A stretch of DNA of 64,000 nucleotides from Lota lota (Eukaryota; Chordata; Actinopteri; Gadiformes; Lotidae): assembly GCA_026745465.1 (NCBI GenBank), contig JACYXH010000129.1, forward strand, positions 2,495,001 to 2,559,000, given 5' to 3'. Both the position numbers and the translations under genes were made by a program. Positions 1-64,000 of this stretch are shown in pieces (the first letter of the stretch is position 1; the number at the start of each line of letters is the position of its first letter). The notes below the pieces were generated by a model that was given only the letters and a program-made list of their open reading frames with translations, had not been told where the DNA came from and did not search any database.

Positions 1-231
1 TCGTCTTGGAGGACTTGGTACCGCCGGTGTTCCTTTATGCTAAACAGCAACTCTGTCACAATCAGACGAGTTAATTAGCCGCGAGCGCTAGGGTTAGCCA
101 TTAGCGTCGGGATTAGCCTTCCGAGGTGGGGGGGGGAGGGGGCATTTTCCCCCCTCATTTCGCCATCAGCCCTGACTGAACTAGCGTCCTCTATCCTAAC
201 CAGTGTTTATACTAATCCCATCCCTGCCGAC

Positions 232-232
232 G

Positions 233-264
<32 letters not shown>

Positions 265-290
265 TGTGTCCGTGTGTGCGTGTGTACGTG
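232..290. repeat. (GTGC)n microsatellite
   Basis: A tetranucleotide GTGC/GTGT tract. The open frames across it (Thr/His/Arg-rich on the minus strand) are repeat translations, not genes. Confidence 0.9.
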
Positions 291-1548
291 ATGGGACCCC
301 GTCCCCGCGCCTTCGATCTGACAGAGGGGGTGCGGATGGGGGGCGTAGCTGGGAGGCCTGATAACACTGTTGAATCCACAGGCAGGGTGCTCGTGTGCTA
401 AGCCCCCCGTTGGCTCTAATGGATGTCCCATTGTCTGCGGCGCACGGGGTTAATGACAAGGGTCGAGCGGGCCGTCTACCCGGCTCTAAGACACGGAGAG
501 TCGAGTCTGCAGACTCCAGCCCCGGGGACGCTCATTGGTTACCGGGCAGACCGAGAGATGTGAAAACAGCACTCGGGCAAATTTCGACTGTTCGCTTTCT
601 TTTATGACTTTATGAGTCAACAGAATGACATTTGCGATTCTCCCGATTCTTTCCTGAATGTCGGTTCTCAGGGATTAATAGTGTTTTCTAACGCGACAAG
701 GATGTTTCAAAAGAATGACAAAAGAAGTCATGCAACGTAATGCTTGTAACTGTAATGCTAGCTATGACCTAATGTTAATTATGATGCTAGCTAACAGGCA
801 TGAACAGTTGGCTGCCAGGGAAACGCCAGTGTCATTATGTCTTTGCCCCTACCACTCTTCTTCCTGTTTCCCTGCTTCCTGTTAAAGGGCATAAAGGAAA
901 TAAAGTTTGTTCATTCACTAAACCCATAACAGTGTAAGAACGTCATGTGCTCACTGAGGACCACTAGGAGAACACCTGTGCGATTTCCTTGTGACGCGAT
1001 TCAATCTCCCTCGGTCTGATATGGTGTGTTGTTTGAATGAGCTCTCAGAGGACAGTGTGTTACCTTAATGAACCCTATGAAACACTGAATGACTGAGACA
1101 AGTATCATGCCACTGTAGCATAATATCTACTCTACCCGACACCACCCCGGATGTACCTTAAAGAACACCTCTTGGCCCTTTGGTACTTTCGCGTTCTGTA
1201 ATTCCTTATCCGCACCACATGTTTTTTTTTACTACGTGGATCACCCATGTCTTTCACAGTTCACAATGATCATGTTGTACTGAACATTTGATAGTAACAC
1301 ACTTTGAGGAAAATGTGCACAAAGTACAGTTGACATCACATGACTAATACCATAACATGACATGTATAGAACCGCATGTACCACCCACTGGGAACGCAAA
1401 GACGCACACCCTTTAATTAGCAGCCCGGCGACGCCGAGCGGCCGAGGATTAGGCTGGTCATGTGGTTGTGGTAGAGCCACACAGGAAGTACCGGAATGAA
1501 GACTTCAAGGGCACCGCTGTCTCTCCCCAGTCTCTGACTGCAGCCGAT

Positions 1549-1617
<69 letters not shown>

Positions 1618-1672
1618 TACTCTCTCTCTCTCTCTCTCACACTACTCTCTCTCTCTCTCTCTCTCTCTCACA

Positions 1673-1717
<45 letters not shown>
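1549..1717. repeat. (CT)n microsatellite with ACACTA interruptions
   Basis: Long CT dinucleotide tract broken three times by the same short interruption (CACACTACT), so the array has partly expanded as a higher-order unit. Confidence 0.95.
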
Positions 1718-1720
<3 letters not shown>

Positions 1721-1877
1721 ATGATTGTGTGCCTGTTCATGCAAATATAAATCCGAGTGTGTGTGTTCATATATGTCCATGTGTGTGCATTGATATGTGA
1801 GCTTTGGATTTGTTGTATGTTTGTGTGTGTGATTGTGTATCTGTGTGCATGTCTGTGCGCATGTGAAAGTTTGAATA

Positions 1878-1879
<2 letters not shown>

Positions 1880-1912
<33 letters not shown>
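1880..1912. repeat. (GT)n microsatellite
   Basis: Uninterrupted GT tract; looser GT-rich sequence precedes it from about 1757. Confidence 0.9.
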
Positions 1913-1914
<2 letters not shown>

Positions 1915-2798
1915 TTCAGTCTGGGGTCCCAGTTCTCATTAAAAATCTATTTCTGGTGAGGCAGAAGGGGGCAATGGAGGCTGGTTGGGGGGGCAATGGA
2001 GGCTGGTTGGTGGGGGTGGGGGGGCCCTCTCTGGGGCCCTCTCTGGCCCCCGCCCCGGCCCTGCTCCAGCCAACCAGGTGGAAGATGAGGACTAATTCCT
2101 CTGGGGGGATGTCACAGCTGCTGACGAGTACACCAGCCTCCCCAGTCAGGCCAGGCACTCTATAATGGGACCAGTTCAACACCACACACAGATTACTTTT
2201 TAGTCGCCCAGACTCTTGGATTATATCATTGGCATCCATTGGCTTGTTTTAAGCTTCGGGCGGAGTTTAGAACAAGCCGATGATTCTGATTGGTTCAGGG
2301 AACTGGGAATATATGAACAGATTAAACATCCAAAGAATTTAAATATTGTTTTGCCACAATCAAGCTTGGAAATAGATTTATATAATTGCCAAAACAAAAT
2401 GCCATTCAAGTGTGCATATAGTTTCTTTTTCACCACTTTTCCTCTCTCTTTCTCACTCTCTCTGAATTCAAGTCAGAGCGATTTTGACACGGAAAATAAA
2501 CACGTACATGGCCAAGCAGTTCAGAAATGAAACAAAGACCATACTCTCTCAGTCTCTCTCCACTATACACTAGCATTCAGGGTACAGAAATGACCTGACG
2601 CTTAGCCCTAGCACCCATCGTCTGGATGTTCTCCACCTGTGGCTCGCTGCTTGTGTGCTCAACCCCCAGGCCGTGGCAGAACCGTGTGAAATTGGATATT
2701 CAGAGGTGTGTTTATGTAGGCTGGCTTGTGAACCTTACACCTATATCCCATGAGCTGAATATCTCGCCTTGTGTTTAACACAGAATGGTAAGCGTATG

Positions 2799-2862
2799 TG
2801 CACGTGCGTGCGTGTGCGTGCGTGCGTGCGTGCGTGTGCACGTGCGCGTGCGTGCGTGTGCA
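2799..2862. repeat. (GTGC)n-type microsatellite
   Basis: GTGC/GTGT/ACGT tetranucleotide mixture resembling the tract near 240. Confidence 0.85.
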
Positions 2863-2956
2863 CTCGCGCTTTGCAGTAGAAATTATACTGTGGCGACCGG
2901 AACACTATAATGGGAAACCCTCAATTTCAGAGCACCCTCGCTGAAAGGTCAAGCAA

Positions 2957-2997
2957 CCCCCATAGCACCCCCATAGCACCCCCATAGCACCATAGCC
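2957..2997. repeat. short tandem repeat, ~12-bp unit
   Basis: About three and a half copies of a CCCCCATAGCA-type unit. Confidence 0.8.
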
Positions 2998-3014
2998 ACA
3001 AATCTGTGGCGCCG

Positions 3015-3034
3015 CCCCCCCCCCCCCCCCCCCC
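3015..3034. repeat. C20 homopolymer
   Basis: Twenty consecutive C, one of more than a dozen long G/C runs in the window. Confidence 0.95.
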
Positions 3035-3733
3035 TCCCGGGGGTAGGGCTGCCGTCTCCCGTGTGTAAACACCCCTCCAGCTCTGTTTCAGTAAGCAGAG
3101 GGCAGGTGTGTCCGCGTCATCCTTAATCAGCAGGCGACCGGTACACCATATCAACCAGGGAATGGAGGGAAATGATGCAAGAAGACGTGTTTATCCTAGG
3201 GATGGAGTCGTCCGGCCGTCAACCCGATCTACGGGTCAGGGGCTGGTTCCTCTTTCAACATAAACTAAGGGACTGAAAACGGCAGTATACTAAACACTAC
3301 ACTGAGGACTTTATTATTATTTTCAGGCCTAATAGAGCAGAACGCCAGTATCCCAGGCGGCCTTGTCATGTGTATGCAGATTCGTATGAAGAGTCAGAGC
3401 AGCAAGCCACCGGTTTCTATGGAACGATGCTTTGAAGAGGGGAGTCGAGGGGCGTCTTCTCTGGGTTCATCTTAAGGTCTCTCCTTAAGGTCTGCTTATC
3501 TCTGGTCCTCTGTCGCCGGACTCTTTCATACCCGGGTTGAAGATGATCAAACACTCACAACACAGACCCCTTCAGGACCGGGGACGGGGAAGCCCCAGCC
3601 AAGGACGCCGGCATGTCGTTGGATCTCATCACGGGTCATTAACTCGATTCACAGCTTCGGTTCCACGACGTCCGTAGACCTTGGTGTGACCCCTGTCTGT
3701 TTTTCTCTCTTGTGCTTTGTGTTACCATCACAG

Positions 3734-3909
3734 GGGCCACCAAGGACATGGGTAAGATGCTGGGGGGCGAGGAGGAGAAGGACCCCGACGCGGAGAAGAA
3801 GGAGGAGGAGCGGCAGGAGGCCCTGAGGCAGCAGGAGGACGAGAGGAAGGCCAAATACGCCAAGATGGAGGCGGAGAGGGAGGGAGTCAGACAGGGGATC
3901 CGAGATAAG
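3734..3909 (+). CDS. cplx1: complexin, internal coding exon (accessory and central helices)
   Basis: Complexins are small cytosolic presynaptic proteins that bind the assembled SNARE complex, clamp spontaneous fusion and promote synchronous release. This exon starts with the last two bases of a split Gly codon and then encodes 58 residues, from Ala-Thr-Lys-Asp-Met-Gly-Lys to Gly-Ile-Arg-Asp-Lys. It covers the acidic N-terminal segment (EEEKDPDA), the charged accessory helix ([12 protein letters not shown]) and the central SNARE-binding helix ([21 protein letters not shown]). It is bounded by CAG at 3731-3733 and a GTGCGG donor at 3910, and ends in phase 0. With ten residues from an exon outside the window and 65 from 7324-7521, the total is 134 residues, the usual length of complexins 1 and 2. 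Residues such as YAKMEAERE and RQGIRDKYGI favour complexin 1; the glutamine pair in ALRQQE and the acidic run in the next exon are more complexin-2-like. The family call is firm, the paralogue is not. Confidence 0.93.
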
Positions 3910-4822
3910 GTGCGGCCCCCGATACAACCCGGACCGCTAAACCAACACCAAAACAGAATACCTTTTATTTACCTTTAGTAAATTAGGATTCCTGGTTTAC
4001 TTCAAGGAGAGGTCATTTGTGGGGAGAATGCAGGAAACACTAAGCGTTTACATTTGAATAGTTTGCAAGGTACTAGCTACGAGTGTACAAGCTACAGTGT
4101 TGTTGTTCTTTTTTTGCAAGCACTAGGTTACCATAAGAGATTACTTCACAAAAAGAAAGTGTGGGTTATGGAACAACAGGCAACACTGAAAATACAAGGC
4201 CTTCATTTTTGGCTACGGATAATTCCACTGCATGAGTTCTCCTTGCCTTCAGCTAGTTCCCAGCCTCACTTGACCTATGAATAAATGTAGATCTATCATC
4301 CACGCTGTATCGCGGGCTTAGTGTGTGCACAGAGCAGAGGCAGTCAAGCTTTCACTGATATGAAAGTATCTGTGTCTCCCTTCAGTCTTCCTGCCATCTG
4401 CTGGATCAACAGATATACAGATATAGTGTTAAAACTTGGAATCAAGGAGGGGGTCGAGCCGTGTGTTCAACTTGAAAAAAACAGAGGATTCGAAATGTTT
4501 TACTAACATGCAGTATCAGAGTAGTTGGACAGCCCGTTGGTGCAAGACACTTAAAAAAAATGACCCCAAAAAATATCCACAGACACTAATTCTTCACTCG
4601 AGTGGTTTTCTGAGACTCTTTTGGTAGCGCTTCGATGAATAAATGACAGAATATCTCCGGGAAAAGAGAGGAGGAGGAATTATACAAACTGGAGAGGAGC
4701 TGGAGAAGCGTGACTCTCTCTACTACAAGCTGACACTACGGTCCTTGTTACTGTAGTGTTGGCCCAGGGGTTGAGCTAGGGGCGAGTTAAACAGGGCGAG
4801 TTAAACAGGGCAAGAATGTGAG

Positions 4823-4825
<3 letters not shown>

Positions 4826-4894
<69 letters not shown>
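4826..4894. repeat. (GA)n microsatellite
   Basis: About 68 bases of uninterrupted GA. Confidence 0.95.
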
Positions 4895-4897
<3 letters not shown>

Positions 4898-5334
4898 GGA
4901 AAGAATTTCCCACTGGGCTATTTAACAGAACCTCATCTTCTGCACTTAAAGGAGCAGTCATCTTAACACCGTAACCACCACTGCAAGAGATTCTCTCCGT
5001 CTTTAATTATAATGTCTGCAGGTGTATACAGTGTAGCTTCACAAGCTAGCTGTTTTTCGCCCCCAACCGATTAACAGAGGAGGTGAAGCGTCGCTCTCCA
5101 AGAGCTCTTCTTACTTCCCTAAGAGGCACGTTTCACCGTATCAAAGCTCGACAGAACAGAGTTTGGCTCAGACAGCGAGGCATCGCTCGGCTTTATTTAA
5201 TGAGAGGCAAACAAATGAGTGTTGACGGTGCTGGTGGCGTATCAAAAGAGTGGTTTTACATCGGTTCAGTGTCTCTCAATAAGCCATTGGTTTTTCTCTG
5301 TCACTGTCAAAGCTCAAGTCATTTTACCACACTG

Positions 5335-5335
<1 letters not shown>

Positions 5336-5371
<36 letters not shown>
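5336..5371. repeat. (CA)n microsatellite
   Basis: CA dinucleotide tract followed by degenerate CA-rich sequence to about 5460. Confidence 0.92.
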
Positions 5372-5373
<2 letters not shown>

Positions 5374-5611
5374 AAAACGCCCACACACATATAAAGACAT
5401 AAACAAACGCGCAAACATGAACATACATGTAAATACGCACAAACACACCGCGAACGCACACCGCCTCTCAGCGGTTCATCCCCCCTCCGGAAAGTGACTC
5501 TCCTCCAGCTGATACAATCGTCTCTCAGTGTACACAACCGTTCTATTAGGAATCACTTGACATCCTACAGACAGCTAGACATGGAGGGTGGTCGTCTCCC
5601 TTGCAGAAGAC

Positions 5612-5648
5612 ACCCCCCCCACCCTCCCACCCCCCCCACCCCCCCACC
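5612..5648. repeat. CCCACCC low-complexity tract
   Basis: C-rich run with A/T interruptions. The complementary strand has several GGGG blocks and could form a quadruplex. Confidence 0.75.
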
Positions 5649-5783
5649 AGAGGCCCATCCTGAGGCTCTGGGGGGCAGAATGTGTTTGAGACCACGGCCT
5701 CTCGGGAGGCTTCCTCCTTCAGCGCGCCATCGGTCCAACATGCAGGGTCTCTACTGACCCGCCTGTCAGGACCACCAGGACCT

Positions 5784-5840
5784 GAGGACCCGTTCTCCGG
5801 ACCCGTTCTCCGGACCCGTTCTCCGGACCCGTTCTCCGGC
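5784..5840. repeat. 13-bp tandem repeat, 4 copies
   Basis: Four perfect copies of GGACCCGTTCTCC in the complexin intron. Confidence 0.92.
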
Positions 5841-5984
5841 GGCGCCTGGACATCCTGCGGCTACAGCGTCCGCAGAAATCCAAGACAAGACCATTCTCAC
5901 TCATCCTCCGCTAAGTGCTGGACCACATTGTTGCAAAAACCGGGCTATCAGCCCCCAAAGTGAGCTTCAAGGGAATCTTTAGAC

Positions 5985-6072
5985 CCTACAGTCGGGCTGC
6001 GGACATTGGAGATCGAACCCAGAACCTTTCGTCTGGGAGTCAAACACCTTAACAACTAGACTATCCTGCCGC
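5985..6072 (-). mobile_element. tRNA-derived SINE head (relic)
   Basis: On the minus strand the sequence opens with GGCAGGATAGTCTAGTTGTT, a tRNA-like A-box region, and about 50 bases later has GGGTTCGATCTC, a B-box close to the RNA polymerase III consensus. The 3' body of a SINE is not obvious. A related fragment sharing the block AGAACCTTTC-GTCTGGGAGT (one or two changes) lies at 41,855-41,935. An intact tRNA is unlikely because the arms do not pair as a cloverleaf. Confidence 0.6.
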
Positions 6073-6428
6073 CTGTTTGATAGCTACTTCATATGTTGCT
6101 ATATCTCGCTACACTGCTATTGCCATTTCTGTAGTTTACAAGCAGCCAAGTAGCAGTGAGATGTTGAGCAACACCCGCTAGTTACCGTAGCTAGTCTTCT
6201 GATAGGCTTAAATTGGTCCCAGATTATGTCACTTTGCTCCAATTTGGGGCAACCAGGACAATTTCACAAGCTGTGAGCGCACGACTCAAGTGCCTTGCTC
6301 TTAAGAGTTGATTGTTTAATATCCTACAACCAGCGTGTGTCTGTATTGAACCAGATGAAAGCCGTCTCCATGGTAACCAACCCTGTATGGATAATAACAT
6401 ACTCAATATAACAGGAAGCACTGGAAAC

Positions 6429-6445
6429 CCCCCCCCCCCCCCCCA
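6429..6445. repeat. C-rich run (about C17)
   Basis: Homopolymer run followed by a single A and more C. Confidence 0.9.
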
Positions 6446-6600
6446 CCCGTGACATACACACACGCAAACAGTAACACACACTATAGCATAGCAAAGACTG
6501 ATACACACACACACACACCATACATACACGTGGCTTAGCGTGGATGAGTGTGAGTTTGTTGCAGCACCTCCTAATATAAACCTGTGTGAGTTCTTTCCTG

Positions 6601-7323
6601 CAGTACAACATCAAGTAGGAGGCAAATGCTAAGGCTCATGCTACGACTAATGTAAAGCTGTGTGGGTGTATGTGTGGGTGTGCTCTCCTGCAGTACAGCA
6701 TTTAGCAGGAGGAGGGGGAGGAGGCTAGTGCTAATGCTAAAGCTAGGGCTAATGCTAGGGCTAATGTAAACCTGTGTGTGTGTGTGTGTGTGTGTGTGCT
6801 CTCCTGCAGTACAGCATTTAGCAGGAGGAGGGGGAGGAGGCTAGTGCTAATGCTAAAGCTAGGGCTAATGCTAGGGCTAATGTAAACCTGTGTGTGTGTG
6901 TGTGTGTGCTCTCCTGCAGTACAGCATTTAGCAGGAGGAGGGGAAGGAGGCTAGTGCTAATGCTAAAGCTAGGGCTAATGCTAGGGCTAATGTAAACCTG
7001 TGTGTGTGTGTGTGCTCTCCTGCAGTACAGCATTTAGCAGGAGGAGGGGAAGGAGGCTAGTGCTAATGCTAAAGCTAGGGCTAATGCTAGGGCTAATGTA
7101 AACCTGTGTGTGTGTGTGTGTGCTCTCCTGCAGTACAGCATTTAGTAGGAGGAGGGGAAGGAGGCTAGTGCTAATGCTAAAGCTAGGGCTAATGTAAACC
7201 TGTGTGTGTGTGTGTGTGTGTGTGCTCTCCTGCAGTACAGCATTTAGCAGGAGGAGGGGAAGGAGGCTAGTGCTAATGCTAAAGCTAGGGCTAATGTAAA
7301 CCTGAGTGTGTGTGTGTGTGCAG
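6601..7323 (+). repeat. tandem array of seven degenerate copies of the complexin exon 3' splice site
   Basis: Seven units of about 90-116 bp precede the genuine acceptor. Each contains CAG followed by a block resembling the start of the last complexin exon; first post-CAG bases are 6604, 6694, 6810, 6920, 7026, 7134 and 7236, and the real exon starts at 7324. The first 32 bases of the exon and of a typical unit agree at about 25 positions (my hand count). Units 2-7 have CTCTCCTG before CAG; the real site has only alternating GT. Between blocks lie a variable (GT)n and repeated GCTAATGC / AGCTAGGGCTAATG elements that supply many branch-point-like CTAAT motifs. Read in the exon frame, unit 1 gives Tyr-Asn-Ile-Lys-stop and units 2-7 give Tyr-Ser-Ile-stop. 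Confidence 0.92.
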
Positions 7324-7521
7324 TATGGCATCAAGAAGAAGGAGGAGAAGGAGGCGGAGGCGGCGGCTGCCATGGAGCAGGCCTCGGAGGGGAGTCTGAC
7401 CCGGCCCAAGAAGGCCGTGCCTACCGGCTGTGGCGATGAAGAGGAGGAAGAGGAGAGCATCGTGGACACGGTCATGAAGTTCCTCCCCGGGCCCCTCATG
7501 GATATGTTCAACAAGAAGTAA
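7324..7521 (+). CDS. cplx1: complexin, terminal coding exon (C-terminal domain)
   Basis: Encodes the last 65 residues of complexin and a TAA stop at 7519-7521. It opens with [19 protein letters not shown], the end of the central helix and the linker, then the family signature EGSLTRPKK, a [10 protein letters not shown] acidic block, and the amphipathic C-terminal helix [17 protein letters not shown] ending in NKK. In the family this C-terminal region binds curved membrane and is needed for clamping spontaneous release. There is no CAAX box, which excludes the farnesylated complexins 3 and 4. The reading frame joins 3734-3909 without a gap. The acceptor (CAG at 7321-7323) is preceded by alternating GT rather than a run of pyrimidines and sits at the end of an array of imitation acceptors. 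Confidence 0.95.
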
Positions 7522-10500
7522 CGTCGCGAGGCCCCCGCGTTACACGTCTGATTGTTACCTTCTGACGACCACACCCACGCCATGTCACCTGACACCTGAC
7601 CCTAACCCTAAACCTCTGTTCTTAGCGACCCCAAATCGAGAGACATACCAAGTTTTGTCGTGAATGTTAAGATATCGATCCGGGCTGTGGTGGAGTTACA
7701 TCATTTTTATTTTGTATACTTTTTTTGTTTGTCTGAGTACCGTCGTCAATGTCGCTAAGGTCGTGACCTTAGCCGTTCTAAAAGATGTAACATCCGCACA
7801 GCTCCTGGAATCTTCACGACATATCACATGGCCTGTTCTCTGATTGGTCCATCTCTGAGACTGAAATTCCAAAATTTACATTTTAACTGCCATTCCACAT
7901 TTCTTTTTGTAAATAGCTAAAAATAGATAAATACATAAATAAATAATGAAAGAAAGGAGTATATGTGCGTTCAAAGATGATATAATGTATTACTAAATTA
8001 TTATGAGAATAAGCCATATTTTAGACTTTTAAAAACGTATCCAAATCATATCAATGTTTCTTTCTGAAATGTCCTGTTGTGTTCCTGCTAATATTTGATA
8101 CATCTAGTGTATATATACACTCGCAACTTTTTTATCAGTTCAGTCCATTGTGAGGAATCTTCTTGTTTTACTGTCTGATGGCAAAGTTTACTGTGACGTT
8201 GTGCTTTGGTTACCGGAAAATCACAATTGTAAACCAAGAAGGTCAACAAGGAAATGATGCTTGTTGTTGCTATTTTTATAGATTTTTGTTAAGCATGCAT
8301 TTGTTACAATTTGTGGCGTACGGCGCGCTACATGCCGTACAAAGCGGCCATTTTGATTTGTTACTATAACTTCAAGCGAAACATCGTGAAACGTGAGGCA
8401 ATAACCTTTTTGTTTTCAAATTGATTGGACTGGCCGTGTGCAGCAGGCCAATCTTGCCTCCATACGGGAACCGTTCTTTCGAAAAATTTGAATAGAATTA
8501 CTATTAAATAGCTGCACTTATGTATGTATTGATATTAAATCCACACAAAATTTAAACGTCCAGTTTTACATGTTAAAAGCGCTGATTTTACTAAGAGGAC
8601 ATGTACATTTTTCGGTCAATTTGTCCGCACAAATATTTATGTTTCGTTTTCCCATTCTTTTTATAAAAAATATTTACATGGATATTCATTTTTGGGACGA
8701 AACACAACTGTGTTGTGAACACAACACATTATATGTTAACAGACAGTGACAAAGGTGCAATATATTGTTGGATATGAAGTTGTTCTGTGTGTATTGTTTA
8801 ACTGACGGGACAGCAGTCCTGAATTGGCAATAACAGACAATCTTCATTGTTACGTGTTTCAAAATGATTTCTCAGCGTGTTAGTCAATGTCAGAGTGGTC
8901 GTCTAGCTCTCAACAGTTTTAGTAACAGCTTTTTTTAGGGCAGATAGACGATGGAGGGGGATTTGTTTAATGTCGTACAAAATGTTTTAAATGTTTTTGC
9001 CACGCGGTAGAAAAATAAGAATACAGTAAAAAAAAAAATCTGTGCTCAAAACAGCACAGCACCACGGCATTGCGGTCGTTTGTTTACATAGAAAAGAAGA
9101 AGATGTACTTGTCATCATGTCGGAAAATCGCAACGTGCCGACTTACCCGTTACAGTGGTATGACCGTTTTTGAAAAACACGCAAAGTGTCAAATGCAGCC
9201 AGACAAGGACAAAGTCATCCGCCGGCCTTCTTTCCGACTGGTAATCACATATGAATATTACAGTCACGTGATCATTCCACGGTGTCTTTTCAAACATTCC
9301 TAATATCTCAGACATTCCACACTATGGGCAACTAAGTGCCCTTGTTTATTGTTCAGATAAGGAATTACTAGTGGGATCCCAATGGTTTATACACAGATTC
9401 CACACATGACCGAGTAAACCAGTCAAACCAATAGCTACAATGCCGGCCCCCTAGAGGACAAGATAGATAGATACAGCTGTAGGAAGCTTAAATAAATTAA
9501 TCCGCATTTATAAACTGCATTATTAACATGAATGAGATGACAGTGTGTTCTTATGTAATGTGATAAAAAGTTGTGTTAGGAGGTCTTACTCGCCATTTAC
9601 ACAAATAGTTGTTACACAAATGTGCAGTGCCCGTAGGTAAACTACTCGTAAAACCATTTTTCATTGTTAATCATTGGCAGTTTAAACAGCAGTAGTTTGT
9701 CACTGGTCCCTGTTGCCTTCCTCCAGCCTGTGATAGGACGATGTGTTAGCTAACATTTAGCGAACAGAAATGGCCAACATTTTCTACCACACCATAGCCA
9801 ATGATTCTTCCCAAATCAAGCATCCAAACCATGAATAATCTGAATAATATATCCAATCAAGCCAAAGATAAGAACAGTGTTGCTACTCGTAGACTTAGAC
9901 GTAGTGTTCCATAGTTAAATTCACTTACTAGACCTTTTAATTAAATTCTAATTCTCAGGTGTTTCATTATATATTACGAATATTGCTTCAGACGTTTTAA
10001 CAATGAGCCCTAAGATATTAAATATTAGTTTCATCGCAAGGGGCCAACAAACACACGTCCTATTTCATTTGAATTGGTAATACTTCTTTTGTGTTCATTA
10101 TTTTGCCCGAAATTACCCTAGAAAGCTAAGATTACTGCCTAGTCAATCCTAATACGATTGGCTCGCTCTCCTCATTACAGACACAGTCATCAATAACAGC
10201 TAAACACCTATTGATCGCACAAATAAAACCGCCCAAAATAACTGCCCAAGTCACACAAGACCCATATCTTGCCGTCTAAAATGACCCCGCACGAAGTGGT
10301 TTTAGTGACGTTGGTGTCCCCTGTTCGGTTGGAGGTCATTTCATTTGTGCTGGTCATGCCCCAGTGATGTTACAACGATTATACTGCCTGACCATTAAAG
10401 AGATGCTCCTTGCTGTGACTAGATTGTGACCGTCCGACCTGCGTCTGTCTCTCGGTGTTCTGTGTGCCCGTTGAGAAGAAGCTTGTTTCGGTCTTCTTTG

Positions 10501-10870
10501 TTTGTATGTTTGTTTGTTATTCTTGTATGCAGTCAGTCCTGTTCCTGTGTTTTTGGTGGTTGGTACTTCAAGAAAAACGTATTTATTTGGTGAATTGTTA
10601 TAATAATATTTTTTTTTTGTATTCATTAATTGTATTACTGTAAAAGAAACTCTTCTCACCCTTGTCCCTCTCTATCTCCCTATTTGTCTAACAAGTGTAT
10701 GCATGCTTACTGTGCGTGGACTAAACCCTGTTGTTATGTGTTACAGTGCCCCCAGCTGGTAGTCTTAACTGCATGCCACTTTAGAAAGAAAGACTTTAGT
10801 CTGTAAAATATACATTTCTGCAAAAATGGAATCACCGCACACTCTGAGAATAAAGTGATTTCACATGACT
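7522..10870 (+). other. cplx1: probable complexin 3' UTR
   Basis: AT-rich, repeat-poor sequence follows the stop codon for about 3.3 kb, in contrast to the repeat-laden surroundings, as expected for a long neuronal 3' UTR. It contains several AT-rich stretches, for example around 7915-7950, 8640-8680 and 10,595-10,640. The weak open frames at 8163-8369, 9070-9303 and 10,354-10,659 are not convincing. The first good poly(A) signal followed by a T-rich element is at 10,849. The 3' end is inferred. Confidence 0.55.
10849..10854 (+). terminator. poly(A) signal AATAAA
   Basis: AATAAA followed within 40 bases by a T-rich element (TCTTTGTTTTTCTG), a plausible cleavage site for the complexin transcript. 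Another AATAAA at 11,009-11,014 could be an alternative. Confidence 0.5.
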
Positions 10871-11900
10871 GCTCATTGTCTTTGTTTTTCTGCATTCAAC
10901 ACTCAACACTTTTATTGTTTAACACGCGCTAAACAATAAAACAAAAAAATGTAGATTGAAAAGTGTACTGATGTGTATCATGTGCTGTTATCAAGAGTTT
11001 TAAGCATCAATAAAGCGAAAGGGCTGGGAACAGTTTGCATCGTGTTGATGAAATCCTGAACCAAGAACTCTGCGAAAGCAAAACATTTAACAGGCCAACA
11101 TAAAGTGTGTCACAGAGACCCTGGATGATGCTAATCCTCCCGTCTCATCCATATCTGAAAAACCAGACACATCAAACTGATTCACCGTGAATATATTAGC
11201 GATCGCATGGATGGTCTTCTCCTTTGTTTTGAATGCATTCGTTAATATTGAATAGCTCAGAGTAGTTTGGTCTTGGCCTCGATATGTTTTAACCCTACTG
11301 TTGGCCAGGGCTTACGTGTGAATGCCAAACGCTGGGCTCTATAAAAGCTTGTGAGCATCAGCCTGTGGTGCTGTTCTTTATATTTATCTGAAAGCTTGAT
11401 CCCTTTTACTTTTGAAGGTCATTTTGTTCTAATGTGTGATTCAGCCCTTTATTGCAAAAGATTAAAGCAATTCTTATTTAGCAAATGAGAAAACATCAGG
11501 CTAAATATTGAGGTTAGGCAAATTTCAACTGTCTAACAGTTTGTGCTAAAGTTAAATAACTTTAAACCCTGAAGCTGGCTCTATGAACCAAGGAACACAC
11601 CCCGGAGTCTGTTCACGTCTGTTGTAGTGCTATCCACTCAAGGGGCGAGTTGAACTGGGTCTTCCGCTGGGAACCATTCAACAGAGCAGAGCAGGGGACC
11701 GTATCAAGAAGCAGAACTGCTAAGGTATCTTCTTCTTACCGGTACCATTATTTCTGTATCATCCTGATACAAAACCTTGTCGGAAAAGTGAATCATGTAA
11801 TTTTTTGTTTTCTGATTTTCCTTCTGCCCTTTTATTGCCAAGGAGCAGTGAGAGAACACTGGCTCCACGCCTGTTCTGATCTTCACTCTCGTTGGAGATA
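10871..11900. other. AT-rich intergenic sequence, nothing recognised
   Basis: No convincing coding sequence, RNA gene or repeat, apart from a second AATAAA at 11,009-11,014. Confidence 0.5.
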
Positions 11901-11904
11901 AAAG

Positions 11905-12075
11905 CACAGTGGTCTTTCTGCCGGAAATCAATCCCATTAGCATTCATGTTCAGAGCCCACACCAGCCCAGATTTAGCCACATGCAGTCTCTTTTGGCTGC
12001 CTGCAAAAGTATCCCAGTCAATATAAATGAACTCTTCTCTATTCTGGACACACAACATGGCCACTGTTAGCGCTG
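11905..12075 (-). pseudogene. possible tectonin-repeat relic
   Basis: A minus-strand frame reads SQKRLHVAKSGLVWALNMNA followed by NGIDFRQ. This fits the pattern of tectonin beta-propeller repeats (Lys-x-x-His-Val ... Gly-x-Val-Trp-x-x-Asn ... Ile-x-Phe-Arg), found in TECPR proteins and fish-egg lectins. An acceptor-like ACTTTTGCAG lies just before it on the minus strand. Only one repeat is visible and the frame then runs into unrelated residues, so I treat it as a fragment of a lost or dispersed copy. Chance resemblance is quite possible. Confidence 0.27.
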
Positions 12076-12160
12076 TTAGCGCTGTTAGCGCCACTAATGC
12101 TGGAGCTAGAGTTTCGCACTATACTGTTAGCGGCACCAATGGTGGAGCTAAGGTTTTGCA
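12062..12160. repeat. GTTAGCGC triplet and ~60-bp direct duplication
   Basis: GCTGTTAGC occurs three times, then the block CACTAATGCTGGAGCTA...TTTCGCACT recurs, diverged, as CACCAATGGTGGAGCTA...TTTTGCACT. Confidence 0.75.
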
Positions 12161-12170
12161 CTGTGGTGGT

Positions 12171-12252
12171 GGGGGGGGGGGGGGGGGGGAAACATAGCTA
12201 AATTCTGGGGGTCCTGTACACCGCGGAAACCCTCCCCCCCCCCCCCCCCCCC
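12171..12252. repeat. G19 and C19 tracts facing each other
   Basis: Nineteen G at 12,171-12,189 and nineteen C at 12,234-12,252, separated by 44 bases. They can pair as an all-GC stem. Confidence 0.9.
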
Positions 12253-12498
12253 AAATTGTCCGGATGGACACGTCCATTGGCACCAGACAGAGGAGTAGAT
12301 GATGCTATAATGTAGGAAGTAACCCAGTGGCCTGCAGCTCTCGTTCCAAGGGACCTGGCCTATTATAAATCCCACCATCCTCTGAGTAACTTCCAGCCTC
12401 CTGGTGTTTACGTATCCTTGAACCGAAGCCGCTTCGGCAACCTCTTTAGGATGCTTCTCTGGCTTACTCTAGCCTATTGGGTCAGCGTGTTTAATGAC

Positions 12499-12526
12499 GG
12501 GGGGGGGGGGGGGGGGGGGGGGGGGG
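12499..12526. repeat. G28 homopolymer
   Basis: Twenty-eight consecutive G. Confidence 0.95.
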
Positions 12527-13070
12527 CGTCATCCTGTAAAACAACTAACACACAGGGCCACCACAGTTAACGTACGGTACGGTAACGTAACGTCCGCATC
12601 GCTCGCACCCCGTTCTCCGGGAACAGAGGATGAAGACGGAGATGCGGAGGGGGTGTACGAATAGTGTACGTTTTCCATACGGCTTCAGCATGAAGGAGGT
12701 GGGGTGAGCGGGACGTCCCCCCCATCGCCTTCTAAAAATACCGCCGCTCTTCAATAACGTATCATCTCCGCTCACCAGGGCTGTCACAACCATGCAGCTC
12801 TCCTCTGCCGTCCCATAATCACAGAGCATTCTGAGGCGTGAATACAGTCCTGATGGAGCTCACTGACGGCAGGCATTGTCTGTCTTCTGGTGGACATAAA
12901 CCAGTTCCATTATGCCTCAGATATAATGCTCCAAAGGTCCGTGTTTGATTACGTTTGTGGGGGTTTAAACATCACCTAGCATCATGGGAAATCAAAAAAC
13001 ACAGCTTCACAATCTCAGCTGATTGTCAAAGAGAGAACGTACGCCGTTGTGAACCACTGCTTCCTCACTC
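12527..13070. other. unique sequence, nothing recognised
   Basis: The minus-strand frame at 12,545-12,829 has no recognisable domain. Confidence 0.5.
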
Positions 13071-13230
13071 TCTCTCCGCCTCTCTCTCTCTCTCTCTCTC
13101 CCCCCTCTCTCTCTCTCTCTCTCTCTCTCCCCCTCTCTCTCTCTCCCCCCCCTCTCTCTCTCTCCTCCCCCTCTCTCTCTCTCCCCCCTCTCTCTCTCTC
13201 TCCCCCTCTCTCTCTCTCTCTCTCTCTCTC

Positions 13231-13290
<60 letters not shown>

Positions 13291-13376
13291 CCCCCTCTCT
13301 CTCTCTCTCTCTCCCCCTCTCCCCCTCTCTCTCTCTCTCTCTCTCTCCCCCCCCCTCTCTCTCTCTCTCTCTCTCC
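13066..13376. repeat. (CT)n / C-run compound microsatellite
   Basis: About 310 bases of CT dinucleotides punctuated by CCCCC-type runs. All three open frames across it (Ser/Leu/Pro or Glu/Arg) are repeat translations. Confidence 0.95.
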
Positions 13377-13572
13377 ACCACCTAGAGGTTCACACCAATA
13401 TTCTCCAGGGTTTCTTTTATTTTATATTTTATATATTATAATATCTACACCTTCATGGCTCCATCTCTCCTGATCTGCTTTTTATGGAAAATAAACCCCG
13501 CCACTGAGCCGTGTGGCTGGTCACCACCACTGTGGTCTTATTAGCTCTGAACACACCACACATATTGAGGCG

Positions 13573-13660
13573 CCCCCCCCCCCTAACACCGTGCTTCGGC
13601 AGCCTGGGATTAGGCTCTGCTGTTTGGCAGAATGGAGGCTGGGGGGGGGGGGGGGGGGGG
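13573..13660. repeat. C11 and G20 homopolymers
   Basis: C11 at 13,573-13,583 and G20 at 13,641-13,660, another C/G pair separated by about 57 bases. Confidence 0.9.
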
Positions 13661-14041
13661 TAATAAAAGCTCTGGATGGAAGGGCGATGCTAGAAGGATT
13701 TGTATGGTGGTCATCTCCGATGATGCATTGGAAATTGTCACTTTTGGGTGTTAGGAAAGGGCGAATGTACAGCGAGCCAGCGAGTGTTGTGAATAAGGGT
13801 GATGCAGGACCCCTGAGCAAAGCAGAGGGGTCTAGAATTACACTGAGTAGCTTATAACATGGTTAGTAACTAAAGAAATCAATCATTTGACCAAAAATAT
13901 AACAAACAAAAACGAATTTATTGATAAAAAATAATATGTATTGCTTCCTACAACTGTATCTTACTATATCGCTTAAAGAAATTGTCTGTTCGGTTTTACG
14001 GTTGTAACTGCGTCCATAGCAAATTAAACTGTAGCCTTCTG

Positions 14042-14293
14042 AAAGGATTTTGGCGGTAATACCCCAGGTGAATTGTTGACATTGTCAAGATGTAAATCAG
14101 CCATGATTTTGGCCGCTCTTGCAAGGAGCCATTCGTGGTGTTGCAGTGGATGTCATTGTCTCCTCAACTGCCAAATTTCGAACAAGGATACACGAGGGGA
14201 TGAGTTGAACAAAAGAACATGGCCGATTTACATCTGGACATAGACAATGTCAACAATTAACCTGGGGTCATAGCAAACAGGCCAAATCCTTTA
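14042..14293. repeat. long imperfect inverted repeat (foldback), arms ~63-75 bp
   Basis: The left arm at 14,042-14,104 is the near reverse complement of the right arm at 14,219-14,293. The shared core is GAATTGTTGACATTGTC ... GATGTAAATC (left) against its complement on the right, with small indels. The intervening ~115 bases do not pair obviously. This could be a MITE-like element, a foldback transposon or a hairpin RNA source. No terminal target-site duplication is clear to me. Confidence 0.8.
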
Positions 14294-14340
14294 GGATTGG
14301 CCTACTTAGCGTTATAATTCCAATAAACTGAACATTTCCA

Positions 14341-14823
14341 TTGATGGCGAATGAATGGGACTTCTTTGGGAATATTGATGTTGACCTTTCTGTCATTTCA
14401 TTCACCTCTTTGTTCCCTTCTTTCCTGGGCTTTGCAGTTGACACCCCTGGAAACACATTTGTTACTAATGTTACAACTGGCAACAATATTACTACTAAGG
14501 CCTATCACTATCGCTTAAGCAATGGGCAATTAGGAGAGGCGCAATCCAGATCCGCTGCCATTGGCTGGATTGGAGGAAAGGATCTTGCTCCAGTTTTCCA
14601 TTTCTGTAATGGTTGGAGCCCAGTTGCTCCTCATACTGCCTTTAAATCTGTACCCAATCACAGACAACGTCTCCCTGCTGTCAAGACCAGGGCAAGAGAG
14701 GAGTTGGACAGCTGTGCTCCTCAAGTAGTGATTGGGGTACCTCCTGGAAAGCCAGGCTGCCTTGCTGATTTGGGGTATTTTGGGGGTATTTGCCCAAGGA
14801 AACGTTGCCTCATTGGCTCGTGA
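14341..14823 (+). other. 160-codon open frame, unrecognised
   Basis: An uninterrupted frame of non-repetitive composition starts 48 bases after the foldback. It reads MMANEWDFFGNIDVDLSVIS and later contains GFAVDTPGNTFVTNVTTGNN; I recognise no domain. A pyrimidine-rich stretch ending in TTTGCAG at 14,435-14,441 could make GTTGACACCCCTGG the start of an exon. It may be part of a transposable element that includes the foldback, or a chance frame. The end is followed within 80 bases by a SINE. Confidence 0.2.
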
Positions 14824-14899
14824 GAGTACAAAGCTGCTTGTTTGTTCAGTAAGTGTTGGTCTTTTTTCAGTGGGCGGAGGTAGAACGCTCTAGCATTAG

Positions 14900-15122
14900 G
14901 AGGGCGCAGTAGCTCAGGAGGTGGAGCAGGTTGACTTGTAACCGGAAGGTTGCTAGTTCCCCTCCTAGCTGAGTGTCGAGGTGTCCCTGAGCAAGACACC
15001 TGACCCTGACTGCTCCCGATGAGCTGGCCGTCGCCTTGCATGGTTGACACCACCGTCGGTGTGTGTATGAATGGTTGCAAGTCGCTTTGGATAGAAGCAT
15101 CTGCTAAATGCCCTCAAATGTA
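14900..15122 (+). mobile_element. tRNA-derived SINE
   Basis: Begins with a tRNA-like head: A-box TAGCTCAGGAGG matches the polymerase III consensus, and a decayed B-box lies at GGTTGCTAGTTCCCCTCC. The body contains CCCTGAGCAAGACACCTGAC, widespread in fish SINEs, and the 3' tail reads GTCGCTTTGGATAGAAGCAT followed by CTGCTAAATG, the common LINE-like tail of vertebrate tRNA-SINEs. Nearly full length with a modest number of changes. Open frames on either strand through it are incidental. Confidence 0.85.
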
Positions 15123-15570
15123 AAATGTTTTTATATATGAAACATTGTCACTTTGATTAATAATGCAACAACATTTACCGGACTATTTTCTGTGGATTGA
15201 TATGATCTAGGTCCTCCAGAGTCTGTGATCAGAACTCCGTCCATAGCAACGCTCTGTGCTTCTTAGAAGCAGTCTGCTGTGCAGAAACAACAGACTGTTT
15301 AATCCCTTAATTGACCAATCAGAAACAAGTATTCAACAAAGCCGAGGAATAAAGGATGGTTAAGTCTAGGTAAGAGTTCTAGGTTCATCATGCTTACGGT
15401 TTGGGTACTAGATCAGAGATGGTTCAGTTTAAGGTAGGTTGGTGTGATATGTCTATGGAAAGCATTGCACCATGAGAAGAGCTGCACTCTTGAATAGGCA
15501 ACCATGTTGTGTTTCTAAAAGGAAACCCCCCATGTTTTATTAAACCAGGCCACTCACCAGAAGTACTCAT
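15123..15570. other. unique sequence, nothing recognised
   Basis: AT-rich sequence downstream of the SINE with no coding signal. Confidence 0.5.
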
Positions 15571-15952
15571 GTTTGTCTCTTTTTCCATCTCATTCTCTTG
15601 CTCTCCCCGTTATCTCTCTCCCTCTCGCTCTCCATCTCTTCCTCTTCCCCTCTCTTAGTTTCATCCCTCTGATTCTCTCGCCCTCTATCTCTCTCCCTCC
15701 TTCTGATACTCTCTCACCCTCTCTCTCTTCCTCCCTTTCTCTCTCACTAACTACGTTCCTCTCTTCCTCCCTTCCTTTCATCATCGCACTCTCTCTCTTC
15801 CTCCCCCCTATCTCTTTCTCAATATCTTACCCTCTATATCTTACCTGATTCTCTCTCTCTTACTTTCTCCCTCTCCTCCCTTCCTCCATCCAGCTCTTCC
15901 TCCTCCCCTTTCTCTCTTAGTTGCATCCCTCTGATTCTCTCTTCCTCTCCCT
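15571..15952. repeat. CT-rich imperfect low-complexity tract
   Basis: Polypyrimidine sequence dominated by TCTC with C and T variants; contains a diverged direct repeat (TCTCTTAGTTTCATCCCTCT at 15,650 against TCTCTTAGTTGCATCCCTCT at 15,913). Confidence 0.85.
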
Positions 15953-16072
15953 CACACACACACCCACACATGACACCCACACATACACACACACACCCAC
16001 ACACACACCCACACCCACACATGACACGCACACACACACACACACACCCACACATGACACGCACACACACCT
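15953..16072. repeat. (CA)n with CCCACACATGACA interruptions
   Basis: CA-rich tract in which an ACCCACACATGACAC unit recurs three times. Confidence 0.9.
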
Positions 16073-16081
16073 GCATTGTGT

Positions 16082-16575
16082 CATTTTGATCTTTGCGTTC
16101 AGAAAGCCAATTACCTCGTCCGTGGGCCCTAATTAGGTCCAGATATGGATTCCACGGCGACAGGAGCGGTTTATGCTCGGAGAGACGTGTGTTTTTGAGG
16201 GAGAGAGCACGCGGCTATGAAATTGAAATGTTAGCTTTTGTCTCTGAAGTGGTCGGCTACTGCTGCTCGCCGGGTGACAGGAGTCGGTGGCTTTGAGACG
16301 CGGTCACGCTGGCGGCGACCCGGTGATTAAGGGAGAGAAGGGCCTTTTGAAGGAGCTCTTTGAATGTGCTGCCGACTAACCTTCTCTCGCTGAATCATAA
16401 AGGGGAACCGTCACGCTCGGGTATTTTCCAATATGAGAGAGTGGTGCTCTGTTGGCGTGTTGTGAAAATGAGGGCGTCTGCAACCGCCACGCTGTTCCGA
16501 CTGACAAAGGAAACACGCGCAAGCTTGACTATTGACGTGATTAGAAAACAGCTGAGCGTGACGGTACCCTTTTAA
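16082..16575. promoter_or_regulatory. candidate conserved non-coding element
   Basis: About 490 bases of non-repetitive, GC-moderate sequence standing out between repeats. It contains a palindromic homeodomain-type site CCTAATTAGG near 16,128-16,137, a TGACAGG (MEIS-like) site near 16,275 and other AT-rich cores (ATTACC, TGATTAAG). No frame resembles a known protein. Candidacy rests on composition and motifs only. Confidence 0.25.
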
Positions 16576-16757
16576 GATGCACATTTAGATAAATAGTTCA
16601 CACGGGAGTCATTGAAATGGTGTACCATTACTGAAGAGAAGAAGAACATCTAGAATCTGGAATCATTAACATCAACTAGAACTTGATCTCCTAGTGTGTG
16701 GAAGAGGGGAACAGCATTTTATCTCAATCTGGTAACGGAAAGATGTTCTCCAGAATG

Positions 16758-16758
<1 letters not shown>

Positions 16759-16792
<34 letters not shown>

Positions 16793-16811
16793 TGTGTGTG
16801 TGAGTGTGTGT

Positions 16812-16854
<43 letters not shown>
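16759..16854. repeat. (GT)n followed by G29
   Basis: GT tract with TTTGTG interruptions running straight into twenty-nine G at 16,826-16,854. Confidence 0.95.
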
Positions 16855-16856
<2 letters not shown>

Positions 16857-17884
16857 TAGAGGTCAAACTGCATTGATTCCCAGGTTGTTGTGGTAAAACA
16901 GTATGGTTCTGCAGGTTTTAGTTGGTTCAAACTGATTCCAACTGGTTCTGACTATAAACAATATTAAAATGTGCAGAATCGTAGAAACAGATGTATGTAT
17001 TAACCCTAACTGTACTTTCCACAGTTTTGAACTGATACTAGTAAAAAAAGAAATCACTACAATTTCTTAAAGAGAATTATCCCTTCCACTATAATCTTCT
17101 AAAATCACGAAAAAATAAGGGAAAAATATATTCAGCGTTAAAAAGGTTTATCGAGTTGAAATGGGATATTGTCAAAGTGTTGCCATCAAAATAACATTTA
17201 CATATGCCGGAGTCCTCAAAAGACACAGCTAGGACAAGGTCATTAATTTAGAGACTTCAGATACACAAAGATTTGGTTCCTAAGCAAATTACTCATTATA
17301 ATTTCGTATGAACTAATAAAATACCTAAACTATGATTGATTTAATTTGGGGGGCTACATTTCATTGAAGAAATCTTTTTAGTTCCATTGTAAATTAACAT
17401 TTGCATACTATTATTTTTTAATAAAATATGAGAGATATTACCTAATACATTCATGTGAATGGTATATGCATATACTACAATTTATTAATCTCTGAAAGGG
17501 AAATGAGATGCCACCACATAGACATACAACATGGAAACAAGCATGATAAAATCTACAGAATTCTTAATATTCGCTTCTCTAAATTGTCCATGAAATGAAA
17601 ATGTTGTTCTATTGTGGGGCGCTTTTATTTTGTAGGCTTTAATCTTGGGTCTCCCGAGGGATCCGGGCAGAACCTGACCTCTAGGTTAACAGATAAACAA
17701 GCCCAGTCAATCTCAAGCCCGACGACAGGCAGAGAGTGATGCAGACAATAGCTCTCTTCTCTGAGACAGAGCCCCACACTAGCAACAGCCCTGGAGGACT
17801 GGTTGTGTCTGCTTGTAATTGGATGTCTTTGAGAGTTTTACATTAATGTGGTTCATGCCTTAGATGCTGCTAGGCCTGTGGCTT

Positions 17885-17921
<37 letters not shown>

Positions 17922-18534
17922 GTCTCTCTGCCCAGCTGACCTTTCCTATAGTCTCCCTTTTGTCACATAATATGTTTAAGCTAGTCTCTCAAGATTGCTA
18001 GAGCTGTATCAACCTTATTTTATAATAATTATTTAATGTAATAATCTCTCTCTCCTGTAAGACGGAACCGCCACCATGTCGAAAGGTATTTAGGACCATA
18101 CACCATAGTACTTATACAGCAAGTATAGTATAGTACAAACATACTTTCATGAACAGGGCCCGGCGAGACCTTGAGCTCAACCTCTGGTACTAGGAAGAGA
18201 AAACACGAGCTACATTCATCCCCCTCGCTGCCGTCATCATCATTAGTTTAGGCTGTTGATCTACATAATGATGATGACAACGCTGATGATGATCACAATA
18301 ACCCCCCCTCCCCAGGTGTTCTCAGTTACCTGGTGACCCGGGTATCCGTTCAGCCTGCTCATTTAAAACCCATCCGCCACCGTGCCCGGCGAACTTGTGG
18401 ATATTCAGCTCATGATCCGTAACGATCCTGATCATAAGTGTTGAACACTCGTGTGTGTGGCGACGTCGCCGCGGGACGACCGCCGATACTCACCGCCGGC
18501 TGATGAACGCTCGTCACATGAGCGGCACATCACG
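16855..18534. other. unique AT-rich intergenic sequence
   Basis: Nothing recognised. Contains a short (CT)n at 17,889-17,920 and a perfect-context ATG at 18,076 (GCCACCATGT) whose frame stops after four codons. Part of 17,620-17,880 is non-repetitive and could be regulatory. Confidence 0.5.
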
Positions 18535-18563
18535 CCCCCCCCCCCCCCCCCCCCCCCCCCCCC
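18535..18563. repeat. C29 homopolymer
   Basis: Twenty-nine consecutive C. Confidence 0.95.
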
Positions 18564-18679
18564 GCCAGCTGGACTCACCAGCGGCGTTCAGAAGCCCGGC
18601 GTCACCCGGACGATTCCAGGCGCCGCAGCCAGGAAACACACAAACAAACCAGACGTTTGTAGTAGAAGTAATACAGATG

Positions 18680-18858
18680 TGATCTCTCTCCCTCTCTCCC
18701 TCTCCCTCTCTCCCTCTCCCTCTCTCTCCCTCCCTCTCCCTCGCTCTCTCCCGCCCTCCCTCGCTCTCTCCCTCGCTCTCTCCCTCTCTCTCTCTCCCTC
18801 TCCCTCTCTCTCCCTCTCTCTCTCTCCCTCTCTCTCTCCCTCTCTCCCTCTCTCTCTG
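18680..18858. repeat. (CTCTCC)n-type polypyrimidine tract
   Basis: CT/CCCT mixture. The long minus-strand frame at 18,602-19,123 is Glu/Arg repeat translation. Confidence 0.95.
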
Positions 18859-19420
18859 TTCTGGTTGTCAGGCTATACATAGCCTGGATAGAGACAGAGA
18901 GAGTAAGTGAAGCAGCCTCTCTGAGGGCCAGTGGCGCATTGAAACATTGTTGGCGTTGGCAAACATGCGAGCGTGCACGCCTGTGCACGTTTCCACAAGC
19001 AGGACAGAGTCTGCTTCCTCCACTTCGATAAATCATAGTTTTATAGTCACTATTCATCTTCTTTATTGTGAAGCCTGGGACGCTGGCCTGCACTGAAATA
19101 TGAACACAACAAATCCAACACATTTTAAATCTTTCATATATTTATTATTATTCAATAATTAATCATTTCCTTCCACTCTCAACCAGAACGCAGGGCTCAC
19201 TGTGTATCCCAGCTAGACATTAACCAACAAGGTTGTAGTGGCAAGAAGCACGGAAACCGAAGCATTTGTAGTCTGTGTGTGGGGAAGCGTGTCACATGAT
19301 TCATTCTGGCTCTGTGTGACATCTCCGTCGCTCATCTCCCTGATGGCTACCACCAGTTTTCTCCTCTTCTGTTTGTTTTCCTGTCACCCACAACAAACTG
19401 GAGAGTTGAGCTGGCAGGAG
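18859..19420. other. unique sequence, nothing recognised
   Basis: No gene or repeat supported. Confidence 0.5.
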
Positions 19421-19429
19421 CGATGGTTT

Positions 19430-19735
19430 AGGCCTATTACTACAGAGCATTACCCCTGCAGAGCATTACTATGGTGTAGCCTTATAGCTCCATAGCATTA
19501 CTGCTACGTATCACTACTGTGCATAGCTCTACTACAGCATAGCATTACTATGGTGTAGCCTTATAGCTCCATAGCATTACTGCTACGTATCACTACTGTG
19601 CATAGCTCTACTAAGGCTTAACATTACTATGGTGTAGCCTTAGCGTGGCAGAGCATTACTACTGAATAGCTTTAGCGCTGCAAAGCATTAGCGCTGAATA
19701 GCATTAACACAGCATTAGCACTGCAGAGCAGGAGG
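19430..19735. repeat. tandem repeat, ~93-bp unit plus shorter GCATTA units
   Basis: A block containing TATGGTGTAGCCTTATAGCT ... CACTACTGTGCATAGCTCTA is duplicated almost exactly (about 19,469-19,612). It is flanked by decayed 15-20 bp GCATTACT/GCAGAGCATTA units to about 19,735. Confidence 0.85.
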
Positions 19736-22700
19736 CAGCACAAGCCAAGCTTCCCTAATACAACAAGGATCCCTCTGGAAGGCAGAGCAAGGTAAAGTGA
19801 AGCTAAATCCATAGCTAGAATAAATCCATTATTCACCAGATGCTGGGCTGGGTGGAGAGGGCGTGTGGGCCGCTGTCTGATAAAGACGTCGATACTCAAA
19901 TACTCAAATCTTCAAAAATCAAACCTTCTCAGTGCCTTCACCTGCGTGGACATCCAGAGTGGCCTTGGGAGAAGTTGAATGATGGATTATCGTTTTGAAC
20001 GCCCAGTCCCTCACTGACCAACAGCTAGCCTTGTTTTCCATCTCTCTTTATCGTGCTATCTCCCTCTTCCATTCTGTTCTCCATCCTCCTCTATATCTCT
20101 TTATCTCTCTACATAACTCTCTCTCTTCCATTTTGCTGTCCATCTTTCTCTAGCACTCTTTATCGCTCTAGCTCTCTCTTCCCTTCTATTCGCCATCTAT
20201 TTATCTCTCACCCCTAACCCACTGACTCTCTATCTTTCACTCTCACACCCCCTCGCCCACTAATGGGCCTTCTGGTACAGCTCTATACCCGTGTGAAATC
20301 ACCAGGCCCCAGGCAGCCCACTGTGATGCATTGATCCTATCAGCGCTTCCCAGGTTCCCTCCACTGGACCACGTGACGCTACGAGAAGAGAAGGTGGAAC
20401 CCGCGTACGGTCGACTGTGGTCTGGGAACGTGCACGAGGGAAGGGAAAACCTTTGGGACACGACAGCGTCAAGCGTCTCCGTGGGAATCCGCTGGATCAA
20501 AGCCGCAATCGCGTGATGAACGTCCTCCGCCGAGAGAGCGGTCAAACTGTGCCGAAAGACAGACAACTACAACAAGAAGAGATTCAAACGTGTTGTTTTT
20601 ATTCCAGACCTAATGCTATTCCTCCTATTATCCTCCTATTGTCTTTCTTACGCTCCGTGCTACATGCTCGGAGACGACCAGGGCGACGTGTGAAGATATT
20701 GGATTGTTAATTATTCATTTATATAATAACTGGGTGATTAAATGGAGGTCTGTGGACGATGAGGAATGACGACAGCACCTTTAGCTCTTAGCTGCAATTT
20801 GTTTTTGTGCATAATTTAAACCCCCTCGGAGACTCGTCCTGCTACAACACAACTCAAAGGCAAATTGGAAAAAGGAGCTCATCTGTATGTCTATCTGGTT
20901 TAATTAGCAAATGTAGTCCAACACTCAAATTAGTATTCAATCTAATGTTGATTGCTTTCATCCTGACTTATTGGACAAAAGCTTCTTCTAAATGAAGACG
21001 GATGAAATGTACCAGTGCACAAATCTCTCTTTGCTTCTGAAGGTTTCCACTGAATGTTATTTTACTTAAGATTTCATGAGGAAAAGTTCAGAGTTCAGCT
21101 GAAGAGTCGGATAGAAACATCTTCTGAGAAAGTATGAAATACTAAACGTCTATGGAAAATCTACAGAATACTATGCACAAACCACTGTTGGCTATCTCAT
21201 AATACCAACCACTGATACATGTTATTCACTAGACTAAGTTGAGTACTGATTTCGTACTGAACAGGCATCAAAGACTTGCAAGGTGTAACAACAGCACAAC
21301 TGTTCAAATGGCCGGCCTGCTATCCAGGTCTGTCTTTGATGGACGGCTGTACCACTGGTGCAGGACAGCCCTCCATCTATCTCTCCACTAACTTCCATCC
21401 CACCAGAGGAACACACAGAGAGGTTCATCATTGTGAGAAAGATAGTAACACACTGATAGACCAGACTTTTTCTCCTGCTCACGTCAACGCTTCCAAAACG
21501 CCATCAGTCTGAAACGGGGGCTATGACCTCATTTCCTCTGTAGAGGTTTGAAATTTGTTGGTCCCCTGTCCAGTGAACCCTCTTAACACATCAAGGTCAT
21601 CAGAGAAGTTTGCATCACCTACGGATGTGTGAAGGTTAATAAACGCCACAGCAAGCCTCTCTACATCTTTGGAAACTCTGGTCTCACAGGGCATCTGTTT
21701 TGCATTCCAATTACTCTGCATGGCCTAGAATAACTTTCGGACATCCGATTGACATCCATGGAAACCTCCGACTATAATTCAGCAATTAATTGCAGGATGC
21801 GATCTTTCCGACGGATGTTAGGGGGTTATTTCCACTGGATTAATCCATGAAGGGGATGGGGCTGCACGGCTGACTGGCAGAGTGTGACCCGCTTTAATTA
21901 TGTTTTAGGATGAGGTGGTGAGCAGAGGAGATATTATCACTCATAATTCAATGATAATACTGTTTCTTTTATCCAGCAGAGCGGGTTGGACTTACAGGAA
22001 CCCTAGCAACCGTGAAATAATTTCCAGGGAGAAGTTTGTCCTCTCAAACCCACGACAGGGTTTCTGCTGAAAGACTACAGGCAACAAACGTTATTCAACA
22101 GTGGGGTACAGAAGGTTACGGCTACTTCCTGAATGCTGGCTTAAGTGATGAAGGGTATTTTTATTATGAGTGTCTATGACTCACCTTCTTGAATAATGAC
22201 AATATTCATAAAACTACGGCTGCCATCATGTTTTAGTGACAGTGTTCACTAAATGAGAGCCAACACATTAACTCTGACCCAATAGACATGGCAAACCAGT
22301 GAAACTCACATTAGTCCAGTACAACCATGAGGAAAATATAGGACGTGATGTTTTAAACAGGTAAGAACGTCAAGCGGGCGGTAAGTCCCAAGTGTTACAC
22401 CTCACTATATTCTCTCATTCATGAGTTTTACTATGGGCCTTATTTACTTCGCAGCCATCTTGACTCCATCTTGGTTTTAAACGCTACCAGAACCGAGCTT
22501 GTGTGGATAAGGCTTGCCTCCCTTTTAGCTTATTTCTCTGGTTTCAGCGCAATCTAGTGGCAAATAACGCACATCTAGTACCACTCACAGCCAGTCTTTC
22601 ACAAAGTTTCACAGAGCCAGTTTGAACACAACAATGAAGGGGAGATTATCTTTTTGCTTCTGTGATCGCGAATTAAACGACACTCAAGCCATTAATTATA

Positions 22701-22882
22701 ACAGAAGAACATCTGCTGTCAACAATCAATGAAGCCTGAAGGATTAGAAAATAACATAACATACAAACGCAGCTGATTGGGTGTACTGGAAACAATGGAA
22801 AAGAGCCGACAGGAGAATAAAAAAATATCATCAGTTCTCATGGATGTTGTGATAAATGGTTTTATTTTGACATGGGGGAGAA
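19736..22882. other. mostly unique intergenic sequence
   Basis: Contains a loose CT-rich tract (20,030-20,250). The frames at 20,243-20,710 and 21,234-21,721 are not recognisable. A SINE tail relic is listed separately. Confidence 0.5.
20962..21010 (+). mobile_element. SINE 3' tail relic
   Basis: TTATTGGACAAAAGCTTCTT followed by CTAAATGAAG resembles the GTCGCTTTGGATAAAAGCGT-CTGCTAAATG tail of fish tRNA-SINEs, as in the SINE at 14,900. Confidence 0.5.
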
Positions 22883-22907
22883 GGGGGGGGGGGGGGGGGG
22901 GGGGGGG
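22883..22907. repeat. G25 homopolymer
   Basis: Twenty-five consecutive G. Confidence 0.95.
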
Positions 22908-23143
22908 TAGTTATAAATAGAACCAAACAAAGAAACATGTTATGCAGTTGAAAGAGACAAATATTAGTTTCTAGTTAACATCTCATGACAATGCATATAC
23001 CAGTATGAAGAAAAACACAAAAACAGAATGTTAGTATCACACACATGGCTATAGTAACTGTACACGTTAATATACAGCAGATGTTCATAGATAAGACAAT
23101 TATCTGAAAAAGAGAACAAAATAAACATTTTAATACGTTATTT

Positions 23144-23229
23144 TCAGGAATATAATGGCACACGTTTGATGACATCATCCATAACTTCCAAAGAATGCAA
23201 GATAAAGTTCCCAGTCCTCCGGTCAGAGA
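23144..23229 (-). CDS. candidate small protein, last coding exon
   Basis: On the minus strand, a strong acceptor (CTTTACTTCTTCCAG) is followed by a frame SDRRTGNFILHSLEVMDDVI then KRVPLYS and TGA at 23,146-23,144. The residues look protein-like (amphipathic LHSLEVMDDVIKRV helix). A minus-strand AATAAA lies near 22,865. With 23,390-23,438 and 23,522-23,575 it makes a phase-consistent frame of 62 codons. I recognise no family. Choosing splice sites by eye leaves real freedom, so the model may be wrong. Confidence 0.33.
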
Positions 23230-23389
23230 CTGGAAGAAGTAAAGTCAGCCTGCTAATGCTAGCTAGCAACAAACACGTTTTCGATTCACTTTTGGCCAAC
23301 AGGTGCTAACCGCTAGTTAGCGTTTCGCATTCCTGCGTATATTCATCAACAAAGTCATTAACGTGGGAGTCATTTAAAGCCAATATTAC

Positions 23390-23438
23390 CTTGTATTTGC
23401 GGTATAATCATCAGAAGACTATAACTTGCTTCACCTTT
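23390..23438 (-). CDS. candidate small protein, middle coding exon
   Basis: Forty-nine bases between acceptor GATTTTCCAG and donor GTAATA on the minus strand. Reads KGEASYSLLMIIPQIQ and one leftover base that joins TC of the next exon to give Val. The flanking introns would be about 83 and 160 nt, normal for compact fish genes. Confidence 0.3.
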
Positions 23439-23521
23439 CTGGAAAATCTAAACTCGCAGCAGACAACCACACGCCAACACTAGTAGCGCCCCCTTATGGT
23501 AGTGTTTGGTAAAGCACTCAC

Positions 23522-23581
23522 TTGGCTGACTCGAAATTTTTGAAATTGGCGGTAGCCTACGATTAAGTTTTCCATCAAGTC
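23522..23581 (-). CDS. candidate small protein, first coding exon
   Basis: On the minus strand, after an acceptor-like GACGTAG, an ATG at 23,575-23,573 opens MENLIVGYRQFQKFRVSQ and ends at a good GTGAGT donor in phase 0. A non-coding first exon would end at 23,651 with donor CAG/GTATGT, leaving a 69-nt intron, near the lower limit. Seven bases before the ATG (23,576-23,581) would be 5' UTR. Confidence 0.28.
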
Positions 23582-23724
23582 CTACGTCAATTGCACATAT
23601 ATTATCAGACAGTTAGCTAGAACAATCTTACCGTGGCCTTATTGACATACCTGCGCTCAGCGGCTACCAGCTTATTATGCGTCACCTCGCAGTTCAACCA
23701 AACGTGACAATGGCGTTATGGTAG

Positions 23725-23775
23725 GGCCAGTGCATTCTGGGAGATTAGGTCATTTTCACTTCCGCGGGCCATTTT
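23725..23775 (-). promoter_or_regulatory. ZNF143/ETS/YY1-like housekeeping promoter
   Basis: On the minus strand AATCTCCCAGAATGCACTGG matches the ZNF143 (Staf) site core CCCAGAATGCA. Close by are CGGAAGTG (ETS) and AAAATGGCC (YY1-like), with ATF/CRE-like GTGACGCAT and GTCACGTT within 80 bases. This combination marks TATA-less, often divergent promoters of widely expressed genes. It sits immediately upstream of the candidate minus-strand small gene. Confidence 0.5.
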
Positions 23776-24009
23776 CTGAAGAACAAGCTGATATGGATGG
23801 CTACTCCTCCTAGCACCTAATTCCTTTTTCTCTTTCCTTCTGTCTGCTCCTTCCACACAGCTCACCGGGAATATAATTGTAGAAAAGATTGAGGCTAATC
23901 CATACATAAAAAATAAGGATAACTCCTCAGTCTCCAAGCTAACAACAACACATGATAACAGATTAGTCATCTGAACGTTAGAGAGTATGGGGCAATGAAG
24001 GCTGACGTA

Positions 24010-24850
24010 ACAATACTATACGATACTATAGTAGGCTATACATACTGCACTGTAGTGTACAATACAATCCTTTACTATACTATACGATACTATAATAGGC
24101 TATACATACTGTACTGTAGTGTACAATACAATCCTTTACTATACTATACGATACTATAGTAGGCTATACATACTGCACTGTAATGTACAATACAATCCTT
24201 TACTATACGATACTATAGTAGGCTATACATACTGCACTGTAGTGTACAATACAATCCTTTACTATCCTATACTATATTATACTATACTATACTATACTAT
24301 ACTATAGTAGGCTATACATACTGCACTGTAGTGTACAATACAATCCATTACTATACGATACTATAGTAGGCTATACATACTGCACTGTAGTGTACAATAC
24401 AATCCTTTACTATACTATACGATACTATAGTATGCTATACATACTGTACTGTAGTGTACAATACAATCCTTTACTATACTATACAATACTATAGTAGGCT
24501 ATACATACTGCACTGTAGTGTACAATACAATCCTTTACTATCCTATACTATATTATACTATACTATAGTAGGCTATACATACTGCACTGTAGTGTACAAT
24601 ACAATCCATTACTATACGATACTATAGTAGGCTATACATACTGTACTGTAGTGTACAATAAGATCCTTTACTATACGATACGATACTATAGTAGGCTATA
24701 CATACTGTACTGTAGTGTACAATACAATCCTTTATTATACTACAATACTTAATACAATACTTTACTAGACTATACAATACGATACTTTAATAGACTGTAC
24801 TATACAATACTTTACTGGACTATACTATTATATACTATACTATAGCCTAC
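24010..24850. repeat. minisatellite, ~59-72-bp unit, about 11 copies
   Basis: Repeats of TACTATACGATACTATAGTA-GGCTATACATACTG-(C/T)ACTGTAGTGTACAATA-CAATCCTTTACTATAC, with internal ACTAT expansions, grading into decayed AATACTTTACTAGACTATAC units. The unit is full of self-complementary TATA/GTAC words. Confidence 0.93.
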
Positions 24851-25915
24851 TATGAGATAAAATAGTATTTTATGAATCCTAGACAGGAAATTCTCAAATG
24901 CAAGAAAAATAGCTATTGGAATAATGGCTATTCCAAAATATCCAACATTTGTGGATAGTTACGAAATAATGTGGAAAGAATATTTTGATTATGATGAGTC
25001 TGCATATCTCAAATTGTATATAAAAAAAGTGTGGGGTAATTTTAAAAACAACATCATTACAAATGATTAAAACATAATAAAAGACAATGATTTAAAGGTA
25101 AATGTAAAATAAAAGTATAAGTAGGTTAACTATTAGTGCCATAATAGTATATATTAATAATGTGTGGCAAACAGAACTGTTTTGAGCCCTGACGTAAAGG
25201 AATCATTTTCAAAACAGTAAAGGCAAACCTCTGAGGTTGTGGAAGTTTGGACCAGATGGTGCATGAAAACTGAAAGCTGCTTTACAGTATTGGGTTTGAA
25301 CCCTCGCAACACTTTAACTTCTTCGTTTCGGATGTATTATTAGTGATTGGGGACAGCTGCGGAGTCTTGTTGTACGGTTGTGTAGCTGAACATGAATCAT
25401 CTGAAATCCTGCATTTACTAAGGTGAATGTGAACGGGTTGAAATTCCGCTGGGCAGCTTTTCATGTTAACAAAAGGGATAGCAGATAAAAGCTATGTTGT
25501 ACTACCACAATGCTAATGAAAATAGCATGCACTGCTACTGTTTATGCCAAGGAAATACCTGAAGGTGTGTGTGGCATTTGTAAACAAAGTAGTGGCACAG
25601 GTAAAGTATGCCTGCTCCCTTGCACTAGAATAGATCAGGGGGTAATAAAGCTGCTCTTGATCAGTTTTAATTAAAGTCATATTAATATTCATGGTGTTCT
25701 GTCAATCCGTTATATAATCATATTACATTACAGCATATGACCTAATTTCATTTCACACCACTATGTTATTATAACACCAGCATGAGGATCAAACCAACTG
25801 TTTTAATGTCAAGCTTTAGTTTGCATATTCAATATTTGTTAATAAACCCCAGCTATACTACTGTTGTGAAGTGATCCAATGTCTTCATCTCTGTTTTTCC
25901 CTCATTTGTTTGACT
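24851..25915. other. AT-rich unique sequence, nothing recognised
   Basis: No gene or repeat supported; the minus-strand frame at 25,282-25,464 has no domain. Confidence 0.5.
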
Positions 25916-25954
25916 GTATCTCTCTGCCTCCTCCTTTCAGAGGCAGAGAGATAC
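25916..25954. repeat. perfect 15-bp inverted repeat
   Basis: GTATCTCTCTGCCTC at 25,916-25,930 pairs exactly with GAGGCAGAGAGATAC at 25,940-25,954, with a 9-base loop. It borders the (GA)n tract, whose expansion may have started from the right arm. Confidence 0.9.
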
Positions 25955-25957
25955 AGA

Positions 25958-25968
25958 GATACAGAGAG

Positions 25969-26047
<79 letters not shown>
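25958..26047. repeat. (GA)n microsatellite
   Basis: About 80 bases of near-perfect GA. Confidence 0.95.
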
Positions 26048-26048
<1 letters not shown>

Positions 26049-26840
26049 TCTCCTGGGATAACTCTATTTATAATGTGTTTTTGTGTGACACACACGCCGC
26101 AACCATTTTAGTTTTTTGTTTTGTTTATTTACCCAAGTAAAGATACAGTAGCATGTCATTAGAAAATAATTCAAACAGAAATGACGAAGTCTGCCTTGTC
26201 CACGCGTAATGGGGTATATCTAAAAACATCGAATTTTCTCTGCGTTTCTCTGTTTCTCTGTTTCTCTCTGCAGATCTAATCCTGTTGAAAGCCTTTTCCT
26301 TTACGGTGTTAAAATGAAGGGAGCAATTAGGGCTCGGCGGAGGGTGTTTCGGATCACGTCGAACAAGGAGCGCCGCATTCTACCGAATTAAAAAGAGTAC
26401 GGCGGGGCCCAAGGAAAGTGTGGCACGTTACGGAGGAACCAGAGCAGTTTCAAATGAAATAGACTGACTAACCGCGTTAAAAGATGTACAGGCTTTCTCA
26501 GACAACATGTTTTCGCTTTACTTCCAAATGGTTCGGCAAGAGCTGAGAGAGCAAGAGCGTCACTGTGATTGTTCATTATTACCCAGCCAAGGCCTGACTT
26601 AATATTTATTGCAAAACTCGAGCATGAATATCTGGATAGTCCCACTAGGCTAGTAAATGCTAGCTGTAAAACAGGGTCTGCTAAACCTGGTTGTGTCTCA
26701 CCTGGCTGATTCGGGGGCTGTGGTGAAGGGCACACTGTTCTTGGTTTAGTTAAACACACACTGTGGCTCTGCTTCAACACATGACAGAAATAGGTTCATG
26801 CACAAGCTATGAGCAAGCAAGCGACACGCATGTAAGCACA
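26048..26840. other. unique sequence, possible regulatory content
   Basis: Contains non-repetitive sequence around 26,280-26,400 (GGGAGCAATTAGGGCTCGGC). No coding signal; the minus-strand frame at 26,388-26,780 is not recognisable. Confidence 0.4.
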
Positions 26841-26848
26841 CACATCCC

Positions 26849-26851
26849 TAT

Positions 26852-26942
<91 letters not shown>

Positions 26943-27034
26943 GAATGACACACACACGCAGACGCGTTTGCAAAACACATGTGCCCCACACACACACGCA
27001 CACACCCCTATGCACACACACACACACACACACG
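26849..27034. repeat. (CA)n microsatellite, compound
   Basis: About 85 perfect bases then CA-rich sequence with CCCTATGCACACACAC recurring at 26,846 and 27,006. Confidence 0.95.
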
Positions 27035-27157
27035 GCGGGGCGTTCTCCATGACGACACACAGACTCTGGTAGCTGACGGGTCGCTAGTACAGCCTAGCGC
27101 GTCCCGCTGAGCCGAGACGCCGCCGGTCGGGCCCCGCGAGCCCATGCTAATCAGCCC

Positions 27158-27233
27158 CTCCACCCCCCTCCCGCCTCCCCCCTCCCGCCTCCCGCCTCCC
27201 CCCTCCCCCCTCCCCTACCCCCACCCCCCACGG
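27158..27233. repeat. (CCCCTCCCGCCT)n C-rich tract
   Basis: Repeated CCTCCC blocks; the other strand carries many GGGG runs and is quadruplex-prone. Confidence 0.85.
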
Positions 27234-27288
27234 AGAGAAATAGCCCAGTAATTGGGGTCGAGATGGGTTTTCCTTCGTGAACAGAGCC

Positions 27289-27331
27289 ACCCCCCCCCCC
27301 CCCCCCCCCCCCCCACCCCCCCCCCCCCCCC
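27289..27331. repeat. C-run with one A interruption
   Basis: About 41 C in two blocks around a single A. Confidence 0.95.
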
Positions 27332-27635
27332 CTCCTTCAAGCGGTCGGCCAGCGAGACGATCCCCGTTCCCTCCGTTTGGCGGTCGTTTGGTGTCTGCCG
27401 TTAATTGCCGGTCCCGGAGCGGAGGTCAGCCTGCGTGTTGCGGCGCCGGTCAAGGGCGTCGTCGACATCTCCATGGCAACAGCGACTCGCGGCGGGATCG
27501 CGAGTGATCTCGCATTCACAGTGTGTCGGCTATTACCGCGGGGTGGAGGCCGACGCACAGCCCGGAGCTGCTCGCCATCGACCCTGGAAGAGCCATGGAA
27601 AGCCTATGGGGGCAGTTACTATGCTGTTGTTTGGG
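27332..27635. other. CpG-rich unique block
   Basis: GC- and CpG-rich sequence with an RFX-like half site (CCATGGCAAC at about 27,471). It could be a small CpG island. The frames across it are not recognisable proteins. Confidence 0.3.
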
Positions 27636-27765
27636 TTGTTCATGTTGTTGTTGTTGTTGTTGTTGTTGTTAAAGTTGTGGTTGTAGAAGTTGGGGTTGTT
27701 CATGTCGTCGTTGTTAATGTTGTTGTTCATGTTGTCGTTGATTTTGTTCATGTTGTTGTTGATGT
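27636..27765. repeat. (GTT)n trinucleotide tract with CATGTTGTC variants
   Basis: GTT repeats interrupted by TCATGTTG and TCGTTG words; frames across it are Val or Asn repeats. Confidence 0.9.
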
Positions 27766-27936
27766 TTCGGTCTTTCTGCGGTGACAAGATGCTGTGTGGC
27801 ACAATAGATGTAAATCGTCAAAGTGTTATGAATCCAGAAAGAGGAATGATCTGGATTTGTTTCGGTTTTAAAGAGTGACCTCTGACGTTCCTTTGTTTGA
27901 ACTCAGTCACGGCGTCATGAGGTGACAACACAACCT

Positions 27937-28018
27937 CACACACACACACATACACACACACACACAGACACACACACGCACACACACACATTCACTCACA
28001 CATACACAAACACGCAAA
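27937..28018. repeat. (CA)n microsatellite
   Basis: CA-rich tract with G and T interruptions. Confidence 0.9.
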
Positions 28019-28199
28019 TTCCAGGGGACGAGATGCAGTTGCCAAAATTGGACTCCACTCCCTGCTACATTTATTCTGCAATTATTCTCCTCACTAAAGA
28101 GAACTGTGTTCTGCTTTTTTCTTTTCAGCGTTTTCACTTTTCACTTTTCAGCCCTGAGAATGTGGTGTTGGAGGCACAGGTTGATCTCCCGCTCTGTAG

Positions 28200-28555
28200 A
28201 AAAGAGAGGGAGAGAGAGCGAGAGAGAGAGACAAAGAAGGGGAGAGAGGGACAGACAGAGAAAGGGAGGGATGGGGGCATGGAAGAAACATGGACAAAGA
28301 ATGAGAGGAGCTGAGAGGCAGAGCTTGAAAGGAGTGAATCAGACATAAGGCTAGAGGAGGGAAAAGAGAGAGAGAGAGAGGGGGGGAGGGAGAGATAAAG
28401 AGAGAGGGACACAGAGAAGAAAAGAAAGGGAGAGGATCGGGAAAAGAGAGTGAGAGAAATGAAAGGCATACAGTCTCAGCAGAAGGCAGATAAAAGAGAC
28501 GGGGGAGACCGAGGGAGAGAGGGAGTAACAAAGGGGAAGAGAGAGGGAGGATGCC
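28200..28555. repeat. purine-rich (GA)n-like tract
   Basis: GAGA, GGGA and AAAG words over about 350 bases. Ser/Leu/Pro open frames on the minus strand are artefacts of it. Confidence 0.88.
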
Positions 28556-28559
28556 GTCT

Positions 28560-29170
28560 GCGGTTTGCTGGTGTTTGTAAAAGATAAAAGAGATTATTCC
28601 GGGGAAATACATTCATTATACAAAGAGGAAGCGCTGTGTGAGGGAATAAGCTAACAGCACGGTTACTCAGACCTAGCCAGGGACATACCTCACGGTCACA
28701 TGTTATTCACAACATGGCCTCAAACTACAATATAGGGCCATGGTATATTTGGAAATGTTACTTTTGTGTGTGTGGTGTTATTGTCGGTTTAAGTCACAGT
28801 GTTTGACTGTTTGTCTCTGCGGCCGTCACCAAGACAGACACTTCCTTGATCTTTTATAGAAATACCATCTTTACTACTATTACGATGTAGTTATGACTCC
28901 GATTCTGTTATCAAAAGCGAACGTGTTTCCTCCTGCTCAGGCCTACAGGGTAGACTGAACAAATTGGGAATCAAACCCAGTACCCTTTTTCGGTTGTCCT
29001 GCACCCTAGGGTGCTAACTTTGTCAATACATGCCCATGACACGGGGTGATGTCCACCTGTCCGTCACAGCTGGGGTGTAACAAAGTAGGGGGGGGGGGGG
29101 TATGGATAACAGAGACATTCACAGCCGACACTGGCGTTGACGTGTGTGTTCGTTGACCAGAGGCTCCCTT
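28560..29170. other. mostly unique sequence
   Basis: Contains a minus-strand tRNA-like fragment near 28,963-28,985 (GGGAATCAAACCCAGTACCC, a decayed B-box) and a G run (~29,088-29,100). Nothing else recognised. Confidence 0.4.
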
Positions 29171-29174
29171 CTTC

Positions 29175-29241
29175 CGGCACGTTCGCCACGGTCGTCATGG
29201 AGAACGTGCCGAGCTTCTCCTCCGGCATGCAGCCGGAGGAG
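29175..29241. repeat. two adjacent perfect hairpins
   Basis: CGGCACGTTC (29,175-29,184) pairs with GAACGTGCCG (29,202-29,211). Immediately after, CTCCTCCGGC (29,217-29,226) pairs with GCCGGAGGAG (29,232-29,241). Both arms are perfect 10-mers with loops of 17 and 5 bases. The open frame through this block reads MENVPSFSSGMQPEESKKVA and continues; it is not recognised. Confidence 0.85.
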
Positions 29242-29456
29242 TCTAAGAAGGTTGCCGTGGTGATGGCTGCGGTTGGTTACCGTCGTGTTGTACATACTGT
29301 CACCGTGTTGTTTTCATTATGATCAATACTACTGTTGAGGAAAGGTATTTGTTGTCATTATGTTATTATTGTGATATTTAATGTATTTTTTTGTTGTTCA
29401 ATGTTAATGTGAACTATGAATACTAAGACTAGCACTGCTACCTTTTCATTTTCCAG

Positions 29457-29654
29457 TTTTTCCTCCAAATTGTGAACAACCGTGGTTCAAGATGCTGGTA
29501 TTACAGCGTAAGAGCTTATTTCTGGACCGATGCTTTTGATAAGGTCTTCAAAAGAGTTTTCATCCGACCCGTCCATTCCGTGTTCTTTGTCACCGAAGAC
29601 CTTCAGATGTCTAAAGCACCGTCACAGCCGGGGCACTCTGAAAAGATGAAGTGA
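29457..29654 (+). CDS. candidate terminal coding exon, unrecognised
   Basis: A strong acceptor (CCTTTTCATTTTCCAG, ending at 29,456) is followed by 65 open codons reading FFLQIVNNRGSRCWYYSVRA, then an aromatic and basic stretch YFWTDAFDKVFKRVF, a hydrophilic tail ending HSEKMK, and TGA at 29,652. A poly(A) signal AATAAA sits only 60 bases after the stop (29,714-29,719). Acceptor, open frame, stop and signal in the right order support a last exon, but I recognise no family and the partner exon is not established; the open block around 29,137-29,290 is one possibility. Confidence 0.27.
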   Translation, partial: FFLQIVNNRGSRCWYYSVRAYFWTDAFDKVFKRVFIRPVHSVFFVTEDLQMSKAPSQPGHSEKMK

Positions 29655-29713
29655 AAAAAACACTCTACGCGTCCACAGTTTCAAACTCAAGGAGGAACGA
29701 CCTCGTTTTGGAA

Positions 29714-29719
29714 AATAAA
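29714..29719 (+). terminator. poly(A) signal AATAAA
   Basis: Follows the candidate terminal exon's stop by 60 bases, with GT-rich TGGTTG downstream. Confidence 0.3.
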
Positions 29720-30791
29720 AACAAGATGGTTGACAGGAAGCGGGGCTTTGAAGGTTGCACGTAAAGAGCTCAATGTCTGACTTTAGAAGCACTGCCCATG
29801 AAAGATAAAGCCTCACCGTGTTAATCACTAGGGGATAATACAGCCACTGACGAAGAGCACAGAATGGCCAGCCAGGCTGTTGATCTCCAACAGAGCTTGC
29901 CCGGCACTGTCATCGCCAACACACAAGACACATGACAGCTTCTGGGCCCTACAGAAGACAACTGCTCACTTGTAAAGATCCATCACACAACACCATGTCG
30001 GCACTGTGATATTAAAGGACATTTCTCGAATGACGGACGAACATCTAAAATCAAGACTAGCTAGCTACCTGCAGGCTAGCAAATAGTACATCGTACTAAC
30101 CAGTTGAGTTGAAGAGGAAACCCAGTACATAAAACCTGTATAACCACAACACACTTAACAACACCTCAAATGCTTACAGCCGGACGTGACCGTCATTATG
30201 TCTACTTAATGTAATATCTCTATAGTTCAATTAGGCCTGATAATTGGTTTTCAAAATTACATTCATTAAAACGAATGTCCATGACGTTACCATGAAGGAA
30301 AATGCCCAAAGTGTTTAAATGTCCACTGCTGTGTTAATGCTCAAGATAGCAGCATATTCACAGCACTAAGCTTCTTAAGGAAACACAATTAATTCCTGCG
30401 CCACAGTGGGGTGATACAGGAAAACACTTAATGCTTAATAAATACAGTGACATTTCTAATGACTCATATCTGCATTTAAAGGGACATTTGTTGCTGTTAA
30501 ACATTTGATAAAATACTATGAAATTATGATGTCAGAATCTCACTAGGAAAGGCGATTTTTGTTGATGTTTACTCTGTGTATTAATAAATGACGGCCTTCA
30601 CTTTAGCCATTTTTCAGATTCTACTAAAACGGATATAAATTGGTGTCTAGTTATAACGGTTACAATGTTATTCCTCTCTAGTATCAGTACCAATAGAATG
30701 AAGCCTTGAAAAATCGGCAAACAAAGATCCGTCTTTGTGAGAATGTACTTGTTTTCTTGTCACGGTTCTTTATTTCGAGAGAGCTGAACGT
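29720..30791. other. AT-rich unique sequence, nothing recognised
   Basis: No gene or repeat supported. Confidence 0.5.
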
Positions 30792-30811
30792 GGGGGGGGG
30801 GGGGGGGGGGG
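30792..30811. repeat. G20 homopolymer
   Basis: Twenty consecutive G. Confidence 0.95.
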
Positions 30812-31089
30812 ATTCAGACATGCACTGGATTATCTGAGCTAGAGAACACACCATGGATCGTCTCTGTGGAGGGAGGGCTGCTGTGATCTTTAGGCAGGTC
30901 TGGTTGATGTTGCTGGTGAACGGGGCGAGAGGGAGATGGTTGGTGTGGTGGTAAAGGGTCCCTGTTTACCCACCAGCTGTGACCGAGAGGCTGATCATCC
31001 AGAATATTAAATTGCGTCACACTAACTTAGATGACGCTTTGTCCAAAGTAACTTATCAACCATGAAGAAAAAAACTCAAGAATCTGTAA

Positions 31090-31440
31090 GCGAGCACACA
31101 CAGTTTAAAGACCAGTTGGGCTGCCGTAGTGGTCTAGACGCACGATGACAAGACCCTGGACCAAAACCTGCGTGGCCTTCTGGGTGATATGTCCCCTCAT
31201 GGGTGAGAAACACACGTGGCCTCCTGGTGTTGTACAGCGTGAATCTGCAGGAGCGGGTGGTCGCTGCTCCTCCAGTGTCACATCCAGGTTCCTTGCCGTC
31301 CGAGTCCCAGGCACCACAGAGCAACATTGATGGAGAGGTCACGGGTGGGAGATGCCTTCCCTGGAAGGAAGAGCAGCTCAGTCAGCTCCGTCTCTCCAGA
31401 TTGAGCTTCGGGTGGTGTATCGACATCCACTAAGAGAAAT
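31090..31440 (-). pseudogene. CR1/L2-like LINE reverse transcriptase, C-terminal relic
   Basis: Minus-strand frames carry pieces typical of the end of the RT domain in fish CR1/L2-like LINEs. They are a TELTELLFLPGK-like piece, ARNLDVTLEEQ (family ARNLGVVLDDQ), ATTRSCRFTLYNTRRPRVFL (family ATTRSCRFALYNIRRIRPFL) and QVLVQGLVIVRLDHYGS (family QLLVQALVISRLDYCNS). The pieces lie in different frames, so there are several frameshifts and the catalytic core is absent. This is an old dead copy. Confidence 0.75.
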
Positions 31441-31574
31441 CGGCCAGAGGAGATTCATTAAAAAGCATTTCAAACTCGACCCTGTAGTGACACCTGGCAG
31501 GGCCCTGTAGTGACAGCTGGGCCCTGTTGCTTACCAGGGGCCAGGGATCCCGACATCTAAGCTAATCTTAGGGT

Positions 31575-32045
31575 GCTGGCATGTGGCCAAACCACACACA
31601 GACACTTATATTAGACGAACCCAACACAGACACTTGTTTAGACAACGTTGTAATTCATGTTGGCACCAGCGATACTAGGATGAGACAATCCGAAGTCACA
31701 AAAAGCAACATAGTTATGCTGTGTGATTTCGCCAGAAAGACGTGTCGGCATCGATTCATTCTCTCCGGCCCTCTACCTGTCAGTGGTAATGATTAGCGTT
31801 ATGGTAGATTAATGTCTCTAAACCGCTGGCTGGCACGATATAGTCTAGAGCAGGGTGTTGGTTTTGTAGATAACTGGCCCTCCCTGTGGGGGGCCGCCCT
31901 GATGAGAGACGGCCTTCACCCCACTGGGCTAAGCACCTCAATTATGTCTGAACACATAGATAGATGTCTAGCCAGGCGTGACACGTTCACTCACAGCACA
32001 CTGGGATGCAGGAGGTTAGCAAACCTGCCAGCAACATACTAGCCT
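31575..32045 (+). pseudogene. CR1-like LINE ORF1, SGNH esterase domain relic
   Basis: The frame from 31,581 reads DNVVIHVGTSDTRMRQSEVT, then FILSGPLPVSGND, a TAG at 31,794-31,796, and continues in the same frame as MSLNRWLARYSLEQGVGFVD, NWPSLWGAALMRDGLHPTG and ISEHID-like residues to 32,042. This is the esterase domain found in ORF1 of CR1/L2-like retrotransposons. The GTND block appears as GTSD and the catalytic DGLHP block (Asp-x-x-His) is kept. The N-terminal GDS block is not visible. One stop codon in about 150 codons suggests moderate age. In live elements the esterase is proposed to act in membrane association or lipid cleavage. Confidence 0.78.
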
Positions 32046-32430
32046 ACGTTGCAGAGTCTAGGACAGTAGGTGGGCTAACTGATCTAGTTAGCCAGGGTGA
32101 CGTAGCATGTAACGCTCACAGTGAGGTGCCTCCACGTTTTAACACTGGCCACCACCTCCGCGCCACCTTGATGTATGCAATATATAGCACTGTACCTGGA
32201 TAAGCTATTTCTAAATGATGCTAATACCTGTATTGTATCGTTATCTCTGATAACAGGTTGCTCAGTAACTCAGTGCCATTACCCTGGAGGCGTTGTCGCT
32301 GCTTCTCCTGACCGTTCTAGCACGGCTGCTCGGGTTGGGCAGGGAGATTTCCCCGGTACAGAGCCCTGTACCTACGAACACAAATGCATTGCCCCAGTCT
32401 CTATTCATTTGACGAAATGGTCCTGACTGA
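32046..32430 (+). mobile_element. probable continuation of the LINE ORF1 relic
   Basis: Two further open frames follow in overlapping frames (32,006-32,203 and 32,175-32,426) with non-repetitive composition and no domain I recognise. They plausibly represent the decayed linker between the ORF1 esterase and the next module. Confidence 0.35.
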
Positions 32431-32477
32431 AATGCAGCTTATATGTGATTCTAGTTACTTACTAAAGCTAAACTCAG

Positions 32478-32520
32478 TGTGTGTGCGTGTGGTGTGTGTG
32501 TGTGTGTCTACTTGTGTCTA

Positions 32521-32551
<31 letters not shown>

Positions 32552-32562
32552 CATATGTGTGT
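32478..32562. repeat. (GT)n microsatellite, imperfect
   Basis: GT tract with CTACTTGTGTC interruption. Confidence 0.92.
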
Positions 32563-33140
32563 CAGCCAGTTTTGATAAATATCACCCCCTGAATCTTCTC
32601 ACCACCACAACATGCATCTCATACATCCTCTAAAGCAAAACACATCCCATAATTAATCTCTGAAGACCACCACAAGGCCCCCGGGCCTGTGTGTTCCTCC
32701 TCAAAAATGGCGGTCTCTCCCCCCCTCTCCTGTCTGGGCTCCACGTTGGCGTGTCACATGCTCGCCGTGGGCGCCACGTTCATGGAAATACCGCCTCTGC
32801 ACCCGCGGCGTGACCCGTGACCGCCGCACAGAGCCTGGGTGTCCCCAGGGTGACACCCTGGGGGCCGTTAACACCGGGGGGCCACACGAACACAGAGACC
32901 CCCCGGAACGCATTGCACGCCGCTTTCAGAAGACGCCCTGCGCTCATTGGGTTACGGTGGCGTGGCAGGCACCCCGCCCTGGACCCGATGTGACTTCCTG
33001 TTTCAGTTGTTCAGCGGGACCCTGACAGCCGAGTGGATCCCAGGGAGAAGACAGCCGTCCAACGGCAGGCTGACTTCAGAAGGCTTCACGCTACAGACGA
33101 TCGCATGGAGCTTGTTGTCAGAAAGATTCATTGTTCGTAT
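32563..33140. other. unique sequence, nothing recognised
   Basis: GC-rich around 32,800-33,050; frames there are not recognisable. Confidence 0.45.
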
Positions 33141-33141
33141 C

Positions 33142-33199
<58 letters not shown>

Positions 33200-33232
33200 G
33201 ACAGACAGACAGACAGACAGACAGAGACAGAC

Positions 33233-33285
<53 letters not shown>
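33142..33285. repeat. (GACA)n microsatellite
   Basis: About 140 bases of GACA tetranucleotide with a few GAGA interruptions. Asp/Arg/Gln/Thr and Cys/Leu/Ser/Val frames are repeat translations. Confidence 0.95.
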
Positions 33286-33660
33286 TCGTCCCGGCCGTGG
33301 CACTCTGTAAAGAGACACTAAAAGCACTCCACATGTCAGGAACAGAAAATATGTCTGACACGAAGCAGGGTTCCAATGGTGTTCGTACTGATCTGAATGT
33401 CAGTGACACCTTCAGGACAGCGCACTCACACAGCCATGAGCATCATAAGCTTTGCACACACCACACAAGACACACATTTCAGTCAACAATGTACCCTGCA
33501 AGGGGAAATGCATCAATGCACATAGAGGCCTTTGTGTATTTATTGTGTATCTAAACCTGTATGTGTTTCATGTGTCTCTAACCCTCTACATCTATATACT
33601 ATACACATATCTAACTATGTTTCTGTCTGTGTTTGTAGCGCAAATGAGTGTGTATCTGAC

Positions 33661-33662
<2 letters not shown>

Positions 33663-33707
<45 letters not shown>
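33663..33707. repeat. (GT)n microsatellite
   Basis: Uninterrupted GT tract. Confidence 0.94.
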
Positions 33708-35124
33708 CTATTTACCTGTATTGTTGGATCCAGCAGTCCTACAATGTTATGGCAGAACCTCTGGGGGCACAGAGCCAGAAAACCAACAACTGAAGCTACG
33801 CCTTGTTTCACGTGTGGTGACGGAGATCTCCTACCGGAGAGAAAGTCATTCACGCGAGTCAATCTCCCGGGGGGAGACTACACAGGGCCTGGGCTGGAAG
33901 CCAGAAAGTCAGAGGGCGGAGGGGACAGAGGGGACGAGACCCCTCCAACTTCTGAAAAACATGAGTTAACCCTCTCTTGGACGCGGCCCAGACAGAGCTC
34001 CACACACACACACATTTAAAGTAACAAAAACATTACTATTGATTAGTAGTTTACAGAGCCAATTATTGGCTGTGTGTCTGATACAGCAGATCGTTGTATA
34101 TACTTTGGTGATATTATTGATGTCCCCTCCAGAAAATACTCGAATCTGTGCCCTTGATGTTGGTGTGCGGTATACCTGCTGAAGGATACGTTTTGTTTAC
34201 TAGTGCTGGCCGATTCTGGTTAGCTGTTGTCCAAGGAGATGAACGGACAATGGGTAGAAAGGGCTCAGGTTTTAGTCATCAGTCGTCTTCTGGGTCCGAC
34301 ATAAATGGTCAATATCCCAGTTTCCTGCCCCCAGCCACAGATGGGTCGACATAACTTTGAAGCGAAAGAAAACGAAACACCACGTTCACCCACAGCTTTA
34401 GATGTTAATCCAAAATCAGATTCCTGGGATGAAACACTCACAGATCGCCGCCTCAAGCAACACGACCGGTCGAAACAAATATGAAGTGAACAAAATGAGC
34501 AGGCCTCTTCACCCAGAGGAGCGTTGGACATCCGACTGTAGATAATCAATCTAGAGTGTGACGTGTTGTGACCGTGAGGGGGGAGGGGGGGGGGCAGGTG
34601 AGGTGGGGTCAAAGCTATTCCTGGGGACAGCTCGGGTCAGGATGCACATCAAAGCAAAGTGTCCTCCTAACGTTTGATCCAGGACGGACTGCAGCAGCAG
34701 GACTGAGCACCAAAACTACATTCTACATGTGAAAGCTGGTGTGAGTCCTTAATTGATTTTGTGTGTTTTTCATTTTCTTTGGGCTTTTAATAAAAAAGGA
34801 ATGGGGGGGGGGGGGTCTATTCTTATTGTCTAGCATAATATTTGAAGTACTTGTTCTTAAAATGCTGCTTGAATCTATTGTATTAGACACAATATGAATA
34901 GTAATCATCCCTATTTATGCTGTTGTTGTTGTTGATAAAGTTGTCTTACTAAACACATCAAATAATACCTATAGTTAGAAATAGTTCTGTGGCTTCGTAA
35001 ATCCTTTTGAGATTGACAGAAGAAGTGCTGTCCTATAAGTTAAGAAGTAGTCTCCAGGCTTCAGGAGGGGAAACTGCTGTTTGTGGAAGTTTATAGTATA
35101 ATATAAAGTCAACAACAACCTTTA

Positions 35125-35129
<5 letters not shown>
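33708..35129. other. unique sequence, nothing recognised
   Basis: Contains G runs at about 34,576-34,594 and 34,804-34,815; no coding support. Confidence 0.5.

Positions 35130-35186
<57 letters not shown>
35129..35186. repeat. (GT)n microsatellite
   Basis: Fifty-eight bases of GT. Confidence 0.95.
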
Positions 35187-35188
<2 letters not shown>

Positions 35189-35747
35189 GTCATAGAGAAT
35201 CAGTCATGCTTTCATCCCACCTGAGCTCTTCATTCTGTCTATGACTTTGTGACGGTGACATCGCTCAGCACCATATAGACACAACTTTGCTCCGTATTTC
35301 ATCAGTTCTTCAACTTTTTTGGGGGGGTATAATATGAATAATATGAAAAAGATTGTTTCGTTTGAGTCCCCATAGCCGTTGGTAGACGCGCAGAACTCCC
35401 ACGCGATGGGAATCTTTAAACCGTCGCCGCAAAAGTTTTAAAAAGACGGTACGGCACCAGGGTTATGTAAGAGAAGAGGAGTGTTAGCTCCACGGTGTGT
35501 CCTTCTGTCCTCCCTCTCTGATCCTTAGGTAGGTGAAGCCATTAGCCGGGAACACGGTTAGCGTCGTAGCACTGGCTGTGGAAGACAACGTCAGATTAGC
35601 GTTTTTCTTTTTTTCATGCAGGCCCAGCGTCACCATGGCAACAGCATCATTGCCCATCTTTCCACCTGAAAGCAGGTTGCTCGCGTCATTAAAACAGATT
35701 TTCAGAGATCACAGATTGAAACACGGTTCCAGCACCTGTCCAACACG

Positions 35748-35749
<2 letters not shown>

Positions 35750-35785
<36 letters not shown>

Positions 35786-35821
35786 TGTGTGGAGTGTGTC
35801 TGCTAAGTTGGGAAGCATCTA

Positions 35822-35856
<35 letters not shown>

Positions 35857-35857
35857 C

Positions 35858-35895
<38 letters not shown>
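35750..35895. repeat. compound (GT)n tracts
   Basis: Three GT tracts separated by short unique sequence. Confidence 0.93.
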
Positions 35896-35896
<1 letters not shown>

Positions 35897-36057
35897 TGTA
35901 GCGAGCTCACTTGTCACCTGAGTGAAATGTGTTGTTAAATAATGAGAAGGAATTCTAGTGACCCCAGATCACCACGGAGAACGGGAGCTGTGGGCCTCAT
36001 TCTCTCCTGGGGGATCTTTACTGCCCTTATTCACATTCCCACCCAGCCATCCATCCA

Positions 36058-36058
<1 letters not shown>

Positions 36059-36127
<69 letters not shown>

Positions 36128-36372
36128 ATAGATGCTCCACAACTTAGCAGACACACACACACTCATACAGTCACACAAACACACACACGTATAGATGCTC
36201 CACAACTTAGCAGACACACACACACTCATACAGTCACACAAACACACACACGTATAGATGCTCCACAACTTAGCAGACACACACACACTCATACAGTCAC
36301 ACAAACACACACACGTATAGATGCTTCCCAACTTAGCAGACACACTCCACACACACACATACAGACACACAC
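36059..36372. repeat. (CA)n plus 63-bp tandem repeat, 4 copies
   Basis: Sixty-odd bases of CA run into four copies of a unit containing CGTATAGATGCTCCACAACT-TAGCAGACACACAC-ACTCATACAGTCACACAAAC. The last copy has a two-base change (CTTCCCAACTTAG). The expansion clearly captured a unique 30-bp core between CA tracts. Confidence 0.95.
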
Positions 36373-36850
36373 AGGTGATCCTCCAAACAGTACCATTAGT
36401 TTAGGAATGAATCCCCCACAGACACTCATACAGGATATGCAAACTCCTCTGGTCTATTTTCTCTTACCGCTGACTCTGTGCTTTATAAAGTTATATGATG
36501 ACGATATCACTTCCCCTCCATAGACCCTTCTGAGAGTGCTACAGAGATGCAAAGTGAGCAGGGTCATTAAAACCCAATACAACAGACCATAATAGTCCAC
36601 TCTGTTACTCACAGGCCATCACCTCTCTACCAGCCTCCTCCAGGGAAGGGATTTCAGTAGCGGAGTGAGCTGAACCAGGTATTATCAAGGCGCGACAACC
36701 ACTAAATCTGGAATATTGCCTGAACGGTCATATTTTTCCGGTGGTTTTCACTGTCATGTTGTAGCTGTGATTCCCAAAACAGCAGTACAGCGCATGTAGT
36801 GCAGACATATAGAGTGCAGTCTTTTATTTCACTGACCAGCTCTCATTAAT
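36373..36850. other. unique sequence, nothing recognised
   Basis: Non-repetitive; no gene supported. Confidence 0.45.
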
Positions 36851-37120
36851 GTATTGTCCATCTCGCTCTTTTTCGCCGTAGGAAACATTTAGCAGCAGAA
36901 CAGAAAACCAACGTGTGTCTACTTATCGAGAACAAACAAGCTAATTACAGGATATAACCTGAAAGGCCTTTTTCACCGTCAGCTGTTAGCCAGCATTTGT
37001 TATAATGTGGACGTATAGACAACAATGTGTAATTTCCCATGAACGGCCCTGCCATTCAAGTATTGTCCTGCTCTCTTTATTTTATCCCTGTTTGAAACAT
37101 TTAGCCGAAGAGCAAACAAA
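36851..37120. repeat. diverged direct duplication (~60 bp, ~210 bp apart)
   Basis: GTATTGTCCATCTCGCTCTT ... GGAAACATTTAGCAGCAGA (from 36,851) and GTATTGTCCTGCTCTCTTTA ... TGAAACATTTAGCCGAAGA (from 37,059) align over about 60 bases with about 70% identity by eye. Confidence 0.6.
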
Positions 37121-38465
37121 TGGCTGGATTGAGAAACGTGGGATGTGAGTCTTGTAATGTTTCATATTATCCTTTGTATAAGCGTTTACCTCAACCAGAA
37201 CCATTCATCCTGACTGACGAACTAGCTGGCCCTGTTTTGTTCCTCTGCCATCTCTGGGCGATGGTTATTATACCAGCCACCGCCATCAATTAAATACCAC
37301 ATTTTCTGAATAATTACAGCCAAGGCCATTCTTTATCACGCTGTTAGCTGTTATAGTAGCTATGCTAGTTTCCATTGTACATCGTCGAAGGGCATCCACA
37401 GAACGTGTCCCCAAAGAGGCGGAAGAGGACTTACTACTCACATGGTTTTAATCACCGGCAGAAGAGGATGGTACGATGATTTCCAAGACTTGCATCCTTT
37501 AAAGACTTGCGTTTAGCATCGAAGGGTCAGCAGAAACTTCTAGACATTTTTCACCCGGCAGCCGTAGTGGTTGGTTTGGTGCCTTCTAGAATCATTTGGG
37601 TTACCGCGATATCTCATTGGAAACGCGTTATTGCTACCTAGGTGTGGATGCAGGACTAAAAATAACCCCGAAGCAGGGGCCGAGATGCATGCTGGGAAGA
37701 TGCACTGCTCGGTCCAGGCGGCTGCGTGAACACGTGCAAGACTAACGCCCGTCTTTCAGGTGATCTCTCGGAGGAGAAGGAAGTTATGAAAGCCTAGTGG
37801 AGAAAGACTCATTTCCATAAGTGAAACACAAGCAAGGGGCGCGTTCCGTCTGCGAGTTTAAATCCCTCTTAAGTTGACTTTCTGCCTCGTGTCTTTCTCC
37901 AAACAAGCAACTAAAACGAGATTCATTTAAGGGTGAATGATTTGTTTTTCCTGTAGATGAACACAGCTGTGGCTCCTCCGAGGATCGGCTCTCTGTGTGC
38001 AATCAGCCCTGCCTTGCTCAAGAGCTCCTTTGTCACAGGAGAACCATCTGGCTGCCATGGCATTCCATATTATTTTGTAAGGTAAGAAAACACTTCATTG
38101 ATCCCTGCAGAGACATAATGTTACGCAGCGATTATGTTACAGCATCAAAATAAGGACCGTGCAAATCAAACAAGAGAATATAAGAATACAAATACAATAC
38201 AAATGGTAATAACTACAACATAAATAAAACCCGTATGAATCTAATAAAATAAACAAGGGTAAACAAGTGACACGGACATCAGAGGAGGTTCTTGGTTATA
38301 TTATAGATGAAGACAACGCTGTGTTTTGTGGAGAAAGTTAGAAGTGTGTAATGTACACAACGAATGTAAAAGATTGTGTCCTACGCGTTTCCACGACAAC
38401 TGGCTCTGTGTCACACTTGGGGAGATTTCTGCCAAAGAAAGTGAAAGTGATTAACAGTGGCAAAG
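37121..38465. other. unique sequence, nothing recognised
   Basis: Non-repetitive; the block 37,557-37,620 (GGCAGCCGTAGTGGTTGG) weakly recalls a tRNA-SINE head. Confidence 0.45.
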
Positions 38466-38466
38466 C

Positions 38467-38487
38467 ATGTGTGTGTGTGTGTGTACA

Positions 38488-38528
<41 letters not shown>

Positions 38529-38670
38529 GAAGTGTGTATGTGTGAATATTTCTCCCTGTGTAATTATTTGGGTGTTAGGGTGTGTGTCTGTGTGTGTACA
38601 TGTTTGAGTGTGTGTGTGTGAGTGTGTGTGTGCGTCTGTGTATGTGTGTTTATTTTGTGTGTGGAAGTGT
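38467..38670. repeat. (GT)n-rich imperfect tract
   Basis: GT dinucleotides with ACATGTGC, GAATATTTC and similar interruptions. Confidence 0.88.
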
Positions 38671-38943
38671 GTTCACATTCCATATGGCGCTGTTGCACCT
38701 TCACCGTGGTTACTCACGATGAAGTAATTAATCTGCTTCAAGTTGTGCATAACATCTACGCTTATCTGTTCTAAAATCGTTATAAATCATGGCCTCTAGT
38801 AGCTTATTGCTTTACTTGAACGGTTATTATTAAAATACCTAGTACAATTCCACGGAAAAAACACACAGCAAAAATGCAAAAAATTCTTGAAAACAAACCA
38901 TTATTCTTCCGCCAAGCAATTCAGTTCCCCAAGACAACAAAAT

Positions 38944-39235
38944 GGTTGCTGGAGTCCTGATTGGTGCTGACGGTGGAGCTGAAGCCCTGATTGGTGCTGA
39001 CGGTGGAGCTGAAGCCCTGATTGGTGCTGACGGTTGAGCTAAAGCCCTGATTAGTGCTGACGGTGGAGCTGAAGCCCTGATTGGTGCTGACGGTGAAGCT
39101 GAAGCCCTGATTGGTGCTGACGGTGGAGCTGAAGCCCTGATTGGTGCTCTCCGTGGTCCTGAAGCCGTGATTGGTGCTGACGGTGGAGCTGAAGCCATGA
39201 TTGGTGCTCTCCGTGGTCCTGAATCTGTGATGTCG
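38944..39235. repeat. 30-bp minisatellite, about 9-10 copies
   Basis: Unit GGAGCTGAAGCCCTGATTGG-TGCTGACGGT with substitutions and a variant TGCTCTCCGTGGTCCTGAAG near the end. The length is a multiple of three, so one minus-strand frame stays open as a 10-residue Ala/Pro/Ser/Ile/Arg repeat; there is no other coding sign. Confidence 0.93.
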
Positions 39236-41098
39236 CTACGTTCAGTCCGAACGGACATCTACCTGTTTGTTATGCACCACAGTACATCTCGGTCACTTCT
39301 AACCACACGTTGAACAGTTCAGACAGTTTCACGTTCGATCCAGTGTTGAAATTGTGGCAATGAACTGAATGAACTCAATAAAGCGTCTGTTGATCCTCCC
39401 ACCAGACCCAGAAACGACTTGCAGGACGCGGGACGCGAGAGCCCATCCGCTCCAGACAAAAGGACGCGAGACTTGTTCGCCCACGAAGGCAACGGCGAAG
39501 CCTGCGGTTCTGCAAACCGAGGGCCGCAGAACGGCCATCCAAACCAGCGTCCTCAGAGAGAACGAGATCAGTCCTGATGGCACCAACACAAACTGTGTGT
39601 GTCTGTCTGTGTATATTATATACAATATTTTAAGTAAACCAAATAAACTAGATGTCTCTCAAATGAATATGTCACTCAAAGTGTTCACTGTAGGCCGATA
39701 GGCCTGACGTTGAATCGTTCTTGAGTCTGGGACGCATTGCCATGCACGCAAAATGTGGTCAGAACTTGATTAGTTATTAGTCATTTGTTCCTATGAATAT
39801 ATATATATATATAAAGGTTAATGAGGGGTTTGGATAGAAGTGCATTGCTATGTGATGATATTCGACTGCAAAACTAAATGGCTTGTTGAAAAGGGACAGA
39901 TTTCTTTCAGATTACTCTTGTTCTAAAGACTGGCCATGAACAATGTTTCACAAGATTAGATTGCTGATATGGATAGTCAAAGAAAGAAAATCCTCATTAT
40001 ATCAAGGACATCTTGTGGCCTCATTTTAATGTGTTAAGAAGATATCTGAAATAGATTGTCTCCAAATGAGCAAAAAAGGAAAAAAAACTGTGTGTGTTCC
40101 ATCTGTCTGAAACAAACCAAATATATTAAGTGTCTCTTAAATTAATCAATCAAATTTTACGATAGGCTATAATATAAAACTAAATACAGTTGAGTAGAGT
40201 AGAGATCTCAACTGCTTGATTGGTTATTATTCTTTCTTTTACAATTATATAATTAAAAGGGTTAATGTCATTGTTGTCATTATTAGCATATCCTACCTTA
40301 TCTTCTACTAAACAATGTTGGCCTTTCCTTGTGTAACCCCTCATACAAAAAACACTGCAGTCTCTCTGTCTGGGGCATAATACCTACTGAGCTTGGCAGG
40401 ACTAATGGGCTGCATCGCGAGACTGACATGCCTATGTGCCTTAATACATGGATACATCTTCCAAATGCCAAACGCACCTTGAGATTAAACTAATGTCTGT
40501 CAGTGTAATGTCTAAGTAAAAAAAATAATAAACGAAAGAATTTGCCAAGCAAATAAAAAAATGTCAACGAAATATTTAAGCACACCACTTCCAAACTATA
40601 GGAAAAATGAATCGATCAAAACAGTATGTAAACACACCGCGCCCCAAACAGGCGGAGATGGGTTGGGGGGGGGGGGGGGGGGGTCACGGGTTCAAGCACA
40701 ATGGTGAACAATGGCAGACGCTGGATCGCACTCGCACACGCTCTAGCCCCCGCTCACTCCAACCAGACTCCCATACAAAGCGAGCGTTGAGTGGATTACA
40801 CAGAACATCGCGGTTCCAAATGAACCAATGGCGGCCGAGAAGCACGCGACGCCAAAAGCCGTAGCCAAAAATAACCCCTAAAAAGGGCTTCCCATTAATC
40901 ATGCCCACCCTTTTGAAATAAACGACTAGAGTCCACCTCTTAATCATATTTGTGTCGCCTTGGATTCACAGGATTTCTGATGAGGTAATGTATCATGTTG
41001 GGGGGATGGGGGTGGGGGGCAGCTCAACTCCATAAGTTTATCCTCCTCCCACTCATGTCTTCTAAGCTCTCTATCTCCTAAAAGCAGTCATACGCCTC
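39236..41098. other. AT-rich unique sequence
   Basis: A G19 run lies at 40,665-40,683. The + frame at 39,369-39,701 (RLLILPPDPETTCRTRDARA...) is open but unrecognised. No gene supported. Confidence 0.45.
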
Positions 41099-41105
41099 TC
41101 CCTCT

Positions 41106-41158
<53 letters not shown>
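41099..41158. repeat. (CT)n microsatellite
   Basis: CTCTCCCT then about 40 bases of pure CT. Confidence 0.94.
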
Positions 41159-41161
<3 letters not shown>

Positions 41162-41659
41162 AAGAAAGAGCCTTAAATCTTTCAAAAACGTATTCAGCTT
41201 TAGTATCAACTGAAAACCGCCAGACATGGGCTGCTGGATATTTGTGCCCCCAATAACGCCAATCAATGTGAAATACCCTTAGATGTCTGGCAGTATATTT
41301 TATTCATAGTTCTTCTCTTGCGGTAAATACTTGCATTGTGGATTTGTAAGGATTTATTCCCACAATGAGTTGAATATTCATGGAGGGATTCGATGGAATG
41401 TGAATCTGTGGTTGAACGAAGAGATGCAGGAGTGAAGAAGAGCATCGAGCAGGCTAGCACACACGAACGAACGAAGAGAACGAAGAGATGCACACACGGC
41501 TTACGATTTCGCAGACGATCCAAAGCGAGAGTGATTCAGATACAAGTCATTAAAGGGTACAATACGCAAAATGTTTTAGTTTGAAATGTAAACTTTAAGG
41601 CTACAGGATCTACGTAAATTGCTCCAACTCTGCAGCAGTGTAGAGAAATCTCGTTTAAC

Positions 41660-41722
41660 AAGAGGGAGGGTGGGGTTTGGAGAGAGAGGGGTGAGAGAGA
41701 GGGGTGAGAGAGAGGGGTGAGA
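41660..41722. repeat. GGGTGAGAGAGA short tandem repeat
   Basis: Three copies of GAGAGAGAGGGGTGA. Confidence 0.85.
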
Positions 41723-41849
41723 GGCAGGTGTTTTTTTTGTCTCCACATTTTAACTGGAGCTGGCTTGAAATCTCAAATCCTGCATAATATTATGGATTTC
41801 AGGAGCAGGGTTCCAGACTCTTCCTTGAAGATGCCTACGGAGGGAGACT

Positions 41850-41938
41850 GGGGGTACATGGGGAGCGAACTCAGAACCTTTCAGCTGGGAGTACGATCCA
41901 AACTACGAGTCTAACATACCCATCCACCACCATGCAGT
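41850..41938 (-). mobile_element. tRNA-derived SINE fragment (relic)
   Basis: Shares AGAACCTTTC-GCTGGGAGT with the fragment at 5985-6072 and has a decayed B-box (GAGTTCGCTCC on the minus strand). Confidence 0.5.
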
Positions 41939-42057
41939 GATGATGCCCAGCAGGAGGTGAGCCTTGCTGTGCCTCATGCTTGTGACTGATGTCCCTCCCA
42001 GTCATCCCACTCCTACAAGCACCCGTCAGGAGAGGAACAATCACACACACACCAAGT

Positions 42058-42061
<4 letters not shown>

Positions 42062-42142
<81 letters not shown>
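42062..42142. repeat. (GT)n microsatellite
   Basis: Eighty-one bases of GT. Confidence 0.96.
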
Positions 42143-42143
<1 letters not shown>

Positions 42144-42210
42144 TCATCCATGTGATGATGCTTCCAGCGACAGAGGCACTCTGTCCAGCTGGCACCCGTC
42201 ACGCCAACAC

Positions 42211-42283
<73 letters not shown>
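42211..42283. repeat. (GT)n microsatellite
   Basis: Seventy-three bases of GT. Confidence 0.96.
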
Positions 42284-42285
<2 letters not shown>

Positions 42286-42366
42286 ATGTTGCTTTCAACA
42301 CATGAGGAGTTTCCCATTAGTGTTCCCCAGTGCAAGCATCCACCCTTCAGCTCTGTCCTGATTGGT

Positions 42367-42367
<1 letters not shown>

Positions 42368-42407
<40 letters not shown>

Positions 42408-42518
42408 AACACACAAACACACACACACACGCCCCGGATGGCTGTATAAGGTGCTAAAGAAAGCGTTTGAAAGACACACACTCCCATTACCTGGAACACA
42501 CACACACACACACACTCC
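42368..42518. repeat. (CA)n tracts
   Basis: Two CA tracts with CAAACAAAC interruptions and a third at 42,498-42,516. They could pair with the GT tracts 100-300 bases upstream. Confidence 0.93.
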
Positions 42519-42589
42519 CATCACACGTTACCTTCTGTGATTCAAGGCTGTGAAAACAGAGTGACATGCTCTGTTTTCCTTCACTCCCT

Positions 42590-43506
42590 ACACACTAGCA
42601 TCACTAGTGCAATCCTTACACACTTGCATCACTCCTAGTACATCCTGATACACTAGTACCTCAACTAGTGCACCCCTAAACACTAGCATTACTACTAGTT
42701 CATCCTTACACAAAAAATACCACTACTAGTACACCCCTACACACTAGCCTCACCACTAACACACACTGACTAGCATCACAACTAGTACATATCTACACAC
42801 TAGCATCACCACTAGCACACACTGACTAGCACCACTACCAGTACACACTAGCATTACTACTAGTACACACCTACACACTAGCATTACTACTAGTACACCC
42901 CTACTCACTAGCATTACTACTAGTACACCCCTACACACTAGCATTACTACTAGTACACCCCTACACACTAGCATTACTACTAGTACACACCTACACACTA
43001 GCATTACTACTAGTACACCCCTACTCACTAGCATTACTACCAGTACACCCCTACACACTAGCATTACTACTAGTACACCCCTACACACTAGCATTACTAC
43101 TAGTACACCCCTACACACTAGCATTACTACCAGTACACCCCTACACACTAGCATTACTACTAGTACACCCCTACACACTAGCATTACTACTAGTACACCC
43201 CTACACACTAGCATTACTACTAGTACACCCCTACACACTAGCATTACTACTAGTACACACCTACACACTAGCATTACTACCAGTACACCCCTACACACTA
43301 GCATTACTACTAGTACACCCCGACTAGCGTCACTAGCATTACTACTAGTACACACCTACACACTAGCATTACTACTAGTACACACCTACACACTAGCATT
43401 ACTACTAGTACACCCCTACACACTAGCATTACTACTAGTACACCCCTACTCACTAGCATTACTACTAGTACACCCCGACTAGCGTCACTAGCATCAGTAC
43501 TAGTAC
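42590..43506. repeat. 30-bp minisatellite, >25 copies
   Basis: Unit CACTAGCATTACTACTAGTA-CACCCCTACA with single-base variants (CACACC, CAGTA, TACTCA). Units at the left edge are the most decayed and the core is nearly uniform. The ACTAGT and CTAGTA words are palindromic. The minus-strand frame is an open 10-residue Val/Leu/Cys/Arg repeat by virtue of unit length only. Confidence 0.96.
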
Positions 43507-43977
43507 AGGGTCTGCTCATATTGTTGTTGCTGTCCGTGTGTATTTATGTGTGGTGACGGGACCCTGCTGTAAACCTGTTAACGGACAATAAAGTTGTTCT
43601 TGACCTTTAGGAATAATTGGAGTGCCCGGCTCAACGGTTCAAAGGATCTCTCCTATGACCCCGGGTGTTCTGTCGCTGTGATTGGTTGAGAAGTCCGGTC
43701 TCAGATGTTCTTTTCCTACCTCCACCCAACCACATATCTGTAGCGTACGACACAACCAGTTTGCTTTTGTCCGAAAACGATTTTCGAAGCATTCGATCTA
43801 CATTCGAGTAACTCGAATCATGTGTTGCACGAGCAAGCTTTAAAAAACATGAATGATAAAGAAATAAAAGGAATGACAACAACCGCGCAGAGCAGCTTAG
43901 GGCTCGGCGTTTGCTGTAGCTACTTGTTTGTTTCAACAATTAAAAGCCGAGCCTTTGCTTCTCTGGTTCGGATGCAG

Positions 43978-43978
<1 letters not shown>
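43507..43978. other. unique sequence with AATAAA
   Basis: GGACAATAAAGTTGTTCTTG near 43,584-43,603 looks like the 3' end of an old transcript or retroelement; nothing coding is recognisable. Confidence 0.35.

Positions 43979-44008
<30 letters not shown>
43979..44008. repeat. G30 homopolymer
   Basis: Thirty consecutive G. Confidence 0.96.
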
Positions 44009-44012
<4 letters not shown>

Positions 44013-44135
44013 CAGGAAGACGAGTGAATCCAGCGTGTCTCTCTCTCTCTCTCTGACGCTACTCAGCGTCTCCATTTCGAGAAGACGTGTAATTATCTGT
44101 GGATCCCGAGAACGCAACAACATGCCGACGGAGGA

Positions 44136-44296
44136 GAAGAGGAGGAGGAATGGGTGGTGGAGGAATGGGTGGAGGAGGAGGAATGGGTGGTGGAGGAATG
44201 GGTGGAGGAGGAGGAATGGGTGGTGGAGGAGGAGGAATGGGTGGAGGAGGAGGAATGGGTGGTGGAGGAGGAGGAATGGGTGGTGGAGGAGGAATA
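44136..44296. repeat. (GGTGGAGGAGGAATG)n tandem repeat
   Basis: About ten units of 12-18 bp. In one + frame it reads Gly-Gly-Gly-Met-Gly, in another Trp-Arg-Arg-Asn-Gly; both are repeat translations. Confidence 0.94.
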
Positions 44297-44416
44297 TAAC
44301 AATTTGCTGGGTTTTTAATGCTCTGCAGCATTCTCAAAATAACTAAAGTAATTTATCAAATATACCCCTCATAGCTACCCAGAGAAACTCAGTGACTACA
44401 CAAACTATTATTCTGG

Positions 44417-44575
<159 letters not shown>

Positions 44576-44869
44576 GTGCTTTTTACTCCTACATTCCTTG
44601 TAAACTGTATCTCAGCACAATCTACGGCTCTGAGGAATGCTTTCCGAAAGCCAACTGCCAAACTTCACTCGTTAAAGTTTGGTTTGGTTGTTAAGGGAGT
44701 AAAGTTGTGAACTTGGCTCCTCTATCCATCACAACAACAGAGTCACATTACATAACACACTAAAGGATGAACAATAAATTAAGCTTTACACACCTACAGC
44801 TAAATCTCACAGACCGTATAAAAAAAATAGACCTGAATTTCTCTCACAGGATTAAGCATTGTTGAACTT

Positions 44870-45130
44870 TACCCCATTTCTTACCACCTTACATTACGTA
44901 TCTTGCCTTACTTTAGATTAATTTATCTATCTAACATTATATTACCTTAATCGAATTTCCCTAATCTTACCTCACTTTACCTTACCTTATCTACCTTACG
45001 ATACCTACATTACTACATCCAGCTTTACCTTATCTATCTCATTCATGAACATCACCTTCATTTAACTTAACATATCTATATCATCTTAATTTAACCTAAC
45101 CTATCTTATTACTGAACCTTACCCGGCCTC
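44870..45130. repeat. degenerate (TTACCTTA)n-like tract
   Basis: ACCTTAC, TTATCTA, CATTACC words over ~260 bases; an old decayed tandem repeat. Confidence 0.65.
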
Positions 45131-45247
45131 ACCCTCCCCCTCCCCTCGTACTTTGTTTCCTGCGTCTGATCTTAAAAGGTGATCTTTAAGTCCTCCATGA
45201 GGTCCTCTGATCTCTGCAGGAGAGAGGAGGCAACAGATGGAAAGCCA

Positions 45248-45293
45248 CCCCCCCCCCCCTCTCCTCTGAGCATCCTGGGGGGGGGGGGGGGGG
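45248..45293. repeat. C12 and G17 tracts facing each other
   Basis: C12 at 45,248-45,259 and G17 at 45,277-45,293 with 17 bases between; pairing is possible. Confidence 0.9.
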
Positions 45294-45709
45294 TGAAGAC
45301 TGGCTCACACCCCCGCCTCCGGAGCTCCAGATGAAACCCCAGGATGAATCCGCGCTTCTCTCCCTACCTACCGCTCCGGTCTGGGTTCCTCCTGCACCAG
45401 GCTGGGAGCGTGAAACACGCAGGAGAGCTGGAGAAATGGAGTCTGGGACCCATTCAGGAAACGTATCGAAAGGTCTGTACATGCATGGTGGTTTGGCTGT
45501 GCTGGGTTGTGCTCTGCTCTCGCGGAGGAGCAACGTACTCATGTCTCAGCTAACGATGGATTCACATCTTGATGTCTTTTTTTACATTCACACAAGCAGT
45601 TTTCTAGCGGCTGTAAGTGTAAAAACATACAGATTGATACGCATATCCCTCTCAATAAATATCTGTCGTGCGTCACACATAAAACCTGATGCATCTATCG
45701 CTGGGGCGC
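45294..45709. other. unique sequence, open frame unrecognised
   Basis: A + frame at 45,331-45,876 stays open (MKPQDESALLSLPTAPVWVP...) but passes through a G run and shows no domain. Confidence 0.3.
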
Positions 45710-45727
45710 GGGGGGGGGGGGGGGGGG
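45710..45727. repeat. G18 homopolymer
   Basis: Eighteen consecutive G. Confidence 0.95.
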
Positions 45728-45959
45728 CAGGCAGGTGTGGGGTGCAGATGGACGAACACAAGATGGGGGTTCATTACAAAGTGGGTGGGGAGAGAAGGGA
45801 GGGAGTAATTAGAGAAGCAGCCATTTTGGCCAGGCTCGACGGAGAGTCTGTCCGTGGCGCTCACCAAACAGCTTAATGACTTCCTCTTGTCCAACACTAT
45901 CCATTTCCTGTCTCTGCTCTCCGTCCAGCTGAACACAGAACAACGACACCGGCCCAAAT

Positions 45960-46200
45960 GAGCAGCCATTAGTATGTGTCACACCCAATTACTCTCAGCC
46001 CTCGTGTTCCAAATTAAATTCTGCCCGGCAACACCGTGCCCCGAGATTCTTATGTCCCACGTTTAACATCAGCCGTTTTGCTGTTGTAAATCCGAGGCCA
46101 AACACAGATTAGGCTGAAGTAATCAATAACAATAATTCAGTTTTCACCAAAGGTCTAAATACCTAAGGCAACCACCGCAATTACCCCCGTTGAGTTGCCA
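45960..46200. promoter_or_regulatory. candidate conserved non-coding element
   Basis: Non-repetitive block with GAAGTAATCAATAACAATAA near 46,113-46,132, combining PBX/HOX-like (ATCAATAA) and SOX-like (AACAATAA) cores. Candidacy by motif and composition only. Confidence 0.2.
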
Positions 46201-46327
46201 ATTTATTAATAACCGTCCCCCTCACTTTCACACAATTGGACTATTCCAACATCTGTCTGCTGTGTGAGGTGCCCATCAGACAGAGTCCTAAGAACTACGT
46301 GTGCAGTCACAGAACACAATACTTTGG

Positions 46328-46645
46328 CAACACTTCACAATACGGGGTGCATTAATGAACCACTAATTAAGATTAGTTAATGCAGTAATATGCATTATTA
46401 TATAGCATTGGCATTGGGGTTAGGGTTATGATAAGTGGGTTAGGGTAAGCCCTAACTCTATTCAATAATATACACATTAATACCTTAGTTAACATGAACA
46501 TCGTTACCTTAGTTAAGATGAACACCATTAGTAAACATGAACACCATGAGTTAATGATTACTACACCAATAGTTATCTGTAATGTACTGATAGTTAATGC
46601 GTATGACTGCATTAACTAATGTTATTTAATGGTTAATTAAATATT
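46328..46645. mobile_element. MITE with terminal inverted repeats (TTAGTTAATGCA family)
   Basis: The left end (TTAATGAACCACTAATTAAG-ATTAGTTAATGCAGTAATAT) is the near reverse complement of the right end (ATGACTGCATTAACTAATGT-TATTTAATGGTTAATT). The interior contains GTTAACATGAACA and GGTTAGGGTTA words typical of an abundant fish hAT-like MITE. A half copy lies at 58,640-58,735. Confidence 0.75.
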
Positions 46646-47566
46646 TGGTTCTAACTGGATATATTTGGTACTGTCTGGTTCTATGTGGTACTGCCTGGGA
46701 CTAGTTGGTTCTATCTTGTTATATTTTGGTTCTGATGTGGTTCTATCCATCACCAGTTGGTTCTGAACTGGTTTTGCTTCAAGGGAATCCCAACTTCAAG
46801 CATCATCAGCCCATAACGCTTAGCACGACGGGGCGATTGTCCACAGGGAGCGATGGAGTAGACCTTAACGTCCGTCCACCTCCACCCCAGTTAGTCCATC
46901 AAACGCTTCCTCTCGCGCGCTCATATCAGTAAACACAGGCTCGCCTCGCACACATGACAACACACTCATCGGCTTCCTGCGGGCACTCTGAGCACTTCCT
47001 GCCCACGCCGCGAAGAGCTTCAAATAGCTTCGCATCCCATCGCCGCCCCCCCGGCCATCTGCACGCTGACACCCACCAGCGGTTAGCACGCTAGGCTAAC
47101 CGCGGTGGTGGGGGAAGGTGGGGGTGGTGGAGGGTGTTGGTTAATTAAGCCCTTGAGTGTGGAAATGATTAGCGTGTTCGTGAATCCCTTCATCTTTATT
47201 TAATAGAGCAAACGCTTCCCTCAAAACGCAACGCAGCCGTCGCATTTGTTGGTTTTTCTGATGTTTAGGGTTTTTGGGTTCATTGCTTTGTTTGATTTGA
47301 TTCTGGAGATGAAACCAAATCTTCTCAGTAGCGGTTCCTCGAGAACGAGTTGTTTTTGTTGTTGTTTTTACTATGCAATATTCCTGGCCAGACCAACGCG
47401 TCTTAGACTGGAACCTATCAGTTCATTTCTGATTTCCAGGGGCGTCATCAACGGGCGCACACCAAAATGAGACCAGATGATAAACAGAGAATAGAGAGAG
47501 TGTGCTTAAACAGAGCTCTCCTAGCCACTATGTCCATACACAACCCTAGCACTTTCCATTGGTAAG

Positions 47567-47568
<2 letters not shown>
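46646..47568. other. unique sequence, nothing recognised
   Basis: Includes a run of GGTTCTA/GGTACTG short words (46,645-46,770) and a CpG-rich block (46,840-47,110). No recognisable protein. Confidence 0.45.

Positions 47569-47658
<90 letters not shown>
47567..47658. repeat. (CA)n microsatellite
   Basis: About 90 bases of CA. Confidence 0.96.
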
Positions 47659-47660
<2 letters not shown>

Positions 47661-48465
47661 CCCAAGACAAACCGAGACAGTCAGTGTAGAGTATGGCGTT
47701 TGATGTCGGCAAACTAATGTAAAAGATTGGGCATGCATCCTTTAGACTAAATGTGTTATACACGCTCAGGCCTAATATGCCCCCTCTACTGCACCAATGG
47801 CCATTTATAAGCCTTTTTAATTAAATCAACTATACTCAAGATATCTACAATCATCAATATGCCTAGCGTTAAGCCAACGAGTCCCAGAGGGGGCTGTCTA
47901 TATGCAGATGCCAGCGAGGGTGGAAAGGTCAAATGTCAGGCAGATGCATTATGGCAAAGCCTGCCTGCCCTTGTTGTGTTGTGTCGTTTAACGCATATTC
48001 ACCCATGATGGAAGGACGGAGATATGGGCTGAGTACTCGTTCTCCTCGCACAGGTGCATTATGGGAGAGAGAGAGCAGGAGGCCACATGTGCACGGTGCA
48101 GACATTGAAAGCCTGTCATTTCCCCGTCATGTAGCATCTCACATACCCCCGCCCCACCTCCCTGACTCCGCATATAGAGAAGATATTATATTATTATTAT
48201 CATTATATATATATAACGCATTCCAGTGCAGTGGATATGAAGAAAAGCATTAGGCTTCCATGCAGCACAACCTCTTCAGTAACTATTTTACTATCTATAG
48301 CTCACTCTTTCACTCTCTCACTATCTCATCTCTCTTTCCCCATCTTATCTGTCACTCTTTTATTTTCTCCTCCTCTTCCCTCCCTTCTCTCCTACCCTCC
48401 TTTGTTTCACTCTCCCTCTCTCTCCTTTCTCTCATTTACTTTCTCTATCTCTGCCTCTCCCACTC
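47659..48465. other. unique then CT-rich sequence
   Basis: No gene supported; 48,300-48,465 is polypyrimidine-rich. Confidence 0.45.
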
Positions 48466-48466
48466 C

Positions 48467-48662
48467 CTCCGTCTGTCTGTCTGTCTGTCTGTCTTCCCCT
48501 CTGCATCCCAAACCCCTCTCCGTCTGTCTGTCTGTCTGTCTTCCCCTCTGCATCCCAAACACCTCTCCGTCTGTCTGTCTGTCTGTCTTCCCCTCTGCAT
48601 CCCAAACACCTCTCCGTCCGTCTGTCTGTCTGTCTGTCTTCCCCTCTGCATCCCAAACCCCT
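48467..48662. repeat. ~51-bp minisatellite, 4 copies
   Basis: Unit (CCGTCTGTCTGTCTGTCTGT)-CTTCCCCTCTGCATC-CCAAACACCTCT. Internal GTCT number varies by one between units. Frames across it are repeat translations. Confidence 0.95.
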
Positions 48663-49984
48663 CTCGGCCTCTCTATGGCTCTCCCGCTACACCCTTCTTT
48701 CTCTCTGTTCACTGATTAAAAGCGAGGGAGTGTGGTTTGAAGCACCATTTCCTGTGAACCGTGGACACCTTTTGTGCTCATCCTCCAATACGATAATCAC
48801 CACCTTGCTGGCTATGCAAGTCGCCAGCGCTTGCTAATTGCTACGTCTGTAGCAATTATGAGCATGATACGTGCAGTGTTGTAAAATGTTCAAGTACAGT
48901 TCATAGTGTTCCCGCTCCCCTGCTCGTTACCAGCTCGCTCTGTAGACAGATGTCACAATCTTTTAACAAAAACTTTACACTTTGAATAACACTTTGAAGA
49001 CTGATGCCATCTTAAGAGTCTCCTTCAGTCATGTGTTTTCAAAGTGAATTCCAAAGTTTCAGATGTGACAAATAATTGAGTTTTATCATCTGAAACACCA
49101 GAAATATGTAATGTGGTGCTTGCTACGTTCTCATTTTCATCAATTACACCTATCATTGTTGTGCTACTGTTACATTATGAACATTTGTATGATTGTATAA
49201 AGCAATCTGAAAACAAGCAGCTGGCAACCGTTGTGTTTGACAAAACTCCTTTAGTTAAATCTTAGTTAATCTAATTTAAATCGAACCGTACATTTCCCCC
49301 GTTTAGCAGATTCAAGAACAACCGCCTGTAAGATAAAAGTAAGGCAACGTCAAGTAGGAACAATACTTTTAGGCCAGGTTATTCCTGGTTGTCCGGCTTG
49401 ATGTGTTTCTGAATGAGCGGAGGAAGAGCAGCTCTCTGGCTGGCGTTCCTGTCACACACGCAGAAACATTAGGAGGATTTTAGCAGGATTATAATCTGCC
49501 ATGCCCGGTGACGCCAGCCTTCTCTGGTATTATCAAGGCAGGAGGAGGCTAATGAGTGTAATCAACTATATCCTGTCTACCACAATTTCCGATCTCTTAC
49601 TTCATGTGAGCTGTGTACATCAGTAAACAGTCCCCAGAGCAAGAACCACAACAACAACAACAACAACAGACAATTAGAATATATATGTTGGTTTTTTTTT
49701 GTAAATTTTTTGACAAAGCATTATCCGTCAAATGTAACAATGATGGATATCACTTTATCCCTCCCTCTCTCTCCTTTTGCCGCTAAACTGAACAGAAGTC
49801 TCTCCCTCCACAGCAGGCTCTGACGTCTTGCCCTCTCTCTTGCCAACAGCGCACAATCGAGGCACCAAGTCCAGGCTCCTGGGATCAACAGTGGATACCA
49901 TCACCGTCGCTGTGGGGGGGTTTAAATCACGCTGCTGGTTAAATGCCTGAGAGGTCATTGTGTCACAGGGACAGTTCATTTACC
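48663..49984. other. unique AT-rich sequence, nothing recognised
   Basis: No gene supported; a short (CAA)n tract lies at 49,646-49,668. Confidence 0.45.
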
Positions 49985-49985
49985 C

Positions 49986-50097
<112 letters not shown>

Positions 50098-50189
50098 AGA
50101 GACTGGTTGCAGAAGTATAACATGAGGTGAACTGATCAAGGCAACATACAGAGCGGCCACAGCTGCCCTCACCCTCGCATCTGTACATT

Positions 50190-50417
50190 AACACGCACGC
50201 ACGACACGCACACGCACGACACGCACACGCACGACACGCACACGCACGACACGCACACGCACGACCCGCACACGCACGACCCGCACACGCACGACCCGCA
50301 CACGCACGACACGCACACGCACGACCCGCACACGCACGACCCGCACACGCACGACACGCACACGCACGACCCGCACACGCACGACCCGCACACGCACGAC
50401 CCGCACACGCACGACAC
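50190..50417. repeat. 15-bp minisatellite, about 15 copies
   Basis: Unit ACGCACACGCACGAC with one polymorphic base, so copies start ACGCAC or CCGCAC. In all three minus-strand frames it stays open because the unit is a multiple of three. Confidence 0.95.
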
Positions 50418-50517
50418 GTCAACGGAGATGATCCCATTAGAACGTTTCAAAAGTACATTTTGAATGCCTGTCACAACGGCTTGGGTATTAATATATCTCT
50501 TTCTCCCTCTCATTCGG

Positions 50518-50692
50518 CCTCTGTCCCTTTCTCTCTTCCATTGTATTTCCCTGGATGCCTCTGTCTATCTCTCTCTCTCGCTCTGTCTCTCTCTCTGTGT
50601 TGCTCTGTCTCTCCCTCATAGTTCCCTGGATGCCTCTGTCTATCTCTCTCTCTGTCTCTCTCTCTGTGTTGCTCTGTCTCTCATATTTCCCT
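50518..50692. repeat. ~73-bp duplication in CT-rich sequence
   Basis: TTCCCTGGATGCCTCTGTCT-ATCTCTCTCTCTC...CTGTGTTGCTCTGTCTCTC occurs twice, with a third short copy of TTTCCCTGG at 50,685. Confidence 0.85.
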
Positions 50693-50699
50693 GGTTGCT

Positions 50700-51320
<621 letters not shown>

Positions 51321-51583
51321 ATACCTGTGCGTATTACACACACCAAACTGACTGCTGCGGCCACTCGGGTCAGGTGATATTCTGCGATGACTAATTAAGG
51401 CATTAGGAGCAGTCTTAATGAGCTGTAATCTTAATGAGCTGTAACCTTAACAAGACGTCACCTTAACAAGAGGGCTGACTGCGTTTCAACCTCCTAATCA
51501 CCGCCATTGCTGCGACCCGGCAGTGCCACACAACCAATCGCTTAAGGCTAGCGTTCGCTGCTAAAGGTTAGCGTTTGCAGTGC

Positions 51584-51693
51584 GAGGAGGAGAGAGGAGA
51601 GGAGAGGAGAGGAGAGGAGAGGAGAGGAGAGGAGAGGAGAGGAGAGGAGAGGAGAGGAGAGGAGAGGAGAGGAGAGGAGAGGAGGGAGGGCAG
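51584..51693. repeat. (GGAGA)n pentanucleotide repeat
   Basis: About twenty copies of GAGAG-type 5-bp unit. Confidence 0.95.
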
Positions 51694-51770
51694 GCGATGA
51701 GAGGTGGCGAGGAGAGGAGGGAAAGCAGCAACACTTGCTTTTGAGTCTGAGCCAATCAACTGATTGTGGG

Positions 51771-51910
51771 AGTGTGTGTGGTTGATGGCTGGTTTAAGCA
51801 GCCCCACCTGGCCTAGTCTGATTGGACTCTGGGGCTGGGTGAGGCTGCACACCTGTTGCACATTGAGTAATCAATGTGCACGGGTTAAACCAGCCATCAC
51901 CACACACACT
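51771..51910. repeat. nested foldback with 28-bp outer arms
   Basis: The outer arm AGTGTGTGTGGTTGATGGCT-GGTTTAAGC (51,771 on) pairs with GGGTTAAACCAGCCATCACC-ACACACACT (51,882-51,910) with a single one-base gap near the middle. Inside sits the perfect hairpin TGCACATTGA-GTAA-TCAATGTGCA (51,857-51,880). An AATAAA follows at about 51,974. It could be a small non-autonomous transposon or an LTR-like end. Confidence 0.8.
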
Positions 51911-53380
51911 CAGGGCGTTCTCCTAGATGGCAACAACACCAGGCCATGCAGCATTTCCAACAAACCTTTTTGCAATAAACTGGATTTCTAACACCACCAC
52001 CCTGCGTCCTTTGTCTGGAGGAGCCCAATAGGAGTCACCCAGTTGGAGTGTGGCAGCCACCTAGGTGGCACGTAGCAAGGGACATTGATACAGTGATGTT
52101 TTCCAATCCTGTTGTAACAATGTAGATAATTGATCAATATTGTCAGAGTGTTGGTCGATTATCAGTATTGTAGCAGTATTGATCATTAGTCAGTTTAATA
52201 AAAGTGTTGATCCAAAATCAATAATGGAACAGTGTTGGTGGAATATCAGTATTATAATAGTGATGATCCATAATCAACCCTGAATATATGGTGTTCATTG
52301 ACCAGCAGGTCTGTAACAGTGACAATCCTGACAGTCCAGAGATGAGATCGTGTGAGATTAGGACGGTTTTCACCCATCCCTCTGTTGATCTGCAGGCGCT
52401 CTGTCTGCCTAGTTGAACGTGTTCCTAGCTGCATACTTGACAGCACATTCTCAACCCTCTGAATATTAATATGTCCCAAGCGCTCCTGATTTCACAGAAG
52501 GCAAGACTTTGTACGTGTGAATCTCGAGTCAGAATGCACGCATGTGATGAAAATCATTATTATTTTGTACATGTTCAGAGTCCGAATTACACGCATACAT
52601 ATGTACATATTATACAACATACATGTACTCGCATTCACAGATACACACAAACAAAAAAAACACCAATGCAAACATCAACAAAAGCATAGAAATCAGCAGA
52701 AAATACACACATATACACACCGACATACACATTGAACTTTAGAGTTAGTGTGCTGTTTCAGAAGATTTCGTCGCACTTTACAGCTGATATTACCGGTGTC
52801 CTTTCAACTCCCGTTCTCTGCCTGCTACACACCAAACATCATTTATGAATCTTTCTGCTTTGATCAATAATGAAAGTGTTGTTCCCGACCCGCCTGGTTT
52901 CAGCTGCTTATTTCCGCAGAGTGGAGAGGCGGAGAAAAGGAAGACCAGTGAGAATGGACGTAGCTTCTCGTGTGGGCGAGAGACAACGCCGATGACCTGT
53001 CCAGGCTCTCGTTAGCTGCTAGCTTGCAGACGGACCTCTGAGGAGGACTAAAGACTTGGGCTTTCTACTCAGACGAGCTTCCTAATGCCTCTGTGTCGCG
53101 TAATGGGAGCGTCTGAAAGGTTATTAATACCATCAGCTCCTCTTCCATCCTTAACGACTCTGTCAGCCGGAGGAGAAGAGATGATGTACTATCCCTACGC
53201 TCGTGAAATGAACCAAGTTATAGTTCCAAATGGCCGCCGCTAATGGGCGAACGGCCGAGGCATCCCTGAGCAAGATGCTAACCCCTTCCTGCTCCTTAAT
53301 TACATGTATCTCATGACTACATCACTGCTACTACTCTCCGGGTAAGAAGAACCATCTCTCAAGATTGGTAATGCGTTGAG
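51911..53380. other. unique sequence, nothing recognised
   Basis: 52,100-52,270 contains loose TTGATCAATATTGT / ATCAGTATTGTA words, an old decayed repeat. 52,880-53,180 is unique and may be regulatory. No gene supported. Confidence 0.45.
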
Positions 53381-53436
53381 ACACCCCCCCCCCCCTTTCC
53401 TATCGTTGGCCATCTTGGAACTCGACCCCTACACCC

Positions 53437-53999
53437 CTCGGTTCCAGGGGGTCTAGGGGTTCTAGGGGTTCTAGGGGTTCTACAGGTTCCAGGGGGTCTA
53501 GGGGTTCCAGGGGGTCTAGGGGTTCCAGGGGTTCCAGGGGGTCTAGGGGTTCTAGGGGTTCTAGGGGTTCTACAGGTTCCAGGGGGTCTAGGGGTTCCAG
53601 GGGTTCTAGGGGTTCCAGGGGTTCTACAGGTTCCAGGGGGTCTAGGGGTTCCAGGGGGTCTAGGGGTTCTAGGGGTTCTAGGGGTTCCAGGGGTTCTACA
53701 GGTTCCAGGGGGTCTAGGGGTTCCAGGGGGTCTAGGGGTTCCAGGGGTTCCAGGGGGTCTAGGGGTTCTAGGGGTTCTAGGGGTTCTACAGGTTCCAGGG
53801 GGTCTAGGGGTTCCAGGGGGTCTAGGGGTTCCAGGGGTTCCAGGGGGTCTAGGGGTTCTAGGGGTTCTAGGGGTTCTAGGGGTTCTACAGGTTCCAGTGG
53901 GTCTAGGGGTTCCAGGGGTTCTAGGGGTCACAGGGGGTCTAGGGGTTCCAGGGCTTCTAGGGGTTCCAGGGGTTCCAGGGGTTCCAGGGGTTCCAGGGG
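53437..53999. repeat. 9-bp minisatellite, about 60 copies
   Basis: Units GGGGTTCTA, GGGGTTCCA and GGGGGTCTA, organised into a higher-order pattern of ~100 bp marked by TCTACAGGTTCCAGG. The minus-strand frame is an open Gly/Thr/Pro/Arg tripeptide-like repeat (collagen-like by accident: GTPRPPGTP). Confidence 0.96.
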
Positions 54000-55057
54000 A
54001 CAGAGTGCTCGGAACGCAGGGGGAGGAAAGCAAAAAACGCAAACCGTCAGATCCTCTTCAGGCCCATACGGGAACCAGCAGGAGTGTCGTGAATATTCCC
54101 ATTGATCCCACCGATCTGTTGGCATGGCGCGGTGGGCTGGGGTGGGGCGCGGTGGGTTTACATAAGGTGTAAGACTGCAAAGGGATCGGGAAACGAGGAA
54201 ATGCCCCGTTTACACGCCGAGCCTTGCAGATGCACGCCGAGCCAGCCAATCTGGCCGTGTCCAGACCTGACGAGCGGAGCGGGAGAACCGGCGGGAGTGG
54301 ATTGACTTACGTCGGCAAGAGCTATTGCTATGGCGTTAGGGATAACTGTTGCTAAGGCGGTGTTCACGATCGCTGTTGCTAAAAACGTGGGTGGAAACTC
54401 TGAGAAAGAGTAACGAGCGCCGTGACCTATTTCTGGAGCGAGGGGGTAATGATTCGTGGAGGCCTCGCGTCAGAGATGAGAAATGAGACAAACCGCACAA
54501 AAGTTATTTCTACGTCTTGAGTTTCCGTTTTATACCGAAGACGGATCGCAGGCGATGAAATGTTTAAGACTATGCCGATTAAACGTTACGACTTCAATGC
54601 AGTGGAGGATGTCATTTTACAACCACCTGTGATACTATTGGTGGCACAATACAAATTGTTAATGGTTATACCATTAGTACTATTTTTATACTGGTAGTGC
54701 TATTTGGACTGACCCTGGTCCTCACAACCATATCACCAAAACACAGTATGTCCATCCGGATGTAGCGATGTTTTCACCTCCAGACCCCCGACCAATAATC
54801 TGCGAGAGAGGAGGGAACGTGAGGGCAGGGGAGAGGATACAGGATGCAAGGTGAGGGTAAGGAGAGGGCGAAGTGGGGGGGGGGGAGAGGAAGTGAGTGT
54901 GGGGGTGTTCGCTCCAGGCAGAGTAATCCTCCTATATGTGTATAATCCAAACAGCCGACATGAAAGGACAGCGCAATTACCAAACCATATGCCCAATCAA
55001 TAAGATGACACAACCAATAACTCAACATTTCTCTCTCCATCTCCCTCTCTCATTCTC

Positions 55058-55058
<1 letters not shown>
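54000..55058. other. unique sequence, nothing recognised
   Basis: CpG-rich in 54,000-54,430; purine-rich around 54,800-54,905 with a G run. No gene supported. Confidence 0.45.

Positions 55059-55092
<34 letters not shown>
55059..55092. repeat. C34 homopolymer
   Basis: Thirty-four consecutive C, the longest mononucleotide run seen here, directly after a CT tract. Confidence 0.96.
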
Positions 55093-55095
<3 letters not shown>

Positions 55096-56390
55096 CTCGC
55101 TTAAGTGAGAGAGAGAACGTGTTCCTCTCCAAATTTCAGCTGCACTGCTCTCCTGAGGGAACGCAATAATCTTCTCTGATCTTTTACTTGCTGTTGAGGC
55201 ACAACCCTTCCACTTCACGCATAACTTTAAGCAAAATTACCCTCAATTTTAAAACGATGAGATTCAGCTTAGCTTTCATGCTGGCTCGGTGGTTAGCACT
55301 GAAGGGTCAGGGTTCAAGTTGTATCTATAAAGCAAATTAGGGTGCTAATTATTTTAGGGTACTTAGCATCTTAGGGTAAGCGACCTGCGAAGTGCCCAAA
55401 ATGTTTTGGCACTTAGCGCACTGATGTTGAATACATTTTAGAAACGTTTAATGCTGGTATGGTTGAACACATATTTAGCGATTTCCATATTGAATACGAT
55501 TTGTTGTTGTGAAAAACAAAAAAGGAAGTGTCACTTCCCACCCCTCCCACCCCTCCCACCCCTCCCATCCCTCTATCCCTTTGTAAATAGATGGCATCTT
55601 GATCTATAAATAGCTCGCGGTCTCTCTCCGACAAGCCGTCTGGATGACGGAGGATGATGAAGACCCATTCTCTGCCACTCACCGAAACGACAGGCACCCA
55701 ATCCACCGCTGCACCTCATCACGCACCTACCCTCTCTGAGTAGGTCCCGTGTGGAGCCAGGGGAGGAGAGGAACGCACCCAAAATACCCCTCAACATGTC
55801 GCGCATTTCAACTCAACAAGAGGTACAAGTGGAAGCAGAGTAGAAGGCTGCTTTTACCTCCCGGGTATTACATAATGACGAGCCGAAGGACGCGGGAGAA
55901 GAGATGCGCCAAAGCTTAACTTCCGGCACGTCTCATAAGAGCTGGAATGATGTGAGTCGTGAGTTCGATCCCCCCCGATGCTCTTTCTCTCCGGGCCGCC
56001 ATCAATACCAGGTTTCACTGGCCAGAGAAATGTCCTTCTTCTCTTCCCATAAATCTCCCGCATCAATGATTTGAAACAATGACCATTATGGACGGCCTCA
56101 CTGGATTAAAAAAGAAAAAAAAAGAGTTATTACTTTGATTCCTACGGCAATCTTGCGCTCTTGTTTCTGTTGAAATTGGAAAACCAGTCCTGAAGCGGTG
56201 AAATTCCTGGCTGCTTCATGTGTTTTATATCTTCTCAGGTTTAATTAGGCTCTACTTGGGACAAAAAAACATGAGTACCAAAAATACAGATGCCTCGTGC
56301 ATCTGTTCCTATTCCATTTACACATTTCTTTTAATTTGGCGAGGACAGAGACCACCACACACCATTACCGTAGAATCAGTAGAATGAGCA
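55093..56390. other. unique sequence, nothing recognised
   Basis: Contains CCCACCCCT repeats at 55,536-55,570, a decayed tRNA-like head (GGCTCGGTGGTTAGCACTGA at 55,283) and a B-box-like GTGAGTTCGATCC near 55,959. No gene supported. Confidence 0.45.
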
Positions 56391-56602
56391 TGGAAGCTAG
56401 TTAGCGTGGAGGCTAGTTGGCGTGGAGGCTAGTTGGCGTGGAGGCTAGTTAGCGTGGAGGCTAGTTGGCATGGAGGCTAGTTGACATGGAGGCTAGCTGG
56501 CGTGGAGGCTAGTTAGCGTGGAGGCTAGTTGGCATGGAGGCTAGTTGACATGGAGGCTAGCTGGCGTGGAGGCTAGTTGGCGTGGAGGCTAGTTGGCGTG
56601 GT
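56391..56602. repeat. 16-bp minisatellite, about 13 copies
   Basis: Unit GTGGAGGCTAGTTGGC with variants ATGGAGGCTAGTTGAC and GCTAGCTGGC; a 64-bp higher-order set is duplicated. Confidence 0.94.
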
Positions 56603-56914
56603 TAGCTGTCACATGAGATCAATATCATGACATTTATCTGGTTACCTACCAGATGCTGAGAGCTGGATGCAGCACAATGTTTGTGATCTACCCAACTCAA
56701 TTATATTATATTATATTCTACTTTTCTATTACTATTCTACAGTTCTACGACTTTTCATGTCATCTAATATCTTATCATGTCATATGTCATCAGCTTTAAA
56801 AGATGGAATACCAGACATAACCCAAGGTTGTGTTTCTTAAGGGAGCAAACGCAAACACCTCTTATAGAAACAGAATTAAAGGCAGAGGTGGATACTTTAT
56901 GGAAGGGAAGTGGT

Positions 56915-56931
56915 GGGGGGGGGGGGGGGGG
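56915..56931. repeat. G17 homopolymer
   Basis: Seventeen consecutive G. Confidence 0.94.
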
Positions 56932-57049
56932 ACACATCAAAGCTTCAACGCAGAGATCCTCCATCTTATGCAAATCAGCATGCAGAGCCCTACATTCCCC
57001 TGCTAGACCAGTGACTGCTTTACATCTCCACCTGTTTCTCCTTCTCCAG

Positions 57050-57650
57050 CTACCGACGCAACCCCAGAACAATCTGATCTTCTAACTGAACCAGTTCCAA
57101 CCCCAGAACCATCTGATCTTCTAACTGAACCAGTTCCAACCCCAGAAACATCTGATCTTCTAACTGAACCAGTTCCAACCCCAGAACCATCTGATCTTCT
57201 AACTGAACCAGTTCCAACCACAGAACCATCTGATCTTCTAACTGAACCAGTTCCAACCCCAGAACCATCTGATCTTCTAACTGAACCAGTTCCAACCCCA
57301 GAACCATCTGATCTTCTAACTGAACCAGTTCCAACCCCAGAAACATCTGATCAACTAACTGAACCAGTTCCAACCCCAGAACCATCTGATCTTCTAACTG
57401 AACCAGTTCCAACCACAGAACCATCTGATCTTCTAACTGAACCAGTTCCAACCCCAGAACCATCTGATCTTCTAACTGAACCAGTTCCAACCCCAGAACC
57501 ATCTGATCTTCTAACTGAACCAGTTCCAGCCCCAGAACCATCTGATCTTCTAACTGAACCAGTTCCAACCCCAGAACCATCTGATCTTCTAACTGAACCA
57601 GTTCCAACCCCAGAACCATCTGATCTTCTAACTGAACCAGTCCCGGTGTC
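57050..57650 (+). repeat. 39-bp minisatellite, 15 copies, open as a 13-residue repeat
   Basis: Unit CCAACCCCAGAACCATCTGA-TCTTCTAACTGAACCAGTT, about fifteen copies with single-base variants. In one + frame it reads PTPEPSDLLTEPV throughout and ends PVPVSRDALVRGCV-stop at 57,679-57,681. A strong acceptor (CACCTGTTTCTCCTTCTCCAG) ends at about 57,049, one base before the first unit's flank, so it could be an exon of a repeat protein. A minus-strand frame is also open. I see no partner exon. Most likely an intergenic or intronic minisatellite. Confidence 0.9.
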
Positions 57651-57659
57651 GAGAGATGC

Positions 57660-58639
57660 GTTGGTCCGCGGGTGTGTTTGACGTGCGCTGAGCTGCAGGA
57701 GGGAAGGAGGTGATGCAAGCCTCCTCAGCATCCACCTCACAGCAACCCTTTCGCTCCTCCTTGTGAAGTGTTGCAACACCCAGCTAAGCGTCTCATCTCT
57801 GCTCACAGAGGCCCTCCCGAAAGACATATAATCAAACTCTAGACCTCCAGTTCACTGGGAGGTTTTCATGCCAGGCGTATCCTTTCTGTGATTTTATTCC
57901 GTTTCTCTCCCCGTCAGCATCCTAACCCACAGTTCGGCTACTTTATATATTTGTAATAAAAGAGATAGAGAAGAGATGTGTCAGGAATCCATTTAGCATT
58001 TTTGTCAGGAGCCAGAAAACCAGGGTGAATAGATGTGCAGCTGACCCTCTTCCCTGCGGTGGGAACTATTCAGCACATTTGAAATAAGAGCCTTTCTTCC
58101 TCTCTACATTCAGTGGCTCTCCTCTCTTTGTGTGTCGCCGTGCCTCTCCTGACAGCAAACCCCCGCGAGGCAAACTGTGGAGTGATTCAGCGGAAACGCA
58201 AAGAATGCAAAGTGTTGTGACGTTAAGTCTATCGGAGGGATATTGTCAAGGATACTTAAGGCCTCTCATTCTCAGTGAGCCGTTTGGAGAACATCTTCGC
58301 CCCTGGTCTCCAGCTGTGAATAAGGTCTGGCGATCCACCGGAGACCTTTCTCAAGGAGGAGTCGGACAACCTTTGATTTCCCTCACTCCCATTTTTTCTA
58401 ATTAACGTTGTCACGCTCTTGCTTTGAAAAGACTGCAGACTAGTTGAAAGGACTCAATTCTCTAACGTGAATGAAGGTGAAACACCGAGATTGGGTGATA
58501 AATCACTAGAAGATCAATCAGAAAAGTTAATGATGTAGTCTAATGACCGATGGTTCCACTTCGCAGCAGACTAATTTGGTACCAAGTTCAGCAAACTTAG
58601 ACAAAAAGGAATCTTAACCAGAAAAATAAGCATATGGTA
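57660..58639. other. unique sequence, nothing recognised
   Basis: Non-repetitive; the + frame at 58,130-58,405 has no domain. Confidence 0.45.
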
Positions 58640-58735
58640 ACACTTTAAAATAAGTTTACAAAAATGAACCATTAAATAACATTAGTTAATGCAGTAATAA
58701 GCATTAACTACCAGTTAATTTTAGTTCACTAATTT
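58640..58735. mobile_element. MITE end (same family as 46,328-46,645)
   Basis: CACTTTAAAATAAG ... ATGAACCATTAAATAACATT-AGTTAATGCAGTAATAAGCA matches the inverted end of the MITE at 46.3 kb. The other end is missing or decayed. Confidence 0.65.
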
Positions 58736-58970
58736 CAGCCTTCCTCCACACACACCCACATACACACACACCCCCCACCCCCCTAACCCCAACCCTTAAC
58801 CCTCCTGTCCACAACGGCAAACAATGCCCCAAAAACAAATAAAACACAATTTCAGTGTGTCCTTTCATTAAAACGAAAGAATCACCAAGTCCAGGTGGCT
58901 CAGGGTTTTCTGAGTGTGGCATCGGGTGCCACGGACACATTTTGGGTCCCGGGGTGAAATGGTTGACGAG

Positions 58971-58997
58971 CCCCCCCCCCCCTCCCCCCCCCCCCCC
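58971..58997. repeat. C-run with a T interruption
   Basis: Two C runs around TCC. Confidence 0.92.
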
Positions 58998-59464
58998 GGC
59001 CTTAAACCCTCCCGTCGGTCTTTCATTTGAGCTACAACGCCACATCTCAACTGCTGGCCTCGTCGAATGAGCCCAACCGTGTCAATAAAGCTTCATGTAC
59101 TGAACGCAACAGTTCCTAGGTTCATTCTAGGGCCAGGGAAGACAGACAGACTGCGGTGGGGCCCCGGTGGTGTAATTGTACGTCTGCTGTGTGTTCCCTG
59201 TCGCTGCATAAAGATCCCGGCGGTACAAAGTGACAGAGAGATGGACCTGAGAGAAGACCGGGATCACATAATTACAGTAATGCAGGAAAGCATGACGGCA
59301 GCCTTGAGACGAAGCAGAGGTTATCTTTAGCAACGTTTGATGGTCGCTCTGAAGTTGGTTGGTCGGTTGTCTATTTAGTTCATCAGTAAGATGGTCAGTT
59401 AGTTGAATAGTTTATGAATTAGTTTGTCGGTTTGTTCAGTTTATTGATCGTTGATCGAGAGATT

Positions 59465-59471
59465 GAGAGAT

Positions 59472-59508
<37 letters not shown>

Positions 59509-59587
59509 AAGAGAAAGAGAGAAAGAGAGAGAGAGAGAGAGAGATAGAGAAAGAGAAAGAGAGAAAGAGAGAGAGAGAGAGAGATAG

Positions 59588-59650
<63 letters not shown>

Positions 59651-59665
59651 TAGATAGATAGATAG

Positions 59666-59726
<61 letters not shown>

Positions 59727-59759
59727 CAGAGAGAGAGAGAGAGGCAGAGAGAGAGAGAG

Positions 59760-59811
<52 letters not shown>

Positions 59812-59815
59812 GGAG
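59465..59815. repeat. (GA)n with GATA and GGCA interruptions
   Basis: About 350 bases of GA; AGAGATAGAGAAAGAGAAAG units recur and a (GATA)n block sits at 59,645-59,665. All frames are Glu/Arg or Ser/Leu repeats. Confidence 0.96.
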
Positions 59816-60130
59816 GAGGAGAGAGAGAAAAAGAGAGAGGGGTTGGGAGTGACAAATAGAATGAGAGAGACAAAGGTAGAGAGAGAGATAGAAGCTCAGT
59901 TTTATATCGGTTGATCATTTCCTTTTTTTGGGAGTTCTTAGTAAACACGTTGGGATGGTAGCCGGGAGGTTTTTAAATGTCAGGCCTCCCACTGGAGTTA
60001 AAGCCACAGTCACTTTATTCCTTCGAAGCGGGTTGGAAACAAAGGTATTCACCCTCCCATCAGCCCTGTCGCTATCATTCTGCCTCTGAATAACATTTCA
60101 GCACTCAGTCGTTTTTTATGTCGACAAACA

Positions 60131-60131
<1 letters not shown>

Positions 60132-60181
<50 letters not shown>
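60132..60181. repeat. (CA)n microsatellite
   Basis: About 50 bases of CA. Confidence 0.95.
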
Positions 60182-60182
<1 letters not shown>

Positions 60183-61353
60183 CTGTACACAACTCTGTAC
60201 GTATAAGATAAGATAACGTTTTGAATAAAGGGCAAAATGACTTGAGTCGTGAGTAATACTGCCCCGCTACCATCGTGCTTCATGTGCTCCGTCCAAACGC
60301 ATGGGATTCTGGTTCTTCTTCTCGTTGGTGTCGCGCTACGCGTTTCTGCACTCCGCATGCTTTCGGCTTTATGACTCAGAAGTCTGCAGAAGGACTAAAC
60401 CCTGCCCTCTCTCCCACAGCCTTCACTCTGCTCGCTACGCTTTAGAAAAATGGATGTCAAACAGGAAGGGGACTTGTAGGAGGTTGTTTTTTTTTTTGGG
60501 AGGGGGGGGGGGATAGTTTGAAGCGCAGGAATTACAAAAAAGGGTCAATGGGTCAACCGGTATTTGATGGTTTGAGATCAGTTGCTATGCAACACTGGCA
60601 AAGCAATGGCAACGGCAGAGCGAATGTTGTTTTAGCTGAGTCTGAATCGAATCAGGGTAAACTAGAACATGGCATGAAAATTGCCTGTTTTGTTATTTCT
60701 TAGCTCTTTTCCCCTCTCCAAAAAAGACGTTTGAATAACACCATTTCTATAATGTTTCATATTTTACGTAAAAATATAATCACTTAATCTTTCTTTCTAT
60801 CTTCAACAAACTTAGAAGTCATACGACTCTACTCCCCTGGATAGTGCAACATATACCGTGTAGTAGTTCTACATATACTGTCTAGTATTACAAACTACAG
60901 TGTATTGTACAACCTACTGTGTACTGTAAAACCCACACTGTGTACAACCTATGCAGAGTTTACACGGTTAGGGTCATAGGTCGCCTAATATTCGCTTCCA
61001 CTCTCATCTGTAGCTTTTGCCACCTGCGTTTAGTCTAAAAAGAATATCATCCTTACAGATGACTTAAACGACACAACCACAAAGCCGATCCAATCACATA
61101 TCATTCACAACTGCCGCCTCTATGAGAAAGCCCTTAATTAGAGTAAATAATAGTATATCGTTTATCGGGTGCAAGGCGTTGAGTGAATCTCGGAGGTGTG
61201 AATGGCCACAGGTGCTAGAGACTCTGCTCTCACTAAAGCTTCCGTTGGGCGGGAACACGCTGATAGAAATGGGGATTCTTGCTAACATACCGCACCTCAC
61301 TCTACAGCGCTTCCTATATTTATCTGGAGGACTTCCTTCAAAATGCAGATCCC
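60182..61353. other. unique sequence, nothing recognised
   Basis: Contains T11 then G-run at 60,487-60,512, and loose TACTGTGTAGTA-type words at 60,855-60,960 reminiscent of the 24-kb minisatellite. No gene supported. Confidence 0.45.
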
Positions 61354-61515
61354 AGTGAGGAGGAGGAGGAGGAGGAGGAAGGGAGATGAAAGAGGAGGAA
61401 AGATGGAGGAGGAGGAGGAGAGATAGAGGAGAGGAGAGATGGAGGAAGCAAGGAGAAATGGAGGAGAGAAGGAGGAGGAGAGATGGAGGAGAAGAGGAAG
61501 AGGAGGAGGCTTGAT
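61354..61515. repeat. GGA-rich purine tract
   Basis: GAGGAGGAGG / GAGAGATGGAGGA words; minus-strand Ser/Leu/Pro frames are artefacts. Confidence 0.88.
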
Positions 61516-61601
61516 TGAGGAGGCAGAGGTGGCTCTCGTTGTATCGAAGAAGGAGTGTGGGGGAACTGTTGCTCGAAGGCTTTGAGCTCCCATGCACCGA
61601 A

Positions 61602-61720
61602 CAGGAAGGAACATCAAGTCTAACAGGAAGGAACATCAAGTCTAACAGGAAGGAACATCAAGTCTAACAGGAAGGAACATCAAGTCTAACAGGAAGGAAC
61701 ATCAAGTCTAACAGAAAATT
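61602..61720. repeat. 22-bp minisatellite, 5-6 copies
   Basis: Unit GGAAGGAACATCAAGTCTAA-CA, nearly perfect, with decayed copies to about 61,810. Confidence 0.95.
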
Positions 61721-61810
61721 ACAAATCTCAACAGGAGAAAACAGCAAGCAACAACAACAGGAAGTGACATCTCTTAACAGGAAGGAACATCAACGACAAC
61801 AGGAAGCCAA

Positions 61811-62424
61811 CAAGTCAACTCAATGAATGAATGATCCTGAATCAATCCTTGATCATTTTGTTTGGATAGGACTACTAGCCTATAGAATAATGTTATGAAT
61901 GTTGTCAAATACTAAATATTAGGCGTGAATATTGAACATGGTGCAAGTGTTATGTCTGCCAACTTGAACTTTAACTTGAACTGACAGAATAACACAGAGT
62001 CCCACACACATACACACATACCCACACTGTCAATCCTCAAAAACCCACTGTCAATCCCACTGTGTTTGGAGGAAATAAACTGACAGGGTAAAAAACATCT
62101 TCACTGGTTTCCTCTTGCTCTCTCAGCTACAAACTGCTGGTGTTTCCTGAATCTTACTGGACAAGCCTGTCTCCAAATCGAGGTTTATATTTCCCCAGAA
62201 ACCATTTGATCCAAGTCTTGGATCGATGCACAAGCAGCTGAGGGCATCCTGAAGCCATGAAATCCTCATCTCTGCCCTCTTGACTTCTGATCTGTAGCTT
62301 TGCTTTAGTAATCTAAAGTGAATCGTTAAATGTCAATATTAACATATACCACAGTTTATAAATGTATAAATGTGTCTTCGTCAAACCAAGCAAAGGAGAA
62401 AGGTGTAATGCAGTAATATGTGTA

Positions 62425-62428
<4 letters not shown>
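61811..62428. other. unique sequence, nothing recognised
   Basis: Non-repetitive; no gene supported. Confidence 0.45.

Positions 62429-62466
<38 letters not shown>
62429..62466. repeat. (GT)n microsatellite
   Basis: Thirty-eight bases of GT. Confidence 0.94.
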
Positions 62467-63029
62467 GATTTGGATTTTCTTGAATGCTTTTCTGAGTGCA
62501 TCTTCTACCCATTCTGCTCAGACACGTGCACATTAAAGCCCAACGTGCACGTGCACGCGCAGCTGTCTGTGCACGCCCACGGAACCTGAGTAGTGCATGT
62601 GAGGCTGGCTGGAGCCTCTGACAGCTGTCTCCTGAGATACAGCCTCATGGAGACATTTGAATAGAAAGGAAGAGGAATGATTGAATCCTGTCTAGCTGTC
62701 CAATCAGCATACAGAGCCACTGACATGTGACCAATCAGTCCGTTGAGCTGATCAGTGTTCGAGAACGTTGAGAGAATAACTGGCTGCACTGAATTTTGTA
62801 CAGACACTTTTAAACTGAATTGTATAACATAGATGACTGGGTGACACCGCATTTTGTGTGTATAATGTAGAGACATGAGGTTGTCCAAATATACGTTAGC
62901 TTACTGCGGTGGACACGCCATGTATGTTTAGAAATCAATCAATACCCAATCGCTTCATAGAACCGATGGTTCCTGTTGGACGTTCTTAGCTGTAGCTCGA
63001 CCTTATTGGGTTTATTGTGTTGTTGTTTT
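62467..63029. other. unique sequence, nothing recognised
   Basis: Contains the palindromic ACGTGCACGTGCACG block at about 62,543; no gene supported. Confidence 0.45.
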
Positions 63030-63331
63030 CGTAGCACTGCTGCTGCTGGGATCACAGGCGTTCTTCATCGCTGATCTTAGCTTAGCGTGTGCAACCGCTA
63101 AAAGACCGGCCAGCGAGCGCGTGAAGCCCCTCGGCGCGGACCGCTCGGCCTCAGGACCGATCCCAGCTGATGCGTTCGGACACCGCGGGAGATTGTCTTT
63201 CCTCAGGTTCCCGACGCTTCACCGGACCGCACAGCCAATCGGCGGCCAGCTCTCAGGAAGGAAACCTAAACGTCTCTATTGTTGCCAGGTGCAAACAATC
63301 TAAGAGCTTGAGAGTAGAGGGCAGCGTCCAG
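63030..63331 (+). other. candidate first exon / CpG-rich promoter
   Basis: GC- and CpG-rich unique sequence containing a CCAAT box (AGCCAATCGGCGG near 63,234) and ending at a strong donor CAG/GTAAGA (63,332). An ATG at 63,170 opens MRSDTAGDCLSSGSRRFTGP and stays open to the donor in phase 0 (54 codons). No domain is recognisable and the rest of the gene would lie beyond the following purine tract or outside the window. Alternatively it is 5' UTR. Confidence 0.25.
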
Positions 63332-63344
63332 GTAAGATTAACCG

Positions 63345-63395
63345 AGCGGGGGAGAGAGAAGGAGAGAGAGAGGGAGACTAGAGACAAAGGGAGAA
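63345..63395. repeat. purine-rich (GA)n-like tract
   Basis: GAGA words following the candidate donor. Confidence 0.8.
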
Positions 63396-63410
63396 GGGCG
63401 GTGTGAGAGT

Positions 63411-63423
63411 GGGGGGGGGGGGG
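63411..63423. repeat. G-run (about G13)
   Basis: Homopolymer run. Confidence 0.9.
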
Positions 63424-63432
63424 AGAGAACGA

Positions 63433-63489
63433 AAGTGAGAGAGACAAAGGGAGAGGAGTGGAGAAAGAAAGAAATGGAGAGAGAGAGAC

Positions 63490-63586
<97 letters not shown>

Positions 63587-63594
63587 CAGAGAGA

Positions 63595-63652
<58 letters not shown>

Positions 63653-63805
63653 CAGAGACAGAGACAGAGAGAGAGACAGAGACAGAGACAGAGACAGAGA
63701 CAGAGACAGAGACAGAGGGAGAGGGAGAGGGAGAGAGACAGAGGGAGAGGGAGAGGGAGAGAGTAACAGAGCCAAAGGGAGAGCCAGAGAGAGAAAGCAA
63801 AAGAG
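63433..63805. repeat. (GA)n / (GACAGA)n compound repeat
   Basis: Hexanucleotide GACAGA arrays nested in GA tracts; all open frames are Asp/Arg/Glu or Ser/Val/Leu repeats. Confidence 0.96.
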
Positions 63806-63936
63806 TGTGAGAGAGAGCTAGAGAGATGCAGGTCGATGAGGAGTTGTTAGGCAGTAGGGATCGATAGTCTCTCTACCGGAGCTGAACCCAAACATTGAGG
63901 TCTCTTTAACACAGAGTAACGATCTGGGGAGGAGTG

Positions 63937-64000
63937 GGGGGGGGGGGGGTCATCCGGAAGGAGCACCCTGTTCTCCTCTCAACCCCCCCCCCCCCCCCCC
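63937..64000. repeat. G-run and terminal C-run
   Basis: A G run at ~63,937-63,948 and a run of C to the window end (63,985-64,000). Confidence 0.9.

Follow-up and report, generated by a model that had tools for sequence, protein, structure and literature searches.

The window, the whole 64-kb stretch of DNA that was analysed (G000:C129:2495001-2559000, within a 575-Mb assembly), contains the last two coding exons of a complexin gene, which we take from its residues to be cplx1-like. The intron between the two exons ends in an array of seven head-to-tail units at positions 6604-7323, which runs directly into the last exon at 7324. The features of the locus are listed below; a slash marks a splice junction here and in the following text.

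3734 to 3909, plus strand: penultimate coding exon (exon 3), 176 nt, read from its translation, ending in phase 0 with the donor AAG/GTGCGG
3910 to 7323, plus strand: last intron, 3,414 nt, with 297 AGs
6453 to 6530, plus strand: CA-rich stretch upstream of unit 1, part of which is paired to GU tracts in the fold of minimum energy
6604 to 6693, plus strand: unit 1, acceptor TTCTTTCCTGCAG, copy TACAACATCAAG followed by TAG, acceptor score 8.21, the most diverged unit
6694 to 6809, plus strand: unit 2, acceptor CTCTCCTGCAG, copy TACAGCATT followed by TAG, acceptor score 5.50
6810 to 6919, plus strand: unit 3, like unit 2, acceptor score 7.02
6920 to 7025, plus strand: unit 4, like unit 2, acceptor score 7.02
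7026 to 7133, plus strand: unit 5, like unit 2, acceptor score 7.02
7134 to 7235, plus strand: unit 6, like unit 2, with TAGTAG and without one 12-bp sub-repeat, acceptor score 7.02
7236 to 7323, plus strand: unit 7, like unit 2, acceptor score 7.02
7324 to 7521, plus strand: genuine last coding exon, 65 codons and a stop, with a PF05835 match at C129:2502321
7938 to 7943, plus strand: AATAAA, a poly(A)-signal-like hexamer, the first past the stop codon in a scan of 7522-9500

The translation of exon 3 carries the accessory and central helices of complexin. The protein obtained by joining exon 3 to the last exon, with a methionine prefixed to the query, matches the profile of the complexin family (Pfam Synaphin, PF05835) with an E-value of 4.7e-34 and aligns across the helices with five solved complexin/synaphin sequences. 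The reading frame of the last exon is intact and complexin-like. The donor and acceptor of exon 3 score 7.35 and 7.97, respectively, in an approximate position matrix, which is also the basis of all other splice-site scores given here. The first coding exon of the gene has no motif match in the 64-kb window, and the 140 kb upstream contain two weak pattern matches, neither of which is convincing. Complexin is the only gene recognised among the 69 of 237 filtered open frames of the window that were read by eye. Large minisatellites are also located at 57059-57641, 53440-53999, 42586-43476 and 24013-24844, with units of 39, 18, 60 and about 64 bp, respectively, and no gene was recognised near them.

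The initial annotation placed seven units before the last exon, with acceptors at 6604, 6694, 6810, 6920, 7026, 7134, 7236 and 7324, and these coordinates are exact. The unit lengths, which it gave as 90-116 bp, measure 90, 116, 110, 106, 108, 102 and 88 bp from start to start. Every unit combines a CTAAT resembling a branch point with a short run of pyrimidines, CAG and a decayed version of the exon start. The array has the hallmarks of a mirage minisatellite: its tandem units combine the end of an intron with the start of the adjacent exon, and the splice signals CTAAT, pyrimidine run and CAG are retained in 7/7 units. As had been claimed, CTCTCCTGCAG precedes units 2-7, and GT repeats alone are positioned directly upstream of the genuine acceptor; unit 1 is preceded by TTCTTTCCTGCAG. 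The genuine acceptor owes its GT tract and its CTAAT, 30 nt before the exon, to the tail of unit 7. The acceptor cores of units 2-7 are identical (24/24), which is a sign of homogenisation of the middle units, and the diverged boundary unit 1 matches them at 19/24 positions; the genuine site matches the units at 14-15 of 24. The identity of units 2-7 and the divergence of unit 1 suggest that the first duplication is old and that the middle units were amplified recently, and the acceptor of unit 1 is probably the nearest to the original intron end, as far as can be judged from the sequence. Between the acceptor and a GTAAA motif, the seven units (6604-7296) span 48, 72, 72, 72, 72, 60 and 60 nt, all of them multiples of 12 because of a GCTANN sub-repeat.

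The likeness of the units to the exon start was evaluated by comparing the real exon start with the 2,389 CAGs from both strands of the window. Over CAG and the following 42 nt, the units are identical to the real exon at 27-30 of 45 positions, and the seven best non-self matches are the seven units, with the next site reaching 25. Over 30 nt, the first six places are taken by units, and unit 1 is outside the best 12 matches listed; at 18 nt, unit 1 leads with 14 identities and units 2-7 share a score of 13 with one unrelated site. The local alignment score of unit 2 is above those of 150/150 dinucleotide shuffles and that of unit 1 above 148/150, with 2/150 reaching it. Together, the ranking of CAGs and the shuffles indicate that the units were very likely copied from the start of the last exon and have since decayed, in agreement with the earlier description of them as imitations of the acceptor and exon start. 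A search of the 575-Mb genome with unit 2 gave at least seven matches, every one inside this array. Viral contigs contain no match to the array pattern and, among 138 pattern matches, no confirmed relative of the complexin protein.

The genuine acceptor at 7324 scores 1.46, the lowest of the eight, and the copies score 5.50-8.21. The annotation had proposed that decoys scoring far below the real site would speak against their use, and the scores obtained with this simple matrix lie in the opposite direction. The pyrimidine run is kept in the copies and absent at the genuine site, which is the opposite of a simple decay of decoys. The motif CTAAT, recognised by its agreement with the branch-point consensus, is positioned 30-46 nt before the first exon base in each unit and at the genuine site. 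At the genuine site, CTAAT and the acceptor are separated by an additional AG, 18 nt before the exon; in units 1 and 2, an AG in this interval precedes the first exon base by 14 and 37 nt, respectively. The median score of 70 control acceptors is 7.6, where a control acceptor is the best-scoring AG near the start of a profile match, so that some may be wrong, and candidates below 3.5 are excluded by construction; two genuine-looking acceptors outside the control set score 1.0 and 2.3 (L065 and L078). The eight acceptors resolved in other complexin genes of the genome, which do not include that of the last exon on C812, score 3.73 to 11.3. Two of these genes have GT-rich acceptors before their last exons, with scores of 4.35 (C54) and 5.17 (C347), and at least five GT repeats abut the acceptor in 1/70 controls. 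GT-rich acceptors occur in this genome, and the one of the complexin gene studied here is weak on paper. In the complexin gene on C54 (L038, minus strand), a GTGT array of ~100 units, as delimited by TRF, ends a few bases before the last exon, and in that on C347 (L037, minus strand), the last-exon acceptor is preceded by GTGTGTCC repeats without a pyrimidine tract.

Acceptor-like scores of at least 7 on one strand are reached by 3/17 minisatellites of the window, including the complexin array, and acceptor-likeness by itself is therefore unremarkable. Masking of the decoys by hairpins, in which the pyrimidine run pairs with GCAGGAGGAG, was considered and rejected. The folding energies of the units are -11.2 to -12.8 kcal/mol, as opposed to -3.0 at the real site; however, the z-scores relative to shuffles are merely -0.57 to -0.97, and the folding of the units is thus what is expected from their composition. 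A Dscam-like role of the CA tract as a docking site that would choose one GU tract is a conjecture; the CA/GU pairing in the minimum-energy fold is trivial for dinucleotide repeats.

The sole AG among the 297 in the intron that gives full-length complexin is the one before 7324. Read in frame, unit 1 encodes YNIK followed by a stop and units 2-7 YSI followed by a stop, in accordance with the termination after Tyr-Asn-Ile-Lys or Tyr-Ser-Ile that had been described; the distance to 7324 is out of frame for units 3-7. The reading frames imply, as the initial annotation had reasoned, that splicing to any decoy would truncate complexin and that the use of a decoy as an extension of the terminal exon would place the stop in the last exon. 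In the predicted protein, the accessory and central helices would be retained and the C-terminal domain would be missing. Because 296/297 intronic AGs fail to give a full-length protein, the early stops in the units are not special, and the notion that the stops are a feature of design was ruled out on the same count. It has been reported, in the available text of a study of chromaffin cells, that CpxII 1-100, from which the last 34 residues are removed, acts in competition with the endogenous protein and relieves the clamp and that it fails to hinder tonic release (PMC6075865). CpxII 1-100 is a milder truncation than the predicted decoy product.

The recurrence of such arrays was evaluated in the 600 nt upstream of 40/53 matches to PF00118 (chaperonin family) and 40/62 matches to PF01602 (adaptin type), where the matches omitted were mainly first exons and those with internal stops. 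An acceptor was assigned in 70 stretches, the remaining 10/80 being without a clear one (7 PF00118 and 3 PF01602). In 3/70 stretches, all from PF00118 (3/33, as opposed to 0/37 for PF01602), the acceptor core recurs upstream with at least 20/24 identities. One of them (L063) has a single copy at 22/24. The second (L067, G000:C483:541592-542221, minus strand) has five copies of (GT)nTTGCAG/ACATGGCCCAGGGC, each at 24/24 and 44-57 bp apart. The third (L055, G000:C483:543652-544281, minus strand) has four 24/24 copies and weaker ones, its acceptor GTTGTAG/GGGAGGCG being copied inside a minisatellite whose 27-bp unit is repeated about 22 times. L055 and L067 are 2 kb apart on one contig and probably belong to one gene; the recurrence therefore rests on perhaps two loci. 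The array of L067 is a cleaner acceptor-copying array than the complexin one; at the acceptor core, the likeness of the complexin units to their real site (14-15 of 24) is lower than in L067 and L055. In the control stretches, 65/594 intronic AGs and 12/78 acceptor-like AGs have such a copy; the frequency of copying is, if anything, lower for acceptors than for other AGs of the introns, in a comparison that is crude because AGs within an array are non-independent, some stretches overlap and the upstream range was shorter for the background AGs. A tandem repeat is present within 12 nt of the acceptor in 6/70 controls.

A cplx2-like paralogue is located on the same contig, 480 kb away (L028, G000:C129:2016001-2020000, minus strand). 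Its last intron contains a pyrimidine-rich minisatellite with a 43-bp unit (14.2 + 3.4 copies), which ends about 50 nt before the acceptor. The unit includes a CTGAC motif and its consensus is without AG, so that branch-point-like and pyrimidine pieces are repeated without decoy AGs; a scan of roughly 700 nt upstream of the last acceptor met no AG. The richness of the assembly in tandem repeats resembles that reported, in the available text, for Atlantic cod (PMC5241972).

We consider it probable that the complexin array is a mirage minisatellite whose last copy is used and whose decoys are silenced or leak slightly, a tolerated by-product for which no dedicated switch is needed. The minisatellite would have arisen when the 3' end of the last intron was duplicated in tandem along with the opening bases of the last exon, and its middle units would have been amplified recently by unequal exchange. 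The array at the chaperonin-family locus and the amphioxus mirages are in line with this reading. Most transcripts would still be spliced to the last copy at 7324, presumably because only there is an acceptor joined to a GAR-rich exon and a downstream poly(A) signal. The 198-nt real exon contains seven GAR-type enhancer-like hexamers, compared to 0-2 in each 88-116-nt unit. The upstream copies may be passed over or repressed. The motif TAGGG occurs 10 times in the array, where the copies are not independent, once in the remaining intron and not in the real exon; it is present in units 2-7, and GGGGAA in units 4-7. The pure GT tract before the acceptor measures 16-26 nt in units 3-7, 15 nt before the real exon and 6 nt in units 1 and 2. 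Units 3-7 combine a long UG tract on the upstream side of the acceptor with UAGGG or GGGGAA on its downstream side; unit 2 has TAGGG, yet its pure GT run is 6 nt, and unit 1 has neither a long UG tract nor TAGGG or GGGGAA. These motifs suggest that units 3-7 may be repressed through their UG tracts, by a TDP-43-type mechanism, together with the downstream UAGGG or GGGGAA, by an hnRNP A1-type one. Some leakage into truncated complexin is likely, and unit 1, with its short GT tract and without TAGGG or GGGGAA, would be the decoy likeliest to leak. That the best-scoring decoy is free of these putative repressor motifs counts against complete silencing. The score of the genuine site, which is lower than those of the copies and the control median, counts against the array being a mere mirage by-product.

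The higher scores of the decoys, each with CTAAT at 30-46 nt, and the truncation that any decoy use would cause fit a splice switch of variable length that is in use, in which some transcripts would be joined from 3909 to a decoy, with an extended terminal exon, and, the stop being in the last exon, translated into a complexin ending after the central helix. Such a switch also has partial precedents in the available accounts of the competition of CpxII without its last 34 residues with endogenous complexin (PMC6075865), the alternative splicing of the Drosophila complexin C-terminus (PMC10312600) and the ABCA7 repeat with its donor-bearing unit, one-unit retention and length-dependent skipping of exon 19 (PMC5954066). 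However, equal architecture is found at the chaperonin-family locus, amphioxus mirages are reported to be silent in the text available (PMC3087553, PMC3902484), and the early stops are shared with nearly all intronic AGs. We regard the switch as unlikely, and the tunable switch envisaged in the initial annotation is unsupported. The observation made there is confirmed, and the interpretation is supported in part. A heritable rheostat, in which UG-bound TDP-43 and hnRNP A1 would silence the stronger acceptors and the number of units and level of repressors would set how much complexin acts dominantly on release after losing its membrane-binding C-terminus, appears decidedly improbable; in a broader form of this reading, acceptor arrays might repeatedly give rise to splice variants in fish genomes rich in tandem repeats.

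It is very unlikely that the units are weak cassette exons of 48-72 nt, extending from the acceptor to AAT/GTAAA, whose in-frame stops would lower complexin through nonsense-mediated decay. All seven intervals are multiples of 3; however, the sub-repeat accounts for multiples of 12 and leaves few independent length events, and the donor-like sites score 3.95-4.11 as opposed to 7.35 for the donor of exon 3. The lowest score of the eight would also fit a genuine acceptor that is lost in practice, in a gene that makes mainly truncated complexin, but the preserved, complexin-like frame of the last exon and the GT-rich last-exon acceptors of the two other complexin genes make this reading hard to credit. 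Little credence can likewise be given to a minisatellite unrelated to the exon, resembling it through a coincidence of purine-rich sequence after CAG. The shuffles that reach the score of unit 1, the less clean ranking at 18 and 30 nt and the three acceptor-like minisatellites of the window are compatible with coincidence; nevertheless, the units occupy the top seven places among 2,389 CAGs at 45 nt, unit 2 exceeds every shuffle, and the array adjoins the exon in register.

In the literature found, as far as its available text extends, mirages are described from amphioxus; the arrays reported here are acceptor-copying minisatellites in a repeat-rich, fish-like genome. Among the matches listed from open-licence papers, the available text contains no account of the complexin array or of a vertebrate mirage. 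The complexin and chaperonin-family arrays provide natural experiments on 3' splice-site choice by the spliceosome where several sites are nearly equivalent; in the complexin case, a lapse in that choice would have a readable consequence for the protein.

Variation of the complexin C-terminus at the RNA level is known from Drosophila, where it results from the alternative splicing of exons 7A and 7B (PMC10312600). The predicted decoy product would be similar in this respect; however, according to the part of that account available, which makes no mention of tandem decoys, both Drosophila exons keep the amphipathic helix, and the C-terminus is not lost. At CFTR exon 9, repression is exerted by TDP-43 bound to the UG tract before the acceptor and hnRNP A1 bound to a GGGGAAU element after it, as described in the available text (PMC12171016). 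The (TG)m(T)n tract of CFTR intron 8 and exon 9 share with units 3-7 of the complexin array a UG tract directly before the 3' splice site and a candidate hnRNP A1-type motif downstream. By contrast, CFTR has a single site and no array, and the repression falls on the genuine exon. Among systems in which an effect on splicing has been measured, the VNTR in intron 18 of ABCA7 comes closest; like the complexin array, it has a splice signal inside a repeat unit adjoining an exon. Its 25-bp unit starts with a splice donor; the available text reports that one unit is retained at about 2%, independently of length, and that skipping of exon 19 increases with repeat length (PMC5954066). The ABCA7 repeat differs from the complexin array in that it carries a donor rather than an acceptor, has a 25-bp unit and is human.

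The available account of the amphioxus globin gene BflGb6 describes units of 150-160 bp that combine the 3' end of an intron with the 5' part of the next exon, six and three of them in two haplotypes, which evolve in concert except at the cluster boundaries (PMC3087553). RT-PCR suggests that splicing of BflGb6 is undisturbed, and its authors considered cryptic use possible and the repeats a potential route to new introns (PMC3087553). The mirages of Adh and TnC are reported to yield no aberrant mRNAs, and repeats in lancelet PGBD5 have been likened to them, in the text available (PMC3902484). The complexin array resembles the amphioxus mirages (Adh3, BflGb6/BflGb9 and TnC, with PGBD5 similar) in its tandem copies of an intron-exon boundary with splice signals, in its homogenised units with boundary units set apart, and in its splice-competent-looking decoys beside an intact gene. 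Unlike them, it is located in a repeat-rich, fish-like genome at the terminal exon of a neuronal gene, and its units have GT tracts, a stop in every copy and, on paper, acceptors that outscore the genuine site.
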